Below the pieces are notes generated by a model that saw only the letters and a program-made list of their open reading frames with translations, was not told the DNA's origin and ran no database searches. A program made the position numbers and the translations under genes. From Streptomyces halobius (lineage in GTDB: Bacteria > Actinomycetota > Actinomycetes > Streptomycetales > Streptomycetaceae), in NCBI RefSeq assembly GCF_023277745.1, contig NZ_CP086322.1:3162001-3226000 (forward strand): a stretch of 64,000 bases of DNA, given 5' to 3'. Positions within the stretch are counted from its first letter, which is position 1, and each line of letters begins with the position of its first letter. Of this stretch, positions 1-64,000 are shown piece by piece.

Positions 1-490
1 CGGGCTCGGGCGCGAACACCGCGACACCGGCGCGCTCGGCGACGACGCCCAGCTGGTTCACCGCGTTCGGACGCTGCAGGTCACAGGCGACCAGCAGCGG
101 GCTGTGGCCCTGCGCCTTGAGCCAGCGGCCGAGCTTTCCGGCGAGGGTGGTCTTACCGGCACCCTGCAGACCGGCGAGCATGATCACGGTCGGTGGGGTC
201 TTGGCGAAGCGGAGCCGACGGGTCTCGCCGCCCAGGATCGTGATCAGCTCATCGTTGACGATCTTGATGACCTGCTGGGCGGGGTTCAGCGCCTGGGAGA
301 CCTCCGCGCCGGTGGCCCGCGCCTTGACCTGCTTGATGAAGGCGCGGACGACGGGCAGGGCGACGTCGGCCTCAAGCAGGGCGATACGGATCTCACGCGC
401 CGTGGCGTCGATGTCCGCCTCGCTCAGGCGGCCCTTGCCCCGGAGGTTTTTGAAAGTACTCGCCAAGCGGTCGGAAAGCGTATCGAACAC
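1..490 (-). CDS. ffh: Signal recognition particle GTPase Ffh (5' part only)
   Basis: Ffh binds the 4.5S-type SRP RNA and signal sequences of nascent membrane proteins, then docks to FtsY at the membrane. Only the first 163 codons or so are present; the rest runs off the left edge. The product opens VFDTLSDRLASTFKNLRG, typical of the helical N domain. The G1 loop GLQGAGKTT follows near residue 107 and the DLQRPNA motif of the G domain comes after it. The GTG at 490 is preceded by a GAGG ribosome site. The partner receptor gene ftsY lies about 8 kb away. Identification is firm; the M domain cannot be checked here. Confidence 0.96.
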   Translation of the reverse strand, partial: MFDTLSDRLASTFKNLRGKGRLSEADIDATAREIRIALLEADVALPVVRAFIKQVKARATGAEVSQALNPAQQVIKIVNDELITILGGETRRLRFAKTPPTVIMLAGLQGAGKTTLAGKLGRWLKAQGHSPLLVACDLQRPNAVNQLGVVAERAGVAVFAPEP

Positions 491-617
491 GGCGGTCGTC
501 GATCCTCGGGGTCGGGGGCGGAGGTAATCGCCTCCTAGGGTATCCGGCCGGGCAAGCGGGCCGTCGAGGACCGCCGGAGTGCGGGCGCCCGGCGGCCCGC
601 GGGGATGGTGACGCGGG

Positions 618-3164
618 TCACTCCAGGGCGCTCTGCACCCCGCGGGCGACGGCCGCGGCCCGCTCGGCCGGCAGTGGGGCGCCCTCCGTGTCCGTGACAT
701 AGAAAGCATCCACGGCGTTGGCCCCGAGCGTGCTGATGTGCGCGCTGCGGACGCTGACCCCCGCCTCCTCCAACGCCCGCCCGATCCGGTGCAGCAGCCC
801 ATGGGCGTCCTGCGCGCGGACCTCGATGACGGTCGCGGTGCGGGACGTCCCGGGGGCGACGGTGACGCGGGGCGGCGGGGCGGGGACCGCGCGGGCGCGG
901 CGGGCGTAGGCGCGTTCGCGTTCGGCGAGGCGGGCGGGGATGTCGAGGGAGCCGTCGAGGGCGCGGACCAGGTCGGCGCGGAGCCGGACGGCCTGCGGCA
1001 GCGAGCCGTATTCGGCGGCCACCCGCCAGCTGAGGAGCAGGACGGGGCCCTCGCCGATGGGGTCGAGGGTGCGCAGATCGGCGGCGCGGACGGTGAGGCG
1101 GTGCAGGGCCAGCACACCGGCCGCGACGGCGAGCACGCCCGGCTGGTCCGGGACGGCGATGAGCAGTTCGACGCCGACCGGCTCCTGGCCGCCGTCGGGC
1201 GCGGGAGCGTCGTCGGCGGGCGCCTCGTCGCGGGGGTGCAGGGCCAGGACGGGGCCGCCGGTGCGGGCCGCCTCGATCGCCAGCCGCTCCTGCTCGGCGG
1301 TCGGCTCGTCCGTCGTACGGCCCTCCGGGACGGCCTCGCCGGCGAGCTGTGCCGCGACGCGTTTGACCAGGTCGGCGACGAGTCCGCCGCGCCAGGCGGA
1401 CCAGGCGGCGGGCCCGGTGGCGAGCGCGTCGGCCTCGGTCAGGGCATGCAGCAGTTCCAGGGTGCCCGCGCCGCCGACCGCGTCCGCGACCGCGCCGACC
1501 GTCTCGGGGTCGTCGAGGTCGCGCCGGGTGGCGGTCTCGACGAGCAGCAGATGGTGCCGTACCAGGGTGGCGATCACGGTGACATCGCGGGCGTCGAAGC
1601 CGAGCCGGGTGGCCACGTCGCGGGCGATGGTCTCGCCGGCCACCGAGTGGTCGCCGGGCCGGCCCTTGCCGATGTCGTGCAGCAGGGCGGCGGTCAGCAG
1701 CAGGTCGGGGCGGTGCACCCGACGGGTCAGCGCGGACGCCCGGACCGCGGTCTCGACGAGGTGACGGTCGACGGTCCAGGTGTGGACGGGGTTGCGCTGC
1801 GGACGGCAGCGGACGCGTTCCCAGTCGGGCAGCAGCCGCGTGATGAGGCCCTCGGCCTCCAGGGACTCCCATACGGGCACGGTGTGCGGGCCCGCGCCCA
1901 GGAGCGTGACCAGCTGCTCGCGGGCCTCGGCGGGCCAGGGCACGGGCAGCGGCCCGGCCGCGGCGGCCAGGCGGCGGACGGCGTGCGGGGAGAGCGGCAG
2001 TCCGGCCTGCGCGGCGGCGGCCGCGGCGCGCAGCACCAGCACCGGGTCGCGTTCGGGGCGGGCGGTGCGGGCCAGCACCGCCTCGCCGTCGAGTTCGACG
2101 ACGCCCTCGGCGAGCGGTGAGCGCTCCCCCTTGCCGGCGGTACGGCCGGACAGCAGCCCGCGCAGCGTGGGTTTGACGGACCGGGCCCGCAGAACGCGGC
2201 CGACCTCGCGCCAGGTGACGTCGGCGGCGTAGGAGAGGGTGCGGGCGGCTTCGTAGGTCTGCCGCAGCAGGGCGTCGGCGTCCAGCAGGCCGAGTGCCTC
2301 GGCGACCTGGGTCTGCTCCTGGAGGGAGAGCCGGTCGGTGGCGCGCCCGGTGACCAGGTGGAGCGCGTCGCGGGTGTCGAGCAGGCGGGTGCGGGCGGCT
2401 TCCAGGCCGTCGCGCGGGGCGTCGGCGAGCCAGGACGCGGCGACCGCCCGGAGCGCGGTGGCGTCCCGCAGCCCGCCCCTGGCCTCCTTGAGGTCGGGTT
2501 CGAGGAGGTACTGCAGTTCGCCGTGCCGGTCGGCGCGGTCCTGGCACAGGTCGTGGAGTTCCGGCAGCCGCTTGGGGGCGGCCGCGCGCCAGTCGGCGTA
2601 TGCGGCGGTGCGCAGGGCGGCGGTCAGGTCGGCGTCGCCGGCCAGGTGGCGGGCGTCGAGCAGGCCCAGCTGCACCTTGAGGTCCTCGCGGGCGGTGGCG
2701 CGGGCCTCGGCGGGGGTGCGTACGGAGTGGTCGAGTTCCAGACCGAGGTCCCAGACGGGGTACCAGAGGCGGTCGGCGAGGGCGGCGACGGCACCGGCGT
2801 CGGCGCTGCCGTCGTGCAGCAGGAGGAGGTCGAGGTCGCTGCGCGGGGAGAGTTCGCCGCGGCCGTAGCCGCCGACGGCGACGAGGGCGGCGCCGTGGAC
2901 GCCGGAGGCGCCGGCGGCGCCGGCCAGGAGCGCGCCGAGCCATGCGTCGGTGAGCCGGGCGAGGCCGGCGCGGCGGTCCGGGCCGGTCGGGGCGTCGTCG
3001 TGGAGGAGCCGCAGCCGGGCCGCCGGATAGCCGCCCTCGGGGGCGGGCGCGGGGGCGGTGTACTGGCCCGGTACTCCGCCGGGACCTGCCGTTTCCTCGA
3101 CGCTCTCCGTCAACTCGGGTGCTCCTTGGTCGTGTTGTCCCCCGCTGTCACAGATGTCCCCCAC
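618..3164 (-). CDS. glnD: PII nucleotidyltransferase / PII-removing enzyme GlnD
   Basis: Bifunctional enzyme that modifies PII under nitrogen limitation and reverses this when glutamine is high; in Streptomyces the modification is reported to be adenylylation rather than uridylylation. The 848-residue product has the nucleotidyltransferase signature GGYGRGELSPRSDLDLL at residues 98-114 with the metal-binding Asp pair, an HD hydrolase domain with LLHDIGKG near residue 495, and two ACT domains in the last 170 residues for glutamine sensing. It is the last gene of amtB-glnK-glnD, 126 bp after glnK across a strong hairpin. The first 45 residues are low complexity. A TTG about 17 codons downstream with GGAG before it is an alternative start. 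Confidence 0.95.
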   Translation of the reverse strand: MGDICDSGGQHDQGAPELTESVEETAGPGGVPGQYTAPAPAPEGGYPAARLRLLHDDAPTGPDRRAGLARLTDAWLGALLAGAAGASGVHGAALVAVGGYGRGELSPRSDLDLLLLHDGSADAGAVAALADRLWYPVWDLGLELDHSVRTPAEARATAREDLKVQLGLLDARHLAGDADLTAALRTAAYADWRAAAPKRLPELHDLCQDRADRHGELQYLLEPDLKEARGGLRDATALRAVAASWLADAPRDGLEAARTRLLDTRDALHLVTGRATDRLSLQEQTQVAEALGLLDADALLRQTYEAARTLSYAADVTWREVGRVLRARSVKPTLRGLLSGRTAGKGERSPLAEGVVELDGEAVLARTARPERDPVLVLRAAAAAAQAGLPLSPHAVRRLAAAAGPLPVPWPAEAREQLVTLLGAGPHTVPVWESLEAEGLITRLLPDWERVRCRPQRNPVHTWTVDRHLVETAVRASALTRRVHRPDLLLTAALLHDIGKGRPGDHSVAGETIARDVATRLGFDARDVTVIATLVRHHLLLVETATRRDLDDPETVGAVADAVGGAGTLELLHALTEADALATGPAAWSAWRGGLVADLVKRVAAQLAGEAVPEGRTTDEPTAEQERLAIEAARTGGPVLALHPRDEAPADDAPAPDGGQEPVGVELLIAVPDQPGVLAVAAGVLALHRLTVRAADLRTLDPIGEGPVLLLSWRVAAEYGSLPQAVRLRADLVRALDGSLDIPARLAERERAYARRARAVPAPPPRVTVAPGTSRTATVIEVRAQDAHGLLHRIGRALEEAGVSVRSAHISTLGANAVDAFYVTDTEGAPLPAERAAAVARGVQSALE

Positions 3165-3196
3165 GTTCCCGCCGTCTCCCCCGCCCCGTAGGTGCT

Positions 3197-3244
3197 CCGG
3201 CTCCGGCCTCCGGAGGCGATTGCCGCGCCGGAGGCCGGAGCCGG
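3197..3244 (-). terminator. Strong hairpin between glnK and glnD
   Basis: Perfect 17-bp inverted repeat (arms 3197-3213 and 3228-3244, starting CCGGCTCCGG) with a 14-nt loop, in the 126-bp gap between glnK and glnD. There is no T run, which is usual for Streptomyces hairpins. It may end most amtB-glnK transcripts or lower glnD expression relative to glnK; that role is inference. Confidence 0.7.
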
Positions 3245-3290
3245 GTCACTGGAGGACTCGGACGAGCCGGGCGTCCTCGGTGCAACGCGG

Positions 3291-4999
<1,709 letters not shown>

Positions 5000-5101
5000 C
5001 GGCGTCTCCTCGTCGTCGATGCGGCCCGTGCGGGCGTGTTTCTGGTGGGCCGACTTGGCCATGAGGTTGTCGCAGGGTGGTTTCCGCCATGCCTTACCGG
5101 T

Positions 5102-5148
5102 GTTTCACGACCGTGACGAAGACGGCGCCAGTGTTACGCCCCGGTGAA
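5102..5148 (-). promoter_or_regulatory. GlnR-type operator upstream of amtB
   Basis: Read on the amtB strand, 5117-5102 gives GTCAC, six bases, GAAAC, an exact match to the actinomycete GlnR a-box/b-box layout (gTnAc-n6-GaAAc). A weaker second pair at 5133-5148 (GTTAC-n6-GTGAA on the plus strand) lies 31 bp further upstream. The site is about 100 bp before the amtB start, where activation by GlnR under nitrogen limitation would be expected. Binding itself is inferred. Confidence 0.75.
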
Positions 5149-5262
5149 CTGCAAGATCAACACACGCCCGGCCGTTTCACTTATCCGAAACCGCCGCTTG
5201 AGTACCGAAACCACCGCTTGAGCAACCCCAACGGCGGGCAACCGCCTCCGCGAGTGGGGGCA

Positions 5263-5282
5263 CCCCCAGCGTCAGCTGGGGG
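5263..5282 (-). terminator. Hairpin downstream of nsdA
   Basis: Perfect 8-bp stem CCCCCAGC-GTCA-GCTGGGGG located 137 bp after the nsdA stop and before the amtB promoter. It probably protects the amtB promoter from read-through. Confidence 0.6.
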
Positions 5283-5418
5283 ACGGCGCCGGCTTGGGCG
5301 CAAAGAGGGGCCGCGACATCCGACCCGGCCACGGCTCCCACCCTCGTGACCAGGCGGCGGGGGAGCCGAGTCGGGCTGTACGGGGCGGGTGGCCGTGGCC
5401 GGGGGTCCTGGGGCGCGG

Positions 5419-6915
5419 TCAGCCGACCTCCGCTGCGTTCTCCGGCAGCTGACGGGAGAGCTCGTCGCCCAGCTGGATCACCTCGGCGACACCGCCGAAC
5501 TCCCGCGTCGCGGTGTCCACGGTCTTGCGCAGCCGGTTGTTGACCCGCTCCGAGCGGACCTGCCGGGCGAACGGAATGGCCTTCTGCGCCATCTCCGCGC
5601 AGGCTTCCGGCTCCTTCTGCAGCAGCCGCACCGTGGCCATGCCGATCAGATTGAGCGCATACGACCGCTGATGCTCGGAGTCCTCCCGGAAGAGGTCCAC
5701 GGCGCGCTCCATGACGGGCTCGGCGAGCGAGGCGTACGTGGGGCTGCGACCGGCCACATACGCCAGGTCGCGGTAGGAGTGGGCGTTCTCGGCGTTCAGC
5801 TCCGCCTCGGAGAAGAAGCGGATCCAGTCCGGATCGGGCTCGCCGGGCATGCAATCGGAGAAGGTGTCCTCGGCCATCCGGACGGCCCGCTTGACCTTGC
5901 CGGGCTGGCCCATCCCGGCGTACGCGCGCGCCTCCATCGCATACAACATCGCCTGGGTGCGTGGGGTGGCCGTCTCACGGCTGCCGTACTGGGCGAGATG
6001 GATCAGCTCCAGCGCGTCCTCCGACCGGCCGAGATGGATCATCTGGCGGCTCATGCTGGAGAGGATGTACGAGCCCAGGGGACGGTCGCCGGCTTCCTTG
6101 GAGGCGTGCAGCGCGAGCACGAAGTACTTCTGGGCGGTGGGCTGCAGCCCGATGTCGTAGCTCATCCAGCCGGCCAGCTCGGCGAGCTCGGCGGCGACCT
6201 TGAAGAGCCGCTTGGCGACCGGCTCGGGATGCGGCTCCTGGAGGAGGTCGGTGACCTCGTGCAGCTGGCCGACCACCGCTTTGCGGCGCAGCCCGCCGCC
6301 GCACTGCGCGTCCCACTGCCGGAACATCGCGGTCGTCGACTCCAGCAGATCCAGCTCCGGCTTGGACAGCCGGACGGCACGCCGCGGCCGGTCCGGCGAT
6401 GACTCCGCGTCGCCCGGCCCGGCGGGCACCGGCACCAGCCAGCGCTGCATCGGCTCGATGAGGGTCGGTCCGGCGGCCAGCGCCAGCGAGGTGCCCAGGA
6501 AGCCGCGGCGCGCGAGCATCAGGTCGCTGCGCGAGAACTCGCTGATCAGGCTGACCGTCTGCGGCCCGGCCCAGGGCAGGTCGACACCCGAGACGGACGG
6601 GGACTGGTGCGCGGAGCGCAGCCCGAGCTCCTCGATGCCGACCACGCAGCCGAAGCGTTCCGAGAACAGCTCGGACAGGATGCGCGGAATGGGCTCGCGC
6701 GGCTGCTCACCGTCCAGCCAGCGGCGCACCCGCGAGGTGTCGGTGCTGATGTGGTGGGCGCCCATCTGCCGCGCCCGGCGGTTGACCTGGCGCGCCAGCT
6801 CGCCCTTGGACCAGCCGCTGCGTACGAACCATGACCCCAACTGCGCGTTGGGACGCTTGACGGCGTCGGTGCCGCCTGACCCGCCGGAACCGGCGGTGCC
6901 GCCGTTGCCGCCCAC
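5419..6915 (-). CDS. nsdA: NsdA-type negative regulator of differentiation
   Basis: Streptomyces-specific regulator; in S. coelicolor loss of nsdA increases sporulation and antibiotic production. The 498-residue product begins with a Gly-rich leader, then a DNA-binding-like section (LGSWFVRSGWSKGELARQVNRR, with HISTDTSRVRRWLDGEQP, reminiscent of a Cro/XRE helix-turn-helix), then a segment around MLARRGFLGTSLALAAGPT, and a long alpha-helical TPR-like C-terminal half. The GTG at 6915 is chosen because GGGAGGGG sits 7 bp upstream; a GTG at 6954 is possible but has a weaker site. It is a single gene beside amtB, transcribed away from the prim-pol gene. The gene name rests on recognised sequence and neighbourhood. 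Confidence 0.88.
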   Translation of the reverse strand: MGGNGGTAGSGGSGGTDAVKRPNAQLGSWFVRSGWSKGELARQVNRRARQMGAHHISTDTSRVRRWLDGEQPREPIPRILSELFSERFGCVVGIEELGLRSAHQSPSVSGVDLPWAGPQTVSLISEFSRSDLMLARRGFLGTSLALAAGPTLIEPMQRWLVPVPAGPGDAESSPDRPRRAVRLSKPELDLLESTTAMFRQWDAQCGGGLRRKAVVGQLHEVTDLLQEPHPEPVAKRLFKVAAELAELAGWMSYDIGLQPTAQKYFVLALHASKEAGDRPLGSYILSSMSRQMIHLGRSEDALELIHLAQYGSRETATPRTQAMLYAMEARAYAGMGQPGKVKRAVRMAEDTFSDCMPGEPDPDWIRFFSEAELNAENAHSYRDLAYVAGRSPTYASLAEPVMERAVDLFREDSEHQRSYALNLIGMATVRLLQKEPEACAEMAQKAIPFARQVRSERVNNRLRKTVDTATREFGGVAEVIQLGDELSRQLPENAAEVG

Positions 6916-7374
6916 TGGAACGCCCCTCCCGATAGTCGCCTCGTCGCGAACCACCCACAGGCTGCTGCCTGTTGCGATGCCCCCCGGCTACATCTACCCG
7001 ATGCCGGAATCCGGCCACACCTCCAGCCGGTGGACTACCGGCGAGTTGCCACCGGCATACCCGTGCGAATGATGCCCCTCCGGGGTTCGCGCACCGAAAG
7101 TAATCCTACGATCACGCCCCCCGCGAGGGAGATTGTGGAAACGCCACCATTCGCCACCCCTTCGAATGAACTCCCCGGCAGGCTCTCGCGATTGACTTGA
7201 CACAGGGCGACAACGGCCGGGCGGACCGAAGCACGCGAGGGCGTGCGTACCGCCCCGCACCACCCGGCGCACGACATCGTGGCACCGGCAACGCGGAGCG
7301 ACGACGGAGCGTGACCGCTCCGTGTCAACCCACCGACTCGTAACCACAGGCACGCACCACCCGTTGGAGGGGGC
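6916..7374. other. Divergent promoter region nsdA / prim-pol gene
   Basis: 459 bp without a supportable gene. It is less GC-rich than the flanking genes (for example the stretch around 7090-7200) and must hold the promoters for both divergent genes. I recognise no operator. Confidence 0.6.
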
Positions 7375-8079
7375 ATGGGCTTCACGATCGGCGGCATCCG
7401 GGAACGTTCCGGCTCACGGCGCCGCGCCCGCTCGACCGAAGGCACGGCGGTGGCGGAGTACACCGGACTGTGGGGCTGGGACGTCGTCCCCGGCGCCCGC
7501 GCGGTCCGCGCCGGCAGCGGCCGTACGGACTGCTCGTGCGGCCTCACCGCCTGCCCGGCGCCCGGCGCCCACCCCCTGGACTTCGGCCAGGAGCTGGCCG
7601 CCGGCGCGACGCTGGAGAAGGCGGCGGACGCCTGGGCGGAGACCCCGGGCGCGGCGGTGCTCCTCCCGGTGGGCCGGGCTTTCGACATCCTCGACGTACC
7701 GGAGGCGGCCGGACAGTGCGCGCTGGTGCGCCTGGAGCGGATGGGGCTGCCGCTCGGCCCGGTGGCGGCCACTCCGACCGGCCGTGCACTGTTCTTCGTC
7801 GCGCACGGCGCGGCCGCCGGTCTGCCCGGGCTGCTCTACCGGATGGGCTGGGACGACGCCGATCTCGATCTGCGCCCCCTGGGCGAGGGCGACCACATCA
7901 CCGCGCCGCCGTCGGACTTCGGCGGCCACGGCCCGATGCACTGGCTGCGCGCCCCGACCCTGGACACGGCGGGCCGCCCACCAGAAGCGCGGTTACTGCT
8001 GGGGACGCTGGCTTACTGCTCGCTGCGGCTGGAACGATGCGGGTCCCGCAGAAGCGTCTCGCCCCCCTTCGCACCGTGA
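7375..8079 (+). CDS. Stand-alone prim-pol (DNA primase/polymerase N-terminal) domain protein, TTA-containing
   Basis: 234 residues resembling the N-terminal domain of bifunctional DNA primase/polymerases: a cysteine/histidine cluster DCSCGLTACPAPGAHPLDF near residues 43-61, then the barrel-like core VLLPVGRAFDILDVPE. A clean catalytic DxD is not evident, so polymerase activity is doubtful. There is no helicase domain, unlike plasmid or phage relatives. ATG at 7375 follows GGAGGGGG. Codon 207 (7993-7995) is TTA, decoded by the bldA tRNA that appears late in the Streptomyces life cycle; it is the only in-frame TTA I found here. The role is unknown; the gene appears to belong to the core genome, not a plasmid. 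Confidence 0.8.
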   Translation: MGFTIGGIRERSGSRRRARSTEGTAVAEYTGLWGWDVVPGARAVRAGSGRTDCSCGLTACPAPGAHPLDFGQELAAGATLEKAADAWAETPGAAVLLPVGRAFDILDVPEAAGQCALVRLERMGLPLGPVAATPTGRALFFVAHGAAAGLPGLLYRMGWDDADLDLRPLGEGDHITAPPSDFGGHGPMHWLRAPTLDTAGRPPEARLLLGTLAYCSLRLERCGSRRSVSPPFAP

Positions 8080-8144
8080 CCGGCGCCTCCCCCAGCTGAC
8101 GCCGGGGTCCCTGGGAGATCCCCTGAAGGCTCCCCCACGAGACA

Positions 8145-8184
8145 CGCGAAGGCCCCACCGCTTGTCCGCGGTGGGGCCTTCGCG
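8145..8184. terminator. Bidirectional terminator, prim-pol gene / ftsY
   Basis: Perfect 16-bp inverted repeat (8145-8160 and 8169-8184) with an 8-nt loop, in the 164-bp gap between two convergent genes. Placement fits termination from both sides. Confidence 0.85.
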
Positions 8185-8243
8185 TCATCGCGATCCCGGT
8201 GTGTCCGGGGACGGGCGCGGTCCTGGTCGCCGATACCGAGGTC

Positions 8244-9488
8244 CTAGTCGCCGATAAGAGCATCGACAAACGCCTCGGGCTCGAACGGCGCCAGGTCGTC
8301 CGCTCCCTCACCCAGACCGACCAGCTTGACCGGTACGCCCAGTTCGCGCTGGACGGCGACGATGATGCCGCCCTTGGCGGTGCCGTCGAGCTTGGTCAGC
8401 ACCACACCGGTGATGTCCACGACCTCGGCGAACACCCGTGCCTGCACGAGGCCGTTCTGGCCGGTGGTGGCGTCCAGGACAAGGAGCACCTCGCCGACCG
8501 GGCCGTGCTTCTCGACGACCCGCTTGACCTTGCCGAGCTCGTCCATCAGACCGGTCTTGGTGTGCAGCCGGCCGGCGGTGTCGATCAGGACGACATCGGC
8601 GGTCTCCTCGATGCCCTCCTTCACCGCGTCGTAGGCGATCGACGCGGGGTCGCCGCCCTCGGGGCCGCGGACGGTCCGGGCGCCGACCCGTTCGCCCCAG
8701 GTCTGCAGCTGGTCGGCGGCGGCGGCGCGGAAGGTGTCGGCCGCGCCGAGGACCACGGACTTGCCGTCGGCGACGAGGACGCGGGCGAGCTTGCCGGTGG
8801 TCGTCGTCTTGCCGGTGCCGTTGACACCGACGACCAGGACGACGCCGGGGATCTCGCCGCCGCCGTTGCCGATGCCGTTGGCGGTGTGCACCGAGCGGTC
8901 CGCGTCGGTGCCGATGAGGGTGAGCAGCTCCTCACGGAGGAGGCCGCGCAGCTCCTCGGGCGTACGGGTGCCCAGGACCTTGACCCGTTCGCGCAGCCGG
9001 TCGACGAGCTCCTGGGTGGGGGCGACGCCGACATCGGCGGTCAGCAGGGTGTCCTCGATCTCCTCCCAGGTCTCCTCGTCGAGGTGCTCACGGGAGAGCA
9101 GGGTCAGCAGGCCCTTGCCCAGGGAGGTCTGCGACCGGGAGAGCCGGCTACGCAGCCGGACCAGCCGACCGGCGGTCGGCTCGGGGACCTCGACCTCCGG
9201 CACGGCGGGCGCCTCGGGTGCGGCGGCCTCGGCAGCCGGCGCCTCGGCCTCGGGGGCCTCCGCGGTGGGCAGCCCGACCTCTTCGATGGTGCGACGGGGT
9301 TCTTCGCGTGGGGCCTCGGCCTCCTCGCCGACATGCGGTTCGGCGGGGGGCGCGGTAACGGGGGGCGTGGCGGGGGCAGCCGGCGGGGGCGGCGGCAGCT
9401 GCTTCTTCTTGCGGCCGCTGACGACGAGCCCGCTGATCGCGCCGAGCACGACCACGGCGATGACTACAGCAAGGATGACGATTTCCAT
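8244..9488 (-). CDS. ftsY: Signal recognition particle receptor FtsY
   Basis: Membrane-bound SRP receptor GTPase of 414 residues. It starts with a hydrophobic anchor (residues 3-24, VILAVVIAVVVLGAISG), continues with an acidic Ala/Pro-rich linker to about residue 110, then the helical N domain and the G domain: GVNGTGKTTTTGKLA, DTFRAAAADQL, DTAGRLHTK, TKLDGTAKGG and the closing GLGEGADDLAPF. ATG at 9488 follows GGAGGGG closely. The N-terminal membrane segment plus acidic linker is the usual actinobacterial form. Its partner Ffh is encoded at the left edge of the window. Confidence 0.97.
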   Translation of the reverse strand: MEIVILAVVIAVVVLGAISGLVVSGRKKKQLPPPPPAAPATPPVTAPPAEPHVGEEAEAPREEPRRTIEEVGLPTAEAPEAEAPAAEAAAPEAPAVPEVEVPEPTAGRLVRLRSRLSRSQTSLGKGLLTLLSREHLDEETWEEIEDTLLTADVGVAPTQELVDRLRERVKVLGTRTPEELRGLLREELLTLIGTDADRSVHTANGIGNGGGEIPGVVLVVGVNGTGKTTTTGKLARVLVADGKSVVLGAADTFRAAAADQLQTWGERVGARTVRGPEGGDPASIAYDAVKEGIEETADVVLIDTAGRLHTKTGLMDELGKVKRVVEKHGPVGEVLLVLDATTGQNGLVQARVFAEVVDITGVVLTKLDGTAKGGIIVAVQRELGVPVKLVGLGEGADDLAPFEPEAFVDALIGD

Positions 9489-9892
9489 AACCCCTCCAGT
9501 ATGGGGGTGCGCTGCGCTTTGCCTGGGCCGACTTGGTGCTCGCCTTGTCGGCTTTCCCGCCGTGGGAGTGCGCCTGCGGCGGGCGCGGGCCGTTTTCGGC
9601 TTTCCGCCCCCGTCCCCTCCCGTGGGTGGGAGGAAGAGGCCGGTGGGGGCGCGCCTTTCGTATCAAGCATCTGTGATCGCGTCCGCAGGCCGCGCCTGAC
9701 CGGTCAGCTGCGGCCGGCCTCGTGGGGTGATCCGAGTGGCGAATAGTGCAGAAGTTGGATCAAAGTACGATGGTCCACGGCCACGCAACGCGCGTAGAGT
9801 CCTGGCAACCACCTGGCCAGGCACCACAGCCGCTGCCTGCACCTCCTCCCGGGGGTGCCTCCCAGACACCCCCGCACGGAGACACCTGCACC
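9489..9892. other. Divergent region ftsY / NCS1 permease
   Basis: 404 bp without a gene. Its left half (9503-9655) is a half copy of the large intergenic repeat described separately; the right half should carry the permease promoter. A hairpin-prone CCTCCCGGGGGTGCCTCCC stretch lies near 9842-9862. Confidence 0.6.
9503..9655 (+). repeat. Half copy of the large intergenic repeat
   Basis: Same order of modules as the left arm of the elements at 11.5 kb and 62.2 kb: a unit resembling GTCGGCTTTCCCGCCGTG, then GCGCCTGCGGCGGGC, then a CCTCCCGTGGGTGGGAGGAAG block followed by CCGGTGGGGG. The right, inverted arm is absent. Confidence 0.65.
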
Positions 9893-11365
9893 ATGTCCGC
9901 TCTCGAAACCGAAGGCGCCGTCGAGACCCGGGGCATCGAACCCGTTCCCGACAACGAGCGCCGGGGCCGCGTCCGCGAGCTCTTCCCGACCTGGGTCGCC
10001 GCCAACATCAGCGTGCTGCTGCTCACCATGGGCGCCTCGCTCGTCGTCAACAACGGGCTGAACTTCTGGCAGGTCCTGCTGGTGGCCGCGGTCGCCTCCG
10101 CCGTCGCCTTCGGCATGGTCGGTGTGCTGTCGGTCTCCGGGAAGTGGGGCGGAGCGCCCGGCGCGATGCTCTCCCGGGCCGCCTTCGGCGTACGTGGCAA
10201 CTACTTTCCCGGCGCGATCCTGTGGGTCGCCCGCTTCGGCTGGGAGACGATCAACGCGGTCACCGGCGCGTTCGCCGTGCTGACCGTGCTGAAGCTGTTG
10301 TTCGGGATCGAGAGCAACAACGTCCTGGTCGTCGTCACCCTGCTCGCCTTCGTGGCCGTCACCTACCTGGTGAGCGGCCTGGGCCGCAAGGCGCTGAACG
10401 TCTGCAACACGTACTCGACGTACCTCTTCGGCCTGTTCAGCATCATGGTGCTGGTCTATCTCGTCGCCACGATGGACTGGGGCGCGATCTTCGCCAAGGA
10501 GCCGGGCACCACCGCCATGGTGATCGCGGGCATCGGCACCATCGCGGCCGGCGGCATCAGCTGGGTCCCGACCGGCCCCGACTTCGCGCGTTATCTGCCG
10601 CACTCCGCGTCCGGCAGGAAGATCGTCGGTGCGACGGTCTCCGGGGCGGCGCTGGTGCTGGTCCCGATGGTGCTGATGGGCGGCGTGATGGCGGTCTCGG
10701 ACCCGAAGCTGGCCGGCCGGAACACCGACCCGATGTCGTTCCTCGGTCACATCCTGCCGGGCTGGCTCGCGGTGCCGTACCTGATCACCGCGCTGGTCGG
10801 AATGGTGCTGATCAACAGCCTCTCGATGTACTCGGCGGGCTTCACCGCGCAGACCATGGGCGTCAAGCTGCCGCGTGCCCTGGCGGTCAGTGTCAACGCC
10901 GTGATCAGCCTGGTCGGCGGCCTGTTCATGATGCTGGTGGCCAAGGACTTCATCGGCCAGTTCATCGCCTTCCTGACGCTGCTCGCGGTGTCCTTCTCCG
11001 CCTGGATCGGCGTCTACGGCATCGACATGGCGCGACGGCGCAAGATGGCGGTCCGCTACGACGGCGACAGCCTGATGAACACCGGCCGCACCAGCCGCTA
11101 CTGGTACGTCGGCGGCTTCTGCTGGCAGGCCATGACGGCCTGGGCGGTGGCGCTGGCCGCGGGCCTGTGTTTCACCAAGGTCCAGTGGTTCACCGGCCCG
11201 CTGACCACCACCTGGATCGGCGAGAACGGTCTGGGCTGGGCGGCCACGATCCTGATCGCCGCAGTGGTGTTCGCTGCGCTGCCGACGCCGAAGGAGACGG
11301 CCACGGCCGTGCCGGCCGTGGCCGACGAGGCCGCCCGGGAACCGCGGCCGGCCGAGGTCGGCTGA
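9893..11365 (+). CDS. NCS1-family nucleobase permease (cytosine/purine type)
   Basis: Secondary transporter of 490 residues with about twelve hydrophobic helices. Family markers include the early ELFPTWVAANISVLLLTMGAS, the GAPGAMLSRAAFGVRGNYFPG segment and the GISWVPTGPDFARYLP motif after helix six, as in CodB-like permeases. Import of cytosine, purines or a related base is inferred from the family; the exact substrate cannot be read from sequence. ATG at 9893 has GGAG 12 bp upstream; an ATG at 9746 in frame lies in the repeat-bearing spacer and is unlikely. The gene is monocistronic, ended by a strong hairpin 38 bp after the stop. Confidence 0.88.
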   Translation: MSALETEGAVETRGIEPVPDNERRGRVRELFPTWVAANISVLLLTMGASLVVNNGLNFWQVLLVAAVASAVAFGMVGVLSVSGKWGGAPGAMLSRAAFGVRGNYFPGAILWVARFGWETINAVTGAFAVLTVLKLLFGIESNNVLVVVTLLAFVAVTYLVSGLGRKALNVCNTYSTYLFGLFSIMVLVYLVATMDWGAIFAKEPGTTAMVIAGIGTIAAGGISWVPTGPDFARYLPHSASGRKIVGATVSGAALVLVPMVLMGGVMAVSDPKLAGRNTDPMSFLGHILPGWLAVPYLITALVGMVLINSLSMYSAGFTAQTMGVKLPRALAVSVNAVISLVGGLFMMLVAKDFIGQFIAFLTLLAVSFSAWIGVYGIDMARRRKMAVRYDGDSLMNTGRTSRYWYVGGFCWQAMTAWAVALAAGLCFTKVQWFTGPLTTTWIGENGLGWAATILIAAVVFAALPTPKETATAVPAVADEAAREPRPAEVG

Positions 11366-11403
11366 CCGCCCGCACCCCAGGGAGACCTGACGTCACGTCA
11401 GCC

Positions 11404-11439
11404 AACGCCCCCTCGCCACCGTCCTGGCGAGGGGGCGTT
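11404..11439 (+). terminator. Strong terminator after the NCS1 permease
   Basis: Perfect 15-bp stem (11404-11418 and 11425-11439) with a 6-nt loop, followed by TCTTTG. It is among the clearest intrinsic terminators in the window. Confidence 0.9.
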
Positions 11440-11460
11440 TCTTTGCACCGCACGGGCCGC

Positions 11461-12050
11461 AGTCGAGGCGTTCGACTGTCCCGCCATGGCGCTTGCTGCG
11501 GGCGTCCGCTGCGCTGTGTCTGAGCCCCACGTTGTCGGCTGTCCCGCCGTGAGGCTGCGCCTGCGGCGTGCCTGCGCCGACGTCTTTGGCTGTCCCGCCG
11601 TAGCACTTGCTGCGAGCTGTGTTCCGCTGCGCGGGGCTGTTCGGCAGCGGCACCGGCCCTCCGGACTCCGTCCTGCGGACCGGCACCTCCCGAAGGGGTG
11701 GGGAAGAAGACCGGTGGGGGTACACGTAGCCGGTCATCTGCACCCTGTGGTCGCGACCACAGACACATGACAGACCACATGTGCCCCCACCGGCCCTATC
11801 CCACCCACCGACGGGAGGATGGGGGTACCTCCCATGCCCTTCAGGCTATGGGGGAGGGCCGCAGGACGGAGTCCGGAGGCCCGTCACCGCACCCGAACCC
11901 ACGCCCGCCGCAGGCGAACCCCTCACGGCGGGACAGCCGACAACGTGGGGCGCACGCCCGCCGCAGGCGACCCCCACGGCGGGACAGCCGACAACGTGGG
12001 GCGCACGCCCGCCGCAGGCGAGCAACCATGTCGGCCCAGGCCGAGCGCAG
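11461..12050. repeat. Large composite inverted-repeat element, copy A
   Basis: About 590 bp between convergent genes, with no supportable coding sequence. The left half carries degenerate units reading GTTGTCGGCTGTCCCGCCGTG next to GCGCCTGCGGCG; the right half carries the same units in reverse complement (for example 11925-12015). A 21-bp perfect inverted repeat (11658-11678 / 11859-11879) and a CCGGTGGGGG...CCCCCACCGG pair frame the centre, where an 18-bp perfect palindrome sits at 11745-11762. A second copy is at 62.2-62.9 kb and a half copy at 9.5 kb. No transposase or target duplication is seen. Confidence 0.85.
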
Positions 12051-12055
12051 CGGAA

Positions 12056-12090
12056 CACCGCCCCGGCTCACACCATGAGCCGGGGCGGTG
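12056..12090 (-). terminator. glcP terminator
   Basis: Perfect 15-bp stem (12056-12070 and 12076-12090) with a 5-nt loop, 31 bp after the glcP stop. Confidence 0.88.
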
Positions 12091-12121
12091 CCCAATACCG
12101 AGGAGAGAGGCTGGCGGGGGT

Positions 12122-13540
12122 TTAGCCCATCTCCTCCAACGCCTTGCCCTTCGTCTCCTTCACGTACTTCAGCACGAAGGGGATCGAGAGCAGGGCGAAG
12201 ATCATGTAGATCACGTAGGTGCCGGACAGGTTCCACTCGGCCAGGCTCGGGAAGCTGGCCGTGATGGCCCAGTTGGCGACCCACTGTGCGCAGGCGGCGA
12301 CGCCGAGCGCGGCGGCGCGGATCCGGTTGGGGAACATCTCGCCGAGGAAGACCCAGACCACGACGCCCCAGGAGAGGGCGAAGAAGAGCACGAAGACATG
12401 TGCGGCGATCAGTGCCACGGCGCCTTCGGTGGCCGGCAGGGTGCCGGCCGCGGTCTTGGCGGAGAAGGCCCAGGCTTCCAGGCCGAGGGAGACGGCCATA
12501 CCGAGCGAGCCGACCAGCGCCAGCGGGCGGCGGCCGATCCGGTCGACGAGGAGCATCGCGATCACGGTGCCGACGATGTTGATGATCGACGTGGTGAAGC
12601 TGTAGAAGAACGAGTTGCTCGGGTCGATGCCGACGGACTGCCATAGCGTCGAGGAGTAGTAGAACGCGACGTTGATGCCGACCAGCTGCTGGAAGACGGA
12701 GAGTCCGATACCGACCCAGACGATCGGCATGAGGCCCATCCTGCCGCCGAGCAGGTCCTTGAAGGTCGACTTGTGCTCGCTGCGCATCGCCTCCTCGATC
12801 TCCCGGACGCGGGTGTCGAGGTCGGTGCCGCTGCCCTCGACCTCGGCCAGCACCTCCTTGGCGCGGGAGACCTTGCCGACGGAGATCAGGTAGCGCGGCG
12901 ACTCGGGGATCGCGAAGGAGAGCAGCCCGTAGAGGACGGCCGGGACGACCATCACGCCGAGCATCCACTGCCAGGCTTCCAGGCCGGCGAGGGTGCCGCG
13001 CTGGTCGCCGTCGGCGAGGTTGAGGATGCCCCAGTTGACCAGCTGGGAGACGGCGATGCCGATGACGATCGCGGCCTGCTGGAACGCGCCGAGCCGGCCG
13101 CGGTAGGCGGGCGGGGAGACCTCGGCGATGTAGGCCGGGCCGATGACCGAGGCCATACCGATCGCGAAGCCGCCGATGACCCGCCAGAAGGCGAGGTCCC
13201 ACAGGCCGAAGGGCACGGCCGAGCCGACGGCGCTGAGGACGAACAGCACCGCGGCGATCTGCATCACGCGGATCCGGCCGATACGGTCCGCGATCCGGCC
13301 GGCGGTCGCGGCACCGATGGCGCAGCCGATCAGCGCGACGGCGATCACCTGGGCCAGCACGGCGGATCCGACCTCGTAACGGTCGCGGATCGCCTCGACC
13401 GCGCCGTTGATCACGGAACTGTCGTAGCCGAAGAGGAAGCCGCCCATCGCGGCAGCCGCGGTGATGAAGATGACATGGCCGAGGTGGTCCGGCTGGGCCT
13501 TGCGGCCTTCCACTGCCGTCGGCGGCGCGGTGCTGGTCAA
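12122..13540 (-). CDS. glcP: Glucose permease GlcP (MFS sugar porter)
   Basis: Proton-coupled sugar porter, the main glucose uptake system in Streptomyces, which lack a glucose PTS. The 472-residue product has twelve helices and sugar-porter signatures: GFLFGYDSSVINGAVE in helix one, GRIADRIGRIR between helices two and three, PESPRYL after helix six, DRIGRRPLAL between eight and nine, and LGEMFPNRIRAAALG. I chose the TTG at 13540 because GGAG lies 8 bp upstream and the length then matches the family; an upstream in-frame start would add an unrelated leader. Glucose is the family-based inference; the gene also sits beside smc as in S. coelicolor. Possible operators lie upstream. Confidence 0.92.
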   Translation of the reverse strand: MTSTAPPTAVEGRKAQPDHLGHVIFITAAAAMGGFLFGYDSSVINGAVEAIRDRYEVGSAVLAQVIAVALIGCAIGAATAGRIADRIGRIRVMQIAAVLFVLSAVGSAVPFGLWDLAFWRVIGGFAIGMASVIGPAYIAEVSPPAYRGRLGAFQQAAIVIGIAVSQLVNWGILNLADGDQRGTLAGLEAWQWMLGVMVVPAVLYGLLSFAIPESPRYLISVGKVSRAKEVLAEVEGSGTDLDTRVREIEEAMRSEHKSTFKDLLGGRMGLMPIVWVGIGLSVFQQLVGINVAFYYSSTLWQSVGIDPSNSFFYSFTTSIINIVGTVIAMLLVDRIGRRPLALVGSLGMAVSLGLEAWAFSAKTAAGTLPATEGAVALIAAHVFVLFFALSWGVVVWVFLGEMFPNRIRAAALGVAACAQWVANWAITASFPSLAEWNLSGTYVIYMIFALLSIPFVLKYVKETKGKALEEMG

Positions 13541-13773
13541 CGTGAACTCCAGTGGCCCGGCTGCGCTGCCGGGCGTCGGGGGCTGGCCCTTCAGGTGGCA
13601 CATGAGGTCAGGACACCCACCACTTGAAGGTAAAAGCAACGTTGCAGAGACTATGCCTTCAAGTTTCGAAGTCAATAGGACGTGATGAATTCGTTTCTCG
13701 ACAGCCCTAGGGGCATCTCGTTCAAGTTGTGAAGAGACTAGGGAGGTGGAGTCCTGGGCAGCACCGGGGCCGT
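13541..13773 (-). promoter_or_regulatory. glcP promoter region with repeated TTCAAGT boxes
   Basis: Between smc and glcP. ACTTGAAGG at 13622-13630 and CCTTCAAGT at 13656-13664 form a 9-bp inverted repeat around the palindrome GCAACGTTGC (13636-13645), which looks like a LacI-family operator core. A 14-bp motif TTCAAGTTnnGAAG occurs at 13658-13671 and again at 13721-13734. This local AT-richer stretch is a good candidate for sugar-responsive control; the regulator is unknown. Confidence 0.55.
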
Positions 13774-16700
13774 TCAGTGCAGGCGCTGGCTGATGACCTT
13801 CGACACACCGTCCCCCTGCATCGACACCCCGTAGAGCGCGTCCGCGACCTCCATCGTCCGCTTCTGGTGGGTGATCACGATCAGCTGGGAGCTCTCCTGG
13901 AGCTCCTCCATGATCCGGATCAGCCGCTGCAGATTGGTGTCGTCCAGCGCCGCCTCGACCTCGTCCATGACGTAGAACGGGCTGGGGCGCGCCTTGAAGA
14001 TCGATACCAGCAGCGCCACGGCGGTCAGCGACCGCTCACCGCCCGAGAGCAGCGACAACCGCTTGACCTTCTTGCCCGGCGGGCGCGCCTCCACCTCCAC
14101 CCCGGTGGCCAGCATGTCGTCCGGGTCGGTCAGGACCAGCCGCCCCTCGCCCCCGGGGAAGAGCCGCGCGAAGACGCCCTCGAACTCGCGGGCGGTGTCG
14201 TGGTACGCCTCGGTGAAGACCTGCTCCACCCGCTCGTCGACCTCCTTGATCACCTGCAGCAGGTCGGCACGGGTCTTCTTCAGGTCCTCGAGCTGTTCGC
14301 TGAGGAACTTGTGGCGCTCCTCCAGCGCCGCGAACTCCTCCAGCGCGAGCGGGTTCACCTTCCCGAGCTGCTGGTACGCCCGCTCCGCGGCCCGCAGCCG
14401 TTTCTCCTGCTCGGCCCGCACATAGGCGACCGGCTGGTTCCTCGGGTGCTCCGGGTCGTCCGGCAGCTGCTCGCCCTCGGCCGGCGGCGACGGCGGTACG
14501 GGCTGATCGGGCCCGTACTCCGCGATCAACCCGGCCGGCTCCACCCCCAGCTCCTCCAGTGCCTTGGTCTCCAGCTGCTCGATCCGCAGCCGCTTCTCCG
14601 CGCCCAGCACCTCGCCCCGGTGTACCGAGTCGGTCAGTTTGTCCAGCTCGGCCTTCAGTTCCCGGCCCCGGTTGCGCTCGGCCACCAGCGCCGCTTCGCG
14701 CTCCGCCTTGGCCCGCTCGGCGGCGCCGCGCTCCCCCTCGGCCCGTACGACCGACACCTCGACGTGCGCCAGCAGCTGGCGGGCACCGGAGGCCACCGCC
14801 CCGGCCACCGCCGCCTCGTGGCGCAGCCGGGCGCGCCGCCGCTCGGCCCGTGCCCGCGCCTCCCGCTCGGCGCGCGCGCCGCGGTCCAGCGCATCCGCCC
14901 GCCCGGCGAGCGCCTTCACCCGCTCCTCGTGCGTACGCGCCTGGAGCCGGGCCTCCATCTCCGTCTGCCGGGCGTTGGCCCCGTCGGCGGCCAGCCGGTC
15001 CCGTACGGACGTATCGGGCTCCTCGTCGCCGACGCCCGGGGCCTCCTGGGCCGCGGCGAGCCGCTCGGCCAGTTCCTCGGCCTCCTCGGTGGCCCGCAGC
15101 AGGGCCTTCTCGGCCTTGGCGGCCGCCGCACCGGAACGTTCCGCCTCGCCCGCCGCCGCCCGCGCCTGCCCGGCGAGCCGCCCCAGATCCCCCGCGATCT
15201 TGGACTTCTCCCGGTCCGCCGCGCGCCGCCGTTCGCCCAGCTCCTCGACCAGCGCGGCACATTCCGTACGCCGCTCCGCCGCCGCCCGCTGCGCCTCGGT
15301 GAGCTCCTCGCAGCGCTCCGCCAGTTCCGCCAGCTCCGCGGCCGCCTCGTCGACGGACGCCTGCACCTCCAGCAGACTCGGCGCGCCGGCCGACCCGCCC
15401 TGCGCGAAATGCGCCCCGAGCAGATCGCCCTCACCGGTCACGGCCATCAGCTCCGGACGCGCGGCCACCAGTTCCTCGGCGTCCTCCAGCGTCCCGACCA
15501 CCACCACGTCCCGCAGCAGCCGGGCCACCGCGGCCATCAACTCCTCCGGCCCGCGCACCAGTTCAGCGGCGCGCACGGGCGCGGAGCGGGGACCGGGCAC
15601 ACGGTGCCCGGACGCGCCGGCGGCACCCGCCGCCTCGCCGTCCCGGGGCGCACTTTCCCGGCCCGTCGACTGCGGCCCGATCACCGGCCGCTCCGGCCCC
15701 GCCCCGGCCCGCGCCGCCACGTCGGCCTCCCCTGCCGGGCCCGGCACCCGCGCCGTGTGCTCCGTGCCCACGGAACCCGCCGGACCACCGACGCGCCCGG
15801 CCTGCACACTCGACTCCCCCGGCTCACCGTCCACAGCAGTCCCGACAGCCTCCGCAAGCCCAGCCGTCTCGGAAACCGCCACGGCACCAGCGGCCGGCAC
15901 GCCCCCCAGCACCATCGCCGCCCGTCCCCCGTCCTGCTTCCGCAGCAGGCGGATGGCGTCGGCGGCGGTGGCCGGGCCGGTGACGGCGATGGCGTCCGCG
16001 GCCGCGCCGAGCGCCGCCGCGACGGGAATCTCGTAGCCGGGGGTGACCGTCAGCAGCTCCGCCGCCGGGCCGAGCAGGCCGGTGAGCCGGTCCGCGGCGG
16101 CCAGCAGCGCGCCGGTGCCGTCCTTGCGGCGCAGCCCGAGCGCCAGTGCGTCGTGCCGGGCGGAGGTCGCGGCGCGCTGGCGCTCCGCCGCGGTCAGCGC
16201 CTCGCGTGCGGCGGTCAGCGCGGCCTCCGCCTCCGCCAGCTCCCGCCGGGCCGCGTCGTGCCGGCCCGCGAGCTCCTCGTCGTCCGCGTCCAGCCCGTCG
16301 ACCTCGGCCTTCAGCTGCTCGTACGCCTCCTGGGCCGCGGCCGCCCGCTCCCGTGCGCCGTCCCGGGCCTCGGCCAGCCGGCCGATCTCCGCCTGGGCGG
16401 AGGCGGCCCGGCCGCGGGCCGCGGTGACCTGCCCGTTCAGCCGGGCGAGCCCCTCCCGCCGGTCGGCGATGGCGCGGGCCACATCCCGCAGCCGCCGCTC
16501 CTCCTCCGCCAACTGCCGCTCCAGCGCGGCACGGTGCTCGACGGTGTCCTCCAGCGCCCGGCTCGCCGCCTCCAGCGCGGCCTCCAACTCCGCCTCCTGC
16601 TCACGGATCCGGGCCGCCTCGCGCTCCATGTCCTCGGGGTCGCGCCCCTGCCGCTCGTCCGGCGGGGCCGGCGCAGCGCTCTTGACCCGCGCTTCGGCCA

Positions 16701-17616
16701 GCGAGATCGTGCCGCGCACCCGCTCCGCGAGCTGCGACAGCTCGTACCAGGTCTGCTGCGCGCGCTGGACCCGCGGTGTCAGCGTGCGGACCTCCTCCTC
16801 CAGCGCCGCCTCGCGCTGCTGGGCGGCGCGCAGCTGCGCCTCCGCGGCCTCCTTGCGTTCCTTGAGCGCCGCCTCGTCCGCGATCTCGGCGCGCAGCGCC
16901 TCCCGCAGGGTGACGAGATCGTCGGCGAGCAGGCGCAGCCGGGCGTCCCGCAGATCGGCCTGGATGACGGCGGCCCGCCGGGCGACCGCGGCCTGCCGTC
17001 CCAGCGGCTTGAGCTGGCGGCGCAGCTCGTCGGTCAGATCCTGTACGCGGGCGAGGTTGGCCTGCATCGCGTCCAGTTTCCGCAGCGCCTTCTCCTTGCG
17101 CTTGCGGTGCTTGAGGACACCGGCCGCCTCCTCGATGAACGCCCGGCGCCCCATGGGATCGGCGTGCAGCACGGAGTCGAGCTGTCCCTGCCCGACGATG
17201 ACATGCATCTCGCGCCCGATACCGGAATCGGAAAGCAATTCCTGGATATCCAGCAGTCGGCAGGTATCGCCATTGATCTGGTATTCGCTGCCGCCATTAC
17301 GGAACATGATCCGGGTAATGGTCACTTCGGCGTACTCGATGGGCAGTGCGCCGTCGGAGTTGTCGATGGTGAGCGAGACCTCGGCCCGGCCCAGCGGCAG
17401 CCGGCCGGTCGTCCCGGCGAAGATGACGTCCTCCATCTTGCCGCCGCGCAGCGACTTCGCCCCCTGCTCGCCCATGACCCAGGACAACGCGTCCACGACA
17501 TTCGACTTGCCGGAACCGTTGGGGCCCACGACGCAGGTGATACCGGGCTCGAAGCGCAGCGTCGTGGCGGAGGCGAAGGACTTGAAGCCTCGCAGGGTCA
17601 GACTCTTGAGGTGCAC
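13774..17616 (-). CDS. smc: Chromosome segregation protein SMC
   Basis: Structural maintenance of chromosomes ATPase that organises and segregates chromosomes with ScpA/ScpB. The 1280-residue protein has an N-terminal Walker A GPNGSGKSN (from residue 31), a long coiled coil, a hinge near residues 530-700, the return coiled coil, the ABC signature LLSGGERSLTA near residue 1190 and Walker B FYVMDEVEAALDD near 1215. The hinge contains an insert of about 100 Gly/Ala/Pro/Glu-rich residues (about 575-680), making it longer than the usual 1150-1190. The GTG at 17616 fits the conserved start xHLKSLTLRGFKSF; its ribosome site is weak, and an ATG 15 codons upstream is possible. Confidence 0.95.
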   Translation of the reverse strand: MHLKSLTLRGFKSFASATTLRFEPGITCVVGPNGSGKSNVVDALSWVMGEQGAKSLRGGKMEDVIFAGTTGRLPLGRAEVSLTIDNSDGALPIEYAEVTITRIMFRNGGSEYQINGDTCRLLDIQELLSDSGIGREMHVIVGQGQLDSVLHADPMGRRAFIEEAAGVLKHRKRKEKALRKLDAMQANLARVQDLTDELRRQLKPLGRQAAVARRAAVIQADLRDARLRLLADDLVTLREALRAEIADEAALKERKEAAEAQLRAAQQREAALEEEVRTLTPRVQRAQQTWYELSQLAERVRGTISLAEARVKSAAPAPPDERQGRDPEDMEREAARIREQEAELEAALEAASRALEDTVEHRAALERQLAEEERRLRDVARAIADRREGLARLNGQVTAARGRAASAQAEIGRLAEARDGARERAAAAQEAYEQLKAEVDGLDADDEELAGRHDAARRELAEAEAALTAAREALTAAERQRAATSARHDALALGLRRKDGTGALLAAADRLTGLLGPAAELLTVTPGYEIPVAAALGAAADAIAVTGPATAADAIRLLRKQDGGRAAMVLGGVPAAGAVAVSETAGLAEAVGTAVDGEPGESSVQAGRVGGPAGSVGTEHTARVPGPAGEADVAARAGAGPERPVIGPQSTGRESAPRDGEAAGAAGASGHRVPGPRSAPVRAAELVRGPEELMAAVARLLRDVVVVGTLEDAEELVAARPELMAVTGEGDLLGAHFAQGGSAGAPSLLEVQASVDEAAAELAELAERCEELTEAQRAAAERRTECAALVEELGERRRAADREKSKIAGDLGRLAGQARAAAGEAERSGAAAAKAEKALLRATEEAEELAERLAAAQEAPGVGDEEPDTSVRDRLAADGANARQTEMEARLQARTHEERVKALAGRADALDRGARAEREARARAERRRARLRHEAAVAGAVASGARQLLAHVEVSVVRAEGERGAAERAKAEREAALVAERNRGRELKAELDKLTDSVHRGEVLGAEKRLRIEQLETKALEELGVEPAGLIAEYGPDQPVPPSPPAEGEQLPDDPEHPRNQPVAYVRAEQEKRLRAAERAYQQLGKVNPLALEEFAALEERHKFLSEQLEDLKKTRADLLQVIKEVDERVEQVFTEAYHDTAREFEGVFARLFPGGEGRLVLTDPDDMLATGVEVEARPPGKKVKRLSLLSGGERSLTAVALLVSIFKARPSPFYVMDEVEAALDDTNLQRLIRIMEELQESSQLIVITHQKRTMEVADALYGVSMQGDGVSKVISQRLH

Positions 17617-17970
17617 GCCGTTGGACTCTACCGGCCATGCCTCGGCGGGCGGCCCCAACATTCCGCTGCCCGCTCCGGCCGGTACGGGGCCGGGTGCGCG
17701 GCGCCGTTCGTTTTCGGTTTCACAGGTGAGGGGTCAGGGCACACCAAGCGGTAAGGACGGACCCCGGACAGAAGTCGAGCGGGAATCGAGACGGCGGGGA
17801 AGCGACCGAAAAGCGGCGGACCGGGAAGCGGCGGGGAGCGGGAAACGGCGGGAACCAGAAACGACGAAGGGACGCCGAAGCGTCCCTTGCAGATCTTGAC
17901 GAGAACTGCAGATCTTGAGGGCGATGCCTCAAGCGGCTGGCGAAAAGCCCGCCCGGCCCAGGGGTGCGGG
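17617..17970. other. smc upstream spacer with terminator and direct repeat
   Basis: 354 bp without a gene. It holds the hairpin AAGGGACGC-CGAA-GCGTCCCTT (17867-17888), the likely terminator of the small gene upstream, and a 12-bp direct repeat TGCAGATCTTGA at 17888-17899 and 17907-17918. The smc promoter should lie between about 17640 and 17860. Confidence 0.65.
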
Positions 17971-18174
17971 TCAGGTGAGCGCGGGCTCCGCCTGGGGTAC
18001 GTCGATGTCCAGCATCGAGTCGTCTCGACGTGCGGCAGCGGACAGCATGTCGTTTTCGGCCTGCATCCGGATCAGCTCGGATTCCAGGTCCTGCACGCGC
18101 TGCTGAAGCCGTCGCATCTCGGAGAGGACTCGGGGGTCGGAGCCGCCGACGTAACCGAGAAGCGCCTTTGCCAT
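17971..18174 (-). CDS. Small conserved coiled-coil protein
   Basis: 67 residues beginning MAKALLGYVGGSDPRVLSEM, followed by a heptad-rich stretch (MRRLQQRVQDLESELIRMQAEND, residues 20-42) predicted to form a short coiled coil, and an acidic tail ending DVPQAEPALT. ATG at 18174 has GGAGG 11 bp upstream; an in-frame start further upstream would enter non-coding sequence. It sits just before smc and after acyP on the same strand, an arrangement I recall from other Streptomyces. No function is known to me; dimerisation is likely. Confidence 0.8.
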   Translation of the reverse strand: MAKALLGYVGGSDPRVLSEMRRLQQRVQDLESELIRMQAENDMLSAAARRDDSMLDIDVPQAEPALT

Positions 18175-18554
18175 GATGGATGGTCCTCCACACTGAGTGA
18201 CCGACCGAAGCGGTGTGGGTCGTGAGGGATTCGCACCCGCGGTGCTTGTCATTACTAGGTGTCTTCAATGCCAAACAGCTAAGGTGCGCGGGGATTCCAG
18301 AGTCTCACCAAACGGTTTGAGGGTCAACACGATCACACCCCGTATCCTCGGCACCTGGGAGCGCGCGGCCGTGCGAGCGCTGCACCCGACTCCCCAGAAA
18401 GGTCCCGCGGGGTGTTGGAGATCATCCGTACAGCGGCAGCCTTGCACGGGTCGGCCGAGTTGGCAACCACCAGCGCTTATCTCCCGTAAGCAGCTGACAA
18501 AGGCATACCCCCGAGATCGTTCTTGACGGCCGTACGGCTGGTGTCGCGGCCTTC
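18175..18554. other. Gene-free spacer between the coiled-coil gene and acyP
   Basis: 380 bp, lower in GC than the neighbours (around 18255-18345 and 18470-18525). It probably contains the promoter of the small coiled-coil gene. I see no RNA gene or strong inverted repeat. Confidence 0.55.
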
Positions 18555-18836
18555 TCAGCGGATCTCGAAGCCGTCGTATCCACCGCGCGGGGTGTCCCAG
18601 ATCCCCGTTACTCCATCGACCCGCCCGGGCGTGTCTCCGGTACGCAGCCATTCCAGCAGCTGCTCGCAGCGGTCCTTCGGCCCCTCGGCGACCACTTGGA
18701 CGCGGCCGTCGCCGAGATTGACCGCGAACCCGGCGAGTTCACCGATACGCAGGGCGTTGGCGCGGGTGAACCAGCGGAACCCGACACCTTGGACCTGACC
18801 GCGCACCCACGCGGTCACCCGGACATCTTCGTTCAT
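18555..18836 (-). CDS. acyP: Acylphosphatase
   Basis: Small enzyme hydrolysing acyl phosphates. At 93 residues it has the family length and fold signature: [18 protein letters not shown] (residues 12-29) with the phosphate-binding loop and catalytic Arg, then [17 protein letters not shown] with the catalytic Asn. It ends at GYDGFEIR. The gene stands alone on the minus strand, divergent from the CAP-domain gene. Confidence 0.95.
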
Positions 18837-19013
18837 GTGTGCACGCTAACCGGCCAATTGCCCGGCAAACACCTCGGCCCCGCGCGCCATGGCGTACAGT
18901 CCCCCGACAGCGAGACTCACTCGTATGGGTGAATCATGTTGCCGCCAGAAGGCTATGCGGCGGAAGCCGCTCCAGCGGACCCGGTGCTTGCACCGGGGGA
19001 AGGAAGACAGCGG

Positions 19014-19970
19014 ATGGGCCGCCATCGACGCTCTGCTCCCCAAGCGCCTGGATCCCGAGGGGCGGCGCCCGCTGACGTGGCCCCGCCGACCGCACCTGCC
19101 TCGCCCCTCTCCTCCGTCTCGTCCGGCGCACGCCCCCCGGCGCGGCACGGCGCCCATCGCGCGGCGCGCGGCCGCCGGACGGCACCGCTCCGTACCGGAC
19201 TGCTCGGCGCCTCCGCGGCCGTGGCGATGGGTGCGGTGGCGGTCGCGTCCGGGCTGATCCCGGGCCATGGCCGGTTCGAGGCGGGCGGGAACGGCGAAGG
19301 TGGCGACCGGGTGCGTGCCGACGCGCTGCCGGACGCGACGGGACAGGGCAGCGAGTCGGCGACGCCGGTGGACCGCGGCACCGAGGCGGCGAGCCGCGGC
19401 AGTGCCCGTCCGAAGGCCCCGGAGACCGACCGCCCGTCCTCGGCCGCGGCCCCCTCGACCTCCCCCTCGCCGCACCGGCCCAGCCAGTCCCCCAGCCGGG
19501 AATCCGGTTCGCCCGCCCCGGCGAAGAGCCCCGGCCGGACGGCCTCCGCGACGCCGGAGCCCTCCGCGACACCGTCGAAGACCCCGGACGCCGGGACGTC
19601 CGCCGAGGCCCAGGTGCTGTCCCTGGTCAATCAGGAGCGCGCCCAGGCCGGGTGCTCTCCGGTGACCGCGGACAAGGAACTGGCCGGGCTGGCGCAGCAG
19701 TTCAGTGACGACATGGCCGCGCGCGACTTCTTCGGCCACACCGACCCGGACGGCGACACGCCCTGGGACCGCGCCCGTGACCTGGGCATCACCGACCTGG
19801 GCGGCGAGAACATAGCCCGGGGCCAGGCCAACGCCCAGTCCGTGATGGACACCTGGATGAACAGCCCCGGCCACCGCGCCAACATCCTCAACTGCGACTA
19901 CAAGACCATGGGCGTCGGCGTGCACTTCGGCTCGGGCGGCCCGTGGTGGACGCAGGACTTCGGCTTCTGA
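19014..19970 (+). CDS. Exported CAP/SCP-domain protein
   Basis: 318 residues. A basic, Pro/Ala-rich N-terminus leads to one membrane segment near residues 58-82 (LLGASAAVAMGAVAVASGL), then a Ser/Pro/Thr-rich linker and a C-terminal CAP domain of about 125 residues with VLSLVNQERAQAGCSPV, FFGHTDPDGDTPW, GENIARG and MNSPGHRANILN. The His and Glu residues of the CAP cleft are kept. Bacterial CAP proteins are secreted or cell-surface; the substrate is unknown. ATG at 19014 follows GGAAGGAAGA; an earlier in-frame ATG at 18936 has no ribosome site. Probably membrane-anchored with the CAP domain outside. Confidence 0.87.
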   Translation: MGRHRRSAPQAPGSRGAAPADVAPPTAPASPLSSVSSGARPPARHGAHRAARGRRTAPLRTGLLGASAAVAMGAVAVASGLIPGHGRFEAGGNGEGGDRVRADALPDATGQGSESATPVDRGTEAASRGSARPKAPETDRPSSAAAPSTSPSPHRPSQSPSRESGSPAPAKSPGRTASATPEPSATPSKTPDAGTSAEAQVLSLVNQERAQAGCSPVTADKELAGLAQQFSDDMAARDFFGHTDPDGDTPWDRARDLGITDLGGENIARGQANAQSVMDTWMNSPGHRANILNCDYKTMGVGVHFGSGGPWWTQDFGF

Positions 19971-20085
19971 GCGGGCCGGAGCCCGAACACCGCTGAGCGC
20001 GGCGCGGGCCGACGGGCAGGGGCGGGGGCCGCCCCGTCCGTACGGACGCCCCGGACGCCGTCCGACGGCCGCGGTGGTGACGCCC

Positions 20086-21024
20086 TCAGCCGGTCCGGGC
20101 CGGCCGTGGCGGGCGCTGGCAGCGGGGGCAGAAGTAGCTGGAGCGGTTCATCCAGGAGCGGCGGCGGATGGGGGTGCCGCAGCGGCGGCAGGGCTCGTCC
20201 TCGCGGCCGTAGGCGTCCAGGGAGCGCTCGAAGTACCCGGATTCGCCGTTCACGTTGACGTACAGGCTGTCGAAGCTGGTGCCGCCGACGGCCAGCGCCG
20301 CGTTCATCACGTCCCGTACGTGGCCGAGCAGCTCGGCGGTGCGGGGGCGGGTGAAGGTGGCGGTCGGGCGGTCGTAGTGGAGCTTGCCGCGCCACAGCGC
20401 CTCGTCGGCGTAGATATTGCCGACGCCGCTGATCAACGACTGGTCGAGCAGCGCCCGCTTGATGGTGGTCCGGCGGCGGCGCAGCGCGTCGTGGAAGGCG
20501 GCGTCGTCGAAGGCCGGGTCCAGCGGGTCGCGGGCGATGTGCGCGATGACGTCGGGCAGCTGGTCGGGGTCGCCGGGGACGGTGTCGTGCACGGAGAGGC
20601 CGCCGAAGGTGCGCTGGTCGACGAAGCGGAGCTCGGTGTCGAGCGCGTCGGCGAAGCGGATCCGGATGCGCAGGTGCTTTTCGTCGGGGGCGTCCTTCGG
20701 CTGGACCAGCAGCTGGCCGCTCATGCCGAGGTGGGCGAGGATCGACAGGCCGTGGGTGACGGACGGCGTGACGATGGGGGCGATGCCCTCGGCGGCGGTC
20801 TGGGCCGCCGGGCCGCCGCCGGTCACCGGGAGCCAGAGGTATTTGCCGCGGCGGCGGGCCGTGCCTATCCGCAGCCCCTTGAGCCGGGCCGCGAAATCGG
20901 CCGCTCCTGCGGCGTGCCGGCGGATCGCGCGCGGATGCAGGACCTCGACCGCGTCGACGGTACGGCCGCTTACCCAGCGTTCCAGTCCACGGCGTACGAC
21001 CTCGACCTCGGGCAGCTCGGGCAC
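20086..21024 (-). CDS. mutM: Formamidopyrimidine-DNA glycosylase MutM/Fpg
   Basis: Base-excision repair glycosylase/AP lyase removing 8-oxoguanine and formamidopyrimidines. The product starts MPELPEVE, giving the catalytic Pro1 and Glu2 after Met removal. It keeps the GKYLWL lysine loop, an H2TH region with [14 protein letters not shown], and a C-terminal zinc finger CRRCGTP...FCPRCQ. A low-complexity insert of about 25 residues ([20 protein letters not shown]) follows GKYLWLPV. It ends the rsmD-coaD-...-rnc-mutM cluster, after a strong hairpin. Confidence 0.96.
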
Positions 21025-21074
21025 GACGGCTCCTCGGGACGCGGGGCCCGCGCGGGGCCCGGGGCTCGGAAAGG

Positions 21075-21124
21075 CCGCTGACCCTGTCCGGACGACCGCG
21101 GGGCCGTCCGGACAGGGTCAGCGG
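21075..21124 (-). terminator. Very strong hairpin between rnc and mutM
   Basis: Perfect 20-bp inverted repeat (21075-21094 and 21105-21124) with a 10-nt loop, lying 7 bp after the rnc stop and 50 bp before mutM. It could terminate the cluster, be an RNase III target or stabilise the upstream mRNA. Confidence 0.85.
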
Positions 21125-21130
21125 GGTGGT

Positions 21131-21976
21131 TCAGTGTGCCGACGACGTGGTGTCGCCGGAAGCCGGAGCCTGATCCTCGGCGGCGGGCATCCCGGCGTCG
21201 CCGGAACCCGCCGCGTCGGCCTTGGCCGCCTCGTCCGCCGCGGCGCGGATCGCACGCCACGCGGACTCCGCCGCCTGCTGCTCGGCTTCCTTCTTGCTGC
21301 GGCCGGTGCCGGTGCCGTACGAGACACCACCGACGCGGGCGGCAGCAGTAAAGATCTTCTCGTGGTCGGGGCCGGTCTCGCTGACCAGGTACTCCGGGAC
21401 ACCGAGACCTTCGGTCGCGGTGAGTTCCTGGAGGCTCGTCTTCCAGTCCAGGCCCGCGCCCAGGCTGGAGGACTTCTCGATGAGCGGGTCGAAGAGCCGG
21501 TGCACCAGCTCGGCGGCCGCGTCGAGGCCCTGGTCGAGATAGACCGCGCCGATCACCGCTTCCAGGGTGTCGGCGAGGATCGATGCCTTGTCCCGGCCGC
21601 CCGTACCCTCTTCGCCCCTGCCGAGGCGGATGAAGGCGCCGAGGTCCAGGCCGCGGCCCACCTCGGCGAGCGCACGCGAGTTGACCACCGCGGCCCGCAG
21701 TTTGGCCAGCTGGCCTTCCGGCAGGTCGGGGTGGACGCGGTACAGCGTGTCCGTGACCACCAGGCCGAGCACCGAGTCCCCGAGGAATTCGAGCCGCTCG
21801 TTGGTGGGCAGACCGCCGTTCTCGTACGCGTACGAGCGGTGCGTCAGCGCACGTACCAGAAGGGCGGACTCAAGTTTGTACCCGAGCCGCCCTTCCAGAA
21901 GCGTGTGGGACGAGGCCGTGTCCGCCGGAGTCGGTTCACTCCCGCGACTGCGGGGAGCCGAATTGGCGTCTGACAT
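21131..21976 (-). CDS. rnc: Ribonuclease III
   Basis: Double-strand-specific endoribonuclease that processes rRNA and regulates mRNAs; the S. coelicolor orthologue is AbsB, a global antibiotic regulator. The 281-residue product has the catalytic signature [13 protein letters not shown], the downstream [13 protein letters not shown] acidic motif, and a C-terminal dsRNA-binding domain ([11 protein letters not shown] to [13 protein letters not shown]), followed by an Ala-rich tail. ATG at 21976 was chosen; a GTG four codons upstream (21988) is equally plausible, and neither has a strong ribosome site. It follows rpmF by 19 bp in the cluster. Confidence 0.96.
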
Positions 21977-21995
21977 AGAGCCTGTCACCAGCCGC

Positions 21996-22169
21996 TCAGA
22001 CTTCGAGGACCTGGCGCTTGTTGTAAGTGCCGCAAGCGGGGCACGCGATGTGCTGCTGCTTCGGCTCGTGGCAGCGCTCGCACGCCACCAGGGTGGGGAC
22101 CGCAGCCTTCCACTGCGACCGGCGGTGGCGCGTGTTGCTGCGCGACATCTTCCGCTTCGGAACAGCCAC
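21996..22169 (-). CDS. rpmF: 50S ribosomal protein L32
   Basis: 57 residues, [20 protein letters not shown] at the start and two cysteine pairs (CERC and CPAC, residues 31-34 and 44-47), so this is the zinc-binding form of L32. GTG at 22169 follows AGGAGAA. It lies 2 bp after the DUF177 gene, the widespread DUF177-rpmF arrangement. Confidence 0.96.
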
Positions 22170-22171
22170 GG

Positions 22172-22771
22172 CTACTTCTCCTGCTTCTCGTCGACGCCCG
22201 CTTCGGCGCCGCCCATGTTGTCCTTCTCGCCGTCCTTGATGGTCTCGGCGAGTCCCTGCAGTGCCGCCCAACGGATGTCGACGGCGTCGTGGTGGTGGTC
22301 CGGTTCGTCCGCCAGCCGCACTCCGCATTCGGAGCACAGACCAGGGCAGTCGTCCTGGCACACCGGCTGCATCGGCAGTGCGAGCACCACCGTGTCACGC
22401 AGCACGGGTTCGAGGTCGAACATGTCGTCCTCGATGTAGAGGGTGTCCTCCTCGTCCTCGACGTCCTCGCCGGCGTCCTTGTCGTGGACGTGGGCATCGG
22501 CGTCGGGGTAGGCGAACAGCTCCTGGAAGTCCGCTTCGAGCTCTCGCTCCAGCGGCTCCAGACACCTTACGCACTCCCCCTTCACGGTCGCACGGGCGGT
22601 GCCTGTGACAAGCACCCCGTCCATGACCGATTCCAGGCGGAGGTCGAGCTCGACCGGCGCGCCCTCAGGCGCTCCGATGACCTCGTTGCCGAGGTCCCGG
22701 GGGGCCTCGACAGTGCGGGAGAGCCGCTTGAGCGCACCGGGACGACGGCCCAGCTCGCGTGTGTCGAACAC
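22172..22771 (-). CDS. DUF177 (YceD family) protein
   Basis: 199 residues from the GTG at 22771. Relatives are linked to 23S rRNA accumulation and to L32. The sequence shows [13 protein letters not shown] near the middle, an acidic segment, and a C-terminal cysteine cluster [13 protein letters not shown] that may bind zinc. The reading frame stays open upstream and encodes NARLDHRSPL directly before [12 protein letters not shown]; these residues look like the family's conserved N-terminus, yet there is no ATG, GTG or TTG there. The best-placed codon is ATC at 22804, with AGGAA 5 bp before it. The true start is therefore uncertain. It is cotranscribed with rpmF and rnc. Confidence 0.9.
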
Positions 22772-22991
22772 GAGCGGGGAGCGGTGGTCGAGGCGGGCGT
22801 TGATGGCTTCCTGCTTTCTGTACTGCTGGTTTGCGGGCTGCCCGGAACCGGAACGGCGGATGGGCAGCAGAGATCGCGGACGTGCACACGACCGAACAGT
22901 CAGGATACTGGACGGGCCTCGATAGGCCCAATCCGCCCGCGGCCGGGCACCCTGTTCACCGGCGTCTTCCCGCCGGTGGCTGCCGGCCGGC

Positions 22992-24122
22992 TTACTGCCG
23001 GCGTCCCTCTTCGTACTGCCGGAGCTGGTCCAGGTTGATCATGCTGGTGTCGAAGAGGCTGGTCTCGTCGAGTGCGCCGGGCTGGGCACCGTGATCCTGC
23101 GGAGCCTGCTGGGGCACCTGCTGCTGGGGAAGATAGCCGGCATGGGGGTCGTAGCCCTGCTGCTGGGGCTGCTGCCAGCCATAGCCGTACGGATCCTGCT
23201 GCTGGAGGTACGGATCCTGCTGGGGCTGCTGATAGCCGTAGACATCCTGCTGCTGGTAGGCGGCCGGATCCTGGTAGTAGCCCTGCTGGAGCTGCTGGGC
23301 CTGGGGCTGGAGCTGCTGGTCGCCCTGGTACTGCTGGTGCTCCTGGGGCTGGGGTTGCGCCTGGGCGACCTGGGACGGCTGTGGGGCCTGGTCGGCGCCG
23401 ATGCCCGCCAGCTCGGCGAGATATTCGGCGTCGGCCTGCGGCTGCCCGGCCTGCGGGCCACTCTGCGTCGCCAGGTGGGCACCGAGCTCATCGGTCGCCC
23501 GCGCGCCCTGGAGCTTGTCGCGGCCCCGGCCGACCGCTTCGAGCGTTTTGGCCAGCACGGCCTGGAACGCGCCGAACTTGGCGTCCACATAGGCGTCGGC
23601 GCGCTGCGTGAGGGTCTCCGGGTCGGCGCTGCGCTCCGGGGCCTCGGCATCCGCCTGGCCGTATTCGTCGAGTCCGGGCCCCTGGCCGAGCAGCTTCTCG
23701 CGGCCGCGGTCGACGGATCCGATGGTCTTGGTGAGGACGACCTCGAAGTTGGCGAGCTTGCTGTCGACGTAGTCGTCGGCCTCGGCGCGGATCTCCGCCG
23801 CCTCCCGGCGGGCCTCCGCGAGAATCCGGTCGGCCTCGTCCTGGGACTGCCGGGCGACCTCGGTGTCGGAGATCAGCGAGCCACGCTGGGCGTGCGCGGA
23901 CTCGATGATCCGCTCCGCCTCGGCCCGCGCCTCCTCGACCATCCGCTCCCGGCCGCCGAGCAGCTCCCGCGCCTGCGCGAGGGAGCCGGGCAGCGCCGCG
24001 CGCACCTCTTCCAGCATGGCCAGCAGCTCGGTGCGGTTGACCACGCAGGAGGCCGACATGGGCATGGACCGGGCGTTGCCGACGGTGTCGACGATGTCGT
24101 CGAGCTTCTTCTGCACGTCCAC
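22992..24122 (-). CDS. SepIVA-like coiled-coil septation/cell-envelope protein
   Basis: 376 residues. The N-terminal 50 residues contain MPMSASCVVNRTELLAMLEEV, followed by a charged coiled coil (about 55-205) rich in Ala/Glu/Arg, with two related segments DDYVDSKLANFEVVLTKT and DAYVDAKFGAFQAVLAKT. A low-complexity Gln/Pro/Tyr-rich stretch (about 225-345) follows, and a conserved tail DETSLFDTSMINLDQLRQ. Its place between coaD and DUF177-rpmF-rnc matches the mycobacterial sepIVA locus (DivIVA-like septation factor), which is the basis for the name. Streptomyces function is inferred. The Gln-rich region is a likely fast-evolving linker. Confidence 0.82.
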   Translation of the reverse strand: MDVQKKLDDIVDTVGNARSMPMSASCVVNRTELLAMLEEVRAALPGSLAQARELLGGRERMVEEARAEAERIIESAHAQRGSLISDTEVARQSQDEADRILAEARREAAEIRAEADDYVDSKLANFEVVLTKTIGSVDRGREKLLGQGPGLDEYGQADAEAPERSADPETLTQRADAYVDAKFGAFQAVLAKTLEAVGRGRDKLQGARATDELGAHLATQSGPQAGQPQADAEYLAELAGIGADQAPQPSQVAQAQPQPQEHQQYQGDQQLQPQAQQLQQGYYQDPAAYQQQDVYGYQQPQQDPYLQQQDPYGYGWQQPQQQGYDPHAGYLPQQQVPQQAPQDHGAQPGALDETSLFDTSMINLDQLRQYEEGRRQ

Positions 24123-24250
24123 CTTGGACTCGCCACTCTCTGAAGGGAAGGAACGACGGAACGGGACGACTGTACGGCCACCGGCCCCCGGCCCGACACC
24201 TGACTGACGTCGCGTCAGCCCGGCATCGGATCAGCGCCTCATGTGCCGTG

Positions 24251-24763
24251 TCACTGCTGCTCCTTGAGGCGCTCGGTGAGGGCATCGAGGACGATCGGCG
24301 GGACCAGATGGGCGACATCGCCGCCCCAGGCCGCGACCTCCTTCACGAGGCTGGAGGACAGGAAGCTGTAGGTGGGGTTGGTGGGGACGAAGAGGGTCTC
24401 CACCCCGGACAGGCCGTTGTTCATCTGGGCCATCTGCAGCTCGTAGTCGAAGTCGCTGACGGCGCGCAGGCCCTTGACGATCGCGGGGATGTCCCGCTGC
24501 TTGCAGAAGTCGACGAGCAGGCCGTGGAAGGACTCCACCTCGACGTTGCCGTACTCGGCGGTGGCCCGGCGGATCAGGTCCATCCGCTCGTCGACCGTGA
24601 ACAGCCCCTTCTTGGACTGGTTGATCATCACGGCGACATGGACCACGTCGTACAGCTTGGAGGCACGGGCGATGATGTCCAGGTGCCCATTGGTGATGGG
24701 GTCGAACGACCCCGGACAGACGGCGCGGCGCAACTTCGGTTCCTCGCTCTCCGATCCGGTCAT
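24251..24763 (-). CDS. coaD: Phosphopantetheine adenylyltransferase
   Basis: Penultimate step of coenzyme A synthesis, joining 4'-phosphopantetheine and ATP to dephospho-CoA. The 170-residue product shows CPGSFDPITNGHLDI with the GH of the nucleotidyltransferase motif, DFDYELQMAQMN, and TYSFLSSSLVKEVA near the C-terminus. ATG at 24763 overlaps the rsmD stop by four bases (ATGA), so the pair is translationally coupled; the frame extends upstream but that part is the overlapping rsmD. Confidence 0.96.
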   Translation of the reverse strand: MTGSESEEPKLRRAVCPGSFDPITNGHLDIIARASKLYDVVHVAVMINQSKKGLFTVDERMDLIRRATAEYGNVEVESFHGLLVDFCKQRDIPAIVKGLRAVSDFDYELQMAQMNNGLSGVETLFVPTNPTYSFLSSSLVKEVAAWGGDVAHLVPPIVLDALTERLKEQQ

Positions 24764-25359
24764 GACACGCTTGTTGACGTCGGTGCGGCGGACGTCGAAG
24801 CGGCGCGACCGTACCAAAGCGTCCCTTCGCCGTAGCGACGGGCCTTGATCGCTTCGAAACCGTCCGGCCATGGAAACGTGCCGCCTCTGCTGCTGCGCTC
24901 CACGGTGACGAGTGCGTCCTCCGCTAGCCACCCCTGACCACGGAGTGTGAGCAGGATCTCGCGGAGATCCGCGTCGGACATGTCGTACGGCGGGTCCAGG
25001 AACACGATGTCGTAGGGCTCGCCCTGGGCCGGGCCCGCGGCGGTCTGCTCGGCCTTGCCGACCCTCACCTCGGCGCCGGGCAGGCCCAGCGTCCGGACGT
25101 TCTCGCGGATGGTGCGGGCGGCGCGGGCGTCGGCCTCGACCAGCAGGACATGCGCGGCGCCCCGGGAGAGGGCCTCCAGGCCGACGGCGCCGGAGCCGCC
25201 GTACAGATCGAGCACCCGGGCACCGCTCAGGGTGCCTTCGAGCGACTCCCAGGTGGAGAACAGGCCCTCGCGGGCCCGATCGGAGGTCGGGCGGGTGCCG
25301 TTTCCCGGTGGTACGGCCAGGCGGCGGCCGCCGGCGGTACCGGCGATCACGCGGGTCAT
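24760..25359 (-). CDS. rsmD: 16S rRNA guanine-N2-methyltransferase RsmD
   Basis: SAM-dependent methyltransferase for G966 (E. coli numbering) of 16S rRNA. 199 residues with motif I VLDLYGGSGAVGLEALSRG (residues 48-66) and the catalytic FLDPPYDMSD near residue 120. ATG at 25359 opens with MTRVIAGTAGGRRL, a typical N-terminus. It is the first gene of the rsmD-coaD cluster, with a 244-bp spacer to recG. Confidence 0.95.
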   Translation of the reverse strand: MTRVIAGTAGGRRLAVPPGNGTRPTSDRAREGLFSTWESLEGTLSGARVLDLYGGSGAVGLEALSRGAAHVLLVEADARAARTIRENVRTLGLPGAEVRVGKAEQTAAGPAQGEPYDIVFLDPPYDMSDADLREILLTLRGQGWLAEDALVTVERSSRGGTFPWPDGFEAIKARRYGEGTLWYGRAASTSAAPTSTSVS

Positions 25360-25603
25360 GGGCCCGTCCTTACGTTGTGCGTGGTCGATGGTGGGCGCGT
25401 GGTCGGTGGTGAGCGGTGGGAGCCGGGTGGCTCCGCTCTCCCACGATATTCCGTCAGGTCGGGGTGGGGGCCCGGCGGAGTGCCCGGCGGCCGCGGGAGC
25501 GGGGTGATCGATCTCACGGGGCGGGCGGCGCGCCGGCGCGGGGGACCCCTCGGCCCCTGGCCCCGGCCTTTCTCAGCCCTTGCTCTTCCCTTCTCGGCCT
25601 TTG

Positions 25604-28600
25604 TCAGCCTTTCTCCAGATACTGCTCCCGTTCGTCGTCCAGCAGGGCGGCGAGCGCGATCCGCAGCTCCGGGCAGCCGGTCAGCTCGGGGTCGGCGGCG
25701 ACCAGTGCGGTGGCCTCCTCGCGGGCCGCCGCGATCACCTCCTCGTCGTCGATGACCGTGAGCATCCGCAGCGACGACCGGACGCCGGACTGCGCCTGCC
25801 CCAGGACATCGCCCTCGCGCCGCTGCTCCAGATCGATACGGGAGAGCTCGAAGCCGTCCAGGGTGGCGGCCACCGCGGCGAGCCGGGCACGGGCCGGGCT
25901 GCCCTCCGGCATATCGCTGACCAGCAGGCACAGGCCGGGCGCCGAACCCCGGCCCACCCGGCCGCGCAGCTGGTGCAGCTGGGAGACGCCGAAGTGGTCC
26001 GCGTCCATGATCACCATGACGGTGGCGTTCGGGACGTTCACACCGACCTCGATGACCGTCGTCGCGACCAGGACGTCCAGCTCACCGGCGGCGAACCGGC
26101 GCATCACGTCGTCCTTGTCGTCCGGGGCCATCCGGCCGTGCAGCACCGCCACCCGCAGGCCGGCGAGCGGTCCCCCGGTGAGCTGCTCGGCGACGTCGAG
26201 CACCGCGAGCGGCGGGCGCTTCTCCGCCACGTCCTCCGGTGAACTCGCCTTGGCCGCCGCGCTCTTGGCGCCCGCGCCCTTCTTGGTCCCCTTGGATGCC
26301 TCCTCCTCGTCGTCGCCGATCCGGGGGCACACCACATACGCCTGGTGCCCCGCCTCGACCTCTTCGCGGACCCGGTCCCAGGTCCGCGCCAGGAAGTGCG
26401 GCTTGTCCTTGGCGGGCACCACATGGCTGGCGATCGGCGAACGCCCGGCGGGGAGTTGGTCCAGGACGGAGGTCTCCAGATCGCCGAAGACCGTCATGGC
26501 CACCGTGCGCGGAATGGGTGTCGCCGTCATCACCAGGAGATGCGGTGTCTGCATCTCCCCCTGGGAGTGGCCCTTGCCGCGCAGCGCGTCCCGCTGCTCG
26601 ACGCCGAAGCGGTGCTGTTCGTCGACGACGACCAGGCCGAGGTCGCGGAACCGCACCTCGTCCTCGATCAGGGCGTGGGTGCCGATGACGATGCCGGCCT
26701 CGCCGGTGACCAGGTCGAGCAGCGCCTGACGGCGGGCGGCGACGCCCATGGAGCCGGTCAGCAGCACCACCTTCGTGCCGTGCTCGGCGACGCCCAACGT
26801 CCGCCCGTCGCCCACCACCGCCCTTGGGTCGAGACGCTTCGCGTCGCTGTGATGATGGGCCAGCTCCCCCATCATCTCGGTGATCGAGCGGTGGTGCTGC
26901 TGGGCGAGGACCTCGGTCGGCGCGAGCATCGCGGTCTGGCCGCCGCCGTCCACGACGCCGAGCATGGCGCGCAGCGCGACCATGGTGTTGTGCGTGACCG
27001 TGAAGTGGTCGGTCACATAGGCGCGGTCCGGGTGCGCGACGCTGATGCACTGGACGGGCTTGCGGCCGACGTACTCGATGGCCTGGACGGTGCGCCGGAA
27101 GCGGGCGTCGCCCAGGGGCCGCCCGGGGGGCGCGTCCGTCACCCGGGAGAGCGGGTACCCGTCCGGCAGTGCCACGGCGACGTCGTACCCGCCGCGCGAT
27201 CCGGCCGCGGGGACCGGGCGGACGCTGCCGCCCAGGGAGCGCACCAGCCAGCCGAGGTCATCGGCGAGCGCGGCGGTGGCCCCGCGGAACGCCGCGCCGT
27301 GGCCGGAGAACTCACCGCCCGCGTCCATCAGGCCCTGCACCAGGGCCAGCCGGTCCTTGACCGGTGCGTTCCGATAGGCGTCCGGGACCCGGCGCCCGTC
27401 GTGGGCCAGCGCCCTGCCCCGCTCATACGGATCGAGCGGCCGGTCCTCGCCCCCGTCGAGGTCCACCGGGGTGGCCGGGGCGATGGACCACTTGGGCCGG
27501 CTATCGGCGGTGCGCGGATCGGCGCGCAGCTCGCGGGTGGACAGCACCCGCTCCCCCGCGCCGTCGGCCCCGACGATCCACAGATGCTCGTCGTCGCACT
27601 CGACGGCGCTCCCGTCCGACAGGACCAGCCGCCACACCTCCCGCTCGCCCTGCGGAAAGACGCCGTCCACCACGGCGATCTCGCCGGTCGGCACCACCAC
27701 TTGGGTGCCGACGGCCATCTCCCCCATGGGCCGGAAGCCGCACGGGGTGAGCACCAGCGCGTCCAGCGGCTGCGCCTTGCCCGAGCCGACCTCGCCCTGG
27801 AGGAGGCGGTGCATGGGGTGCGCCGTCGCCAGGTCGTCGAAGATCTCCTTGCTGACCTTGCGCTGCCCCTCGGTGAGCGAGAAGGGCAGCCTGGAGTCGA
27901 AGTCGTCGAGAATGCCGCCCTTGACCAATTGCCGTGGCACGGCGGGGAGTTGGGTCTCGGCGAGACGGCGCCGGGCGAGCGCGACCTGGAGGACGAACGC
28001 CTCGTCCCACTTCAGCCGGGCGCGCGCGTCGGCGATATCGGCCTTGCTGCCCGGCCGGTGGATCTTCAGCAGCGCCTCGGTGAGCGGGACCAGGCCGCGG
28101 TCCTCGCACAGGGCGACCGGCAGCGGGTCGACGGCGTCCTGCGCGCTGGGCAGCACCGCGTCGACCGCCTTGGCGATCTTCCAGGAGGCCATCTGCTGGC
28201 AGGCCGGGTAGATCGGCAGCAGCTGGTTGGCGAAGGCGTCCACGGCGCCGCTGTCGGCGTCCCGGTCGAGCAGCTCGTACTCGGGGTGGGCGAGCTGGAG
28301 TTTGCGGTTGAACACGGAGACCTTGCCGGCGAACATCGCGCGGCGGCCCGGCAGCAGCTCCTTGTGCGGTTTGTGGATGCCCTTGCCGAAGAAGACCAGC
28401 CGGAGGCGGCCGCTGCCGTCGGTGAGGGTGACCTCCAGCCGCTGTCCTCTGCCGCCGTTGAACTTCAGTACGCGGGCGTCCTCGACCTGGGCGACGACCG
28501 TGACATGTTCGTCCAGGGGCAGATCGGCGAGGCGGGTGAGCTCGCCGCGCTCGGCATAGCGCCGGGGGTAGTGGTGCAACAGATCGCCGACCGTATGCAG

Positions 28601-28684
28601 GCCGAGATGCTCTGCCAGCACCTTCGCGGTGGTGCCGCCGAGGATTTTCTTCAGAGGTTCGTCGAGCGCTGCCACGTCGTCCAT
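25604..28684 (-). CDS. recG: ATP-dependent DNA helicase RecG, intein-interrupted precursor
   Basis: RecG remodels stalled forks and branched DNA. The precursor is 1026 residues; removing a 263-residue intein leaves 763, close to the usual size. The N-terminal wedge domain (VVAQVEDARVLKFNGG region) precedes the helicase core: Walker A GEVGSGK split after Lys303 and resuming at TMVALRAML, DEQH box VVDEQHRFGVEQR, TATPIPRT, and motif VI QLRGRVGRG. The C-terminal segment SRIDLEQRREGDVLGQ-QSG is typical. The host ATPase would be inactive until splicing. I chose ATG at 28684 (MDDVAALDEPLKKIL); an in-frame start at 28705 lacks family support. Confidence 0.96.
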   Translation of the reverse strand: MDDVAALDEPLKKILGGTTAKVLAEHLGLHTVGDLLHHYPRRYAERGELTRLADLPLDEHVTVVAQVEDARVLKFNGGRGQRLEVTLTDGSGRLRLVFFGKGIHKPHKELLPGRRAMFAGKVSVFNRKLQLAHPEYELLDRDADSGAVDAFANQLLPIYPACQQMASWKIAKAVDAVLPSAQDAVDPLPVALCEDRGLVPLTEALLKIHRPGSKADIADARARLKWDEAFVLQVALARRRLAETQLPAVPRQLVKGGILDDFDSRLPFSLTEGQRKVSKEIFDDLATAHPMHRLLQGEVGSGKAQPLDALVLTPCGFRPMGEMAVGTQVVVPTGEIAVVDGVFPQGEREVWRLVLSDGSAVECDDEHLWIVGADGAGERVLSTRELRADPRTADSRPKWSIAPATPVDLDGGEDRPLDPYERGRALAHDGRRVPDAYRNAPVKDRLALVQGLMDAGGEFSGHGAAFRGATAALADDLGWLVRSLGGSVRPVPAAGSRGGYDVAVALPDGYPLSRVTDAPPGRPLGDARFRRTVQAIEYVGRKPVQCISVAHPDRAYVTDHFTVTHNTMVALRAMLGVVDGGGQTAMLAPTEVLAQQHHRSITEMMGELAHHHSDAKRLDPRAVVGDGRTLGVAEHGTKVVLLTGSMGVAARRQALLDLVTGEAGIVIGTHALIEDEVRFRDLGLVVVDEQHRFGVEQRDALRGKGHSQGEMQTPHLLVMTATPIPRTVAMTVFGDLETSVLDQLPAGRSPIASHVVPAKDKPHFLARTWDRVREEVEAGHQAYVVCPRIGDDEEEASKGTKKGAGAKSAAAKASSPEDVAEKRPPLAVLDVAEQLTGGPLAGLRVAVLHGRMAPDDKDDVMRRFAAGELDVLVATTVIEVGVNVPNATVMVIMDADHFGVSQLHQLRGRVGRGSAPGLCLLVSDMPEGSPARARLAAVAATLDGFELSRIDLEQRREGDVLGQAQSGVRSSLRMLTVIDDEEVIAAAREEATALVAADPELTGCPELRIALAALLDDEREQYLEKG
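26987..27775 (-). other. In-frame class 3-type intein in the RecG P-loop
   Basis: 263 residues between GSGK and T of the Walker A motif, starting AQPLDALVLTPCG and ending YVTDHFTVTHN with Thr as the +1 residue. Position 1 is Ala, so there is no normal N-terminal nucleophile. The features of class 3 inteins are present: Trp66 in block B (DDEHLWIV), Cys243 in block F (KPVQCISVAHPD) and Thr261 two residues before the terminal Asn. Block B also has His64. A single LAGLIDADG-like motif (LVQGLMDAGGEF, residues 145-156) remains, with no clear second one, so the homing endonuclease is probably degenerate. Base composition resembles the host gene, suggesting long residence. Confidence 0.93.
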
Positions 28685-28776
28685 TGCACACCACGCCACT
28701 GACAACGGCCAGAATCACCGCTTTCCGCGCCGCCGTCGCACAGGCTTCGGGCTTTCCCCCAGCGGGCCTTGCGGCC

Positions 28777-30435
28777 CTATTCGACGCCGATCAGCAGCGG
28801 CGCCGCGTACGGACCGCCCTCGTAGACGACCGTGTCCACGGCGAGATACCGCTCGCGCACATGCCGCTCCAGCCGGTCACCGAGGGATTCCGGAACCTCC
28901 GCGCCGAGAACGAGCGTGACCAGTTCCCCGCCCGCCGAAAGCATCCGGTCGAGCACGGTCATCGCGGTGCCGGCCAGCTCGGAGCCGATCACCGCGACAT
29001 CGCCGTCGATCAGGCCGAGGACGTCCCCGGCCTGGCAGACCCCGGCCATCGTCCACGACTGCCGCTCCGCCACCGCCAGCTCGGCATAGCGGGTGGCGCC
29101 CGCGGCCGAGGTCATCGCGACCACGTCCTCGTCGAAGCTGCGGCCCGGCTCGTGCACCGCCAGCGCCGCCATGCCCTGCACGGCGGAGCGGGTGGGGATC
29201 AGCGCGACCCGTACGCCCTCGGTACGGGCCTGCTCCGCGGCGGCGGCCGCGGTGTGCCGCAGCTCCGGGTCGTTGGGCAGCAGCATCACCTCCCGGGCGT
29301 GCGCCTGCCGGATCGCCTGCACCAGTTCGCCGCTGGCGGGCGGCTCCCCGGGACGTACGGACACCACGGTCGCGCCCGCCTCCGTGCACAGCCCGGCGAG
29401 CCCGTCGCCCGGCACCACGGCGACGACGGCCCGATCCGCCGGCTCCCGCTCCTTCGTACGGGTGGCGCCGAAGTGCGTGATGGCGATCCGGTACGGGCGG
29501 CCGGCCTCGATGCCCGCCTCGACGGCGGCTCCGGCGTCGTCGACATGGACATGGACGTTCCACAGACCGTCGCCGCCGACCACCACCAGGGAGTCGCCGA
29601 GCCCGTCGAGCCGGGTCCGCAGGCCCGCCACGCCGTCGTCGTCGGCCTCCAGGAGGTAGATCACCTCGAAGGCCGGCCCGTCCCCGTGCGGGTCCCCGCA
29701 GCCGCCCGTCTCCCCCGGGGCCACCGCCTCGCAGCCCGCCGCCTCCAGGGGCGCCGCCTCGGCCCGTACGACGACGGGCGCCGCGGAAACCTCCCCGGAC
29801 AGCGCGTCCGCGAGCGCACCCAGCAGCGCGACGACCCCGCAGCCACCGGCATCCACCACACCCGCCCGGCCGAGGACCGCGAGCTGCCCGGGAGTCGCCT
29901 GCAGGGCGATACGGGCACCCTCGTGGGCGGCCCGCGCCACCTCGGAGGCTTCGCCGCCGGCCCGCTCCGCGGCCTCCGCGGCGGCGGTCGCGACCGTCAG
30001 GACGGTGCCCTCCACCGGGTGCGCCACCGCCTCGTACGTCGATGCCGCGGCCCGGCGCAGCGCCCGCCGCAGTACGGCGGCGCCCGGCTCCTCGGCGCCG
30101 CCCGCCGCCGCGGCCGTCAGCACCTCCGTCATCCCGCGCAGCAGCTGCGCCAGGATCGTGCCGGAATTGCCGCGGGCCCCGATGAGGGCACCGTGCGCCA
30201 TGGCCCCCATGGCGTCGGCGAGTCCGGGTGCGGTGCCGGTGGAGGCGTGCCCGTCGAAGGCGGCCTCGACGGCGCGGGTGGCGGATTCCACCGTCAGATA
30301 GAGGTTGGTGCCGGTGTCACCGTCGGGTACCGGGTAGACGTTGATCGCGTCGATCCGCTCGCGTTCCCGGCCGAGCGCCTCCAGGGCCAGCCCGCACCAT
30401 GCGCGCACCGCCACGGCGTCGAGCGGATACGGCAC
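28777..30435 (-). CDS. DAK2-domain protein (YloV/FakA-like kinase)
   Basis: 552 residues. The N-terminal DAK2 domain carries INVYPVPDGDTGTNLYLT (the ATP/Mg-binding DGDTGTN) and GARGNSGTILAQLLRG. A middle domain and a C-terminal region follow, ending in the DUF1949-like part with EVMLLPNDPELRHTA. In firmicutes such proteins are the kinase half (FakA) of fatty-acid kinase, phosphorylating acyl groups carried by a DegV-type partner; that role here is inference. I chose GTG at 30435 because AGGAGG lies 6 bp upstream. It is followed by recG after 92 bp, a common actinobacterial pair, and is divergent from rpmB. Confidence 0.88.
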   Translation of the reverse strand: MPYPLDAVAVRAWCGLALEALGRERERIDAINVYPVPDGDTGTNLYLTVESATRAVEAAFDGHASTGTAPGLADAMGAMAHGALIGARGNSGTILAQLLRGMTEVLTAAAAGGAEEPGAAVLRRALRRAAASTYEAVAHPVEGTVLTVATAAAEAAERAGGEASEVARAAHEGARIALQATPGQLAVLGRAGVVDAGGCGVVALLGALADALSGEVSAAPVVVRAEAAPLEAAGCEAVAPGETGGCGDPHGDGPAFEVIYLLEADDDGVAGLRTRLDGLGDSLVVVGGDGLWNVHVHVDDAGAAVEAGIEAGRPYRIAITHFGATRTKEREPADRAVVAVVPGDGLAGLCTEAGATVVSVRPGEPPASGELVQAIRQAHAREVMLLPNDPELRHTAAAAAEQARTEGVRVALIPTRSAVQGMAALAVHEPGRSFDEDVVAMTSAAGATRYAELAVAERQSWTMAGVCQAGDVLGLIDGDVAVIGSELAGTAMTVLDRMLSAGGELVTLVLGAEVPESLGDRLERHVRERYLAVDTVVYEGGPYAAPLLIGVE

Positions 30436-30667
30436 GTCGTCCTCCTGGTTAACGGGATGCACCCGCACAGTAGCCGCGCACGGTCGGGGAGGCCGGGGCG
30501 GGGCCCGGAGGGCGCGTGGTAGTTTCGTTCTACGGGAGCGGCCGTTGTATGCTGCTCCGGTTGCCCGATGGAAATCGGGCCATTCCTCTCCTGGCGGCGC
30601 CGGCGGTCAATGCACTCGGCTCGTCGGGATTTCACCGTAAGTGCATCTGAAGTCTTTGGAGTGACCC

Positions 30668-30853
30668 GTGGCTGCCAACTGCGACGTCTGCGGCAAGGGG
30701 CCGGGCTTCGGCAAGAGTGTCTCGCACTCGCATCGCCGTACCAACCGTCGTTGGAACCCCAACATCCAGACGGTGCGTGCAGTGATCGGGCGCACGCCGA
30801 AGAAGCTGAACGCCTGCACCTCGTGCATCAAGGCCGGCAAGGTCTCGCGCTGA
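30668..30853 (+). CDS. rpmB: 50S ribosomal protein L28
   Basis: 61 residues opening [24 protein letters not shown], with cysteine pairs CDVC and CTSC giving the zinc-binding form. GTG at 30668 has GGAG 8 bp upstream. It is monocistronic and ends at a hairpin. A possible -10 TATGCT lies at 30548-30553. Confidence 0.95.
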
Positions 30854-30890
30854 CGTCTTAACCCGTAGCGCAGCCGGCCGGTTGCTGGTG

Positions 30891-30920
30891 AAGCCGGTCC
30901 ACCGAGTGGTGGGCCGGCTT
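30891..30920 (+). terminator. rpmB terminator
   Basis: 13-bp stem with one G-T pair (30891-30903 and 30908-30920), loop GAGT, followed by TTGCC; also downstream of the convergent thiD. Confidence 0.85.
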
Positions 30921-30962
30921 TTGCCGTTCCCGGACGCCGACGGGCGCCCCCTCCCGTAAGCC

Positions 30963-31778
30963 CTAGCCGCGTCGGCACCAGCCATGGTCCACGGGCCCGA
31001 TGCCCGCGCCCAGCCGGAAGCCGCCCGCGATGGCGCCGGTGACATAGTCCTTCGCCGCCGCGACCGCCCGCGGGACGGTGTCCCCCTTGGCGAGCTGGGC
31101 GGCGACGGCGCTGGCGAGGGTGCAGCCGGTGCCGTGCGTATGGCGGTTGTCGAGGCGGGGGGCGCGCAGCCAGTGTTCCTCGGTGCCGTCGGTGAGCAGG
31201 TCGACGGCGCTGTCCGCGCCCGCGTCCCCGGGGCCGGCGGGCAGATGGCCGCCCTTGATGAGCGCCCAGCGCGGTCCGAGGTCCAGGATCGCGGCCGCCG
31301 CCCGGCGCATGGCGGCCTCGTCCCCGACGCGCAGGCCGGTCAGCTGGGCGACCTCGTCCAGGTTGGGGGTGGCGACGGTGGCGGTCGGCAGCAGCTTGGT
31401 GCGGACCGCGTCCAGGGCGGTGGCGGCGAGCAGCGCGTCGCCGTGCTTGGAGACCCCGACCGGGTCGACGACGACCGGCACCCGCAGCCCGGCGAGCAGT
31501 TCCGCGACGGTCTCGACGAGTTCGGGCGAGGAGAGCATCCCGGTCTTCACCGCCTGGACGCCGATGTCGTCGACGACGCTGCGGAACTGGGCCCGTACGG
31601 CCTCGGCGGGCAGCTCCCACGCGCCCTGCACGCCCAGCGAGTTCTGCGCGGTGACGGCGGTGAGCACGCTCATGCCGTGGGTGCCGAGCGCCAGCATCGT
31701 CTTCAGGTCGGCCTGGATGCCCGCGCCGCCGCCGGAGTCGGAGCCGGCGACGGTCAGCACCCGTGGAGGTATGCGCAT
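30963..31778 (-). CDS. thiD: Hydroxymethylpyrimidine/phosphomethylpyrimidine kinase ThiD
   Basis: Phosphorylates HMP and HMP-P for the thiamine pyrimidine half. 271 residues of the ribokinase fold: [18 protein letters not shown] at residues 10-27, the [13 protein letters not shown] region and the C-terminal [18 protein letters not shown] anion hole. It begins 10 bp after thiL ends, so the two form a thiamine operon although they act at different steps. Confidence 0.95.
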
Positions 31779-31788
31779 GGCGCCGAAT

Positions 31789-32757
31789 CTACTCGGCGTC
31801 CCCGTTGTCCCCGAAGTGGTCCCAGCCGGCCTTCGCCCAGGACGCGCCGTCCACCGTCACCTGGGGCAGCGCGGAGGGATTGAGCACCTCGCCGATGACC
31901 TTCCACCGGGCGGGCAGCTTCACATCCGGCGGGAAGGTGGCGACGATCGCATGGTCCTCGCCGCCGTTGAGCACCCACTGCATCGGGTCCACGCCGACGG
32001 CGGTGCCGATGTCGGACATCTGCGAGGGGATGTCGATCTTGGCGGACCGCAGATCGATACGGACCTTGCTGGCCTCGGCGATATGGCCGAGGTCGGCGAC
32101 CAGCCCGTCGCTGACGTCCGTCATGGCGGTGGCGCCGAGTCCGGCGGCCGCCGGGCCCGCGTGGTAGGGCGGTTCGGGGCGGCGGTGCGCCTCCACGAAG
32201 GCGCGCGGGGAGCGGAAGCCGCGGGAGAGGACGGCGTGCCCGGCGGCGGACCAGCCCAGCCAGCCGGTCACCGCGACCACGTCGCCGGGCTGGGCACCGC
32301 CCCGGGTGACCGGCTCCGCGTTGCGCAGATCGCCGAGCGCGGTGATGGCGATGGTGATGGTGTCGCCGCGTACGACATCGCCGCCGACGACGGCGGCGCC
32401 GGCCACCTGGCACTCGTCGCGCAGCCCGTCCATCAGCTCGGTCGGCCAGGTCGCGGGGAGTTCCGCGGGGACCACCAGGCCGAGCAGGATCGCGGTGGGC
32501 ACCGCGCCCATCGCCGCGATATCGGCCAGATTCTGCGCGGCGGCCTTGCGGCCGACGTCGTACGCGGTGGACCAGTCGCGGCGGAAGTGCCGCCCTTCCA
32601 GGAGGATGTCCGTACTGGCCACGACCCTCCGGTCGGGCGCGGTGACCACCGCGGCGTCGTCCCCCGGCCCGATCCGTACGGCCGGGGTGGTGGTGAGGCG
32701 GGCGGTGAGCTCCCGGATCAGCCCGAATTCCCCCAGCTCGCCGACGGTGCCCTTCAT
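31789..32757 (-). CDS. thiL: Thiamine-monophosphate kinase ThiL
   Basis: Last step of thiamine diphosphate synthesis. 322 residues of the AIR-synthase fold: [10 protein letters not shown] with metal-binding Asp residues, [29 protein letters not shown], and the C-terminal [18 protein letters not shown] and [17 protein letters not shown] at 32757 is preceded by AAGGG; the longer reading frame upstream has no conserved residues. It precedes thiD and is divergent from the RAM-domain gene. Confidence 0.95.
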
Positions 32758-32915
32758 GCTGTTGCCCTTCCCATGTGTACGGACGGTCCGTACGTGGCTG
32801 ACGACTGCGCCGCACTTGCCGAGTTCACCGCGCGGGTCTCCCCGCTCCGCTCGGTGACGCGGTACCGTGGCGTCCCTTCTTCCCACATGATCCTCGTAGC
32901 CGCCCTGGAGGTTCC

Positions 32916-33149
32916 GTGGTACAGGCGTACATCCTGATCCAGACCGAGGTCGGCAAGGCCTCCGCCGTAGCCGAGGTGATTGCGAAGATCAACGGTGTGC
33001 TGACCGCCGAGGATGTCACCGGTCCCTACGACGTCATCGTGCGCGCGCAGGCCGACACGGTCGATGAGCTGGGGCGCATGGTGGTCGCGAGGGTCCAGCA
33101 AGTGGAAGGCATCACGCGCACGCTCACCTGCCCGGTCGTCCATCTCTAG
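32916..33149 (+). CDS. Stand-alone RAM (Lrp/AsnC effector) domain protein
   Basis: 77 residues, [22 protein letters not shown] with [20 protein letters not shown]: the ligand-binding half of Lrp/AsnC regulators without a helix-turn-helix. Such proteins form ring oligomers and may bind amino acids or pair with full-length Lrp proteins. GTG at 32916 follows GGAGG. It ends 9 bp before the DUF3515 gene and is probably cotranscribed with it. Confidence 0.88.
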
Positions 33150-33158
33150 CTCCCCCGT

Positions 33159-33647
33159 ATGCTCGGCCGGGTGATCTCTCCGCGCCGTCGATACCTGGCC
33201 CTGCCCGTGCTCACCGTGCTGTTCGCCGCGGTGGGCTGTTCTTCCGGCGAGGTTGCCGTGCCCTCCCCCAAGGGCGAAGCCGCATCGCACTGCCGGGCGC
33301 TCCACAAGGAGCTGCCGCGGACCGTGGACGGACTGCGGCGGGGTACCGCCGAACCTGTCTCCGACTTCACTGCCATCTGGGGCGATCCTGCCGTGCAACT
33401 GCGCTGTGGGGTGCCGAAGCCCGACGTTTTGACGGCCGGGAGTGAACATTACAACCCCAGGGCGGACGGCGCGGTAGTCAACGGCGTCCGATGGCTCGTC
33501 GAGAAGCAGGACGACGGCTACCGCTTCACGACGACGCTGCGCAAGACGTATGTCGAAGTGACGGTTCCCGGGAAGTACGCGCCCGAGGTCAATGTGCTCA
33601 CCGACCTCGCGGACGCCGTGAAGAAGACCGTTCCCGAAGGGGTTTGA
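33159..33647 (+). CDS. DUF3515 lipoprotein
   Basis: 162 residues with a basic start, a hydrophobic signal segment and a lipobox-like FAAVGC with Cys27. The mature part contains CRALHKELPRTVDGLRR, CGVPKPDVL and WLVEKQDDGYRFTTTLR, the pattern of the actinobacterial DUF3515 family. It is expected on the outer face of the membrane; its function is unknown. It lies between the RAM gene and the convergent ddl; only 37 bp separate it from the ddl stop. Confidence 0.88.
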   Translation: MLGRVISPRRRYLALPVLTVLFAAVGCSSGEVAVPSPKGEAASHCRALHKELPRTVDGLRRGTAEPVSDFTAIWGDPAVQLRCGVPKPDVLTAGSEHYNPRADGAVVNGVRWLVEKQDDGYRFTTTLRKTYVEVTVPGKYAPEVNVLTDLADAVKKTVPEGV

Positions 33648-33684
33648 GGCCCGGCCGGGGGTGCGGCCCCGGCCGGGTGGCGGC

Positions 33685-34821
33685 CTAGCGCAGGCCCGTC
33701 GAGCGGCGCAGCGCCGCCTGGATGAGCCGGTCGATCAGCTCCGGGTAGCTCACTCCGGTCTCCTGCCACATCCGCGGGTACATCGAGATGGGCGTGAAGC
33801 CGGGGAGCGTGTTGATCTCGTTGATCACGAACTCGCCGTTGTCCTGCAGGAAGAAGTCCGCCCGGACCAGGCCCTCGCAGGACGCCGCCTCGAACGCGGC
33901 GACGGCCAGCTCCTGGACCTCGGCGGTCTGCCCGTCGGTCAGCGGCGCGGGCACGATCCCGTCGGCGGAGTCGATGTACTTGGCCTCGAAGTCGTAGAAG
34001 TCGTGCGCGGTGACCGGCGGGATCTCGGCCGGCACGCTGGCCCGCGGGCCGTCCTCGAACTCCAGCACCCCGCACTCGATCTCGCGGCCGCTCAGCAGCG
34101 ACTCCACGATGATCTTGGGGTCGTGGCGGCGGGCCTCCTCGACGGCCTCGTCCAGACCGGCGAGGTCGGCGACCTTGGTGATGCCCATGGACGAGCCGGC
34201 CCGCGCGGGCTTCACGAACAGCGGCCAGCCGTGCTCGGCGGCGAAGTCCACGATCTTCCTGCGGGCGGCCGCGGGGTCGTTCTCCCACTCGCGGGGGCGG
34301 ATCACCGCGTACGGACCGACCGGCAGCCCGAAGGAGGCGAACACCCGCTTCATGTAGTCCTTGTCCTGGCCGACGGCGGAGGCGAGCACGCCCGAGCCGA
34401 CGTAGGGGACGCCGGAGAGCTCCAGCAGGCCCTGGAGGGTGCCGTCCTCGCCGTACGGGCCGTGCAGCACGGGGAAGACGACATCGACCTCGCCCAGCAC
34501 CTTGGGCACCGAGCCCGGCTCGCTGTAGACGACCTCGCGGTTGACCGGGTCGACCGGGAGCAGCACGCCGCCCTCGGTGTTCTCGGCCAGTTCGGCCACG
34601 TTGGGCAGCCGTCGGTCCGCGATGGCCATCCGCGCGGGGTCGTCGGCGGTCAGCGCCCAGCGTCCGTCGGCCGTGATGCCGATGGGCAGCACGTCGTACT
34701 TGTCGCGGTCGATGGCGGCCAGCACGGCTCCGGCGGTGACCACGGAGATGGCGTGCTCGGAGCTGCGGCCGCCGAACACGACGGCGACGCGGGGCTTGTG
34801 GGAGGGGGTCTCGCTGCTCAT
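33685..34821 (-). CDS. ddl: D-alanine--D-alanine ligase
   Basis: ATP-grasp ligase making D-Ala-D-Ala for peptidoglycan. 378 residues: VAVVFGGRSSEHAISV at the start, VLHGPYGEDGTLQG, PLFVKPARAGSSMGI, REIECGVLEFEDG, and the metal site DFFLQDNGEFVINEINTLPGFT. ATG at 34821 starts MSSETPSHKPRVAVVFGG; the reading frame continues upstream, but that stretch is the spacer to gpsA and is not conserved. The chemistry is D-Ala rather than D-Lac type as far as sequence can tell (omega-loop Tyr-Asp present as DFYDFEAKY). Confidence 0.95.
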   Translation of the reverse strand: MSSETPSHKPRVAVVFGGRSSEHAISVVTAGAVLAAIDRDKYDVLPIGITADGRWALTADDPARMAIADRRLPNVAELAENTEGGVLLPVDPVNREVVYSEPGSVPKVLGEVDVVFPVLHGPYGEDGTLQGLLELSGVPYVGSGVLASAVGQDKDYMKRVFASFGLPVGPYAVIRPREWENDPAAARRKIVDFAAEHGWPLFVKPARAGSSMGITKVADLAGLDEAVEEARRHDPKIIVESLLSGREIECGVLEFEDGPRASVPAEIPPVTAHDFYDFEAKYIDSADGIVPAPLTDGQTAEVQELAVAAFEAASCEGLVRADFFLQDNGEFVINEINTLPGFTPISMYPRMWQETGVSYPELIDRLIQAALRRSTGLR

Positions 34822-35060
34822 ATCGCGTCGAGGGTACCTGCTGACCGGCCCCGAGTCAGTGCTTGCGGCGGCCGCTGTCACCGCCGCGTCGCCGCTGGTG
34901 CGGTGGGCGGGTGACGGGCCGCGCGGCGGTGTGCCGGGGCCGGAACCGCTCCCGTACCGCCGCGCACCGCTCCGCACGGTCCACACGGTCTCCCGTGCCG
35001 GTCCGTACGGCCCCCACGGCCTCGTCCTGTCCCGGACCGGTCCGTCCCGTTCCGGGCCCT

Positions 35061-36062
35061 TCAGTGCCTCTCGGGCTTCGCGGTGCGCGCCATCAGGTCC
35101 TTGAGGGCCAGCATCGGCGGCTTGCCCTCGTGGACGATCTCCACGACCGTCTCGGTGAGCGGCATGTCGACGCCGTGCCGGCGGGCCAGATCCAGCACGG
35201 ACTCGCAGGACTTGACGCCCTCGGCGGTCTGCTTGGTGACCGCGATGGTCTCCGCCAGCGTCATCCCGCGGCCGAGGTTGGTGCCGAAGGTGCTGTTGCG
35301 GGACAGCGGCGAGGAGCAGGTGGCGACGAGGTCGCCCATGCCGGCCAGGCCCGCGAAGGTGTGCGCGTCGGCGCCCATGGCGAGGCCGAGTCGGGTGGTC
35401 TCGGCGAGTCCCCGGGTGATCAGGGACGCCTTGGCGTTGTCGCCCAGGCCCATGCCGGTGGCGATGCCGACCGCCAGCGCGATGACGTTCTTGACCGCGC
35501 CGCCCAGCTCACAGCCCACCACATCGGTGTTGGTGTACGGGCGGAAGTACGGGGTGTGGCAGGCGGTCTGCAGCCGCCGGGCGACCGCCTCGTCGGCGCA
35601 GGCGACGACGGCCGCGGCGGGCTGCCGGGCGGCGATCTCCTTGGCGAGGTTGGGCCCGGTCAGCACCGCGACGCGCTCTGCGGGGACCTTGGCGACCTCT
35701 TCGACGACCTCGCTCATCCGCTTGGCGGTGCCCAGTTCGACGCCCTTCATCAGGGAGACCAGGACGGTGTCGGGGGCCAGCAGGGGCGCCCATTCGGTGA
35801 GGTTGGCGCGCAGCGTCTGCGAGGGGATGGCGAGGACGGTGAAGTCCGCGCCCCGTGCCGCTTCCGCCGGGTCGGTGGTGGCCCGTACGGACGCGGGCAG
35901 CTCGACACCCGGCAGGTAGTCGGGGTTGGTGTGGCCGGTGTTGACGGCGTCGGCGAGGGCCGCGCGGCGCGCCCACAGGGTCACCTCGCATCCCGCGTCG
36001 GCGAGCACCATCGCGAATGCGGTGCCCCAGGACCCCGTGCCGAAGACGGCGCAGCGCGTCAC
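35061..36062 (-). CDS. gpsA: NAD(P)-dependent glycerol-3-phosphate dehydrogenase
   Basis: Makes sn-glycerol-3-phosphate for phospholipids from DHAP. 333 residues: Rossmann motif [25 protein letters not shown], and the C-terminal catalytic section [31 protein letters not shown]. GTG at 36062 overlaps the plsC stop by 4 bp (GTGA), coupling two consecutive steps of phosphatidic acid formation. Confidence 0.96.
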   Translation of the reverse strand: [333 protein letters not shown]

Positions 36063-36925
36063 TTGCTTTCATCCTCCTGTGCCTGCTGGGTGCTTCGGGT
36101 CTGCTGCGTACCGGCGGCCGGTGCCACGGGGGCGTCCGCGGCGGCGGGGGACCGCGCGGCGGGGATGTCCTCGGCCGCCCGCGCGGCCTCCCGGGCGGCG
36201 CGCCGCTCCTGGGCGACGACCTTGCGGTAGTCGAACGGTTCGGCCGGCGCGGGCTGGCCGCGGAGCTCGGCCAGCTGCTCGGTGACCGCGGTCATGATCT
36301 TGTCGGTGACGGCGCGCAGGACCTCTGCGGTCGGCTCCTTGCCGTAGAACTCGCTGAGGTCGACCGGCGGTCCCGCCTGTACCCGCAGGGTCTTGCGGGG
36401 GAAGAGCCGGAGCTTCTTCTCCTTGGCGTACGGCGGCATCACGTCATGGGCGCCCCATTGCGCGACGGGAATGACCGGGACCATGGTCAGCAATGCGACC
36501 CGTGCCGCACCGGTCTTGCCCTGCATGGGCCACAACTCGGGGTCGCGGGTGAGGGTGCCCTCGGGGTAGAAGGCGACGCATTCGCCCCGGTCGATCGCGG
36601 CGACGGCGGCGCGGAACGCGGTGGCGGCGTCGGTGGTTTCCCGGTAGACGGGGATCTGTCCGAGGTTGCGCATCATCATGCCGACGAAGCCGCCTTTGAA
36701 GAGGCCGGCCTTCGCCAGGAATCGCGGGACCCGCCCGGTGTTGTACTGATAGTGGGCATAGGAGAGCGGATCGAGATACGAGTTGTGGTTGACCACGGTG
36801 ATAAATCCGCCGTCAGCCGGAATGTGCTCCATTCCGCGCCAGTCCCGCTTGAACAGAACCAAGAGCGGCGGTTTACAGATGACCGCTGCCAAGCGGTACC
36901 AGAAGCCGATTCTGCGGCGGGACAC
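36059..36925 (-). CDS. plsC: 1-acyl-sn-glycerol-3-phosphate acyltransferase
   Basis: Acylates lysophosphatidic acid at the membrane. 288 residues: the HX4D catalytic motif VVNHNSYLDPLSYAH, FYPEGTLTRDPELWPM as acceptor-binding motif, and VIPVAQWGAHDV. The C-terminal 60 residues are Ala/Pro/Gln-rich. GTG at 36925 was chosen because AAGGAGG lies 8 bp upstream. It heads the plsC-gpsA operon and is divergent from cofC. Confidence 0.93.
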   Translation of the reverse strand: MSRRRIGFWYRLAAVICKPPLLVLFKRDWRGMEHIPADGGFITVVNHNSYLDPLSYAHYQYNTGRVPRFLAKAGLFKGGFVGMMMRNLGQIPVYRETTDAATAFRAAVAAIDRGECVAFYPEGTLTRDPELWPMQGKTGAARVALLTMVPVIPVAQWGAHDVMPPYAKEKKLRLFPRKTLRVQAGPPVDLSEFYGKEPTAEVLRAVTDKIMTAVTEQLAELRGQPAPAEPFDYRKVVAQERRAAREAARAAEDIPAARSPAAADAPVAPAAGTQQTRSTQQAQEDESK

Positions 36926-37065
36926 TGGAACACCCTCCTTGTGGGACCTGCTGAGCTGCTGCGAGCCGGCAGCCGCACGATTGTCGCCCCGGGTACCCGC
37001 TATGTCGAGAACACCGTAACCCCGTGCCTGACGAACGGCGGCGGCATCGGGGGAGAATGACGCCG

Positions 37066-37755
37066 ATGCGAAGAGACGGAGCGGATGGCGGAGCAGCGGC
37101 GGCCTGGAGCCTGGTGATACCGCTGAAACCCCTGGTGCGGGCCAAGAGCAGGCTCTCTCCGGCCACCGGCGAGGAGTTCCGGACCCGGTTGGCGCTGGCA
37201 TTCGCCCTCGACACCGTCGCCGCGGCGCTGGCCTGCGCATACGTACGGGATGTGGCGGTTGTCACGGATGATCGACTGGCCGGGGAGCGACTCGCGGAGC
37301 TGGGGGCGCACATTGTTCCCGACACACCGGCCCGCGGGCTCAACGCCGCGCTGACGCACGGAGCGAGCACGGTCCGGGCGCGCCGCCCCGGTGCCGCCGT
37401 CGCCGCGCTGAACGCGGATCTTCCCGCACTGCGTCCGGCCGAGCTCGGTCTGGTGCTCCATTCCGCCGCGGAATTCCCCCGCGCTTTTCTCGCGGATGCG
37501 GCGTATATCGGGACAACACTTCTGACCGCGACTTCCGGAGTGGAATTGGACCCGGCATTCGGGGGGCCGTCGCGGGCCCGTCACCTCGCTTCCGGAGCAC
37601 GCGAGATCCGCTCGGCGGAGGTGCCGTCGGTACGCCGGGACGTGGACACCGGCGCGGATCTGCGGGCCGCGCTGGCGCTGGGCGTGGGCCCGCACACGGC
37701 ACGGCAGGCCCCGCCGCTGGAGGACGGGGCGGCTGTGGAGGCGGGCGCTCCCTGA
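37066..37755 (+). CDS. cofC: 2-phospho-L-lactate (or PEP) guanylyltransferase CofC
   Basis: Makes the GTP-activated intermediate of coenzyme F420. 229 residues: SLVIPLKPLVRAKSRLSP at the N-terminus, VVTDDRLAGERLAELGA, ALNADLPALRPAELG and the C-terminal SRARHLASGAREI with VRRDVDTGADL. Mycobacterial CofC uses phosphoenolpyruvate, so PEP is the likely substrate in actinobacteria. ATG at 37066 has GGGGGAG 10 bp upstream; ATG at 37057 is an alternative. No other F420 gene is present. Confidence 0.9.
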   Translation: MRRDGADGGAAAAWSLVIPLKPLVRAKSRLSPATGEEFRTRLALAFALDTVAAALACAYVRDVAVVTDDRLAGERLAELGAHIVPDTPARGLNAALTHGASTVRARRPGAAVAALNADLPALRPAELGLVLHSAAEFPRAFLADAAYIGTTLLTATSGVELDPAFGGPSRARHLASGAREIRSAEVPSVRRDVDTGADLRAALALGVGPHTARQAPPLEDGAAVEAGAP

Positions 37756-37931
37756 GGGGGTGGGTGGCCTGCGGGTGGGCGGTGAATCCCCTAGGGGCCG
37801 TCCCCTAAGGGTTGCGTGCGCCCCTTGCAGGCCACAACGTGGCGCGCGTGCGTCGGTATTCCCGCCGCCGGGGTCGGTATTCGTCGGTACGCCCGCAGTT
37901 CAGCGCGTCCGAAGGGGGATTCGAAGCCTCT

Positions 37932-38038
37932 GGAGCGGGTCTGAGACCGTCCGGAGCGGGATCCGGAGCACCCGGAGCGGGTTCAGCGTCCGGAGCGGGA
38001 CAGGGGCACCGGAGCGCGGGATCAGAGCGTCTGGAGCG
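37932..38038. repeat. Phased GGAGCG repeats
   Basis: Six copies of GGAGCG (four of them GGAGCGGG) at 37932, 37953, 37974, 37992, 38011 and 38033, spaced 18-22 bp, close to two helical turns. They lie between cofC and the small gene that follows, the last one inside that gene's 3' end. Function unknown. Confidence 0.7.
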
Positions 38039-38225
38039 TGATGAGGACGATGCGGCGGGCGTCGCCTTCACCCTCGACGTCGATGCGTACCCGCTGACCG
38101 GGCCGCAGCAGCCGCAGGCCGCCCGCGTCAAAGGCCGCCGCGTCGAACGGCAGCGGGGTCCCGTCGTCCAGGAGCACACTGCCGGAGCGGGTCTCGGGGT
38201 CGTAGGTGTACGAGGTGGCCTGCAT
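38022..38225 (-). CDS. Small conserved protein with cold-shock/OB-like fold
   Basis: 67 residues beginning MQATSYTYDPETRSGSVLLDDG and containing LRPGQRVRIDVEGEGDARRIVLITLQTL. The strand-rich pattern with SGSVLLDDG and an RVRIDVEG close resembles a cold-shock-domain-like barrel, but RNP motifs are not clear. ATG at 38225 is the likely start. It is conserved, as far as I recall, next to hupS in Streptomyces. No function is assigned. Confidence 0.78.
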   Translation of the reverse strand: MQATSYTYDPETRSGSVLLDDGTPLPFDAAAFDAGGLRLLRPGQRVRIDVEGEGDARRIVLITLQTL

Positions 38226-38264
38226 GACAGAGAGCCTAGACGGGCCCCGTCCTCCCATGCACCG

Positions 38265-38296
38265 CGGGCCGGGCTCCCCGAAGGGAGACCGGCCCG
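38265..38296 (-). terminator. hupS terminator
   Basis: 14-bp stem with one mismatch (38265-38278 and 38283-38296), CGAA tetraloop, 24 bp after the hupS stop. Confidence 0.85.
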
Positions 38297-38320
38297 ACGC
38301 GTTGCGTCGCCGCTGCTGAA

Positions 38321-38965
38321 TTACCGCTTGCGGGCGGTGGTCTTCTTGGCGGTCGTCTTGCGTGCGGTGGTCTTCTTCGCCGGAGCCTTCTTGGCGGCGG
38401 CCTTCTTCGCGGGGGCCTTCTTCGCCGCTGCCTTCTTGGCGGTGACCTTCTTCGCCGGTGCCTTCTTCGCCACCGCCTTCTTCGCCGCGGCCTTCTTCGC
38501 CGGTGCCTTCTTCGCCACCGCCTTCTTCGCCGCGGCCTTCTTCGCGGTCACCTTCTTCGCCGGTGCCTTCTTCGCGGCCTTCTTGGCGGCGGCCTTCTTC
38601 GCGGCGGCCTTCTTCACCGTGGGCTTGGCGCCCGTAAGGCTGCCCTTGGGCGCCTTCTTGACGGCGACCTCGCCGCCCTTGGGGAGCTTCTTCGAGCCGC
38701 TGACCAGATCCTTGAAGCCCTGGCCCGCACGGAAACGCGGCACCGAAGTCTTCTTGACCCGCACGCGTTCACCCGTCTGCGGGTTGCGGGCATAGCGGGC
38801 CGGGCGGTCGACCTTCTCGAACGAGCCGAATCCGGTGACCGAAACGCGGTCGCCGCTGACAACTGCACGGACGATTGCGTCCAGTACCGCGTCCACCGCA
38901 TCCGCGGCGTTCTGACGGCCGCCGAGCTTGTCGGCAATGGCCTCTACGAGCTGCGCCTTGTTCAC
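38321..38965 (-). CDS. hupS: HU-family nucleoid protein HupS with lysine-rich tail
   Basis: Nucleoid-associated protein enriched in spores in Streptomyces. Residues 1-93 form an HU domain ([15 protein letters not shown], the [24 protein letters not shown] arm around residues 46-66). The remaining 120 residues are a histone H1-like tail of AKKA, APAKKA and VTAKKA repeats ending [16 protein letters not shown]. The tail repeats are near-identical at DNA level and probably length-variable. The gene stands alone with its own terminator. Confidence 0.96.
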
Positions 38966-39090
38966 GTCTTCCCCTTCGGAGACATTGCTGGAACGAAAGT
39001 TTCCAAGCTTTTTCGCACGTTAGGCAGATATATACCGCAAATCAAACACGAAACGGGCTTATCACCCTTGTGCCGCAACGGACTCGACCT

Positions 39091-39336
39091 TCACGGACTT
39101 CCGTCGGTGTGCACATCTTCGGGATAACGACCTTCGTCGAGGTCTTCCATGAACCACTCCAGACGCCTTGCCGCGTCCGCAAGATCGTGTTTAGCCGCGG
39201 CCGTGATGACGAGCAGCTTCCGGGTCAGCGCCATCCGTACGCCCTCCGGGACTTGCAGTGTCCGCACTCTTGCGTGTGCGACCTTGAGCCGGTCGGCGAC
39301 GACGCCGTAGAGCTTGAGTTGGTCGTCGCGTTCCAT
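39091..39336 (-). CDS. Small conserved hypothetical protein
   Basis: 81 residues, MERDDQLKLYGVVADRLKVAHARVRTL at the start, then VPEGVRMALTRKLLVITAAAKHDLADAARRLE and an acidic end DLDEGRYPEDVHTDG. It appears all-helical and soluble, with no known domain. It is on the leuCD strand, 137 bp after leuD across a hairpin, and upstream of hupS, an arrangement conserved in Streptomyces to my knowledge. Function unknown. Confidence 0.78.
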   Translation of the reverse strand: MERDDQLKLYGVVADRLKVAHARVRTLQVPEGVRMALTRKLLVITAAAKHDLADAARRLEWFMEDLDEGRYPEDVHTDGSP

Positions 39337-39402
39337 GCGCTAATTGTGCCATCTGCGGCGAGTTGTCGCTTCACGGGGCCTCAACAGCCGCCCCGGCACA
39401 CG

Positions 39403-39437
39403 GATGCGCCCCCTGCCAACTGCACAGGGGGCGCATC
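39403..39437 (-). terminator. leuCD terminator
   Basis: Perfect 13-bp stem (39403-39415 and 39425-39437) with a 9-nt loop, 36 bp after the leuD stop. Confidence 0.85.
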
Positions 39438-39472
39438 GTACGCAATATGGCTTTGAGCCATAAAACCCGAGG

Positions 39473-40066
39473 TCAGACCTCTACCGTACGCGGTGTGAAC
39501 GACGGCCTGTTCGCCTCGTACGCGGCGATGGCCGACTCCTCCCGAAGGGTGAGGCTGATGTCGTCCAGTCCCTCCATCAGACGCCAACGGGCGTTCTCGT
39601 CCAGCTCGAAGTCCGCGGTGATGTCTACCGCGCGGACCTGTCGGGCGACGAGGTCGACGGTGATCTCGGCGGTCGGATCGGTCTCCGTCAGTTGTTGCAG
39701 CCGGTCCACGGTCTCCTGCGGCAGGACCACTGTCAGCAGGCCGTTCTTGAGGGAGTTGCCGCGGAAGATGTCCGCGAACCGCGAGGAGATGACGGCCTTG
39801 AAGCCGTAGTTCTGCAGTGCCCAGACGGCGTGTTCACGGGATGAGCCGGTGCCGAAGTCGGGGCCGGCGACCAGCACCGTGGCGCCGTTGTACGCCTCCT
39901 GGTTGAGGACGAATGCCGGGTCCTTGCGCCATGCCTCGAACAGCCCGTCCTCGAAGCCGTCGCGGGTGACCTTCTTCAGCCAGTGGGCCGGGATGATCTG
40001 GTCGGTGTCGACGTTGCTGCGGCGCAGCGGGACGGCCCGGCCGGTGTGGGTGGTAAAGGCTTCCAT
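39473..40066 (-). CDS. leuD: 3-isopropylmalate dehydratase small subunit
   Basis: Swivel-domain subunit of isopropylmalate isomerase. 197 residues: [45 protein letters not shown], and [17 protein letters not shown]. It follows leuC by 3 bp and the two are translated together. Likely regulated through NdgR upstream of leuC. Confidence 0.97.
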
Positions 40067-40069
40067 GGT

Positions 40070-41500
40070 TCAGACTCCCGCGGGCGTGGCGACGTCGACG
40101 TCGGACAGGTCGGCCGGTGAGGCCAGATGGCCGAGAACCGCCGTTGCGGCGGCGACCTGGGGCGAGACCAGGTGGGTGCGGCCGCCCTTGCCCTGCCGGC
40201 CCTCGAAGTTGCGGTTGGAGGTGGACGCGGAGCGCTCGCCGGGTGCCAGCTGGTCGGGGTTCATGCCCAGGCACATCGAGCAGCCCGCGTGCCGCCATTC
40301 GGCCCCGGCCGCGGTGAAGACCTTGTCCAGTCCCTCGGCGACGGCCTGCAGGGAGACCCGCACCGAGCCGGGGACGACCAGCATCCGTACGCCGTCGGCG
40401 ACCGTGCGGCCCTGAAGGATCGCGGCCGCGGAGCGCAGGTCCTCGATACGGCCGTTGGTGCACGAACCTACGAAGACGGTGTCCACGGTGATCTCGCGCA
40501 GCGGCTGTCCTGCCGTCAACCCCATGTATTCCAGGGCCTTTTCGGCGGCGTGGCGCTCCGAGGCATCCTCGTACGAAGCAGGGTCGGGGACGTTCGCCGA
40601 AAGCGGCGCGCCCTGGCCGGGGTTGGTGCCCCAGGTGACGAACGGCGCCAGCGAGGAGGCGTCGATGACGACCTCGGCGTCGAAGACCGCGTCGTCGTCG
40701 GTGCGCAGGGTCTTCCAGTAGGCGACCGCGGCGTCCCAGTCGGCCCCCTGAGGGGCGTGGTCGCGTCCCTGGAGGTAGTCGAAGGTGGTCTGGTCGGGGG
40801 CGATCATGCCCGCGCGGGCACCGGCCTCGATGGACATGTTGCAGATGGTCATCCGGGCTTCCATCGACAGCTTCTCGATGGCCGGGCCGCGGTATTCCAG
40901 GACGTAGCCCTGGCCGCCGCCGGTGCCGATCCTGGCGATGATCGCCAGGATCAGGTCCTTGGCGGTCACCCCCTCCGCCAGCTCCCCGGTGACCGTGACC
41001 GCCATGGTCCTGGGGCGGTCCAGCGGCAGCGTCTGGGTGGCCAGCACGTGCTCGACCTGGCTGGTGCCGATGCCGAACGCCAGCGCGCCGAAGGCACCGT
41101 GGGTGGAGGTGTGGCTGTCACCGCAGACGACGGTGGTGCCCGGCTGGGTCAGGCCCAACTGCGGTCCCACCACATGGACGACGCCCTGCTCGACATCGCC
41201 CAGCGGGTGCAGCCGGACACCGAACTCCGCGCAGTTCTTGCGCAGCGTCTCCAACTGGGTACGCGAGACCGGATCGGCGATCGGCTTGTCGATGTCGAGG
41301 GTGGGGGTGTTGTGGTCCTCGGTGGCGATGGTGAGATCCGTCCGGCGCACCGGGCGGCCGGCCTTGCGCAGACCGTCGAACGCCTGCGGGCTGGTCACCT
41401 CGTGCAGCAGGTGCAGATCGATGAAGAGAAGGTCGGGCTCGCCTGCCGCGCGCCGGACGACATGGTCGTCCCAGACCTTCTCCGCGAGTGTCCTACCCAT
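40070..41500 (-). CDS. leuC: 3-isopropylmalate dehydratase large subunit
   Basis: [4Fe-4S] isomerase subunit of leucine synthesis. 476 residues: [46 protein letters not shown] and the cluster ligands [12 protein letters not shown] (the second and third Cys). ATG at 41500 follows GGAGGG. It is the first gene of leuCD and is transcribed away from ndgR across a 174-bp region with an IclR-type palindrome. Confidence 0.97.
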
Positions 41501-41643
41501 CGCAATCCCTCCGGCCGGCCACTGTGCCGGCCTTGCTCGTCCATGCGCGATCGCCCGCGGGAAACCCCTGCCGGGCCCTACGCCGTGCCCTGGTCGAGGG
41601 CCACGTCTCCAGAGTGACGAGTTCCCTGGAAAATTGAACTTGC

Positions 41644-41660
41644 GTTTCACACTGTGAGAC
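41644..41660. promoter_or_regulatory. IclR-type operator between leuC and ndgR
   Basis: GTTTCACACTGTGAGAC is a 17-bp near-perfect palindrome with TCACA-C-TGTGA at its centre (41647-41657), 15 bp before the ndgR start and 144 bp before leuC. It is a natural binding site for NdgR, known to control leucine genes and its own promoter in Streptomyces. Binding here is inferred. Confidence 0.72.
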
Positions 41661-41674
41661 GTGAGTATCGTTGC

Positions 41675-42391
41675 ATGGACAACTCTAGCGGCGTCGGCGT
41701 TCTCGACAAGGCAGCTCTGGTTCTGAGTGCCCTGGAGTCCGGTCCGGCCACCCTCGCCGGGCTGGTCGCGGCGACAGGGCTCGCACGACCCACGGCACAC
41801 CGGCTGGCCGTGGCTCTGGAACACCACCGGATGGTGGCGAGGGACATGCAGGGCCGGTTCATCCTCGGCCCCCGGCTGTCCGAGCTGGCCGCGGCGGCCG
41901 GCGAGGACCGCCTCCTGGCCACGGCCGGACCGGTACTCACCCACCTGCGCGATGTGACGGGCGAAAGCGCCCAGCTCTATCGACGGCAGGGCGATATGCG
42001 GATCTGTGTGGCGGCGGCGGAACGGCTGTCCGGACTGCGGGACACCGTCCCGGTCGGCTCCACCCTGCCCATGAAGGCCGGCTCCGCCGCCCAGATCCTG
42101 ATGGCCTGGGAGGAGCCGGAGCGCCTGCATCGCGGTCTCCAGGGGGCCCGCTTCACGGCCACCGCGCTCTCCGGCGTACGCCGCCGCGGCTGGGCCCAGT
42201 CGATCGGCGAGCGGGAGCCGGGTGTGGCGTCCGTCTCCGCGCCCGTACGCGGCCCCTCCAGCCGCGTGGTCGCCGCCGTCTCGGTCTCCGGACCGATCGA
42301 GCGGCTGACCCGCCACCCGGGCCGGATGCACGCCCAGGCGGTCATCGACGCGGCCGCCCGCCTCACCGAGGGCCTCCGGCGCAACAGCTGA
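41675..42391 (+). CDS. ndgR: IclR-family regulator NdgR
   Basis: Amino-acid-responsive regulator of leucine and other amino acid genes, also affecting antibiotic production in Streptomyces. 238 residues: a winged helix-turn-helix ([37 protein letters not shown]) and an effector domain with [18 protein letters not shown] and [16 protein letters not shown] at 41675 ([12 protein letters not shown]) gives the usual length; a start seven codons upstream would overlap the operator. It is divergent from leuCD. Confidence 0.95.
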
Positions 42392-42566
42392 GCCTCAGCC
42401 GTTGCGGTCCACGCGCCCCACCACCGCAACGGACAACGGCTCCTGCCCCGGCCCGCCCCGCTGCGGGGTGCGCTGCCGTCCGTACGCTCGGGGCGGCATC
42501 CCGTCCCGCGGGTCCGTCAGGACGACCGCGGGCCAGGAGGCCGCCCCCTGACGTCTTGGCCGACGC

Positions 42567-43085
42567 TCAGGACGCCAGCCGCTCGGCGGCCCGCTCCCCG
42601 CGCCGCCCGACCGGCACCACGCCCACCGCCGCCCCGAGTCCGTGCGCCGGCATATTGCCGTAGATGGTCTCGTACGAGCCCGCCGGCACGGCATACGTCT
42701 CGTGCCAGAAGCCGACCCTGCCCCGGCCCGCCCGCAGCCGGCGGTTGTACGCCGCCCAGGCCGGCCGGTGCTCACCGCTCTGGTCGGAGGCGTAGGCCAG
42801 CAGCTTCTCCGTCGACTCCCAGTACTGGACGACGGTGAAGTGCCGCGGGAATCCCATCAGCAACCGGGTGCCGAGCATGCCGATACTCCGGTCACGGGAG
42901 AGTTCCCTGATCATCCGCGGCATCGCGGTGAACACGGGCACCCAACTCCGCACCGCCCACCAGTTGTTGACGCGCATCCCGATCAGGAAGACGACCACGT
43001 CCCCCTCGGCGTCCGCCGTCATCCGCCCGGGAATCGGCTTCCCGTTCCCGCCCCTCTTCTTAGTCTCGCCGCTCTTGTCGCCCAT
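42567..43085 (-). CDS. DUF4188 (monooxygenase-like) protein
   Basis: 172 residues. A charged start is followed by GRMTADAEGDVVVFLIGMRVNNWW, MPRMIRELSRD, GMLGTRLLMGFPRHFTVVQYWES and WHETYAVPAGSYETIYGNMP, the DUF4188 pattern, thought to be a ferredoxin-like fold related to antibiotic biosynthesis monooxygenases and to phenylacetaldoxime dehydratase-like relatives. ATG at 43085 follows GGGGGAG. It is divergent from a MerR regulator across a 99-bp spacer holding an inverted repeat, so its expression is probably inducible. Substrate unknown. Confidence 0.82.
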   Translation of the reverse strand: MGDKSGETKKRGGNGKPIPGRMTADAEGDVVVFLIGMRVNNWWAVRSWVPVFTAMPRMIRELSRDRSIGMLGTRLLMGFPRHFTVVQYWESTEKLLAYASDQSGEHRPAWAAYNRRLRAGRGRVGFWHETYAVPAGSYETIYGNMPAHGLGAAVGVVPVGRRGERAAERLAS

Positions 43086-43118
43086 GGCAGCTCCCCCTGT
43101 GCCTTGATCCGCAACGTT

Positions 43119-43162
43119 GGATAGCGCCACTATCCCGTCTTCCATGTTTGGATAGTGCCACT
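43119..43162. promoter_or_regulatory. Repeated operator between the DUF4188 gene and the MerR gene
   Basis: GGATAGCGCCACTATCC (43119-43135) is an inverted repeat with 6-bp arms; a second half copy GGATAGTGCCACT follows at 43150-43162, 31 bp later. Both lie in the short divergent spacer and are the obvious targets of the adjacent MerR regulator. Confidence 0.7.
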
Positions 43163-43184
43163 CCCCAATGAGAGGTGCAAGAGG

Positions 43185-43832
43185 ATGCGGCTGGCGGAGT
43201 TGAGTGAGCGCAGCGGGGTGTCCACCGCCACGATCAAGTACTACCTGCGCGAGCGGCTGCTGCCGCCGGGCCACCGGATCAGCGCCACCCAGTCGGCGTA
43301 CGACGAGGACCATCTGCGCCGGCTGCGGCTGATCCGCGCGCTGATCCAGGTCGGCCGGATCCCCGTGAACACCGCCCGGGAGGTGCTCGCCGCCGTCGAG
43401 GACGAGTCCCTCGACCAGCACATGCGGCTCGGCGCGGCCGTGGAGGCCCTCCCGCACGGCCCGGAGCCGAACGATGCGGACCCGACGACCGCGGCGGCGC
43501 GGCGGACCGCCCGGGAGCTCCTGGAGCACCTCGACTGGCGCTTCAACCTCGACGTCGCGGAGGTCTCCGCCGCCTTCCGCATGCTGGTCTCCGCCATCGC
43601 GGCACTCAACCGCCTCGGCTACGACTGCGGCCTCCCGCGCCTGCTGCCGTACGCACACCAGGCGGCGCAACTCGCCGTCGTGGAACTGGATCTGATCGAG
43701 GAGTTCGAGAACCCGACCGAGCGGGTGGAGGCGGCGGTGGCCTGCACGGTGCTGTTCGAGCCGGTGCTGCTGAGCCTGCGCCGGCTGGCCGAGGCCGAGG
43801 AGTCCAACAGGCGCTTCGGGCAGAGCTGTTGA
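43185..43832 (+). CDS. MerR-family transcriptional regulator
   Basis: 215 residues. The N-terminal winged helix (MRLAELSERSGVSTATIKYYLRERLLPPG) and the helix after it (YDEDHLRRLRLIRALIQVGRIP) are typical MerR. The remaining 130 residues form an all-helical effector domain without obvious metal-binding Cys, so a small organic inducer is likely. Starts at ATG 43185 with GAGG immediately before it; a start ten codons upstream would overlap the second operator half. It ends at a strong hairpin. Confidence 0.87.
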   Translation: MRLAELSERSGVSTATIKYYLRERLLPPGHRISATQSAYDEDHLRRLRLIRALIQVGRIPVNTAREVLAAVEDESLDQHMRLGAAVEALPHGPEPNDADPTTAAARRTARELLEHLDWRFNLDVAEVSAAFRMLVSAIAALNRLGYDCGLPRLLPYAHQAAQLAVVELDLIEEFENPTERVEAAVACTVLFEPVLLSLRRLAEAEESNRRFGQSC

Positions 43833-43835
43833 ACG

Positions 43836-43872
43836 CGAGAAGGCCCTCCGCGCGAGGCGGAGGGCCTTCTCG
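43836..43872 (+). terminator. Terminator after the MerR gene
   Basis: Perfect 16-bp stem (43836-43851 and 43857-43872), 5-nt loop, immediately after the stop codon. It separates the MerR gene from the convergent tRNA array. Confidence 0.9.
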
Positions 43873-43877
43873 TGACG

Positions 43878-43950
43878 TACCCCCGACCGGATTCGAACCG
43901 GCGCTACCGCCTTGAGAGGGCGGCGTGCTAGGCCGCTACACAACGGGGGC
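43878..43950 (-). tRNA. tRNA-Glu (CUC), copy 1
   Basis: 73 nt forming a cloverleaf: acceptor GCCCCCG, D arm, anticodon stem CCGCC/GGCGG with loop CTCTCAA (anticodon CUC), T loop TTCGAAT, discriminator A. CCA is not encoded. Sequence identical to copy 2. Confidence 0.96.
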
Positions 43951-43992
43951 CTGTTTTGCTGCAGTTGAGCCGTGTCGCAAGGACACACTGCG

Positions 43993-44064
43993 CTGGGCTA
44001 CCAGGACTCGAACCTAGACTAAATGAACCAGAATCACTCGTGCTGCCAATTACACCATAGCCCA
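43993..44064 (-). tRNA. tRNA-Gln (CUG), variant copy
   Basis: 72 nt, acceptor TGGGCTA/TAGCCCA, anticodon loop TTCTGGT, anticodon CUG. The anticodon stem is AGTGA/TCATT with one G-T pair, compared with ACTGA/TCAGT in the other Gln copy; the acceptor stem differs by a compensated C-G swap. Confidence 0.93.
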
Positions 44065-44080
44065 TGGTGGTATAGACCAG

Positions 44081-44153
44081 TACCCCCGACCGGATTCGAA
44101 CCGGCGCTACCGCCTTGAGAGGGCGGCGTGCTAGGCCGCTACACAACGGGGGC
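44081..44153 (-). tRNA. tRNA-Glu (CUC), copy 2
   Basis: 73 nt, identical to copy 1, 16 bp from the variant tRNA-Gln; probably part of one precursor transcript. Confidence 0.96.
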
Positions 44154-44214
44154 TCTAGCGATCCTGCGTGAGAGGCAGCGGGTGCGACCCGACCACCTCC
44201 CCGGGAAGGATCTG

Positions 44215-44287
44215 TACCCCCGACCGGATTCGAACCGGCGCTACTGCCTTGAGAGGGCAGCGTGCTAGGCCGCTACACAACGGGGGC
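44215..44287 (-). tRNA. tRNA-Glu (CUC), copy 3
   Basis: 73 nt; differs from copies 1 and 2 by one compensated pair in the anticodon stem (CTGCC/GGCAG instead of CCGCC/GGCGG). Anticodon CUC. Confidence 0.96.
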
Positions 44288-44308
44288 TTTGCAGATGAGC
44301 TCTGCGAG

Positions 44309-44380
44309 CTGGCCTACCAGGACTCGAACCTAGACTAACTGAACCAGAATCAGTCGTGCTGCCAATTACACCATAGGCCA
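44309..44380 (-). tRNA. tRNA-Gln (CUG), standard copy
   Basis: 72 nt, acceptor TGGCCTA/TAGGCCA, anticodon stem ACTGA/TCAGT, loop TTCTGGT, anticodon CUG. It is the first gene of the five-tRNA array in the direction of transcription. Confidence 0.96.
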
Positions 44381-44468
44381 TCAAAGCGCAACCCCCGGCG
44401 GGGGGCTTGTTTTGATCTGCGCTTCCCGGCCGGGCCTCTCGGCCCTCTCGGGCGGCGCAGGAAGAACA

Positions 44469-45194
44469 TTACCTGATCGTGGACGGGGCACCAAAACCGA
44501 TAACTCCGCGCAGCAGGCCCGGCAGCTCGGCCAGACCGGCGATGCGCCGCACGCCGGGCGGCAGGTCATCGGCGGTGTCCGTACGGTCCAGCCAGACGGC
44601 CGTCAGACCGGCGTCCCGGGCGCCGAGCGCGTCGATGTCGAGCTTGTCGCCGACGTAGACGACGTCGGCGGGCGGCAGGCCCAGGGCGTCACAGGCACCG
44701 TGGAACGCCTCCGGGGCCGGCTTCGCGTGCCCCAGCTCGGCGGAGCACAGCACCGCCTCGAAGTGCGCACGGATGCCCAGCGCGGTCAGCTTGCGCTCCT
44801 GGTTGGCGGTGGAGGAGTTGGACAGCACCGCCTGGCGGAGCAGAGGCGCCAGCGCCTCCAGAGCGGGCTCGGAGTCCGGAAAGAGCGTCCACGCCGCTTC
44901 GTAGTGCGCGATGTACCGCCTGAACCAGGCGTCCGCCTCCTCGTCGGAGAGCTCGGTCCCCAGGAACGTCCTGGCGCGCCCGCGCCGGTGATCGAGAAAT
45001 CCCACCTCACCGGCGAGGAAGCGGGCGAACTCGGTCTCCATGGCCTCCTGCCACCGCTTCAGCGCCGGCTCCGCGCCGCCGTACGCCTCCAGCAGCCCTT
45101 CGGCCTCGATGTGCCGCAGCGCACCGGTGCGGTCCGAGCCGGTGTAGTCGAAGAGGGTGTCGTCGATGTCCCAGAGGACGGCGCGGAGGGGCAT
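44469..45194 (-). CDS. HAD-superfamily hydrolase
   Basis: 241 residues with the HAD motifs: I LWDIDDTLFD (nucleophile Asp9), II VLSNSSTANQ, III Lys in GHAKPAPEAF, IV VVYVGDKLDIDALGARDAG. The helical cap between motifs I and II suggests a subfamily I phosphatase acting on a small phosphorylated metabolite; substrate unknown. It follows gltX by about 100 bp across a hairpin and precedes the tRNA array on the same strand. Confidence 0.9.
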   Translation of the reverse strand: MPLRAVLWDIDDTLFDYTGSDRTGALRHIEAEGLLEAYGGAEPALKRWQEAMETEFARFLAGEVGFLDHRRGRARTFLGTELSDEEADAWFRRYIAHYEAAWTLFPDSEPALEALAPLLRQAVLSNSSTANQERKLTALGIRAHFEAVLCSAELGHAKPAPEAFHGACDALGLPPADVVYVGDKLDIDALGARDAGLTAVWLDRTDTADDLPPGVRRIAGLAELPGLLRGVIGFGAPSTIR

Positions 45195-45248
45195 GGGGGC
45201 AATCTAGCCGGTGGACGGGCAGGGAGCGTCCGCTCCCGGATACGCCGG

Positions 45249-45279
45249 GGGCCCGGAAGCCGCAACGGCTTCCGGGCCC
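45249..45279 (-). terminator. gltX terminator
   Basis: Perfect 14-bp stem (45249-45262 and 45266-45279) with a CAA loop, 17 bp after the gltX stop. Confidence 0.88.
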
Positions 45280-45296
45280 AGGGCGCTCGTCGGAGA

Positions 45297-46781
45297 TCAG
45301 CCCGCCAGCTTCGCCAGCGCGGCGTCGATGCGGGCGATGGTGCGCGCCTTGCCCAGGACCTCCAGGGACTCGAAGAGCGGGAGGCCGACCGTGCGGCCGG
45401 TGACGGCCACGCGGACCGGGGCCTGGGCCTTGCCGAGCTTGAGGCCGTGCTCCTCGCCGGCGGCCAGGACGGCCGCCTTGAGGGGCTCGGGGCCGGAGGC
45501 CCAGTCGGCGGCGGCGAGGTTGGCGCGGGCGGTGGCGAGGAGGGCCGCCGGGTCGCCCTTGCCCATGGCCTTCGTCCAGGACGCCTCGTCCTGGACCGGC
45601 TCCTTGCGGAAGAGGAAGTCGACGTTGGCGGTGATGTCGGAGAGGACGGTCAGGCGGGTCTGGGCGTGCGGGGCGATGGCCTCCCACGCCGCCTGGTCGA
45701 AGTCCTCGGGGGCCCAGTTGGCGTGCGGGGCCGTCAGCCAGGGCTCGCAGGCCGCGATGAAGTCCTTGACGTCCAGCCGCCGGATGTGGTCGGCGTTGAT
45801 CGCCTCGGCCTTCTTCAGGTCGAAGCGGGCCGGGTTGGCGTTGACGTCGGCGATGTCGAACTTCTCGATCAGGTCGGAGATCGAGAAGATGTCCTGGTCG
45901 GCGGAGAAGGACCAGCCGAGCAGGGCGAGGTAGTTGAGCAGGCCCTCGGGGAGGAAGCCGCGCTCGCGGTAGAGGTTGAGGGACGCCTGCGGGTCGCGCT
46001 TGGAGAGCTTCTTGTTGCCCTCGCCCATGACGTAGGGGAGGTGGCCGAAGGCGGGGACCGCGGAGGCGATGCCGAGCTCGATCAGGGCCTTGTAGAGGGC
46101 GATCTGGCGCGGGGTGGAGGAGAGCAGATCCTCGCCGCGCAGGACGTGGGTGATACCCATCAGGGCGTCGTCGACGGGGTTGACCAGGGTGTAGAGGGGC
46201 GCGCCGTTGGCGCGGACGATGCCGTAGTCCGGGACGTTGTCCGGGGTGAAGGTCAGCTCGCCGCGCACCAGGTCGGTGAAGGTGAGGGGCTCGTCGGGCA
46301 TCCGGAAGCGGACGATGGAGGTGCGGCCCTCGGCCTCGTAGGCGGCCTGCTGCTCGGCGGTCACCGTGCGGCACGTGCCGTCGTAACCGGAGGGCTTGCC
46401 GGCCTTCCGGGCGGCCTCGCGGCGCTCGTCGAGCTCCTCGGTGGTGCAGTAGCAGCGGTACGCGTACCCGCCGGCCAGGAGCTTGCCGGCGATGTCCCGG
46501 TAGATGTCCATGCGCTGGGACTGGCGGTAGGGCGCGTGCGGGCCGCCGACCTCGGGGCCCTCGTCCCAGTCGAAGCCGAGCCAGTGGAAGGCGTCCAGCA
46601 GCTGGTTGTAGGACTCTTCGGAGTCGCGGGCCGCGTCGGTGTCCTCGATCCGGAAGACCAGGCTGCCACCGGTGTGCCGGGCGTAGGCCCAGTTGAACAG
46701 GGCGGTGCGGACCAGGCCCACATGGGGGTTGCCGGTCGGGGAGGGACAGAAACGGACGCGTACGGGGGTCGCGTTAGCCAC
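45297..46781 (-). CDS. gltX: Glutamyl-tRNA synthetase
   Basis: Class I synthetase of 494 residues, probably non-discriminating (also charging tRNA-Gln with glutamate for later amidation), as usual in actinobacteria. HIGH-type motif RFCPSPTGNPHVGLVRTALFN at the N-terminus, KKLSKRDPQASLN as the KMSKS counterpart, and a C-terminal anticodon-binding region. GTG/ATG start at 46781 overlaps the stop of the upstream hydrolase gene by 8 bp. It lies beside three tRNA-Glu and two tRNA-Gln genes, its own substrates. Confidence 0.97.
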   Translation of the reverse strand: MANATPVRVRFCPSPTGNPHVGLVRTALFNWAYARHTGGSLVFRIEDTDAARDSEESYNQLLDAFHWLGFDWDEGPEVGGPHAPYRQSQRMDIYRDIAGKLLAGGYAYRCYCTTEELDERREAARKAGKPSGYDGTCRTVTAEQQAAYEAEGRTSIVRFRMPDEPLTFTDLVRGELTFTPDNVPDYGIVRANGAPLYTLVNPVDDALMGITHVLRGEDLLSSTPRQIALYKALIELGIASAVPAFGHLPYVMGEGNKKLSKRDPQASLNLYRERGFLPEGLLNYLALLGWSFSADQDIFSISDLIEKFDIADVNANPARFDLKKAEAINADHIRRLDVKDFIAACEPWLTAPHANWAPEDFDQAAWEAIAPHAQTRLTVLSDITANVDFLFRKEPVQDEASWTKAMGKGDPAALLATARANLAAADWASGPEPLKAAVLAAGEEHGLKLGKAQAPVRVAVTGRTVGLPLFESLEVLGKARTIARIDAALAKLAG

Positions 46782-47547
46782 GCTTGATCACCTTGTTGGT
46801 GAGAGTGCCGATGCCTTCGATGGTGACGGCGACCTCGTCGCCGACGTTGAGCGGGCCGACCCCGGCCGGGGTGCCCGTGAGGACGACGTCGCCGGGCAGC
46901 AGCGTCATCGCCTCGGTGATGTGGACGATGAGGTCCTCGACGGAGCGGACCATGTCGCTGGTACGGCCCAGCTGGCGCTGTTCGCCGTTGACCGTGCACT
47001 GGACGGTGAGGCCCTCGGCGATCGCGGCGGGGTCCAGTGCGGTCTCGACCCAGGGGCCGAGCGGGCAGGAGCTGTCGAAACCCTTGGCCCGTGCCCACTG
47101 CTGCTCGCGCTGCTGGACGTCGCGCGCGGTGACGTCGTTGGCACAGGTGTAGCCGAGGATGACGTCCTTGACACGCTCGCGGGGTACCTCACGGCACATC
47201 CGGCCGATGACGACGGCGAGCTCCGCCTCGTGGTGCAGTTCCTGCGAGAAGGCGGGGTACGCGATGGGGTCGCCGGGGCCGACCACGGAGGTGGAGGGCT
47301 TGAAGAAGGTGACCGGTACGTCCGGGACGGTGGTGCCCAGTTCGGCGGCGTGTTCGGCGTAGTTGCGGCCGATCGCCACGACCTTGTTGGGCAGCACCGG
47401 GGGCAGCAGACGGATCTTGTCGAGGGGGACTTTCTGTCCCGAGCGCTCGAATTCCGCGAACGGGTGCCCCTTGATGACGTCGAGTTCGTCGCCTTCGACG
47501 ACGCCGAAGCCGACGTTGCCGTCGATGGAGAATCTGGCGATGCGCAC
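46774..47547 (-). CDS. Fumarylacetoacetate hydrolase-family protein
   Basis: 257 residues of the FAH fold: RNYAEHAAELG, EAELAVVIGRMCREV with metal-binding Glu residues, GYTCANDVTARDVQQ, and GDVVLTGTPAGVGPL. Relatives hydrolyse or decarboxylate beta-keto acids in aromatic degradation, but many are uncharacterised. It overlaps gltX by 8 bp, so the two are translated together, a common actinobacterial pairing without a known biochemical reason. Confidence 0.9.
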   Translation of the reverse strand: MRIARFSIDGNVGFGVVEGDELDVIKGHPFAEFERSGQKVPLDKIRLLPPVLPNKVVAIGRNYAEHAAELGTTVPDVPVTFFKPSTSVVGPGDPIAYPAFSQELHHEAELAVVIGRMCREVPRERVKDVILGYTCANDVTARDVQQREQQWARAKGFDSSCPLGPWVETALDPAAIAEGLTVQCTVNGEQRQLGRTSDMVRSVEDLIVHITEAMTLLPGDVVLTGTPAGVGPLNVGDEVAVTIEGIGTLTNKVIKRG

Positions 47548-47629
47548 GAGTTGCCGCTGCCCCTCAATTGATCTCTGGCCGGAGTTGACACTCCAGGCTA
47601 TCGCGGGGCAACGGCCACTCCGCCTCCCG

Positions 47630-47821
47630 TCAATCGGCGGCGTCCTGCTGCGGCGCGTCCATCAGGACGGTGCGGCGCGGGTTGGCCGTCTGGGCGGGCA
47701 GTTCGACGGTGTGCTCCGGTGCCTCGGGGGCCGCGGTGCCGAGTTCGTCGGCGTCCTTGAGGTGCGCCAGGGTCGTGCGCCGCGGGTTGGCTATGTTGCG
47801 GAACATCATCGTGGTCTTCAC
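47630..47821 (-). CDS. Small protein with duplicated ANPRRT motif
   Basis: 63 residues. It starts MKTTMMFRNIANPRRTTLAHL and ends ELPAQTANPRRTVLMDAPQ, so an ANPRRT(T/V)L motif occurs twice (residues 11-17 and 46-52) around an acidic, Pro/Glu-rich spacer. There is no membrane segment and no cysteine. GTG at 47821 has GAGG about 10 bp upstream. It is the first gene upstream of the FAH-gltX pair, 82 bp from it. I recall similar small proteins near gltX in other Streptomyces but no function; it could be a regulatory protein or a peptide precursor. Confidence 0.68.
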   Translation of the reverse strand: MKTTMMFRNIANPRRTTLAHLKDADELGTAAPEAPEHTVELPAQTANPRRTVLMDAPQQDAAD

Positions 47822-48459
47822 TGCTTCATGCCTCGCGAGGAGATGAGGGATTAAGGGAAGGGGACGGCAATGCGGCGGGCCGGCGATGGCGCACCGGGCA
47901 TGCCGAAAGGGCTGCCCTTGTCATTCCGGGCAACCCTGTAAAGCGTCAGGGTATGCGGGCTATTCCCTGCGAAGTGGCGGTCAAGTCAACGATCTTCCTG
48001 TGAGTTTCCTCACGAAGGGTGTGACAAATGACGCATTTCCCATGATCAACATCCATGGGCGAATCGGACATTGCCGCATTGAAGCGCACGTTCCGCTCCT
48101 GATCACCGCACCTGGGACAGCGCACCCGGGCGATCGACTCGCGGGCAAAAGTCCGTTATCAGTAGCCCGATCCTCTACATGCCGTAACGCGCCCCATACA
48201 ATGCGTCACCCATGTCACAGCCGTCCGCTCCGCTCTTGTTGGAGATCCGGCACTGTGCTGGAATTCCACGGACCGCCGCACGTTTAAGCCGGCGCGCAGG
48301 GCGCAAAGTAGCGCCGCGCGGTGGTGCCGCTCTCTCGGCCAGAGAGGGAAGCCCGCCGGTCACTCACGACCGCCATGGGGGACTCAGCGGTCCCCCATCG
48401 ACTCGACACCGTCCCGCCGTTAGCGCGGGGGGACGCCTGGTCCAGAGGTTGCGACGCTA
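47822..48459 (+). other. Gene-free leader region of conservon 1
   Basis: 638 bp without a supportable gene; the left part is AT-richer (about 47950-48220) and should contain promoters in both directions. Near the cvnA start there are three hairpins on the plus strand: GGCGC/GCGCC (48300-48315), CTCTCT/AGAGAG (48330-48346) and a 9-bp perfect stem ATGGGGGAC/GTCCCCCAT (48375-48398). They suggest a structured 5' leader. Confidence 0.65.
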
Positions 48460-51400
48460 GTGCAGGGACGTTTCAAGAGGGATGGCAGCGCTGCGGCGGA
48501 CCCGGAGCTGCGCGGCGGGACCGACCGCGCCTCCACGCCCCAGCGCGCCCAGAGCAACGGTCAGACGGACGGCGGCAGTGCGCCGTCCGACCACAGCGGC
48601 CAGGCGCCCGGCGCCGACTCCGCCGACAGCGGCAAGCCCCAGGCCTCGAAGGGCCCCAGCGGGCCCGGCTCGCGAATAGCGCTGCGCAACTGGCGCATCA
48701 GCACCCGTCTGGTCTCCCTGCTCGCGCTCCCCGTCGTCGCCGCGACCACGCTGGGCGCGTTCCGTATCCAGGATTCGATGGAGAACATCGACCAGCTGGA
48801 CAAGATGCAGCTGCTCACCGAGATGACGCGGCAGGCGACCGAGCTCGCCGACGCGCTCCAGGTCGAGCGGGACAAGTCGGCGGGTCCGCTCGCCGGCAGC
48901 GGTAACACCAAGGACGACGCGAACGTCCTCGCACCCCGTGAGGCGACCGACCGCGCCAAGATCAACTTCAACCAGGCCGCCGGGGAGATCCAGGGCCAGG
49001 ACGCGGCGATGACCGGTGTCCGGGCGAACCTCGTGGACATCGGGCGCCAGCTCGGCACCCTCAACGAGATCCGCACCAGCGCCTACAAGGACGAGGGCAA
49101 CGCCGCGCGGACGGTCACCAGCTACAACCAGCTGATCACCACGCTGCTCGCGCTGTCCCAGGACATGGCGCAGGCCACCAGCAGCCCGGAGATGATCCAG
49201 AGCACCCGTGCGCTGGCGGCGTTCTCCAACGCCAAGGAGTACGCGTCGATCCAGCGCGCCCTGGTGAGCGCCGGCCTGGCCCACCCGGGCGGCCCGGAGC
49301 TGTCCTCCAACGACCGGCTGGCCGGCCGTAACGCCGAGATCAACGAGAAGGCGGCCCGGGATCGCTTCTCGAAGATCTACACCAACAACGCCGGCGCGCT
49401 CACCCGCGGCCTGGACGGCAACAACGACGAGATCAAGTCCGCCTCCGCCTTCGCGCACCGCGCGTTCGCCAGCGCCGGCGGCATCCGCACCCAGGACTAC
49501 AAGTACCTCGACTGGTTCGACTCCGACACCGTCAAGATCGCGGAGATGAAGCGGATCGAGTCGCAGCTGCTCCACGAGATGGAGCTGAAGTCCAAGGAGC
49601 TGCGCAACGAGGCCACCCAGGAAGCCATCATCAGCGGTGCGCTGATCCTGCTCGTCCTCGGTGTCTCGCTGGTCGGCGCGTTCGTCGTGGCCCGGTCCAT
49701 GGTCCGCTCGCTGCGCCGCCTCCAGGACACCGCGCAGAAGGTCGCCCAGGACCGGCTGCCCGAGCTGGTCAAGCAGCTGTCCGAGGCCGACCCGCAGGAC
49801 GTGGACACCTCCGTCGAGTCGGTCGGTGTGCACAGCCGGGACGAGATCGGCAAGGTGGCCGCGGCCTTCGACGACGTGCACCGCGAGGCCGTCCGGCTCG
49901 CCTCCGAGCAGGCGCTGCTGCGGGGCAACGTCAACGCGATGTTCACCAACCTCTCGCGCCGCAGCCAGGGGCTGATCCAGCGGCAGCTGTCGCTGATCTC
50001 CGAACTGGAGTCCCGCGAGGCCGACCCGGACCAGCTCTCCTCGCTGTTCAAGCTGGACCACCTCGCCACGCGTATGCGCCGTAACGGCGAGAACCTCCTC
50101 GTCCTCGCGGGCGAGGAGCCGGGACGCCGGTGGACGCGGCCGGTGCCGCTGGTCGACGTGTTGCGTGCGGCCGCCTCCGAGGTGGAGCAGTACGAGCGGA
50201 TCGAGCTCAACGCGGTACCGCAGACCGAGGTCGCGGGCCGGGTCGTCAACGACCTCGTGCACCTGCTCGCAGAGCTGCTGGAGAACGCCACGTCGTTCTC
50301 CTCGCCGCAGACCAAGGTCAAGGTGACCGGTCACGCGCTGCCGGACGGCCGCGTCCTGGTCGAGATCCACGACACCGGTATCGGCCTCTCCCCCGAGGAC
50401 CTGTCGGCGATCAACGAGCGGCTGGCCAGCCCGCCGACCGTGGACGTCTCGGTGTCCCGGCGGATGGGTCTGTTCGTGGTCGGCCGGCTGTCGCTGCGGC
50501 ACGGCATCCGTATCCAGCTGCGGCCCTCCGACTCCGGTGGCACCACCGCGCTGGTCATGCTCCCGGTGGACGTCGCACAGGGCGGCAAGAAGCCCGCGCC
50601 GAACCCGGCCAAGAGCGGCGCCGGCGATGCCGGCGGCACCCCGTCCAGCCGGCTCGCGGGGCTGACGCCACGCGGTCAGGTCGGCTCGGGTCCGTCGGCC
50701 GGCGGGCGCCCCGCGCTGCCCTCTCGCGGCGGCCCCGGTAACGGCCCCGGCGGTTTCGGTGCCCCGGCTCCGGCGGGCCGTCCCGGTGCGCCTCAGGTCG
50801 GCGACCAGCGGCCCGGGGGCGGCCGTCCGGGCCTGCCCGCCCGCGACGGGAACGAGCAGCAGTCGCCGAGCGTGGCGCCGCCCACCGGCGCGCCCCGGCG
50901 CGGGGAGCGTCCGCAGCTGCCGCCGCGGGGTGCCGCCGCCGCACTGCCGGGGGGCGGTGCCGGTGCGCCGGGCGCCCAGGACGGCCCGGGCGAGCCGCAG
51001 CCGGGCACCACGAGCTGGGGTGCGCGCCGTGAGCGCGGCGACTCCGACGACTGGCCGCTGGCGCCCCGCCCGGCGCAGGACCGGCCGCGCGGCCACGAGG
51101 AGCCGACGCCCACCGGCGGCTTCGAGCGGCCCACGGCCTCGGCCGGCGGCCCCGCGGACACCGGGGCGTTCGCCCGCCCGGAGTTCCACGGCCCGCCGCC
51201 GGGCACCGCTCAGGGCGGGCGCGGCCCGGCCGACGGCGGCCGGTTCGCGCCGCAGGACGGCCGCGACGCGGGCGAGTTCGCCCGTCCGGCCGGTCAGGGC
51301 ACGGCCGGCGGCCCCGGTGACACCGGGCAGTTCGCGCGTCCCGACAGCGACACCGGTCAGTACGAGACGGGCCAGTTCCACCAGACCGACAGCGACACCG

Positions 51401-52062
51401 GCCAGCTCCACCAGATCGACAGCCACACCGGCCAACACCAGACCGGCCAGCTCCACCAGATCGACAGCGACACCGGCCAACACCAGACCGGCCAGTTCCC
51501 GGTGGCGCAGCCGCAGGACCGCGGTGCGCCGTCCGGCGACGCGCTCAGTGGCTCGGCCGCCGGCCCCGGTGACGGCCGTACGCCGATCTTCGACACCGTC
51601 GAGTCGAACTGGTTCGGCACACCGGCGGCCGCGGCCGCCGGTGTGCCGCCGCGGCAGTCCGGTCCGTCCGACGCGCCGGCACCGCGCCGTGGCACCGCCC
51701 GCGACGAGGGCCCCGCGAACGACGTACCGGCGCAGGGTCCCGGGGCTCAGGGGGACGGCGGGGCGCAGTGGCGCAGCACGCCGAACGACGAGACGTGGCG
51801 GCAGGCGGAGCAGATCCGTCAACCCGCCGCGGGCGGCGTCACCACCTCCGGGCTGCCCCGCCGTGTCCCCCGCGCCAATCTCGTGGCGGGCACCGCGCAG
51901 CAACAGCAGCCCGCCCAGACAGGTCCGCAGGTCTCGCGTGCGCCCAGTGATGTGCGCGGGCGGCTGACCAATCTCCGTCGGGGTATCCAGCAGGGCCGGC
52001 AGGCCGGGTCGAATACCGGCACGCACGGCGTTGTTGACCCCACTCACCAGCAGGAGCGTTAG
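48460..52062 (+). CDS. cvnA: Conservon sensor kinase-like protein CvnA (first conservon)
   Basis: 1200-residue membrane protein. TM1 lies at residues 84-100, an extracytoplasmic helical sensor domain of about 290 residues follows, then TM2 (389-411), a HAMP-like linker, a helical dimerisation region (MFTNLSRRSQGLIQRQL) and a GHKL ATPase domain with LLAELLENATSFSSP (N box) and EIHDTGIGLSPEDL (G1). No clear phosphorylatable H-box is seen, as is usual for CvnA. The last 490 residues are Gly/Pro/Gln-rich, with tandem repeats near 51350-51500, ending in conserved SGLPRRVPRANLV and VRGRLTNLRRGIQQGR. GTG at 48460 is the start. Confidence 0.93.
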   Translation: MQGRFKRDGSAAADPELRGGTDRASTPQRAQSNGQTDGGSAPSDHSGQAPGADSADSGKPQASKGPSGPGSRIALRNWRISTRLVSLLALPVVAATTLGAFRIQDSMENIDQLDKMQLLTEMTRQATELADALQVERDKSAGPLAGSGNTKDDANVLAPREATDRAKINFNQAAGEIQGQDAAMTGVRANLVDIGRQLGTLNEIRTSAYKDEGNAARTVTSYNQLITTLLALSQDMAQATSSPEMIQSTRALAAFSNAKEYASIQRALVSAGLAHPGGPELSSNDRLAGRNAEINEKAARDRFSKIYTNNAGALTRGLDGNNDEIKSASAFAHRAFASAGGIRTQDYKYLDWFDSDTVKIAEMKRIESQLLHEMELKSKELRNEATQEAIISGALILLVLGVSLVGAFVVARSMVRSLRRLQDTAQKVAQDRLPELVKQLSEADPQDVDTSVESVGVHSRDEIGKVAAAFDDVHREAVRLASEQALLRGNVNAMFTNLSRRSQGLIQRQLSLISELESREADPDQLSSLFKLDHLATRMRRNGENLLVLAGEEPGRRWTRPVPLVDVLRAAASEVEQYERIELNAVPQTEVAGRVVNDLVHLLAELLENATSFSSPQTKVKVTGHALPDGRVLVEIHDTGIGLSPEDLSAINERLASPPTVDVSVSRRMGLFVVGRLSLRHGIRIQLRPSDSGGTTALVMLPVDVAQGGKKPAPNPAKSGAGDAGGTPSSRLAGLTPRGQVGSGPSAGGRPALPSRGGPGNGPGGFGAPAPAGRPGAPQVGDQRPGGGRPGLPARDGNEQQSPSVAPPTGAPRRGERPQLPPRGAAAALPGGGAGAPGAQDGPGEPQPGTTSWGARRERGDSDDWPLAPRPAQDRPRGHEEPTPTGGFERPTASAGGPADTGAFARPEFHGPPPGTAQGGRGPADGGRFAPQDGRDAGEFARPAGQGTAGGPGDTGQFARPDSDTGQYETGQFHQTDSDTGQLHQIDSHTGQHQTGQLHQIDSDTGQHQTGQFPVAQPQDRGAPSGDALSGSAAGPGDGRTPIFDTVESNWFGTPAAAAAGVPPRQSGPSDAPAPRRGTARDEGPANDVPAQGPGAQGDGGAQWRSTPNDETWRQAEQIRQPAAGGVTTSGLPRRVPRANLVAGTAQQQQPAQTGPQVSRAPSDVRGRLTNLRRGIQQGRQAGSNTGTHGVVDPTHQQER
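51350..51500 (+). repeat. In-frame tandem repeats in the cvnA (first) tail
   Basis: A unit reading roughly HTGQHQTGQLHQIDSD (about 54 bp) occurs in about three degenerate copies, with long exact stretches between copies (compare 51421-51460 with 51469-51500). Likely to vary in copy number between strains. Confidence 0.8.
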
Positions 52063-52485
52063 TTGAGTCCGATGAGCCAGGCGGCGCAGAACCTGAACTG
52101 GTTGATCACCAATTTCGTGGAGAACACCCCCGGGGTGTCCCACACGGTGGTGGTCTCCGCGGACGGGCTGCTTCTCGCGCTGTCCGAGGGATTCCCGCGC
52201 GACCGTGCCGACCAGCTGGCGGCAGTGGCCTCCGGCCTGACGTCGCTGACCGCCGGCGCCTCCCGCATCTTCGAGGGCGGGAGCGTCAACCAGACCGTGG
52301 TGGAGATGGAGCGCGGTTTCCTCTTCATCATGTCCGTCTCCGACGGATCGTCGCTGGCCGTGCTCGCACACCCCGAGTGCGACATCGGCCTCGTCGGTTA
52401 CGAGATGGCCCTGCTGGTCGACCGCGCGGGCACCGTCCTGACGCCCGATCTCCGCGCCGAACTCCAGGGCAGCCTGCTGTACTGA
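52063..52485 (+). CDS. cvnB: Roadblock/LC7 protein CvnB (first conservon)
   Basis: 140 residues of roadblock/LC7 fold: NLNWLITNFVENTPGVSHTVVVSADG, a long helix with DQLAAVASGLTSL, and SLAVLAHPECDIGLVGYEM. Roadblock proteins form platforms that act on small GTPases, here presumably CvnD. TTG at 52063 directly follows the cvnA stop with AGGAG 6 bp upstream; ATG at 52072 is an alternative. It differs from the second CvnB at only three positions. Confidence 0.93.
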   Translation: MSPMSQAAQNLNWLITNFVENTPGVSHTVVVSADGLLLALSEGFPRDRADQLAAVASGLTSLTAGASRIFEGGSVNQTVVEMERGFLFIMSVSDGSSLAVLAHPECDIGLVGYEMALLVDRAGTVLTPDLRAELQGSLLY

Positions 52486-52601
52486 GACGTCCGCAGCGTC
52501 TCCGGTAACCGGGCACCGCGTCCCGTAGTCATCCGTCCATCCCGCCGCACCCCCCACCGGCCCAACCCGACGACACGTCAGTTGTCCCGTCCGGAGGATC
52601 C

Positions 52602-53012
52602 ATGACCCCGCCACCTGCCACTCCCGGCCCGTACGGCGCCTACAGCCAAGCGCCGTACGGGGACGAAGGTGACCAGCCGTTGGTGCGCCCGTACGCCATG
52701 ACCGGAGGCCGGACCAGGCCGCGCTACCAGCTGGCCATCGAGGCGCTGGTCAGCACGACCGCCGACCCCTCCCAGCTGCCGGGGCTGCTGCCCGAGCATC
52801 AGCGGATCTGCCACCTGTGCCGTGAGGTGAAGTCGGTGGCGGAGGTCTCGGCGCTGCTGCAGATCCCGCTCGGCGTGGCGCGGATCCTGGTCGCGGACCT
52901 GGCGGAGGCCGGGATGGTGGCGATCCACCAGCCCGGTGGCAGCGGCGAGGCCGGTGGCACGCCGGATGTGACCTTGCTGGAGAGGGTGCTCAGTGGGCTT
53001 CGCAAGATCTGA
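52602..53012 (+). CDS. cvnC: DUF742 protein CvnC (first conservon)
   Basis: 136 residues. A short Pro/Tyr-rich start leads to PLVRPYAMTGGRTRPRYQLAIEALV, then QRICHLCREVKSVAEVSALLQIPLGVARILVADLAEAG, a winged-helix-like element, ending DVTLLERVLSGLRKI. DUF742 proteins occur only in conservons and may scaffold CvnA with CvnB/CvnD. ATG at 52602 follows GGAGGATCC. It overlaps cvnD by 20 bp. Confidence 0.93.
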   Translation: MTPPPATPGPYGAYSQAPYGDEGDQPLVRPYAMTGGRTRPRYQLAIEALVSTTADPSQLPGLLPEHQRICHLCREVKSVAEVSALLQIPLGVARILVADLAEAGMVAIHQPGGSGEAGGTPDVTLLERVLSGLRKI

Positions 53013-53583
53013 CGAGGTCGGCGGCGGCACGGCCCGTGCCATGACCTCCGCGAAGATCGTGGTGGCGGGCGGCTTCGGCGTGGGCAAGACCACGTTCGTC
53101 GGCGCGGTCTCGGAGATCAATCCGCTGCAGACGGAGGCCGTGATGACCTCCGCCTCGGCGGGGATCGACGATCTGAGCCATGTCGCGGGCAAGACCACGA
53201 CGACCGTGGCGATGGACTTCGGCCGGATCACGCTGGACCAGGACCTGATCCTTTACCTCTTCGGTACGCCGGGCCAGGACCGGTTCTGGTTCATGTGGGA
53301 CGACCTCGTGCGCGGGGCGATCGGCGCGGTCGTCCTCGTCGACACCCGCCGGCTCGCCGACTGTTTCCCGGCCGTCGACTACTTCGAGAACAGCGGCCTG
53401 CCGTTCGTCATCGCCCTCAACAGCTTCGACGGACACCAGCCCTACCGGCCGGAGGAGGTTCGGGAGGCGCTCCAGATCGGGCCCGGTACGCCGATCATCA
53501 CCACCGACGCACGGCAGCGCGGCGAGGCCAAGAGCGCGCTGATCACGCTCGTCGAGCACGCGCTGATGGCGCGGCTGGGGTAG
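52993..53583 (+). CDS. cvnD: Conservon small GTPase CvnD (first conservon)
   Basis: 196 residues: G1 GGFGVGKTTFVGAVSE (residues 26-41), switch region TVAMDFGRITL, G3 LFGTPGQDRFWFMWDD, and ALNSFDGHQ in place of a classical NKxD. CvnD proteins hydrolyse GTP slowly and are the output of the conservon. GTG at 52993 lies inside cvnC, so the two are coupled. Confidence 0.93.
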   Translation: MGFARSDEVGGGTARAMTSAKIVVAGGFGVGKTTFVGAVSEINPLQTEAVMTSASAGIDDLSHVAGKTTTTVAMDFGRITLDQDLILYLFGTPGQDRFWFMWDDLVRGAIGAVVLVDTRRLADCFPAVDYFENSGLPFVIALNSFDGHQPYRPEEVREALQIGPGTPIITTDARQRGEAKSALITLVEHALMARLG

Positions 53584-54000
53584 CGGGCACCGACGGCCCG
53601 CTCCGCGGTGGCGCGGGCCGGGCGCCTCTTGTCCGCAGCGGAAAGCCGTTTCCACAGGACGATTTCGGCCGCCTTGAAAAGGTTCCCTCCACCGACGCGG
53701 GGATCTGTGTCCTTCGACACGCCCACAAGAGCGTTCATAACGTTTCGACAGTGAATCAGTCGCCCGTCGACACCCCTCGCGTTCACACGGCTCCGCTGTG
53801 CTCACGTTTCTCCTTCCTTTTGCTGCCACTCGTCCCTTAACGCCCCTTTTATCTCGGTCGATTCGGCACCTGCTCCGACTTTGTCCGGTGTTTGGAAGGC
53901 ACCGCCCTGACGTGCTGAAATTCGCTGAACTCCGGAGTAGAAACGCCCAGAAGAAACGGCACAGCAATTACCGTGCCGGCGCCGAGAGGTTGTTGGTCCA
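53584..54000 (+). other. Spacer between the two conservons
   Basis: 417 bp with no gene. The stretch 53720-54000 is clearly AT-richer than the neighbours and probably holds the promoter of the second conservon. I see no strong terminator for the first, so read-through is possible. Confidence 0.6.
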
Positions 54001-57000
54001 GTGAGGCGAAGCAAGTCGAGCCCCGAGCCGCCGGAACCACGGCGGGGCAACTTCACGCCGCCGTCGCGAGGTACGGCCGCACCCGCTTCCGACGCGTCCG
54101 AGAACACGGTCGCGAAGCCTCCGGCGAGCGGCGGAAAGTTCGCCCCGGGGAACTGGCGGGTGACCACCCGCCTGAACGCCATTCTGCTGATCCCCGTGCT
54201 CCTCGCCCTCGTCTTCGGCGGCCTGCGGGTGAACAGCTCGGTCGACACCTGGCGCGAAGCGCAGGACGCGGAGAACACCGCGAAGCTCGTCCGCGCCGCG
54301 CTCACCTACAGCAACGCCCTCATCGACGAGCGTGACCGCACCACGGCGCCGCTGCTCAAGGGCCAGAAGGACGACCCGGTCGTGGACGAGGCGCGCCGCG
54401 CCACCGACGACGCCGCGGACTCCTTTCACGAGGCCGTCAAGGCCATGCCGGACAAGCCGGGCCTCAAGCGCCGTCTCGCCACGTTCGAGAAGAGCGAGCC
54501 CAAGCTGACCCAGCTGCGCGAGGACGCCTTCACCGCGAAGCTGCCCGAGGTGCAGACCGAAGAGGGCTATGTCGAGATCCAGCACCCGCTGATGGAGTTC
54601 GCCAACGAACTCGGTCTGGGCACCGGCAACATCACTTCCTACGGCCGCACCGTCTACGCCATCGCACTGGCCCAGGCCGCCGAGTCACTGCAGCGCTCCA
54701 TCGGTACCCACCTCCTGATCGACCCGGCGTCCCCACAGGGCGGCAAGGAGCACAAGCGCCAGCTGACCGCCTTCTCCTCGTACGCCTACCTGGAGGGGAT
54801 CGCCATCGGCGAGTACAAGTCCGGCGGCACGCCCGACGACGTCGCGCGGCTGAACGAGGACGGCGCCAAGCTGAAGGAGTCGGCGAAGCAGAAGATCGCC
54901 CAGGCGAAGGCCCAGGCGAAGGCCGCCGGACGGCCGTTCGTCGCACCGCCGGACATCGCCACCATGATCGGCTACATCACCAGCGGCGCGTCCCCCGAGG
55001 CGCTCGCCGCCAAGGGCGTCACCCCCGACACCTGGTTCGCCGCTGCCACCGGCAAGTTCAACATGTACCGGAACATCGAGAAGGACCTGGCGGACAAGGC
55101 GGTGAACGAGGCGGCGCAGATCTCCTCCGACGCCAAGCGGTCCACCTTCATCGACTCCTCGATCGCGGTGGCGGCGCTGGTCATCGCCTTCCTCGTGGCC
55201 GGCATGATGGCCCGCCGGATGAGCCGCAACATGCGCCAGCTGCGCAACGCCGCGTTCAACATCGCCGAGCAGCGGCTGCCGATGCTGGTCGACCAGCTCT
55301 CGCGCACCGACCCGGGCCGGGTCGACACCCGCGTCCAGCCGATCCCGATCTCCACCACCGACGAGATCGGCGAGGTCGCCCGCGCCTTCGACCAGGTGCA
55401 CCGCGAGGCCGTCCGGCTCGCCGCCGAGCAGGCGCTGCTGCGGGGCAACGTCAACGCGATCTTCACCAACCTCTCGCAGCGCAACCAGGGCCTGATTGAG
55501 CGCCAGCTGACGCTGATCACCGAGCTGGAGAACAACGAGGCGGATCCGGACCAGCTGGAGAACCTCTTCAAGATGGACCACCTCGCCACCCGCATGCGGC
55601 GGAACGGCGAGAACCTCCTGATCCTCGCGGGCGAGGAGCCCGGCCGCCGCTGGAACCAGCCGGTGCCGCTGATCGACGTCCTGCGGGCGGCGACCTCCGA
55701 GGTCGAGTCCTACGAGCGAATAGAGCTCAGCGGCGTCCCCGAGAGCGAGATCCACGGCACCGCCGTGACCGACCTCGTGCACCTGCTGTCCGAGCTGCTG
55801 GAGAACGCCACCACGTTCTCCTCCCCGCAGACCAAGGTGCGGGTGGCCGCGACCCGACTGCCCGACGGCCGGGTCATGATCGAGATCCATGACAAGGGCA
55901 TCGGGCTGACCCCCGAGGACTTCGCGGACATCAACCACAAGCTGGCCAACCCGCCGAGCGTGGACGCCGCGATCTCCCAGCGCATGGGCCTGTTCGTGGT
56001 CGGCCGGCTGGCCGACCGGCACGGGATCCGGGTCCAGCTGCGCCCCTCGGGCGAGCAGGCCGGCACCACGTCACTGGTCATGCTGCCCGAGGCGATCACC
56101 CACGGCGGTGGCGGCGAGGAGCAGTTCGAGGACGACTTCACGGTCTCCCGGATCGTGCCCGAGCACCGTCAGCCGGCGTACGAGGGCGGCCACCGGACCG
56201 CCGCCGAGCTGGGCTTCGACGAATCCCGCTACGTCCCGGCCGCGGACGCCGCGGAGCTGGACCCGGTGGGCCGCTCGCTGCTCCGTGAGGAGCGTCGTGC
56301 GGCGCTGGAGGCACAGGCCGGCGAACAGATCGGCCAGCCGCACTTCCGCGACGAGGCGCCGTCCGACGGCGGTTTCCAGGGGTACCCCGATGCGGCTCAT
56401 CCGGAAGCCGATCGACCGCTCTACGAGGACCGGTCCTTCGGCGGCCAGGCGTTCGGCGACCCGAGCGGCCAGGCCTTCGGCGACCCGAGCGGCCAGGCGT
56501 TCGGCGACCCGAGCGGCCAGGCCTTCGGCGACCCGAGCGGCCAGGCGTTCGGCGCCCCGGGCTTCTCCGAGACCACCGGCCAGCAGCCATATGTCTCCCC
56601 CGAGCCCGCCCGGCAGGACGATTGGTCCGAACAGCCCGCATTCAGCGGCTACTTCGGAACCGAAGCGGAATCTGACCGGAATACACCTGCCGCTCCCGCC
56701 GATGCGTCCGAGCGCGTAACATTCGAGCGTCCGGGCTCCTCCTCAGGCGACTCCCACTCGCGGACCGACGCCGGCCTTCCGCGCCGCGGAGGCGGCTCCC
56801 CGCAGGCCCAGCAGTGGCGGCAGCCTGAGGAGCCGGTCGCGTCCCCGCAGCAGCGGAACGCGCCGGAGAACGGCCGGGACGGCACCGACTGGCGCAGCTC
56901 CAACGACGAGCGCTGGGAGCGGGCGGAGCGGCTGCGCGAGCCCAAGGCGGGCGGCGTCACCGCCTCCGGCCTCCCTCGGCGCGTGCCCAAGGCCAACCTG

Positions 57001-57195
57001 GTCGAAGGCGCCGCGGAGCCGACCCCGATGGGCGGCCCCCAGGTCTCCCGTGCCCCGGAGGACGTCCGCGGCAGGCTGAGCAATTTGCGCCGCGGTGTGC
57101 AGCAAGGACGCAGCGCCGGCACGGACCGCTCGGAGGTTCCCCAGAATGACCAGCAGGGCTTCGGCCCCGGCAGCACCTACGATCAGGAGCGTTAG
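54001..57195 (+). CDS. cvnA: Conservon sensor kinase-like protein CvnA (second conservon)
   Basis: 1064 residues with the same architecture as the first CvnA: TM1 (about 57-76, LNAILLIPVLLALVFGGL), a helical extracytoplasmic domain, TM2 (about 386-404), HAMP-like linker, GHKL domain with LLSELLENATTFSSP and EIHDKGIGLTPEDF, and a long low-complexity tail with five GQAFGDPS repeats, ending SGLPRRVPKANLV and VRGRLSNLRRGVQQGR. The sensor domains of the two CvnA proteins are only distantly similar, so they probably sense different signals. GTG at 54001 starts it. Confidence 0.93.
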   Translation: MRRSKSSPEPPEPRRGNFTPPSRGTAAPASDASENTVAKPPASGGKFAPGNWRVTTRLNAILLIPVLLALVFGGLRVNSSVDTWREAQDAENTAKLVRAALTYSNALIDERDRTTAPLLKGQKDDPVVDEARRATDDAADSFHEAVKAMPDKPGLKRRLATFEKSEPKLTQLREDAFTAKLPEVQTEEGYVEIQHPLMEFANELGLGTGNITSYGRTVYAIALAQAAESLQRSIGTHLLIDPASPQGGKEHKRQLTAFSSYAYLEGIAIGEYKSGGTPDDVARLNEDGAKLKESAKQKIAQAKAQAKAAGRPFVAPPDIATMIGYITSGASPEALAAKGVTPDTWFAAATGKFNMYRNIEKDLADKAVNEAAQISSDAKRSTFIDSSIAVAALVIAFLVAGMMARRMSRNMRQLRNAAFNIAEQRLPMLVDQLSRTDPGRVDTRVQPIPISTTDEIGEVARAFDQVHREAVRLAAEQALLRGNVNAIFTNLSQRNQGLIERQLTLITELENNEADPDQLENLFKMDHLATRMRRNGENLLILAGEEPGRRWNQPVPLIDVLRAATSEVESYERIELSGVPESEIHGTAVTDLVHLLSELLENATTFSSPQTKVRVAATRLPDGRVMIEIHDKGIGLTPEDFADINHKLANPPSVDAAISQRMGLFVVGRLADRHGIRVQLRPSGEQAGTTSLVMLPEAITHGGGGEEQFEDDFTVSRIVPEHRQPAYEGGHRTAAELGFDESRYVPAADAAELDPVGRSLLREERRAALEAQAGEQIGQPHFRDEAPSDGGFQGYPDAAHPEADRPLYEDRSFGGQAFGDPSGQAFGDPSGQAFGDPSGQAFGDPSGQAFGAPGFSETTGQQPYVSPEPARQDDWSEQPAFSGYFGTEAESDRNTPAAPADASERVTFERPGSSSGDSHSRTDAGLPRRGGGSPQAQQWRQPEEPVASPQQRNAPENGRDGTDWRSSNDERWERAERLREPKAGGVTASGLPRRVPKANLVEGAAEPTPMGGPQVSRAPEDVRGRLSNLRRGVQQGRSAGTDRSEVPQNDQQGFGPGSTYDQER
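56443..56562 (+). repeat. Five 24-bp in-frame repeats (GQAFGDPS) in cvnA (second)
   Basis: Five units of GGCCAGGCSTTCGGCG plus CCCGAGC. Units 1, 3, 5 read GCG and units 2, 4 read GCC at one codon, showing that a 48-bp pair was duplicated. The last unit is slightly diverged. Confidence 0.9.
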
Positions 57196-57196
57196 T

Positions 57197-57619
57197 GTGA
57201 GCCCGATGAGCCAGGCGGCGCAGAATCTGAACTGGTTGATCACCAACTTCGTGGACAACACCCCCGGGGTGTCCCACACGGTCGTGGTCTCCGCGGACGG
57301 GCTGCTCCTCGCCATGTCCGAGGGATTCCCCCGGGACAGAGCCGATCAGTTGGCGGCGGTGGCCTCCGGCCTGACGTCGCTGACCGCCGGCGCCTCCCGC
57401 ATCTTCGAGGGCGGGAGCGTCAACCAGACCGTGGTGGAGATGGAGCGCGGTTTCCTCTTCATCATGTCCGTCTCCGACGGATCGTCGCTGGCCGTGCTCG
57501 CGCACCCCGAGTGCGACATCGGCCTCGTCGGTTACGAGATGGCCCTGCTGGTCGACCGCGCGGGCACCGTGCTGACGCCCGATCTCCGCGCCGAACTGCA
57601 GGGCAGCCTGCTCAACTAG
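57197..57619 (+). CDS. cvnB: Roadblock/LC7 protein CvnB (second conservon)
   Basis: 140 residues, differing from the first CvnB at three positions (Asp for Glu in FVDNTPG, Met in LLLAMSEG, final Asn). GTG at 57197 starts 1 bp after the cvnA stop with AGGAG upstream. The last 260 bp are almost identical to the first cvnB even at silent sites. Confidence 0.93.
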   Translation: MSPMSQAAQNLNWLITNFVDNTPGVSHTVVVSADGLLLAMSEGFPRDRADQLAAVASGLTSLTAGASRIFEGGSVNQTVVEMERGFLFIMSVSDGSSLAVLAHPECDIGLVGYEMALLVDRAGTVLTPDLRAELQGSLLN

Positions 57620-57703
57620 CAGACAGGCAGTGCGTTTCTCGCTATCGCGCCATAGGGTGCGATGGCGCGACCGGCGTCAGACAGGCAAGTTGGAGGAGGA
57701 GAC

Positions 57704-58312
57704 GTGGCAACGCCCCCAAGCGGATACCCGTATGGATCGGGCCATGGGTCCGGGCCTCAGGGCGAGACCCATAACAACCGCTTCAACTTCCCGTCTGCGC
57801 CGAGCCGCCGGCAGCGGCCCGAGCCGCAGCAACAGCATCCCCAGCAGCCGCGACCGTACGACTCCCAGCCGTACGACCCGTCGGTGTACGAGCAGCCGCA
57901 GGCGCCCCGCATCCAGCCGGTGCAGCCGCAGCGGCGCGCGCCGGAGCCCTCCGCCCCCGCCGGAGGCACGCACAACCCCCTTGTGCGTCCGTACGCCATG
58001 ACCGGAGGCCGGACCAGGCCGCGCTACCAGCTCGCCATCGAGGCGCTGGTCAGCACGACCGCCGACCCCGCCAAGCTGCAGGGGCAGCTGCCGGAGCACC
58101 AGCGCATCTGCCACCTCTGCCGCGAGATCAAGTCAGTTGCCGAGATCTCCGCGCTACTCTCCATCCCCCTCGGCGTCGCCCGGATCCTCGTCGCCGACCT
58201 GGCGGAGGCCGGACTCGTCGCCATCCATCAGCCCGGCGGGGACGAGACCGCCGGCGGACAGCCAGATGTGACACTGCTCGAAAGGGTGCTCAGTGGACTT
58301 CGCAAGCTCTAG
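57704..58312 (+). CDS. cvnC: DUF742 protein CvnC (second conservon)
   Basis: 202 residues; the N-terminal 80 are a Pro/Gln/Tyr-rich extension absent from the first CvnC, followed by the same PLVRPYAMTGGRTRPRYQL and CHLCREIKSVAEISALL core. I chose GTG at 57704 because GGAGGAGGAGA lies 1-5 bp upstream; the open frame before it is not coding. Overlaps cvnD by 20 bp, as in the first set. Confidence 0.92.
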   Translation: MATPPSGYPYGSGHGSGPQGETHNNRFNFPSAPSRRQRPEPQQQHPQQPRPYDSQPYDPSVYEQPQAPRIQPVQPQRRAPEPSAPAGGTHNPLVRPYAMTGGRTRPRYQLAIEALVSTTADPAKLQGQLPEHQRICHLCREIKSVAEISALLSIPLGVARILVADLAEAGLVAIHQPGGDETAGGQPDVTLLERVLSGLRKL

Positions 58313-58871
58313 CGGTGCAGCCCGCTCCACCACCTCCGCGAAGATCGTGGTGGCGGGCGGCTTCGGCGTGGGCAAGACCACGTTCGTCGGGGCCGTCTCA
58401 GAGATCAATCCGCTGCGTACCGAAGCCGTGATGACCTCCGCCTCGGCGGGGATCGACGACCTCACGCACGCGCCGGACAAGACGACCACGACCGTGGCGA
58501 TGGACTTCGGCCGGATCACGCTGGACCAGGACCTGATCCTTTACCTCTTCGGTACGCCCGGTCAGGACCGGTTCTGGTTCATGTGGGACGACCTCGTCCG
58601 GGGTGCCATCGGGGCGGTCGTCCTCGTCGACACCCGCCGGCTCGCCGACTGCTTCCCGGCCGTCGACTACTTCGAGAACAGCGGCCTGCCGTTCGTCATC
58701 GCCCTCAACGGCTTCGACGGGCACCAGCCGTACACGCCTGACGAGGTGCGCGAGGCGCTCCAGATCGGGCCGGACGCACCGATCATCACCACCGACGCAC
58801 GGCACCGCAGCGAGGCCAAGAGCGCGCTGATCACGCTTGTGGAGCATGCGCTGATGGCGCGTTTGCGGTAG
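58293..58871 (+). CDS. cvnD: Conservon small GTPase CvnD (second conservon)
   Basis: 192 residues, very similar to the first CvnD: GGFGVGKTTFVGAVSE, LFGTPGQDRFWFMWDD, ALNGFDGHQP. Differences cluster in the N-terminal ten residues, in the loop LTHAPDKTTTT and near the C-terminus. GTG at 58293 lies inside cvnC. A strong terminator follows. Confidence 0.93.
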   Translation: MDFASSSGAARSTTSAKIVVAGGFGVGKTTFVGAVSEINPLRTEAVMTSASAGIDDLTHAPDKTTTTVAMDFGRITLDQDLILYLFGTPGQDRFWFMWDDLVRGAIGAVVLVDTRRLADCFPAVDYFENSGLPFVIALNGFDGHQPYTPDEVREALQIGPDAPIITTDARHRSEAKSALITLVEHALMARLR

Positions 58872-58911
58872 CACGTTACGCGTGCTTCCCGTGCCCGGTC
58901 GCGCCATGTGA

Positions 58912-58944
58912 CGAAAGGCCCCGCACGCCTGGCGGGGCCTTTCG
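58912..58944. terminator. Terminator, second conservon / dihydroxyacetone kinase
   Basis: Perfect 13-bp stem (58912-58924 and 58932-58944) with a 7-nt loop, followed by TTCTG; lies between two convergent genes. Confidence 0.9.
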
Positions 58945-59039
58945 TTCTGTACAGCAACCATCACTTGCGCAACCCCCACGGCGAGTTACCAGCTCCGCGA
59001 GAGCGGCGCCGGTTCAGGTGCAGAAAGGGGCCCGGGCGC

Positions 59040-61001
59040 TCAGCCCAGGGCCTCGCCCACGGCTGTGAGGATCAGGGCGAGCGAGACCGCCCCCGCGTCC
59101 GGGTGGCCGTACCCCAGTGCTCCCATACGGGCCGCACGGCCGCGGGACGGGGTGAGGTGCGCGGTGTCGGCGGCGGCCCGGGTGGCGGCCTCGGCGGCCG
59201 CCCGCCACGCCTTGGGGAGCGGCTCCCCCGCCCGTGCGCGCAGTTCGCGGCGGAACGGGTCGAGGGCGTCCAGGAGCGTCTTCTCCCCCACTTCGGCGCC
59301 GCCGAGCTCGCTGACGGCGCGCTGGGCGGCCTCCGCGGCGTCCGCGAACAGGGCCGTGTCGCAGGCGCCGGTCCCGGCCTTCTTCAGTACGGCGCCGGTC
59401 TCGGTGAGCAGCGCCCCGTAGAGGGCGCCGGATGCGCCGCCCGAGGCATCGGCGAGGGCGAGTCCTGCGGTGAGCAGGGCGATCCCCGCCGAGCACGGGT
59501 CGCCGATATGGTCGGGCTCGGCGGGGCGGAGGTGATCGGGCTCGGCGGCGCGGGCGGCGGCGACGGCGGCGCGCAGACCGCGGACGATCCCGATGCCATG
59601 GTCACCGTCCCCGGCCACCGCGTCCAGCCGCCCCAGCTCGTCCTCGTTGGCCGCGACGAGATCGAGGGCCGCTTGAAGCGCCGCCGTGACGGGCAGACCC
59701 CCACCAGGAGGGATGCCGACCCTTAGGGGTCCGGACACCACGTCCCTTAGGGGTCCGGAGGCCGCATCCCTTCGGGGTCCGGACGCATCGCCCCGTGGGG
59801 CCGAGGCCCCGTCGCCCCGTCCGGCCGAACGCACACCGGCCGGAACCTCCCCTCGCGCGGCATGCGTACGGCCGGCGGCCTCCCACTCCCCCGCATCCCT
59901 ACGGCCAGCGGCTTCGCCCTCGCCCTCATCCGTACGTTCGTCGGCCCCCGCCCGCTCCCCCGCCACGCCGCGGAAGGCCGGGGTCTCGCACGGGGCGTCG
60001 TAGAGCTCGGCCAGTTCGTCGTCGAGGAGCATCAGGGACAGCGAGACGCCGGCCATGTCGAAGGACGTCACGAACTCGCCGACCTCGGGCCGGTGCGGAC
60101 GCAGTCCGGCCGCCCGCAGGCGCCGGTTGACCTGCCGGTAGACCACGAACAGCTCCTCGTACTTGGTGCGGCCCAGGCCGTTGAGCAGGACCGCGATCCG
60201 GCCGTCGCCGCCGGCCGGGGCCTCCGGCAGTTCGCTCAGCAGGTTGTCCACCAGCTCATCGGCCAGCTCGGCGGCGGTCAGGCTCCGGGTGGTGCGCAGG
60301 CCGGGCTCGCCATGGATGCCCATGCCCAGCTCGGTGGTGCCGGGGCCGACGGTGAACAGCGGGCCCTCCGCGCCGGGGAGGGTGCACCCGGCGAAGGCGG
60401 CGCCGAAGGTGCGGGTCATGGCGTTGGCGCGGGCCGCGAGCCGGGCCACGCCCGCCAGGTCGTCACCGCGCTCGGCGGCCGCGCCTGCCACCTTGAAGAC
60501 GAAGAAGTCTCCGGCCACCCCACGGCGGTCGCGGGACGGGTCGATCTCCTGGCCCTCGACCGGCGGCGGCCCGCTGGCGACGTCATCGGTGACCAGCACC
60601 GTACGGGTCTCGACGCCCTCGGCGGCCAGACGGCGGGCGGCGAGCCCGAAGTGCATCACATCGCCGGCGTAGTTCCCGTAGGTGAGCAGCACTCCGGCGC
60701 CGCCGTCCGCGGCGCGTGCGGTGCGGTAGACCTGCTCGGCGCTGGGGCTGGCGAAGACATCGCCGATCGCGGCGGCGTCGGCGAATCCGGGGCCGACCAG
60801 CCCGGCGAAGGCCGGGTAGTGGCCGGAGCCGCCGCCGATGACGACCGCGACCTTGCCGGGACGCGGTGCGTGGCGGCCCACGACGCCATAGGCACCCGGG
60901 ACCCGTCGGACGGTACGCGCATAGGCGTCGGCCAGTCCTTCCAGCCAGTCCTCACGGAAGGACTCGGGGCGGTGTCCGAGTCCGGCGGGGGTGATGGTCA
61001 T
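59040..61001 (-). CDS. Fused dihydroxyacetone kinase (DhaK-DhaL type)
   Basis: 653 residues. The N-terminal DhaK domain (about 1-345) has VVIGGGSGHYPAFAGLVG, LLTYGNYAGDVMHFGLA and GMGIHGEPG with the His that binds substrate covalently. The C-terminal DhaL domain (about 455-653) has DAVAGDGDHGIGIVRG, which holds ATP and Mg, and GALGYGHPDAGAVSL. This is the ATP-dependent one-chain form; dihydroxyacetone is likely but erythrulose or a related triose/tetrose is possible. The 110-residue linker is low complexity, with GPLR-type repeats. ATG at 61001 follows AGGAG. Confidence 0.9.
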   Translation of the reverse strand: MTITPAGLGHRPESFREDWLEGLADAYARTVRRVPGAYGVVGRHAPRPGKVAVVIGGGSGHYPAFAGLVGPGFADAAAIGDVFASPSAEQVYRTARAADGGAGVLLTYGNYAGDVMHFGLAARRLAAEGVETRTVLVTDDVASGPPPVEGQEIDPSRDRRGVAGDFFVFKVAGAAAERGDDLAGVARLAARANAMTRTFGAAFAGCTLPGAEGPLFTVGPGTTELGMGIHGEPGLRTTRSLTAAELADELVDNLLSELPEAPAGGDGRIAVLLNGLGRTKYEELFVVYRQVNRRLRAAGLRPHRPEVGEFVTSFDMAGVSLSLMLLDDELAELYDAPCETPAFRGVAGERAGADERTDEGEGEAAGRRDAGEWEAAGRTHAARGEVPAGVRSAGRGDGASAPRGDASGPRRDAASGPLRDVVSGPLRVGIPPGGGLPVTAALQAALDLVAANEDELGRLDAVAGDGDHGIGIVRGLRAAVAAARAAEPDHLRPAEPDHIGDPCSAGIALLTAGLALADASGGASGALYGALLTETGAVLKKAGTGACDTALFADAAEAAQRAVSELGGAEVGEKTLLDALDPFRRELRARAGEPLPKAWRAAAEAATRAAADTAHLTPSRGRAARMGALGYGHPDAGAVSLALILTAVGEALG

Positions 61002-61422
61002 CAGGGCTCACTCCTCTGTTTCGTCCCTGTTGGATTTAACATCCAGATCACAGATCTGTCACCCCTCGCGCAGGAGATGACCGCCGAACCCGTGAGAATC
61101 GCCGTCCAGGAAGCCTCGCATCACATCTTGAATGTGAAGTTCTCAGGACTCATGCTGCTCGCACCACGCCGAACGGCTGGATCCCACGGGTCCCCGGCGC
61201 GGTCCGGGCACCGCCTCCACACCGCACCACACCCCTCCCCCACGCACCAGCCCCTTCGCCACGCCTGTCCCTCAACTCCGGCAGAGGGCCCCAGGCCGCT
61301 CCGCCGGCCGCGCCACCGATGTCCGAACCAGAGGCGGTACGCGCCTGAGCACACGGCACAACGACGGGGCCCGCACACGCCGAACATGCCGCGCATGCGG
61401 GCCTCTTGGGGCTGCCGTCAGC
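61002..61422. other. Kinase promoter region and spacer
   Basis: 421 bp with no supportable gene. Near 61029-61059 there is an AT-richer stretch with TGGAT-TTAAC-ATCCA (61031-61045) and the palindrome ACAGATCTGT (61050-61059), good candidates for an operator in front of the dihydroxyacetone kinase gene. An 8-bp stem GGCCCGCA/TGCGGGCC (61368-61403) may end the DUF4360 gene. Confidence 0.5.
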
Positions 61423-62079
61423 TCATCTTCGGTGTCCTGGGCACTGCTTCCAGGAGAAGTGGTACAGGGTGTTGATGCTGCCGTCCGTGGAGTCCATGGC
61501 CATGAAGCTGGTGGTCTGCGGATCCGCGCCGGACGCGTCCACACGCAGTTCGGTGTTGATGTTGAAGTAGCGCTCCTCGCCGCACGGCGCGTACACCAGC
61601 GAGTCGATGTCGGTCTCGTCCGAGGTCTGCCAGTTGCCCTCGGCGGGGCCGGTGAACTTGTGGCTGCTACGGGTCGTCTCCTGCTGGCCCTGGAAGTAGT
61701 AGCCCGCCTGTTCCAGAGCCTTGGCGCCGGCGGCCAGGGACGCATAACCCCGGTAGTCGGCTCTCGCGATCGCGTACGTGAAGCCCTGCGGGACATGCAC
61801 GTCGAGCGCTATCTGGCAGTTCTTGCGGGAGTCGGTCGGCTTGCTGCCCTTGCCCGCCTGGGCGAGGTATTCGCTGTACGTGACGGTGAACGCGGTGTTG
61901 TCGGGCGCGACGGCCACCGCGGCGCTGCCGGGGCGGCAGCCCGAGCCGTTGACGGTCGCGACGGTGATGGTGATCTTTCCGTCCGGCGGTTCCTCACCGA
62001 ATGGCGCTGAGGTGGGGGATGCCGATCCGGCGAGGAGCAACGATGCCACTGCGGCACCAGTACCCAGAGTGCTGAGCAT
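61423..62079 (-). CDS. Secreted DUF4360 protein
   Basis: 218 residues with a signal peptide (MLSTLGTGAAVASLLLAGSASPTSA, cleavage probably near residue 25). The mature part reads ITVATVNGSGCRPGSAAVAVAPD, FTVTYSEYLAQAG, NCQIALDVHVPQGFTYAIARADYRGYASL and ends WKQCPGHRR, matching DUF4360, a secreted beta-rich family found in actinobacteria and fungi. Three conserved Cys probably form disulfides. ATG at 62079 follows AAGGAAGAG. Function unknown. Confidence 0.88.
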   Translation of the reverse strand: MLSTLGTGAAVASLLLAGSASPTSAPFGEEPPDGKITITVATVNGSGCRPGSAAVAVAPDNTAFTVTYSEYLAQAGKGSKPTDSRKNCQIALDVHVPQGFTYAIARADYRGYASLAAGAKALEQAGYYFQGQQETTRSSHKFTGPAEGNWQTSDETDIDSLVYAPCGEERYFNINTELRVDASGADPQTTSFMAMDSTDGSINTLYHFSWKQCPGHRR

Positions 62080-62902
62080 GGGCTCTTCCTTCCGGTCTTC
62101 CTAGCCCCGCGACACGGGAACCAGGAGCGGATGACGAGGGCATGCCAGCACGGGTCTCGTGGCTTGTCAGCTGTGCTGGGCTTGGCCGACTTGGTTGCCC
62201 ACCGTTTTCAGCCGTCACGCCGTGGGGGGATTTCGCCGTTCGCTGCGCTTTGCCTGCGCCCCACGTTGTCGACTGTCCCGCCGTGGGGGTTCGGCTGCGG
62301 CGGGCCTGTGCCGACGTTTTTGGCTGTCCCGCCATGGCTCCCCCACTGCCTGAAGGGCGTGGGAGGTACCCCCACGCGGCGGGCAGTGGTCCACTGCGCG
62401 GGCTGCTCGGCAGCGGCGCCGGACCTCCGGACTCCGTCCTGCGGACCGGCACCTCCCGAAGGGGTGGGGAAAAGACCGGTGGGAGTACACGTAGCCGGTC
62501 ATGTGCACCTTGTCGACGCGATCACTGGCACCCGGCAGACCACATGTGCCCCCACCGGCCTCATTCCACCCACCGACGGGAGGATGGGGGTACCTCCCAT
62601 GCCCTTCAGGCCATGGAGGAGGGCCGCAGGACCGGAGGCCCGTCACCGCACCCGAAAAACCCACGCCCGCCGCAGGCGAACCCCTCACGGCGGGAAAGCC
62701 GACAACGTGGTGCTCAGGCCGGCCGCAGGCGACCGGCCGCACGGCCGACAACGACGGGCGCCGAACCGGGCCCGAGCAAAGCGCAGCGGACGGCCGCAGG
62801 CGCAACGGCGAGAAACGGCCACGGCGGACCGGCCGAAAATGGCGCGGGCCCGCCGCAGGCGCAACGGCGAAAAACCGGCGCCATGCCGGCTACCCGGAGT
62901 CG
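62080..62902. repeat. Large composite inverted-repeat element, copy B, in an 823-bp gene-free spacer
   Basis: The region 62160-62880 carries the same element as 11461-12050. The best-matched core runs 62405-62700 against 11641-11940 and includes the same CCGGACTCCGTCCTGCGG and ACCGGTGGGRGTACACG blocks, GGGTACCTCCCATGCCCTTC, and the outward GTTGTCGACTGTCCCGCCGTG units in opposite orientation. It is more degenerate: the centre lost the perfect palindrome and the right 21-bp arm lacks several bases. The first 80 bp (62080-62160) hold the DUF4360 promoter. Confidence 0.82.
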
Positions 62903-63109
62903 CTACCTCTGCCAGCTGGTAGCCCCCCGAAACCCCCGCTGCCGCTCCAACCGCCGCCACCGGGCGGCCGTGGTGCGCGGGCGGGCCGGGGTGGCGGCCG
63001 GGCCGTGGGCGGCGCGGGCCAGGAGGACGGCGGTCAGGGCGGCGAGCTCTTCCTCGCTGGCCTGGCCCTTCTCCACACGGATGGAGGTGTCGCGGAGGGC
63101 AGGGTTCAC
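62903..63109 (-). CDS. accE: Acyl-CoA carboxylase epsilon subunit
   Basis: 68 residues, the small actinobacterial subunit that activates the acyl-CoA carboxylase beta subunit. The start VNPALRDTSIRVEKGQASEEELAALTAVLLA and the C-terminal WRRLERQRGFRGATSW are characteristic. GTG at 63109 has GGAG 11 bp upstream. It lies 58 bp after accB and is cotranscribed with it. Confidence 0.92.
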   Translation of the reverse strand: MNPALRDTSIRVEKGQASEEELAALTAVLLARAAHGPAATPARPRTTAARWRRLERQRGFRGATSWQR

Positions 63110-63167
63110 GGTGTCTTGTCTCCGTCTTCGCGGTGGGCGTAGTACCTGGTGCGGGTGCGGGATGCGG

Positions 63168-64000
63168 CTACTGGGGCGGGTTGCCGTGCTTGCGGGCGGG
63201 CAGGTCCGCGTGCTTGGTGCGGAGCATGTCCAGGGAACGGATGAGGGTGTGGCGGGTCTCCGCCGGGTCGATGACGTCGTCGACCAGGCCGCGCTCGGCG
63301 GCGTAGTACGGGTGCATCAGCTCGGACTTGTACTCCTTGACCATGCGCACCCGCATGGCCTCGGGGTCGTCCGCCTCGGCGATCTGCCTGCGGAAGACGA
63401 CGTTGGCCGCGCCCTCGGCGCCCATCACGGCGATCTCGTTGGTGGGCCAGGCGTAGGTGAGGTCGGCGCCGACGGACTGGGAGTCCATGACGATGTACGC
63501 GCCGCCGTACGCCTTGCGCAGCACGAGGGAGATGCGCGGGACGGTGGCGTTGCAGTACGCGTAGAGCAGCTTGGCGCCGTGGCGGATGATGCCGCCGTGT
63601 TCCTGGTCGACGCCGGGCAGGAAGCCGGGGACGTCCAGGAAGGTGATGATCGGGATGTTGAACGCGTCACACATCTGGACGAAGCGGGCGGCCTTCTCGG
63701 ACGCCTCGATGTCCAGGACACCGGCCAGCGACTGCGGCTGGTTGGCGATGATGCCCACCACCTTGCCGTCCAGGCGGGCCAGCGAGCAGATGATGTTGGT
63801 CGCCCAACGCTCATGGACCTCAAGGTATTCGCCGTCGTCGACGATCTCCTCGATGACCTTGCGCATGTCGTAGGGGCGGTTGCCGTCGGCCGGGACGAGG
63901 TCGAGCAGGGCGTCACCGGAGCGGTCGGCGGGGTCCTCGCAGGCGACCGTGGGCGGGTTCTCCCGGTTGTTGGCCGGCAGCAGGGAGAGCAGGTAGCGGA
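63168..64000 (-). CDS. accB: Acyl-CoA carboxylase beta (carboxyltransferase) subunit, 3' part
   Basis: The coding frame runs off the right edge; 277 residues of the C-terminal half are visible, from RYLLSLLPANNRENPP. Features are IITFLDVPGFLPGVDQEHGG, RISLVLRKAYGGAYIVMDSQ and the tail AAERGLVDDVIDPAETRHTLI. It transfers CO2 from biotin to acetyl- or propionyl-CoA. With accE adjacent and cvn genes nearby this is the locus called accB in S. coelicolor (acetyl/propionyl), rather than the separate pccB; the start is outside the window. Confidence 0.94.
   Translation of the reverse strand, partial: RYLLSLLPANNRENPPTVACEDPADRSGDALLDLVPADGNRPYDMRKVIEEIVDDGEYLEVHERWATNIICSLARLDGKVVGIIANQPQSLAGVLDIEASEKAARFVQMCDAFNIPIITFLDVPGFLPGVDQEHGGIIRHGAKLLYAYCNATVPRISLVLRKAYGGAYIVMDSQSVGADLTYAWPTNEIAVMGAEGAANVVFRRQIAEADDPEAMRVRMVKEYKSELMHPYYAAERGLVDDVIDPAETRHTLIRSLDMLRTKHADLPARKHGNPPQ

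Follow-up and report, generated by a model that had tools for sequence, protein, structure and literature searches.

In a 64,000-nt stretch of Streptomyces halobius DNA (the window; all positions count from its first letter), the recG gene very probably carries a class 3 intein between the Lys and Thr of its Walker A motif (the K/T site; a slash marks a junction throughout). The element appears to have reached a late stage of the homing cycle and to be kept by trapping rather than by homing.

The recG frame starts with ATG (MDDVAAL...) and stays open through the entire intein segment. Its product matches the NCBIfam model NF008167 over the full length (1071.7 bits against a cut-off of 995) and contains the Pfam domains RecG wedge, OB, DEAD, Helicase_C and RecG_dom3_C; its nearest named relatives are RecG proteins of Streptomyces, with S. 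platensis among the closest. Precursor residues 304-566 form an insert located exactly between the Lys and Thr of GEVGSGK/TMVAL. The insert reads AQPLDALVLTP...HFTVTHN (263 residues) and is followed by TMVALRAML; RecG without it comprises 303 + 460 = 763 residues. A preliminary description of this DNA had placed the insert at 26987..27775, with Trp66, Cys243, Thr261 and Asn263 as key residues and 763 residues left after removal, and proved exact on each point. No Pfam model matches the intein segment of the window. The features of the locus are as follows.

25604..28684, minus strand: recG precursor gene, 1026 aa (763 aa after the presumed splicing); NF008167 RecG with Pfam RecG_wedge, DEAD, Helicase_C and RecG_dom3_C
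27776..28684, minus strand: N-extein, 303 aa, wedge domain and start of the helicase domain, ending ...LLQGEVGSGK; empty-site relatives run straight into T(M/L)V
26987..27775, minus strand: class 3-type intein, 263 aa, A1 to N263
27566..27775, minus strand: splicing blocks A-B, residues 1-70; residues 3-68 match the 6bs8 and gp41-1 inteins; pN/pS 0.215 in the window clade (the 12-row clade of this copy)
27593-27595, minus strand: Asp61 codon (DxxH motif), invariant in 71/71
27584-27586, minus strand: His64 codon (DxxH motif), invariant in 71/71
27578..27580, minus strand: Trp66 codon, W of the WCT set, invariant in 71/71
27101..27433, minus strand: LAGLIDADG endonuclease remnant, residues 115-225, aligned to full-length copies of 336-339 aa
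26987..27082, minus strand: splicing blocks F-G, residues 232-263, from motif invariance and alignment to solved inteins
27047..27049, minus strand: Cys243 codon, predicted block F nucleophile (F:4), invariant in 71/71 and aligned with Cys118 of 6bs8
26987..26995, minus strand: Thr261-His262-Asn263 (the THN end), invariant in 71/71
25604..26986, minus strand: C-extein, 460 aa and stop, first residue Thr+1

To assign the class we compared 71 aligned RecG inteins, 70 from the same genus and one from another. Ala1, Asp61, His64, Trp66, Cys243, Thr261, His262 and Asn263 are invariant, Thr+1 follows the intein in every row, and none of the 71 contains a stop codon. Residue 1 is thus non-nucleophilic (Ala rather than Cys, Ser or Thr) throughout. 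W66, C243 and T261 occupy the block positions B:12, F:4 and G:5 of the Trp-Cys-Thr (WCT) triplet of class 3 inteins (PMC5050341); D61 and H64 form a block B DxxH motif in place of TxxH, as in the class 3 intein DnaBi1 of Mycobacterium smegmatis, for which residue numbers are available (PMC6195587); and the penultimate H262 and terminal N263 precede Thr+1, a position held by Ser, Thr or Cys in this class. The WCT residues alone are no proof of activity, since a Trp- and Cys-bearing version engineered from the class 1 intein gp41-1 barely splices (PMC7664689), and the class call accordingly draws on the whole residue set.

Comparison with solved inteins points in the same direction. Residues 3-68 of the window intein match the gp41-1 intein (1.3e-6) and the DnaB intein of PDB entry 6bs8 (3e-5), and a profile built from 51 RecG inteins matches both (7.3e-13 and 5e-10, respectively) and also two more DnaB chains, 6rix and 6riy. 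When the profile is aligned with 6bs8, W66, C243 and THN of the RecG intein fall on W67, C118 and THN, the numbering of DnaBi1 in PMC6195587; we take 6bs8 to be DnaBi1 of M. smegmatis, as H65, W67, C118 and N139 fit. These sequence profiles suggest a HINT fold; Pfam Hint_2 matches 3 of the 51 RecG inteins. The invariant motifs, the alignment to solved inteins and the empty sites in relatives described next together support the preliminary description, in which a class 3-type intein splits the RecG Walker A motif and starts splicing from an internal Cys.

Among 392 sampled genomes of the genus (the window genome counted), 70 have a RecG intein match at E values up to 1e-20 and 322 have none at that threshold, whereas a DNA pattern for this Walker A motif was found in 389. 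We read recG in all 70 occupied genomes (18 search loci and 52 more) and in 48, later 8 more, genomes without a match. In every one of the 70, the intein opens with Ala directly behind GSGK and closes with THN ahead of TMV. By contrast, 47 of the first 48 no-match genomes and all 8 later ones run GSGK directly into T(M/L)V. One empty-site locus, L119, has a recG frame broken just after the site and was excluded from the trees. The insertion site that the preliminary description proposed to seek in Streptomyces RecG is thus occupied recurrently, so the insert is not due to chance. An insert unique to this genome was considered and rejected, given these 70 genomes and the 173 loci that encode a relative of the intein in a scan of species-representative genomes. 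The best 80 of these 173 loci are all RecG genes with the intein at the K/T site (78 assigned by script, two from Actinomadura by eye), from Streptomyces, Actinacidiphila, Actinomadura and Saccharothrix; one of the 80, L243, has HFW in place of HLW and keeps the Trp. Met stands at +2 in 71/71 occupied sites and in 37/55 empty ones (Fisher 5e-8), a test that ignores relatedness, and we therefore do not claim it as proof of a homing-site preference.

Some relatives deserve separate mention. In Saccharothrix, four loci (L220-L223) encode RecG inteins of 225 aa, the smallest at this site among the best 80 loci, and another (L218) encodes one of 342 aa with both LAGLIDADG motifs. In one protein (P0094, 564 aa) the RecG ORF stops inside the intein, upstream of blocks F-G; the gene may be split or frameshifted, or the assembly may be at fault. 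Since its ORF ends there, P0094 was left out of the set of 119 intein ends.

RecG is a single-copy protein in this genome: the second-ranked match, at 40-43% identity, lies in a 1212-aa ORF that is probably Mfd. With 263 residues separating the Lys and Thr of Walker A, the precursor should be unable to bind ATP. Because the insert splits Walker A and RecG has no second copy, splicing is very probably obligatory for ATP binding and RecG activity, and the earlier proposal that every RecG molecule must splice is sound for a genome with one RecG. The residue pattern suggests that splicing does take place in the cell. In class 3 chemistry, a branched intermediate at block F forms first and transfer to the +1 residue follows (PMC5222942). 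Applied to RecG, the precursor would fold and Cys243 would attack the Lys303-Ala1 bond, helped by His64, Thr261 and the pocket of Trp66, to give the block F branched intermediate. The N-extein would then pass to Thr+1, Asn263 would cyclise, and an acyl shift would yield the native GEVGSGKT P-loop in the 763-residue RecG. Thr+1 would thus serve both as a splicing nucleophile and as the Walker A Thr. We propose that the intein persists because imprecise loss would destroy the sole RecG, precise loss presumably being rare, and not through homing. Trapping of this kind explains the data, and the intein itself is most probably without a function.

The state of the endonuclease region fits this proposal. 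Among the 71 inteins, 44 are 336-339 aa long and 27 span 247-327 aa; both LAGLIDADG motifs pass a strict pattern in 36 of the 44 full-length copies and in 3 of the 27 shorter ones. In the window copy, motif 1 reads GRALAHDG and motif 2 VQGLMDAGG; both are broken and neither passes the strict pattern. The spacing between Tyr117 and Arg142 is 24 residues, compared to 93-94 in full-length copies, so that ~70 residues are gone. The Pfam LAGLIDADG model PF14528, present in 20 of 51 RecG inteins, was searched for and is absent from the window copy. A homing-competent LAGLIDADG intein has two motifs with acidic residues and a domain between them, and the window copy lacks this arrangement. On the intein tree, which was built without the stretch between the motifs, short and long inteins are separated by 8 changes, of which supported branches force 5 (bootstrap 7-9); this count does not separate gain from loss. 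The window copy looks like a late stage, in which the homing endonuclease is lost or degenerate and the splicing machinery is apparently intact.

Patterns of selection were compared using pN/pS, which is here obtained from pairwise counts summed over related sequences and is not a model-based test. Blocks A-B of the 12-row window clade have a pN/pS of 0.215 (codon bootstrap 0.109-0.371), close to the values of 0.221 and 0.198 for the two exteins; the endonuclease remnant of that clade (residues 112-225) reaches 0.606 (0.491-0.726), whereas the endonuclease part of the 44 full-length copies gives 0.227 (0.175-0.278). This contrast argues for drift in the homing part, with the N-terminal splicing blocks kept under as much constraint as RecG itself. 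Blocks F-G, which are short and have a wide interval, give 0.433 (0.183-0.953) in the window clade versus 0.102 in full-length copies and may have loosened to some extent.

Intein presence is patchy across the genus, as for a homing element. On a RecG extein tree of 118 rows it requires 28 changes, and supported branches force at least 22 of these; with only 47 empty genomes on the tree, the genus as a whole has probably seen more. Shuffled labels gave a mean of 37.0 changes and in 0 of 500 cases as few as 28. Presence is thus less scattered than in the shuffles and is partly inherited, so that both descent and mobility contribute. Distances among inteins correlate with those among exteins (Spearman 0.72-0.78). 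In a few pairs the intein is more alike than the extein (L091/L092, 0.959 vs 0.909; L069/L070, 0.952 vs 0.909; all 338 aa), suggesting lateral transfer. The same holds for pairs with L081, whose extein branch is, however, unusually long. Of the 66 pairs within the window clade, none shows this excess. L090, whose N-extein is cut by a contig end, and the long-branched L081 and L038 were kept in the extein tree.

The intein tree and the first extein tree both group the same 12 rows, which constitute the window clade. On that first tree, with its 47 empty rows, the clade seemed fully fixed for the intein (12/12), a view weakened when a search with the C-extein found two near intein-free genomes. 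One, G058, falls outside; the other, G348 (L160), groups with the 12 (13-row set 100/99), as sister to them or inside, so that 12 of the 13 genomes sampled from the window RecG clade have the intein. The AU test gives p 0.41 for the 12 occupied rows as one clade. The N-extein tree places G348 outside the 12, weakly (80/64), and the C-extein tree places it inside with support (10-row set 96/97). G348 may have lost the intein, may have undergone recombination or partial replacement within recG, or may have branched off before the gain.

Other readings of the insert have to be weighed against a trapped, splicing intein. That it is an ordinary RecG-specific insertion domain retained in the mature protein is hardly credible: the reading frame is open throughout, but such a domain would leave the Walker A loop interrupted between its Lys and its Thr, and intein blocks A, B, F and G, endonuclease-bearing relatives and precise empty sites all speak against it. 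It is very unlikely that the intein is dead or merely cleaves, with its motifs kept, poor splicing, and RecG lost or low as a result. The drift of the endonuclease remnant and a pN/pS interval for blocks F-G that nearly reaches 1 would agree with such decay, yet all 71 copies are free of stops and keep every listed catalytic residue, and both exteins are under purifying selection in the window clade, including the C-extein downstream of the insert (0.198).

The intein could also be a domesticated switch, in which slow or stress-sensitive splicing sets the amount of active RecG and selection keeps the intein after the death of its endonuclease. There is a precedent in M. smegmatis, where H2O2 affects splicing of the class 3 DnaBi1 intein (PMC6195587). 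Retention in nearly all sampled members of the window RecG clade, continued constraint on blocks A-B, and splicing residues that stay invariant across all the length changes are what a switch would lead us to expect; moreover, 69/71 copies have a Cys at position 60, four residues ahead of His64, that might form a redox pair with Cys243. However, the need for RecG alone predicts constraint on splicing, the 322 genomes without a match include the close genome G348, and Cys48, the disulfide partner in DnaBi1, falls on Val47 here. We therefore regard a domesticated switch as unlikely. Its specific form, in which the endonuclease-dead intein of the window clade is retained to control fork repair after translation and oxidation of Cys243, perhaps via Cys60, sets the level of ATP-competent RecG, is likewise improbable. 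A regulatory switch is possible but not supported, as no result favours it over simple persistence; we thus retain trapping as the preferred explanation.

The window copy shares its host protein and K/T insertion point with the RecG inteins of Streptomyces, Actinacidiphila, Actinomadura and Saccharothrix among the best 80 of the 173 loci. It differs from them in its endonuclease: other RecG inteins range from 225 to 342 aa and most full-length ones carry both LAGLIDADG motifs, whereas the window copy has neither. DnaBi1 resembles it in P-loop insertion, Ala1, DxxH, WCT, THN and the loss of the endonuclease; however, its host is DnaB, its +1 residue is Ser, it has 139 residues, and its redox partner Cys48 has no Cys counterpart in the RecG intein. 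The preliminary description had allowed that RecG inteins might already be catalogued, and Table 1 of PMC5874633 indeed names RecG as an intein host, without describing the class there. Class 3 P-loop inteins are likewise already known (PMC5050341, PMC6195587). Within the open-licence PMC papers searched, where RecG appeared once as a host, we found no account of which class RecG inteins belong to, nor of how they have spread and decayed in Streptomyces.

Together, the RecG inteins form an unusually clean natural series at one site in one genus, comprising empty sites, full-length copies with a homing enzyme, and several shrunken lines with the splicing residues kept. This series makes the question of whether endonuclease-dead inteins are trapped or functional testable by comparison. 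The many class 3 inteins with Thr+1 might also find use in protein ligation.

Outside RecG, kin of the intein are distant. Searches matched 321 phage records, all below 60% identity (top-ranked ~34%), many of the 30 listed being annotated as helicases or terminases, and 27 plasmid records, the top-ranked (46%) being a helicase-related protein of Rhodococcus. With top-ranked identities of just 34% and 46%, no recent donor is visible among phages or plasmids. In 21 of 25 viral contig loci the match directly follows Gly-Lys. On a tree of 45 class 3-type inteins, 15 RecG rows fall in a supported 18-row clade (100/97) together with inteins from a viral contig (L250), a Rhodococcus plasmid (L273) and an Actinomycete-class genome (L049). 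These three resemble the RecG inteins in their AQP(L/M)D start, HLW, Cys and THN, but lie in other host proteins and are 353-391 aa long; the L273 host is annotated as helicase-related, and those of L250 and L049 appear to be of helicase type. Such kinship fits the phage origin proposed for class 3 inteins, as cited in PMC5050341. The Saccharothrix RecG inteins group, weakly (81/75), with a viral helicase intein, and the intein may have entered RecG once or more than once.

The genome of the window encodes at least five class 3-type inteins in four proteins, RecG included. The nearest same-genome paralogue found lies in a VirD4/TraG-type coupling protein (L007 8950-14073, plus strand; 1708-aa ORF with Pfam T4SS-DNA_transf and TraG-D_C). 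It has class 3-type residues and is 47% identical over residues 1-68 and 44% over 128-263, but it occupies an N/T site rather than Walker A and belongs to a different clade. The same locus (2246-6607, plus strand; C1 at ~0.85 Mb) holds a 1454-aa AAA+ ORF (Pfam AAA_2), which we read as ClpB-like, with two class 3-type inteins, one per Walker A Lys; their junctions are GSGK/LLPLG...PTHN/T and GTGK/FCID...VTHN/T, and Hom_end and LAGLIDADG_3 matches are present. A further locus (L008 2551-5553, minus strand; C1 at ~4.93 Mb) encodes DnaB with a class 3-type intein of 417 aa at the P-loop (MGK/S).

In other Actinomycete-class genomes, class 3-type inteins with an AQP start occur at MRGR/AQP...THN/TLN, followed by LDEAQN (L045, L046, L048, L050-L052 and L054-L059), in host proteins that are presumably PhoH-like; the five of these placed on the tree cluster together, next to a viral row. 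Elsewhere in the window, five tRNA genes, three for Glu(CTC) and two for Gln(CTG), cluster at 43877-44380 on the minus strand, and ARAGORN, but not Rfam, calls a tRNA-Pro at 14985-15085.
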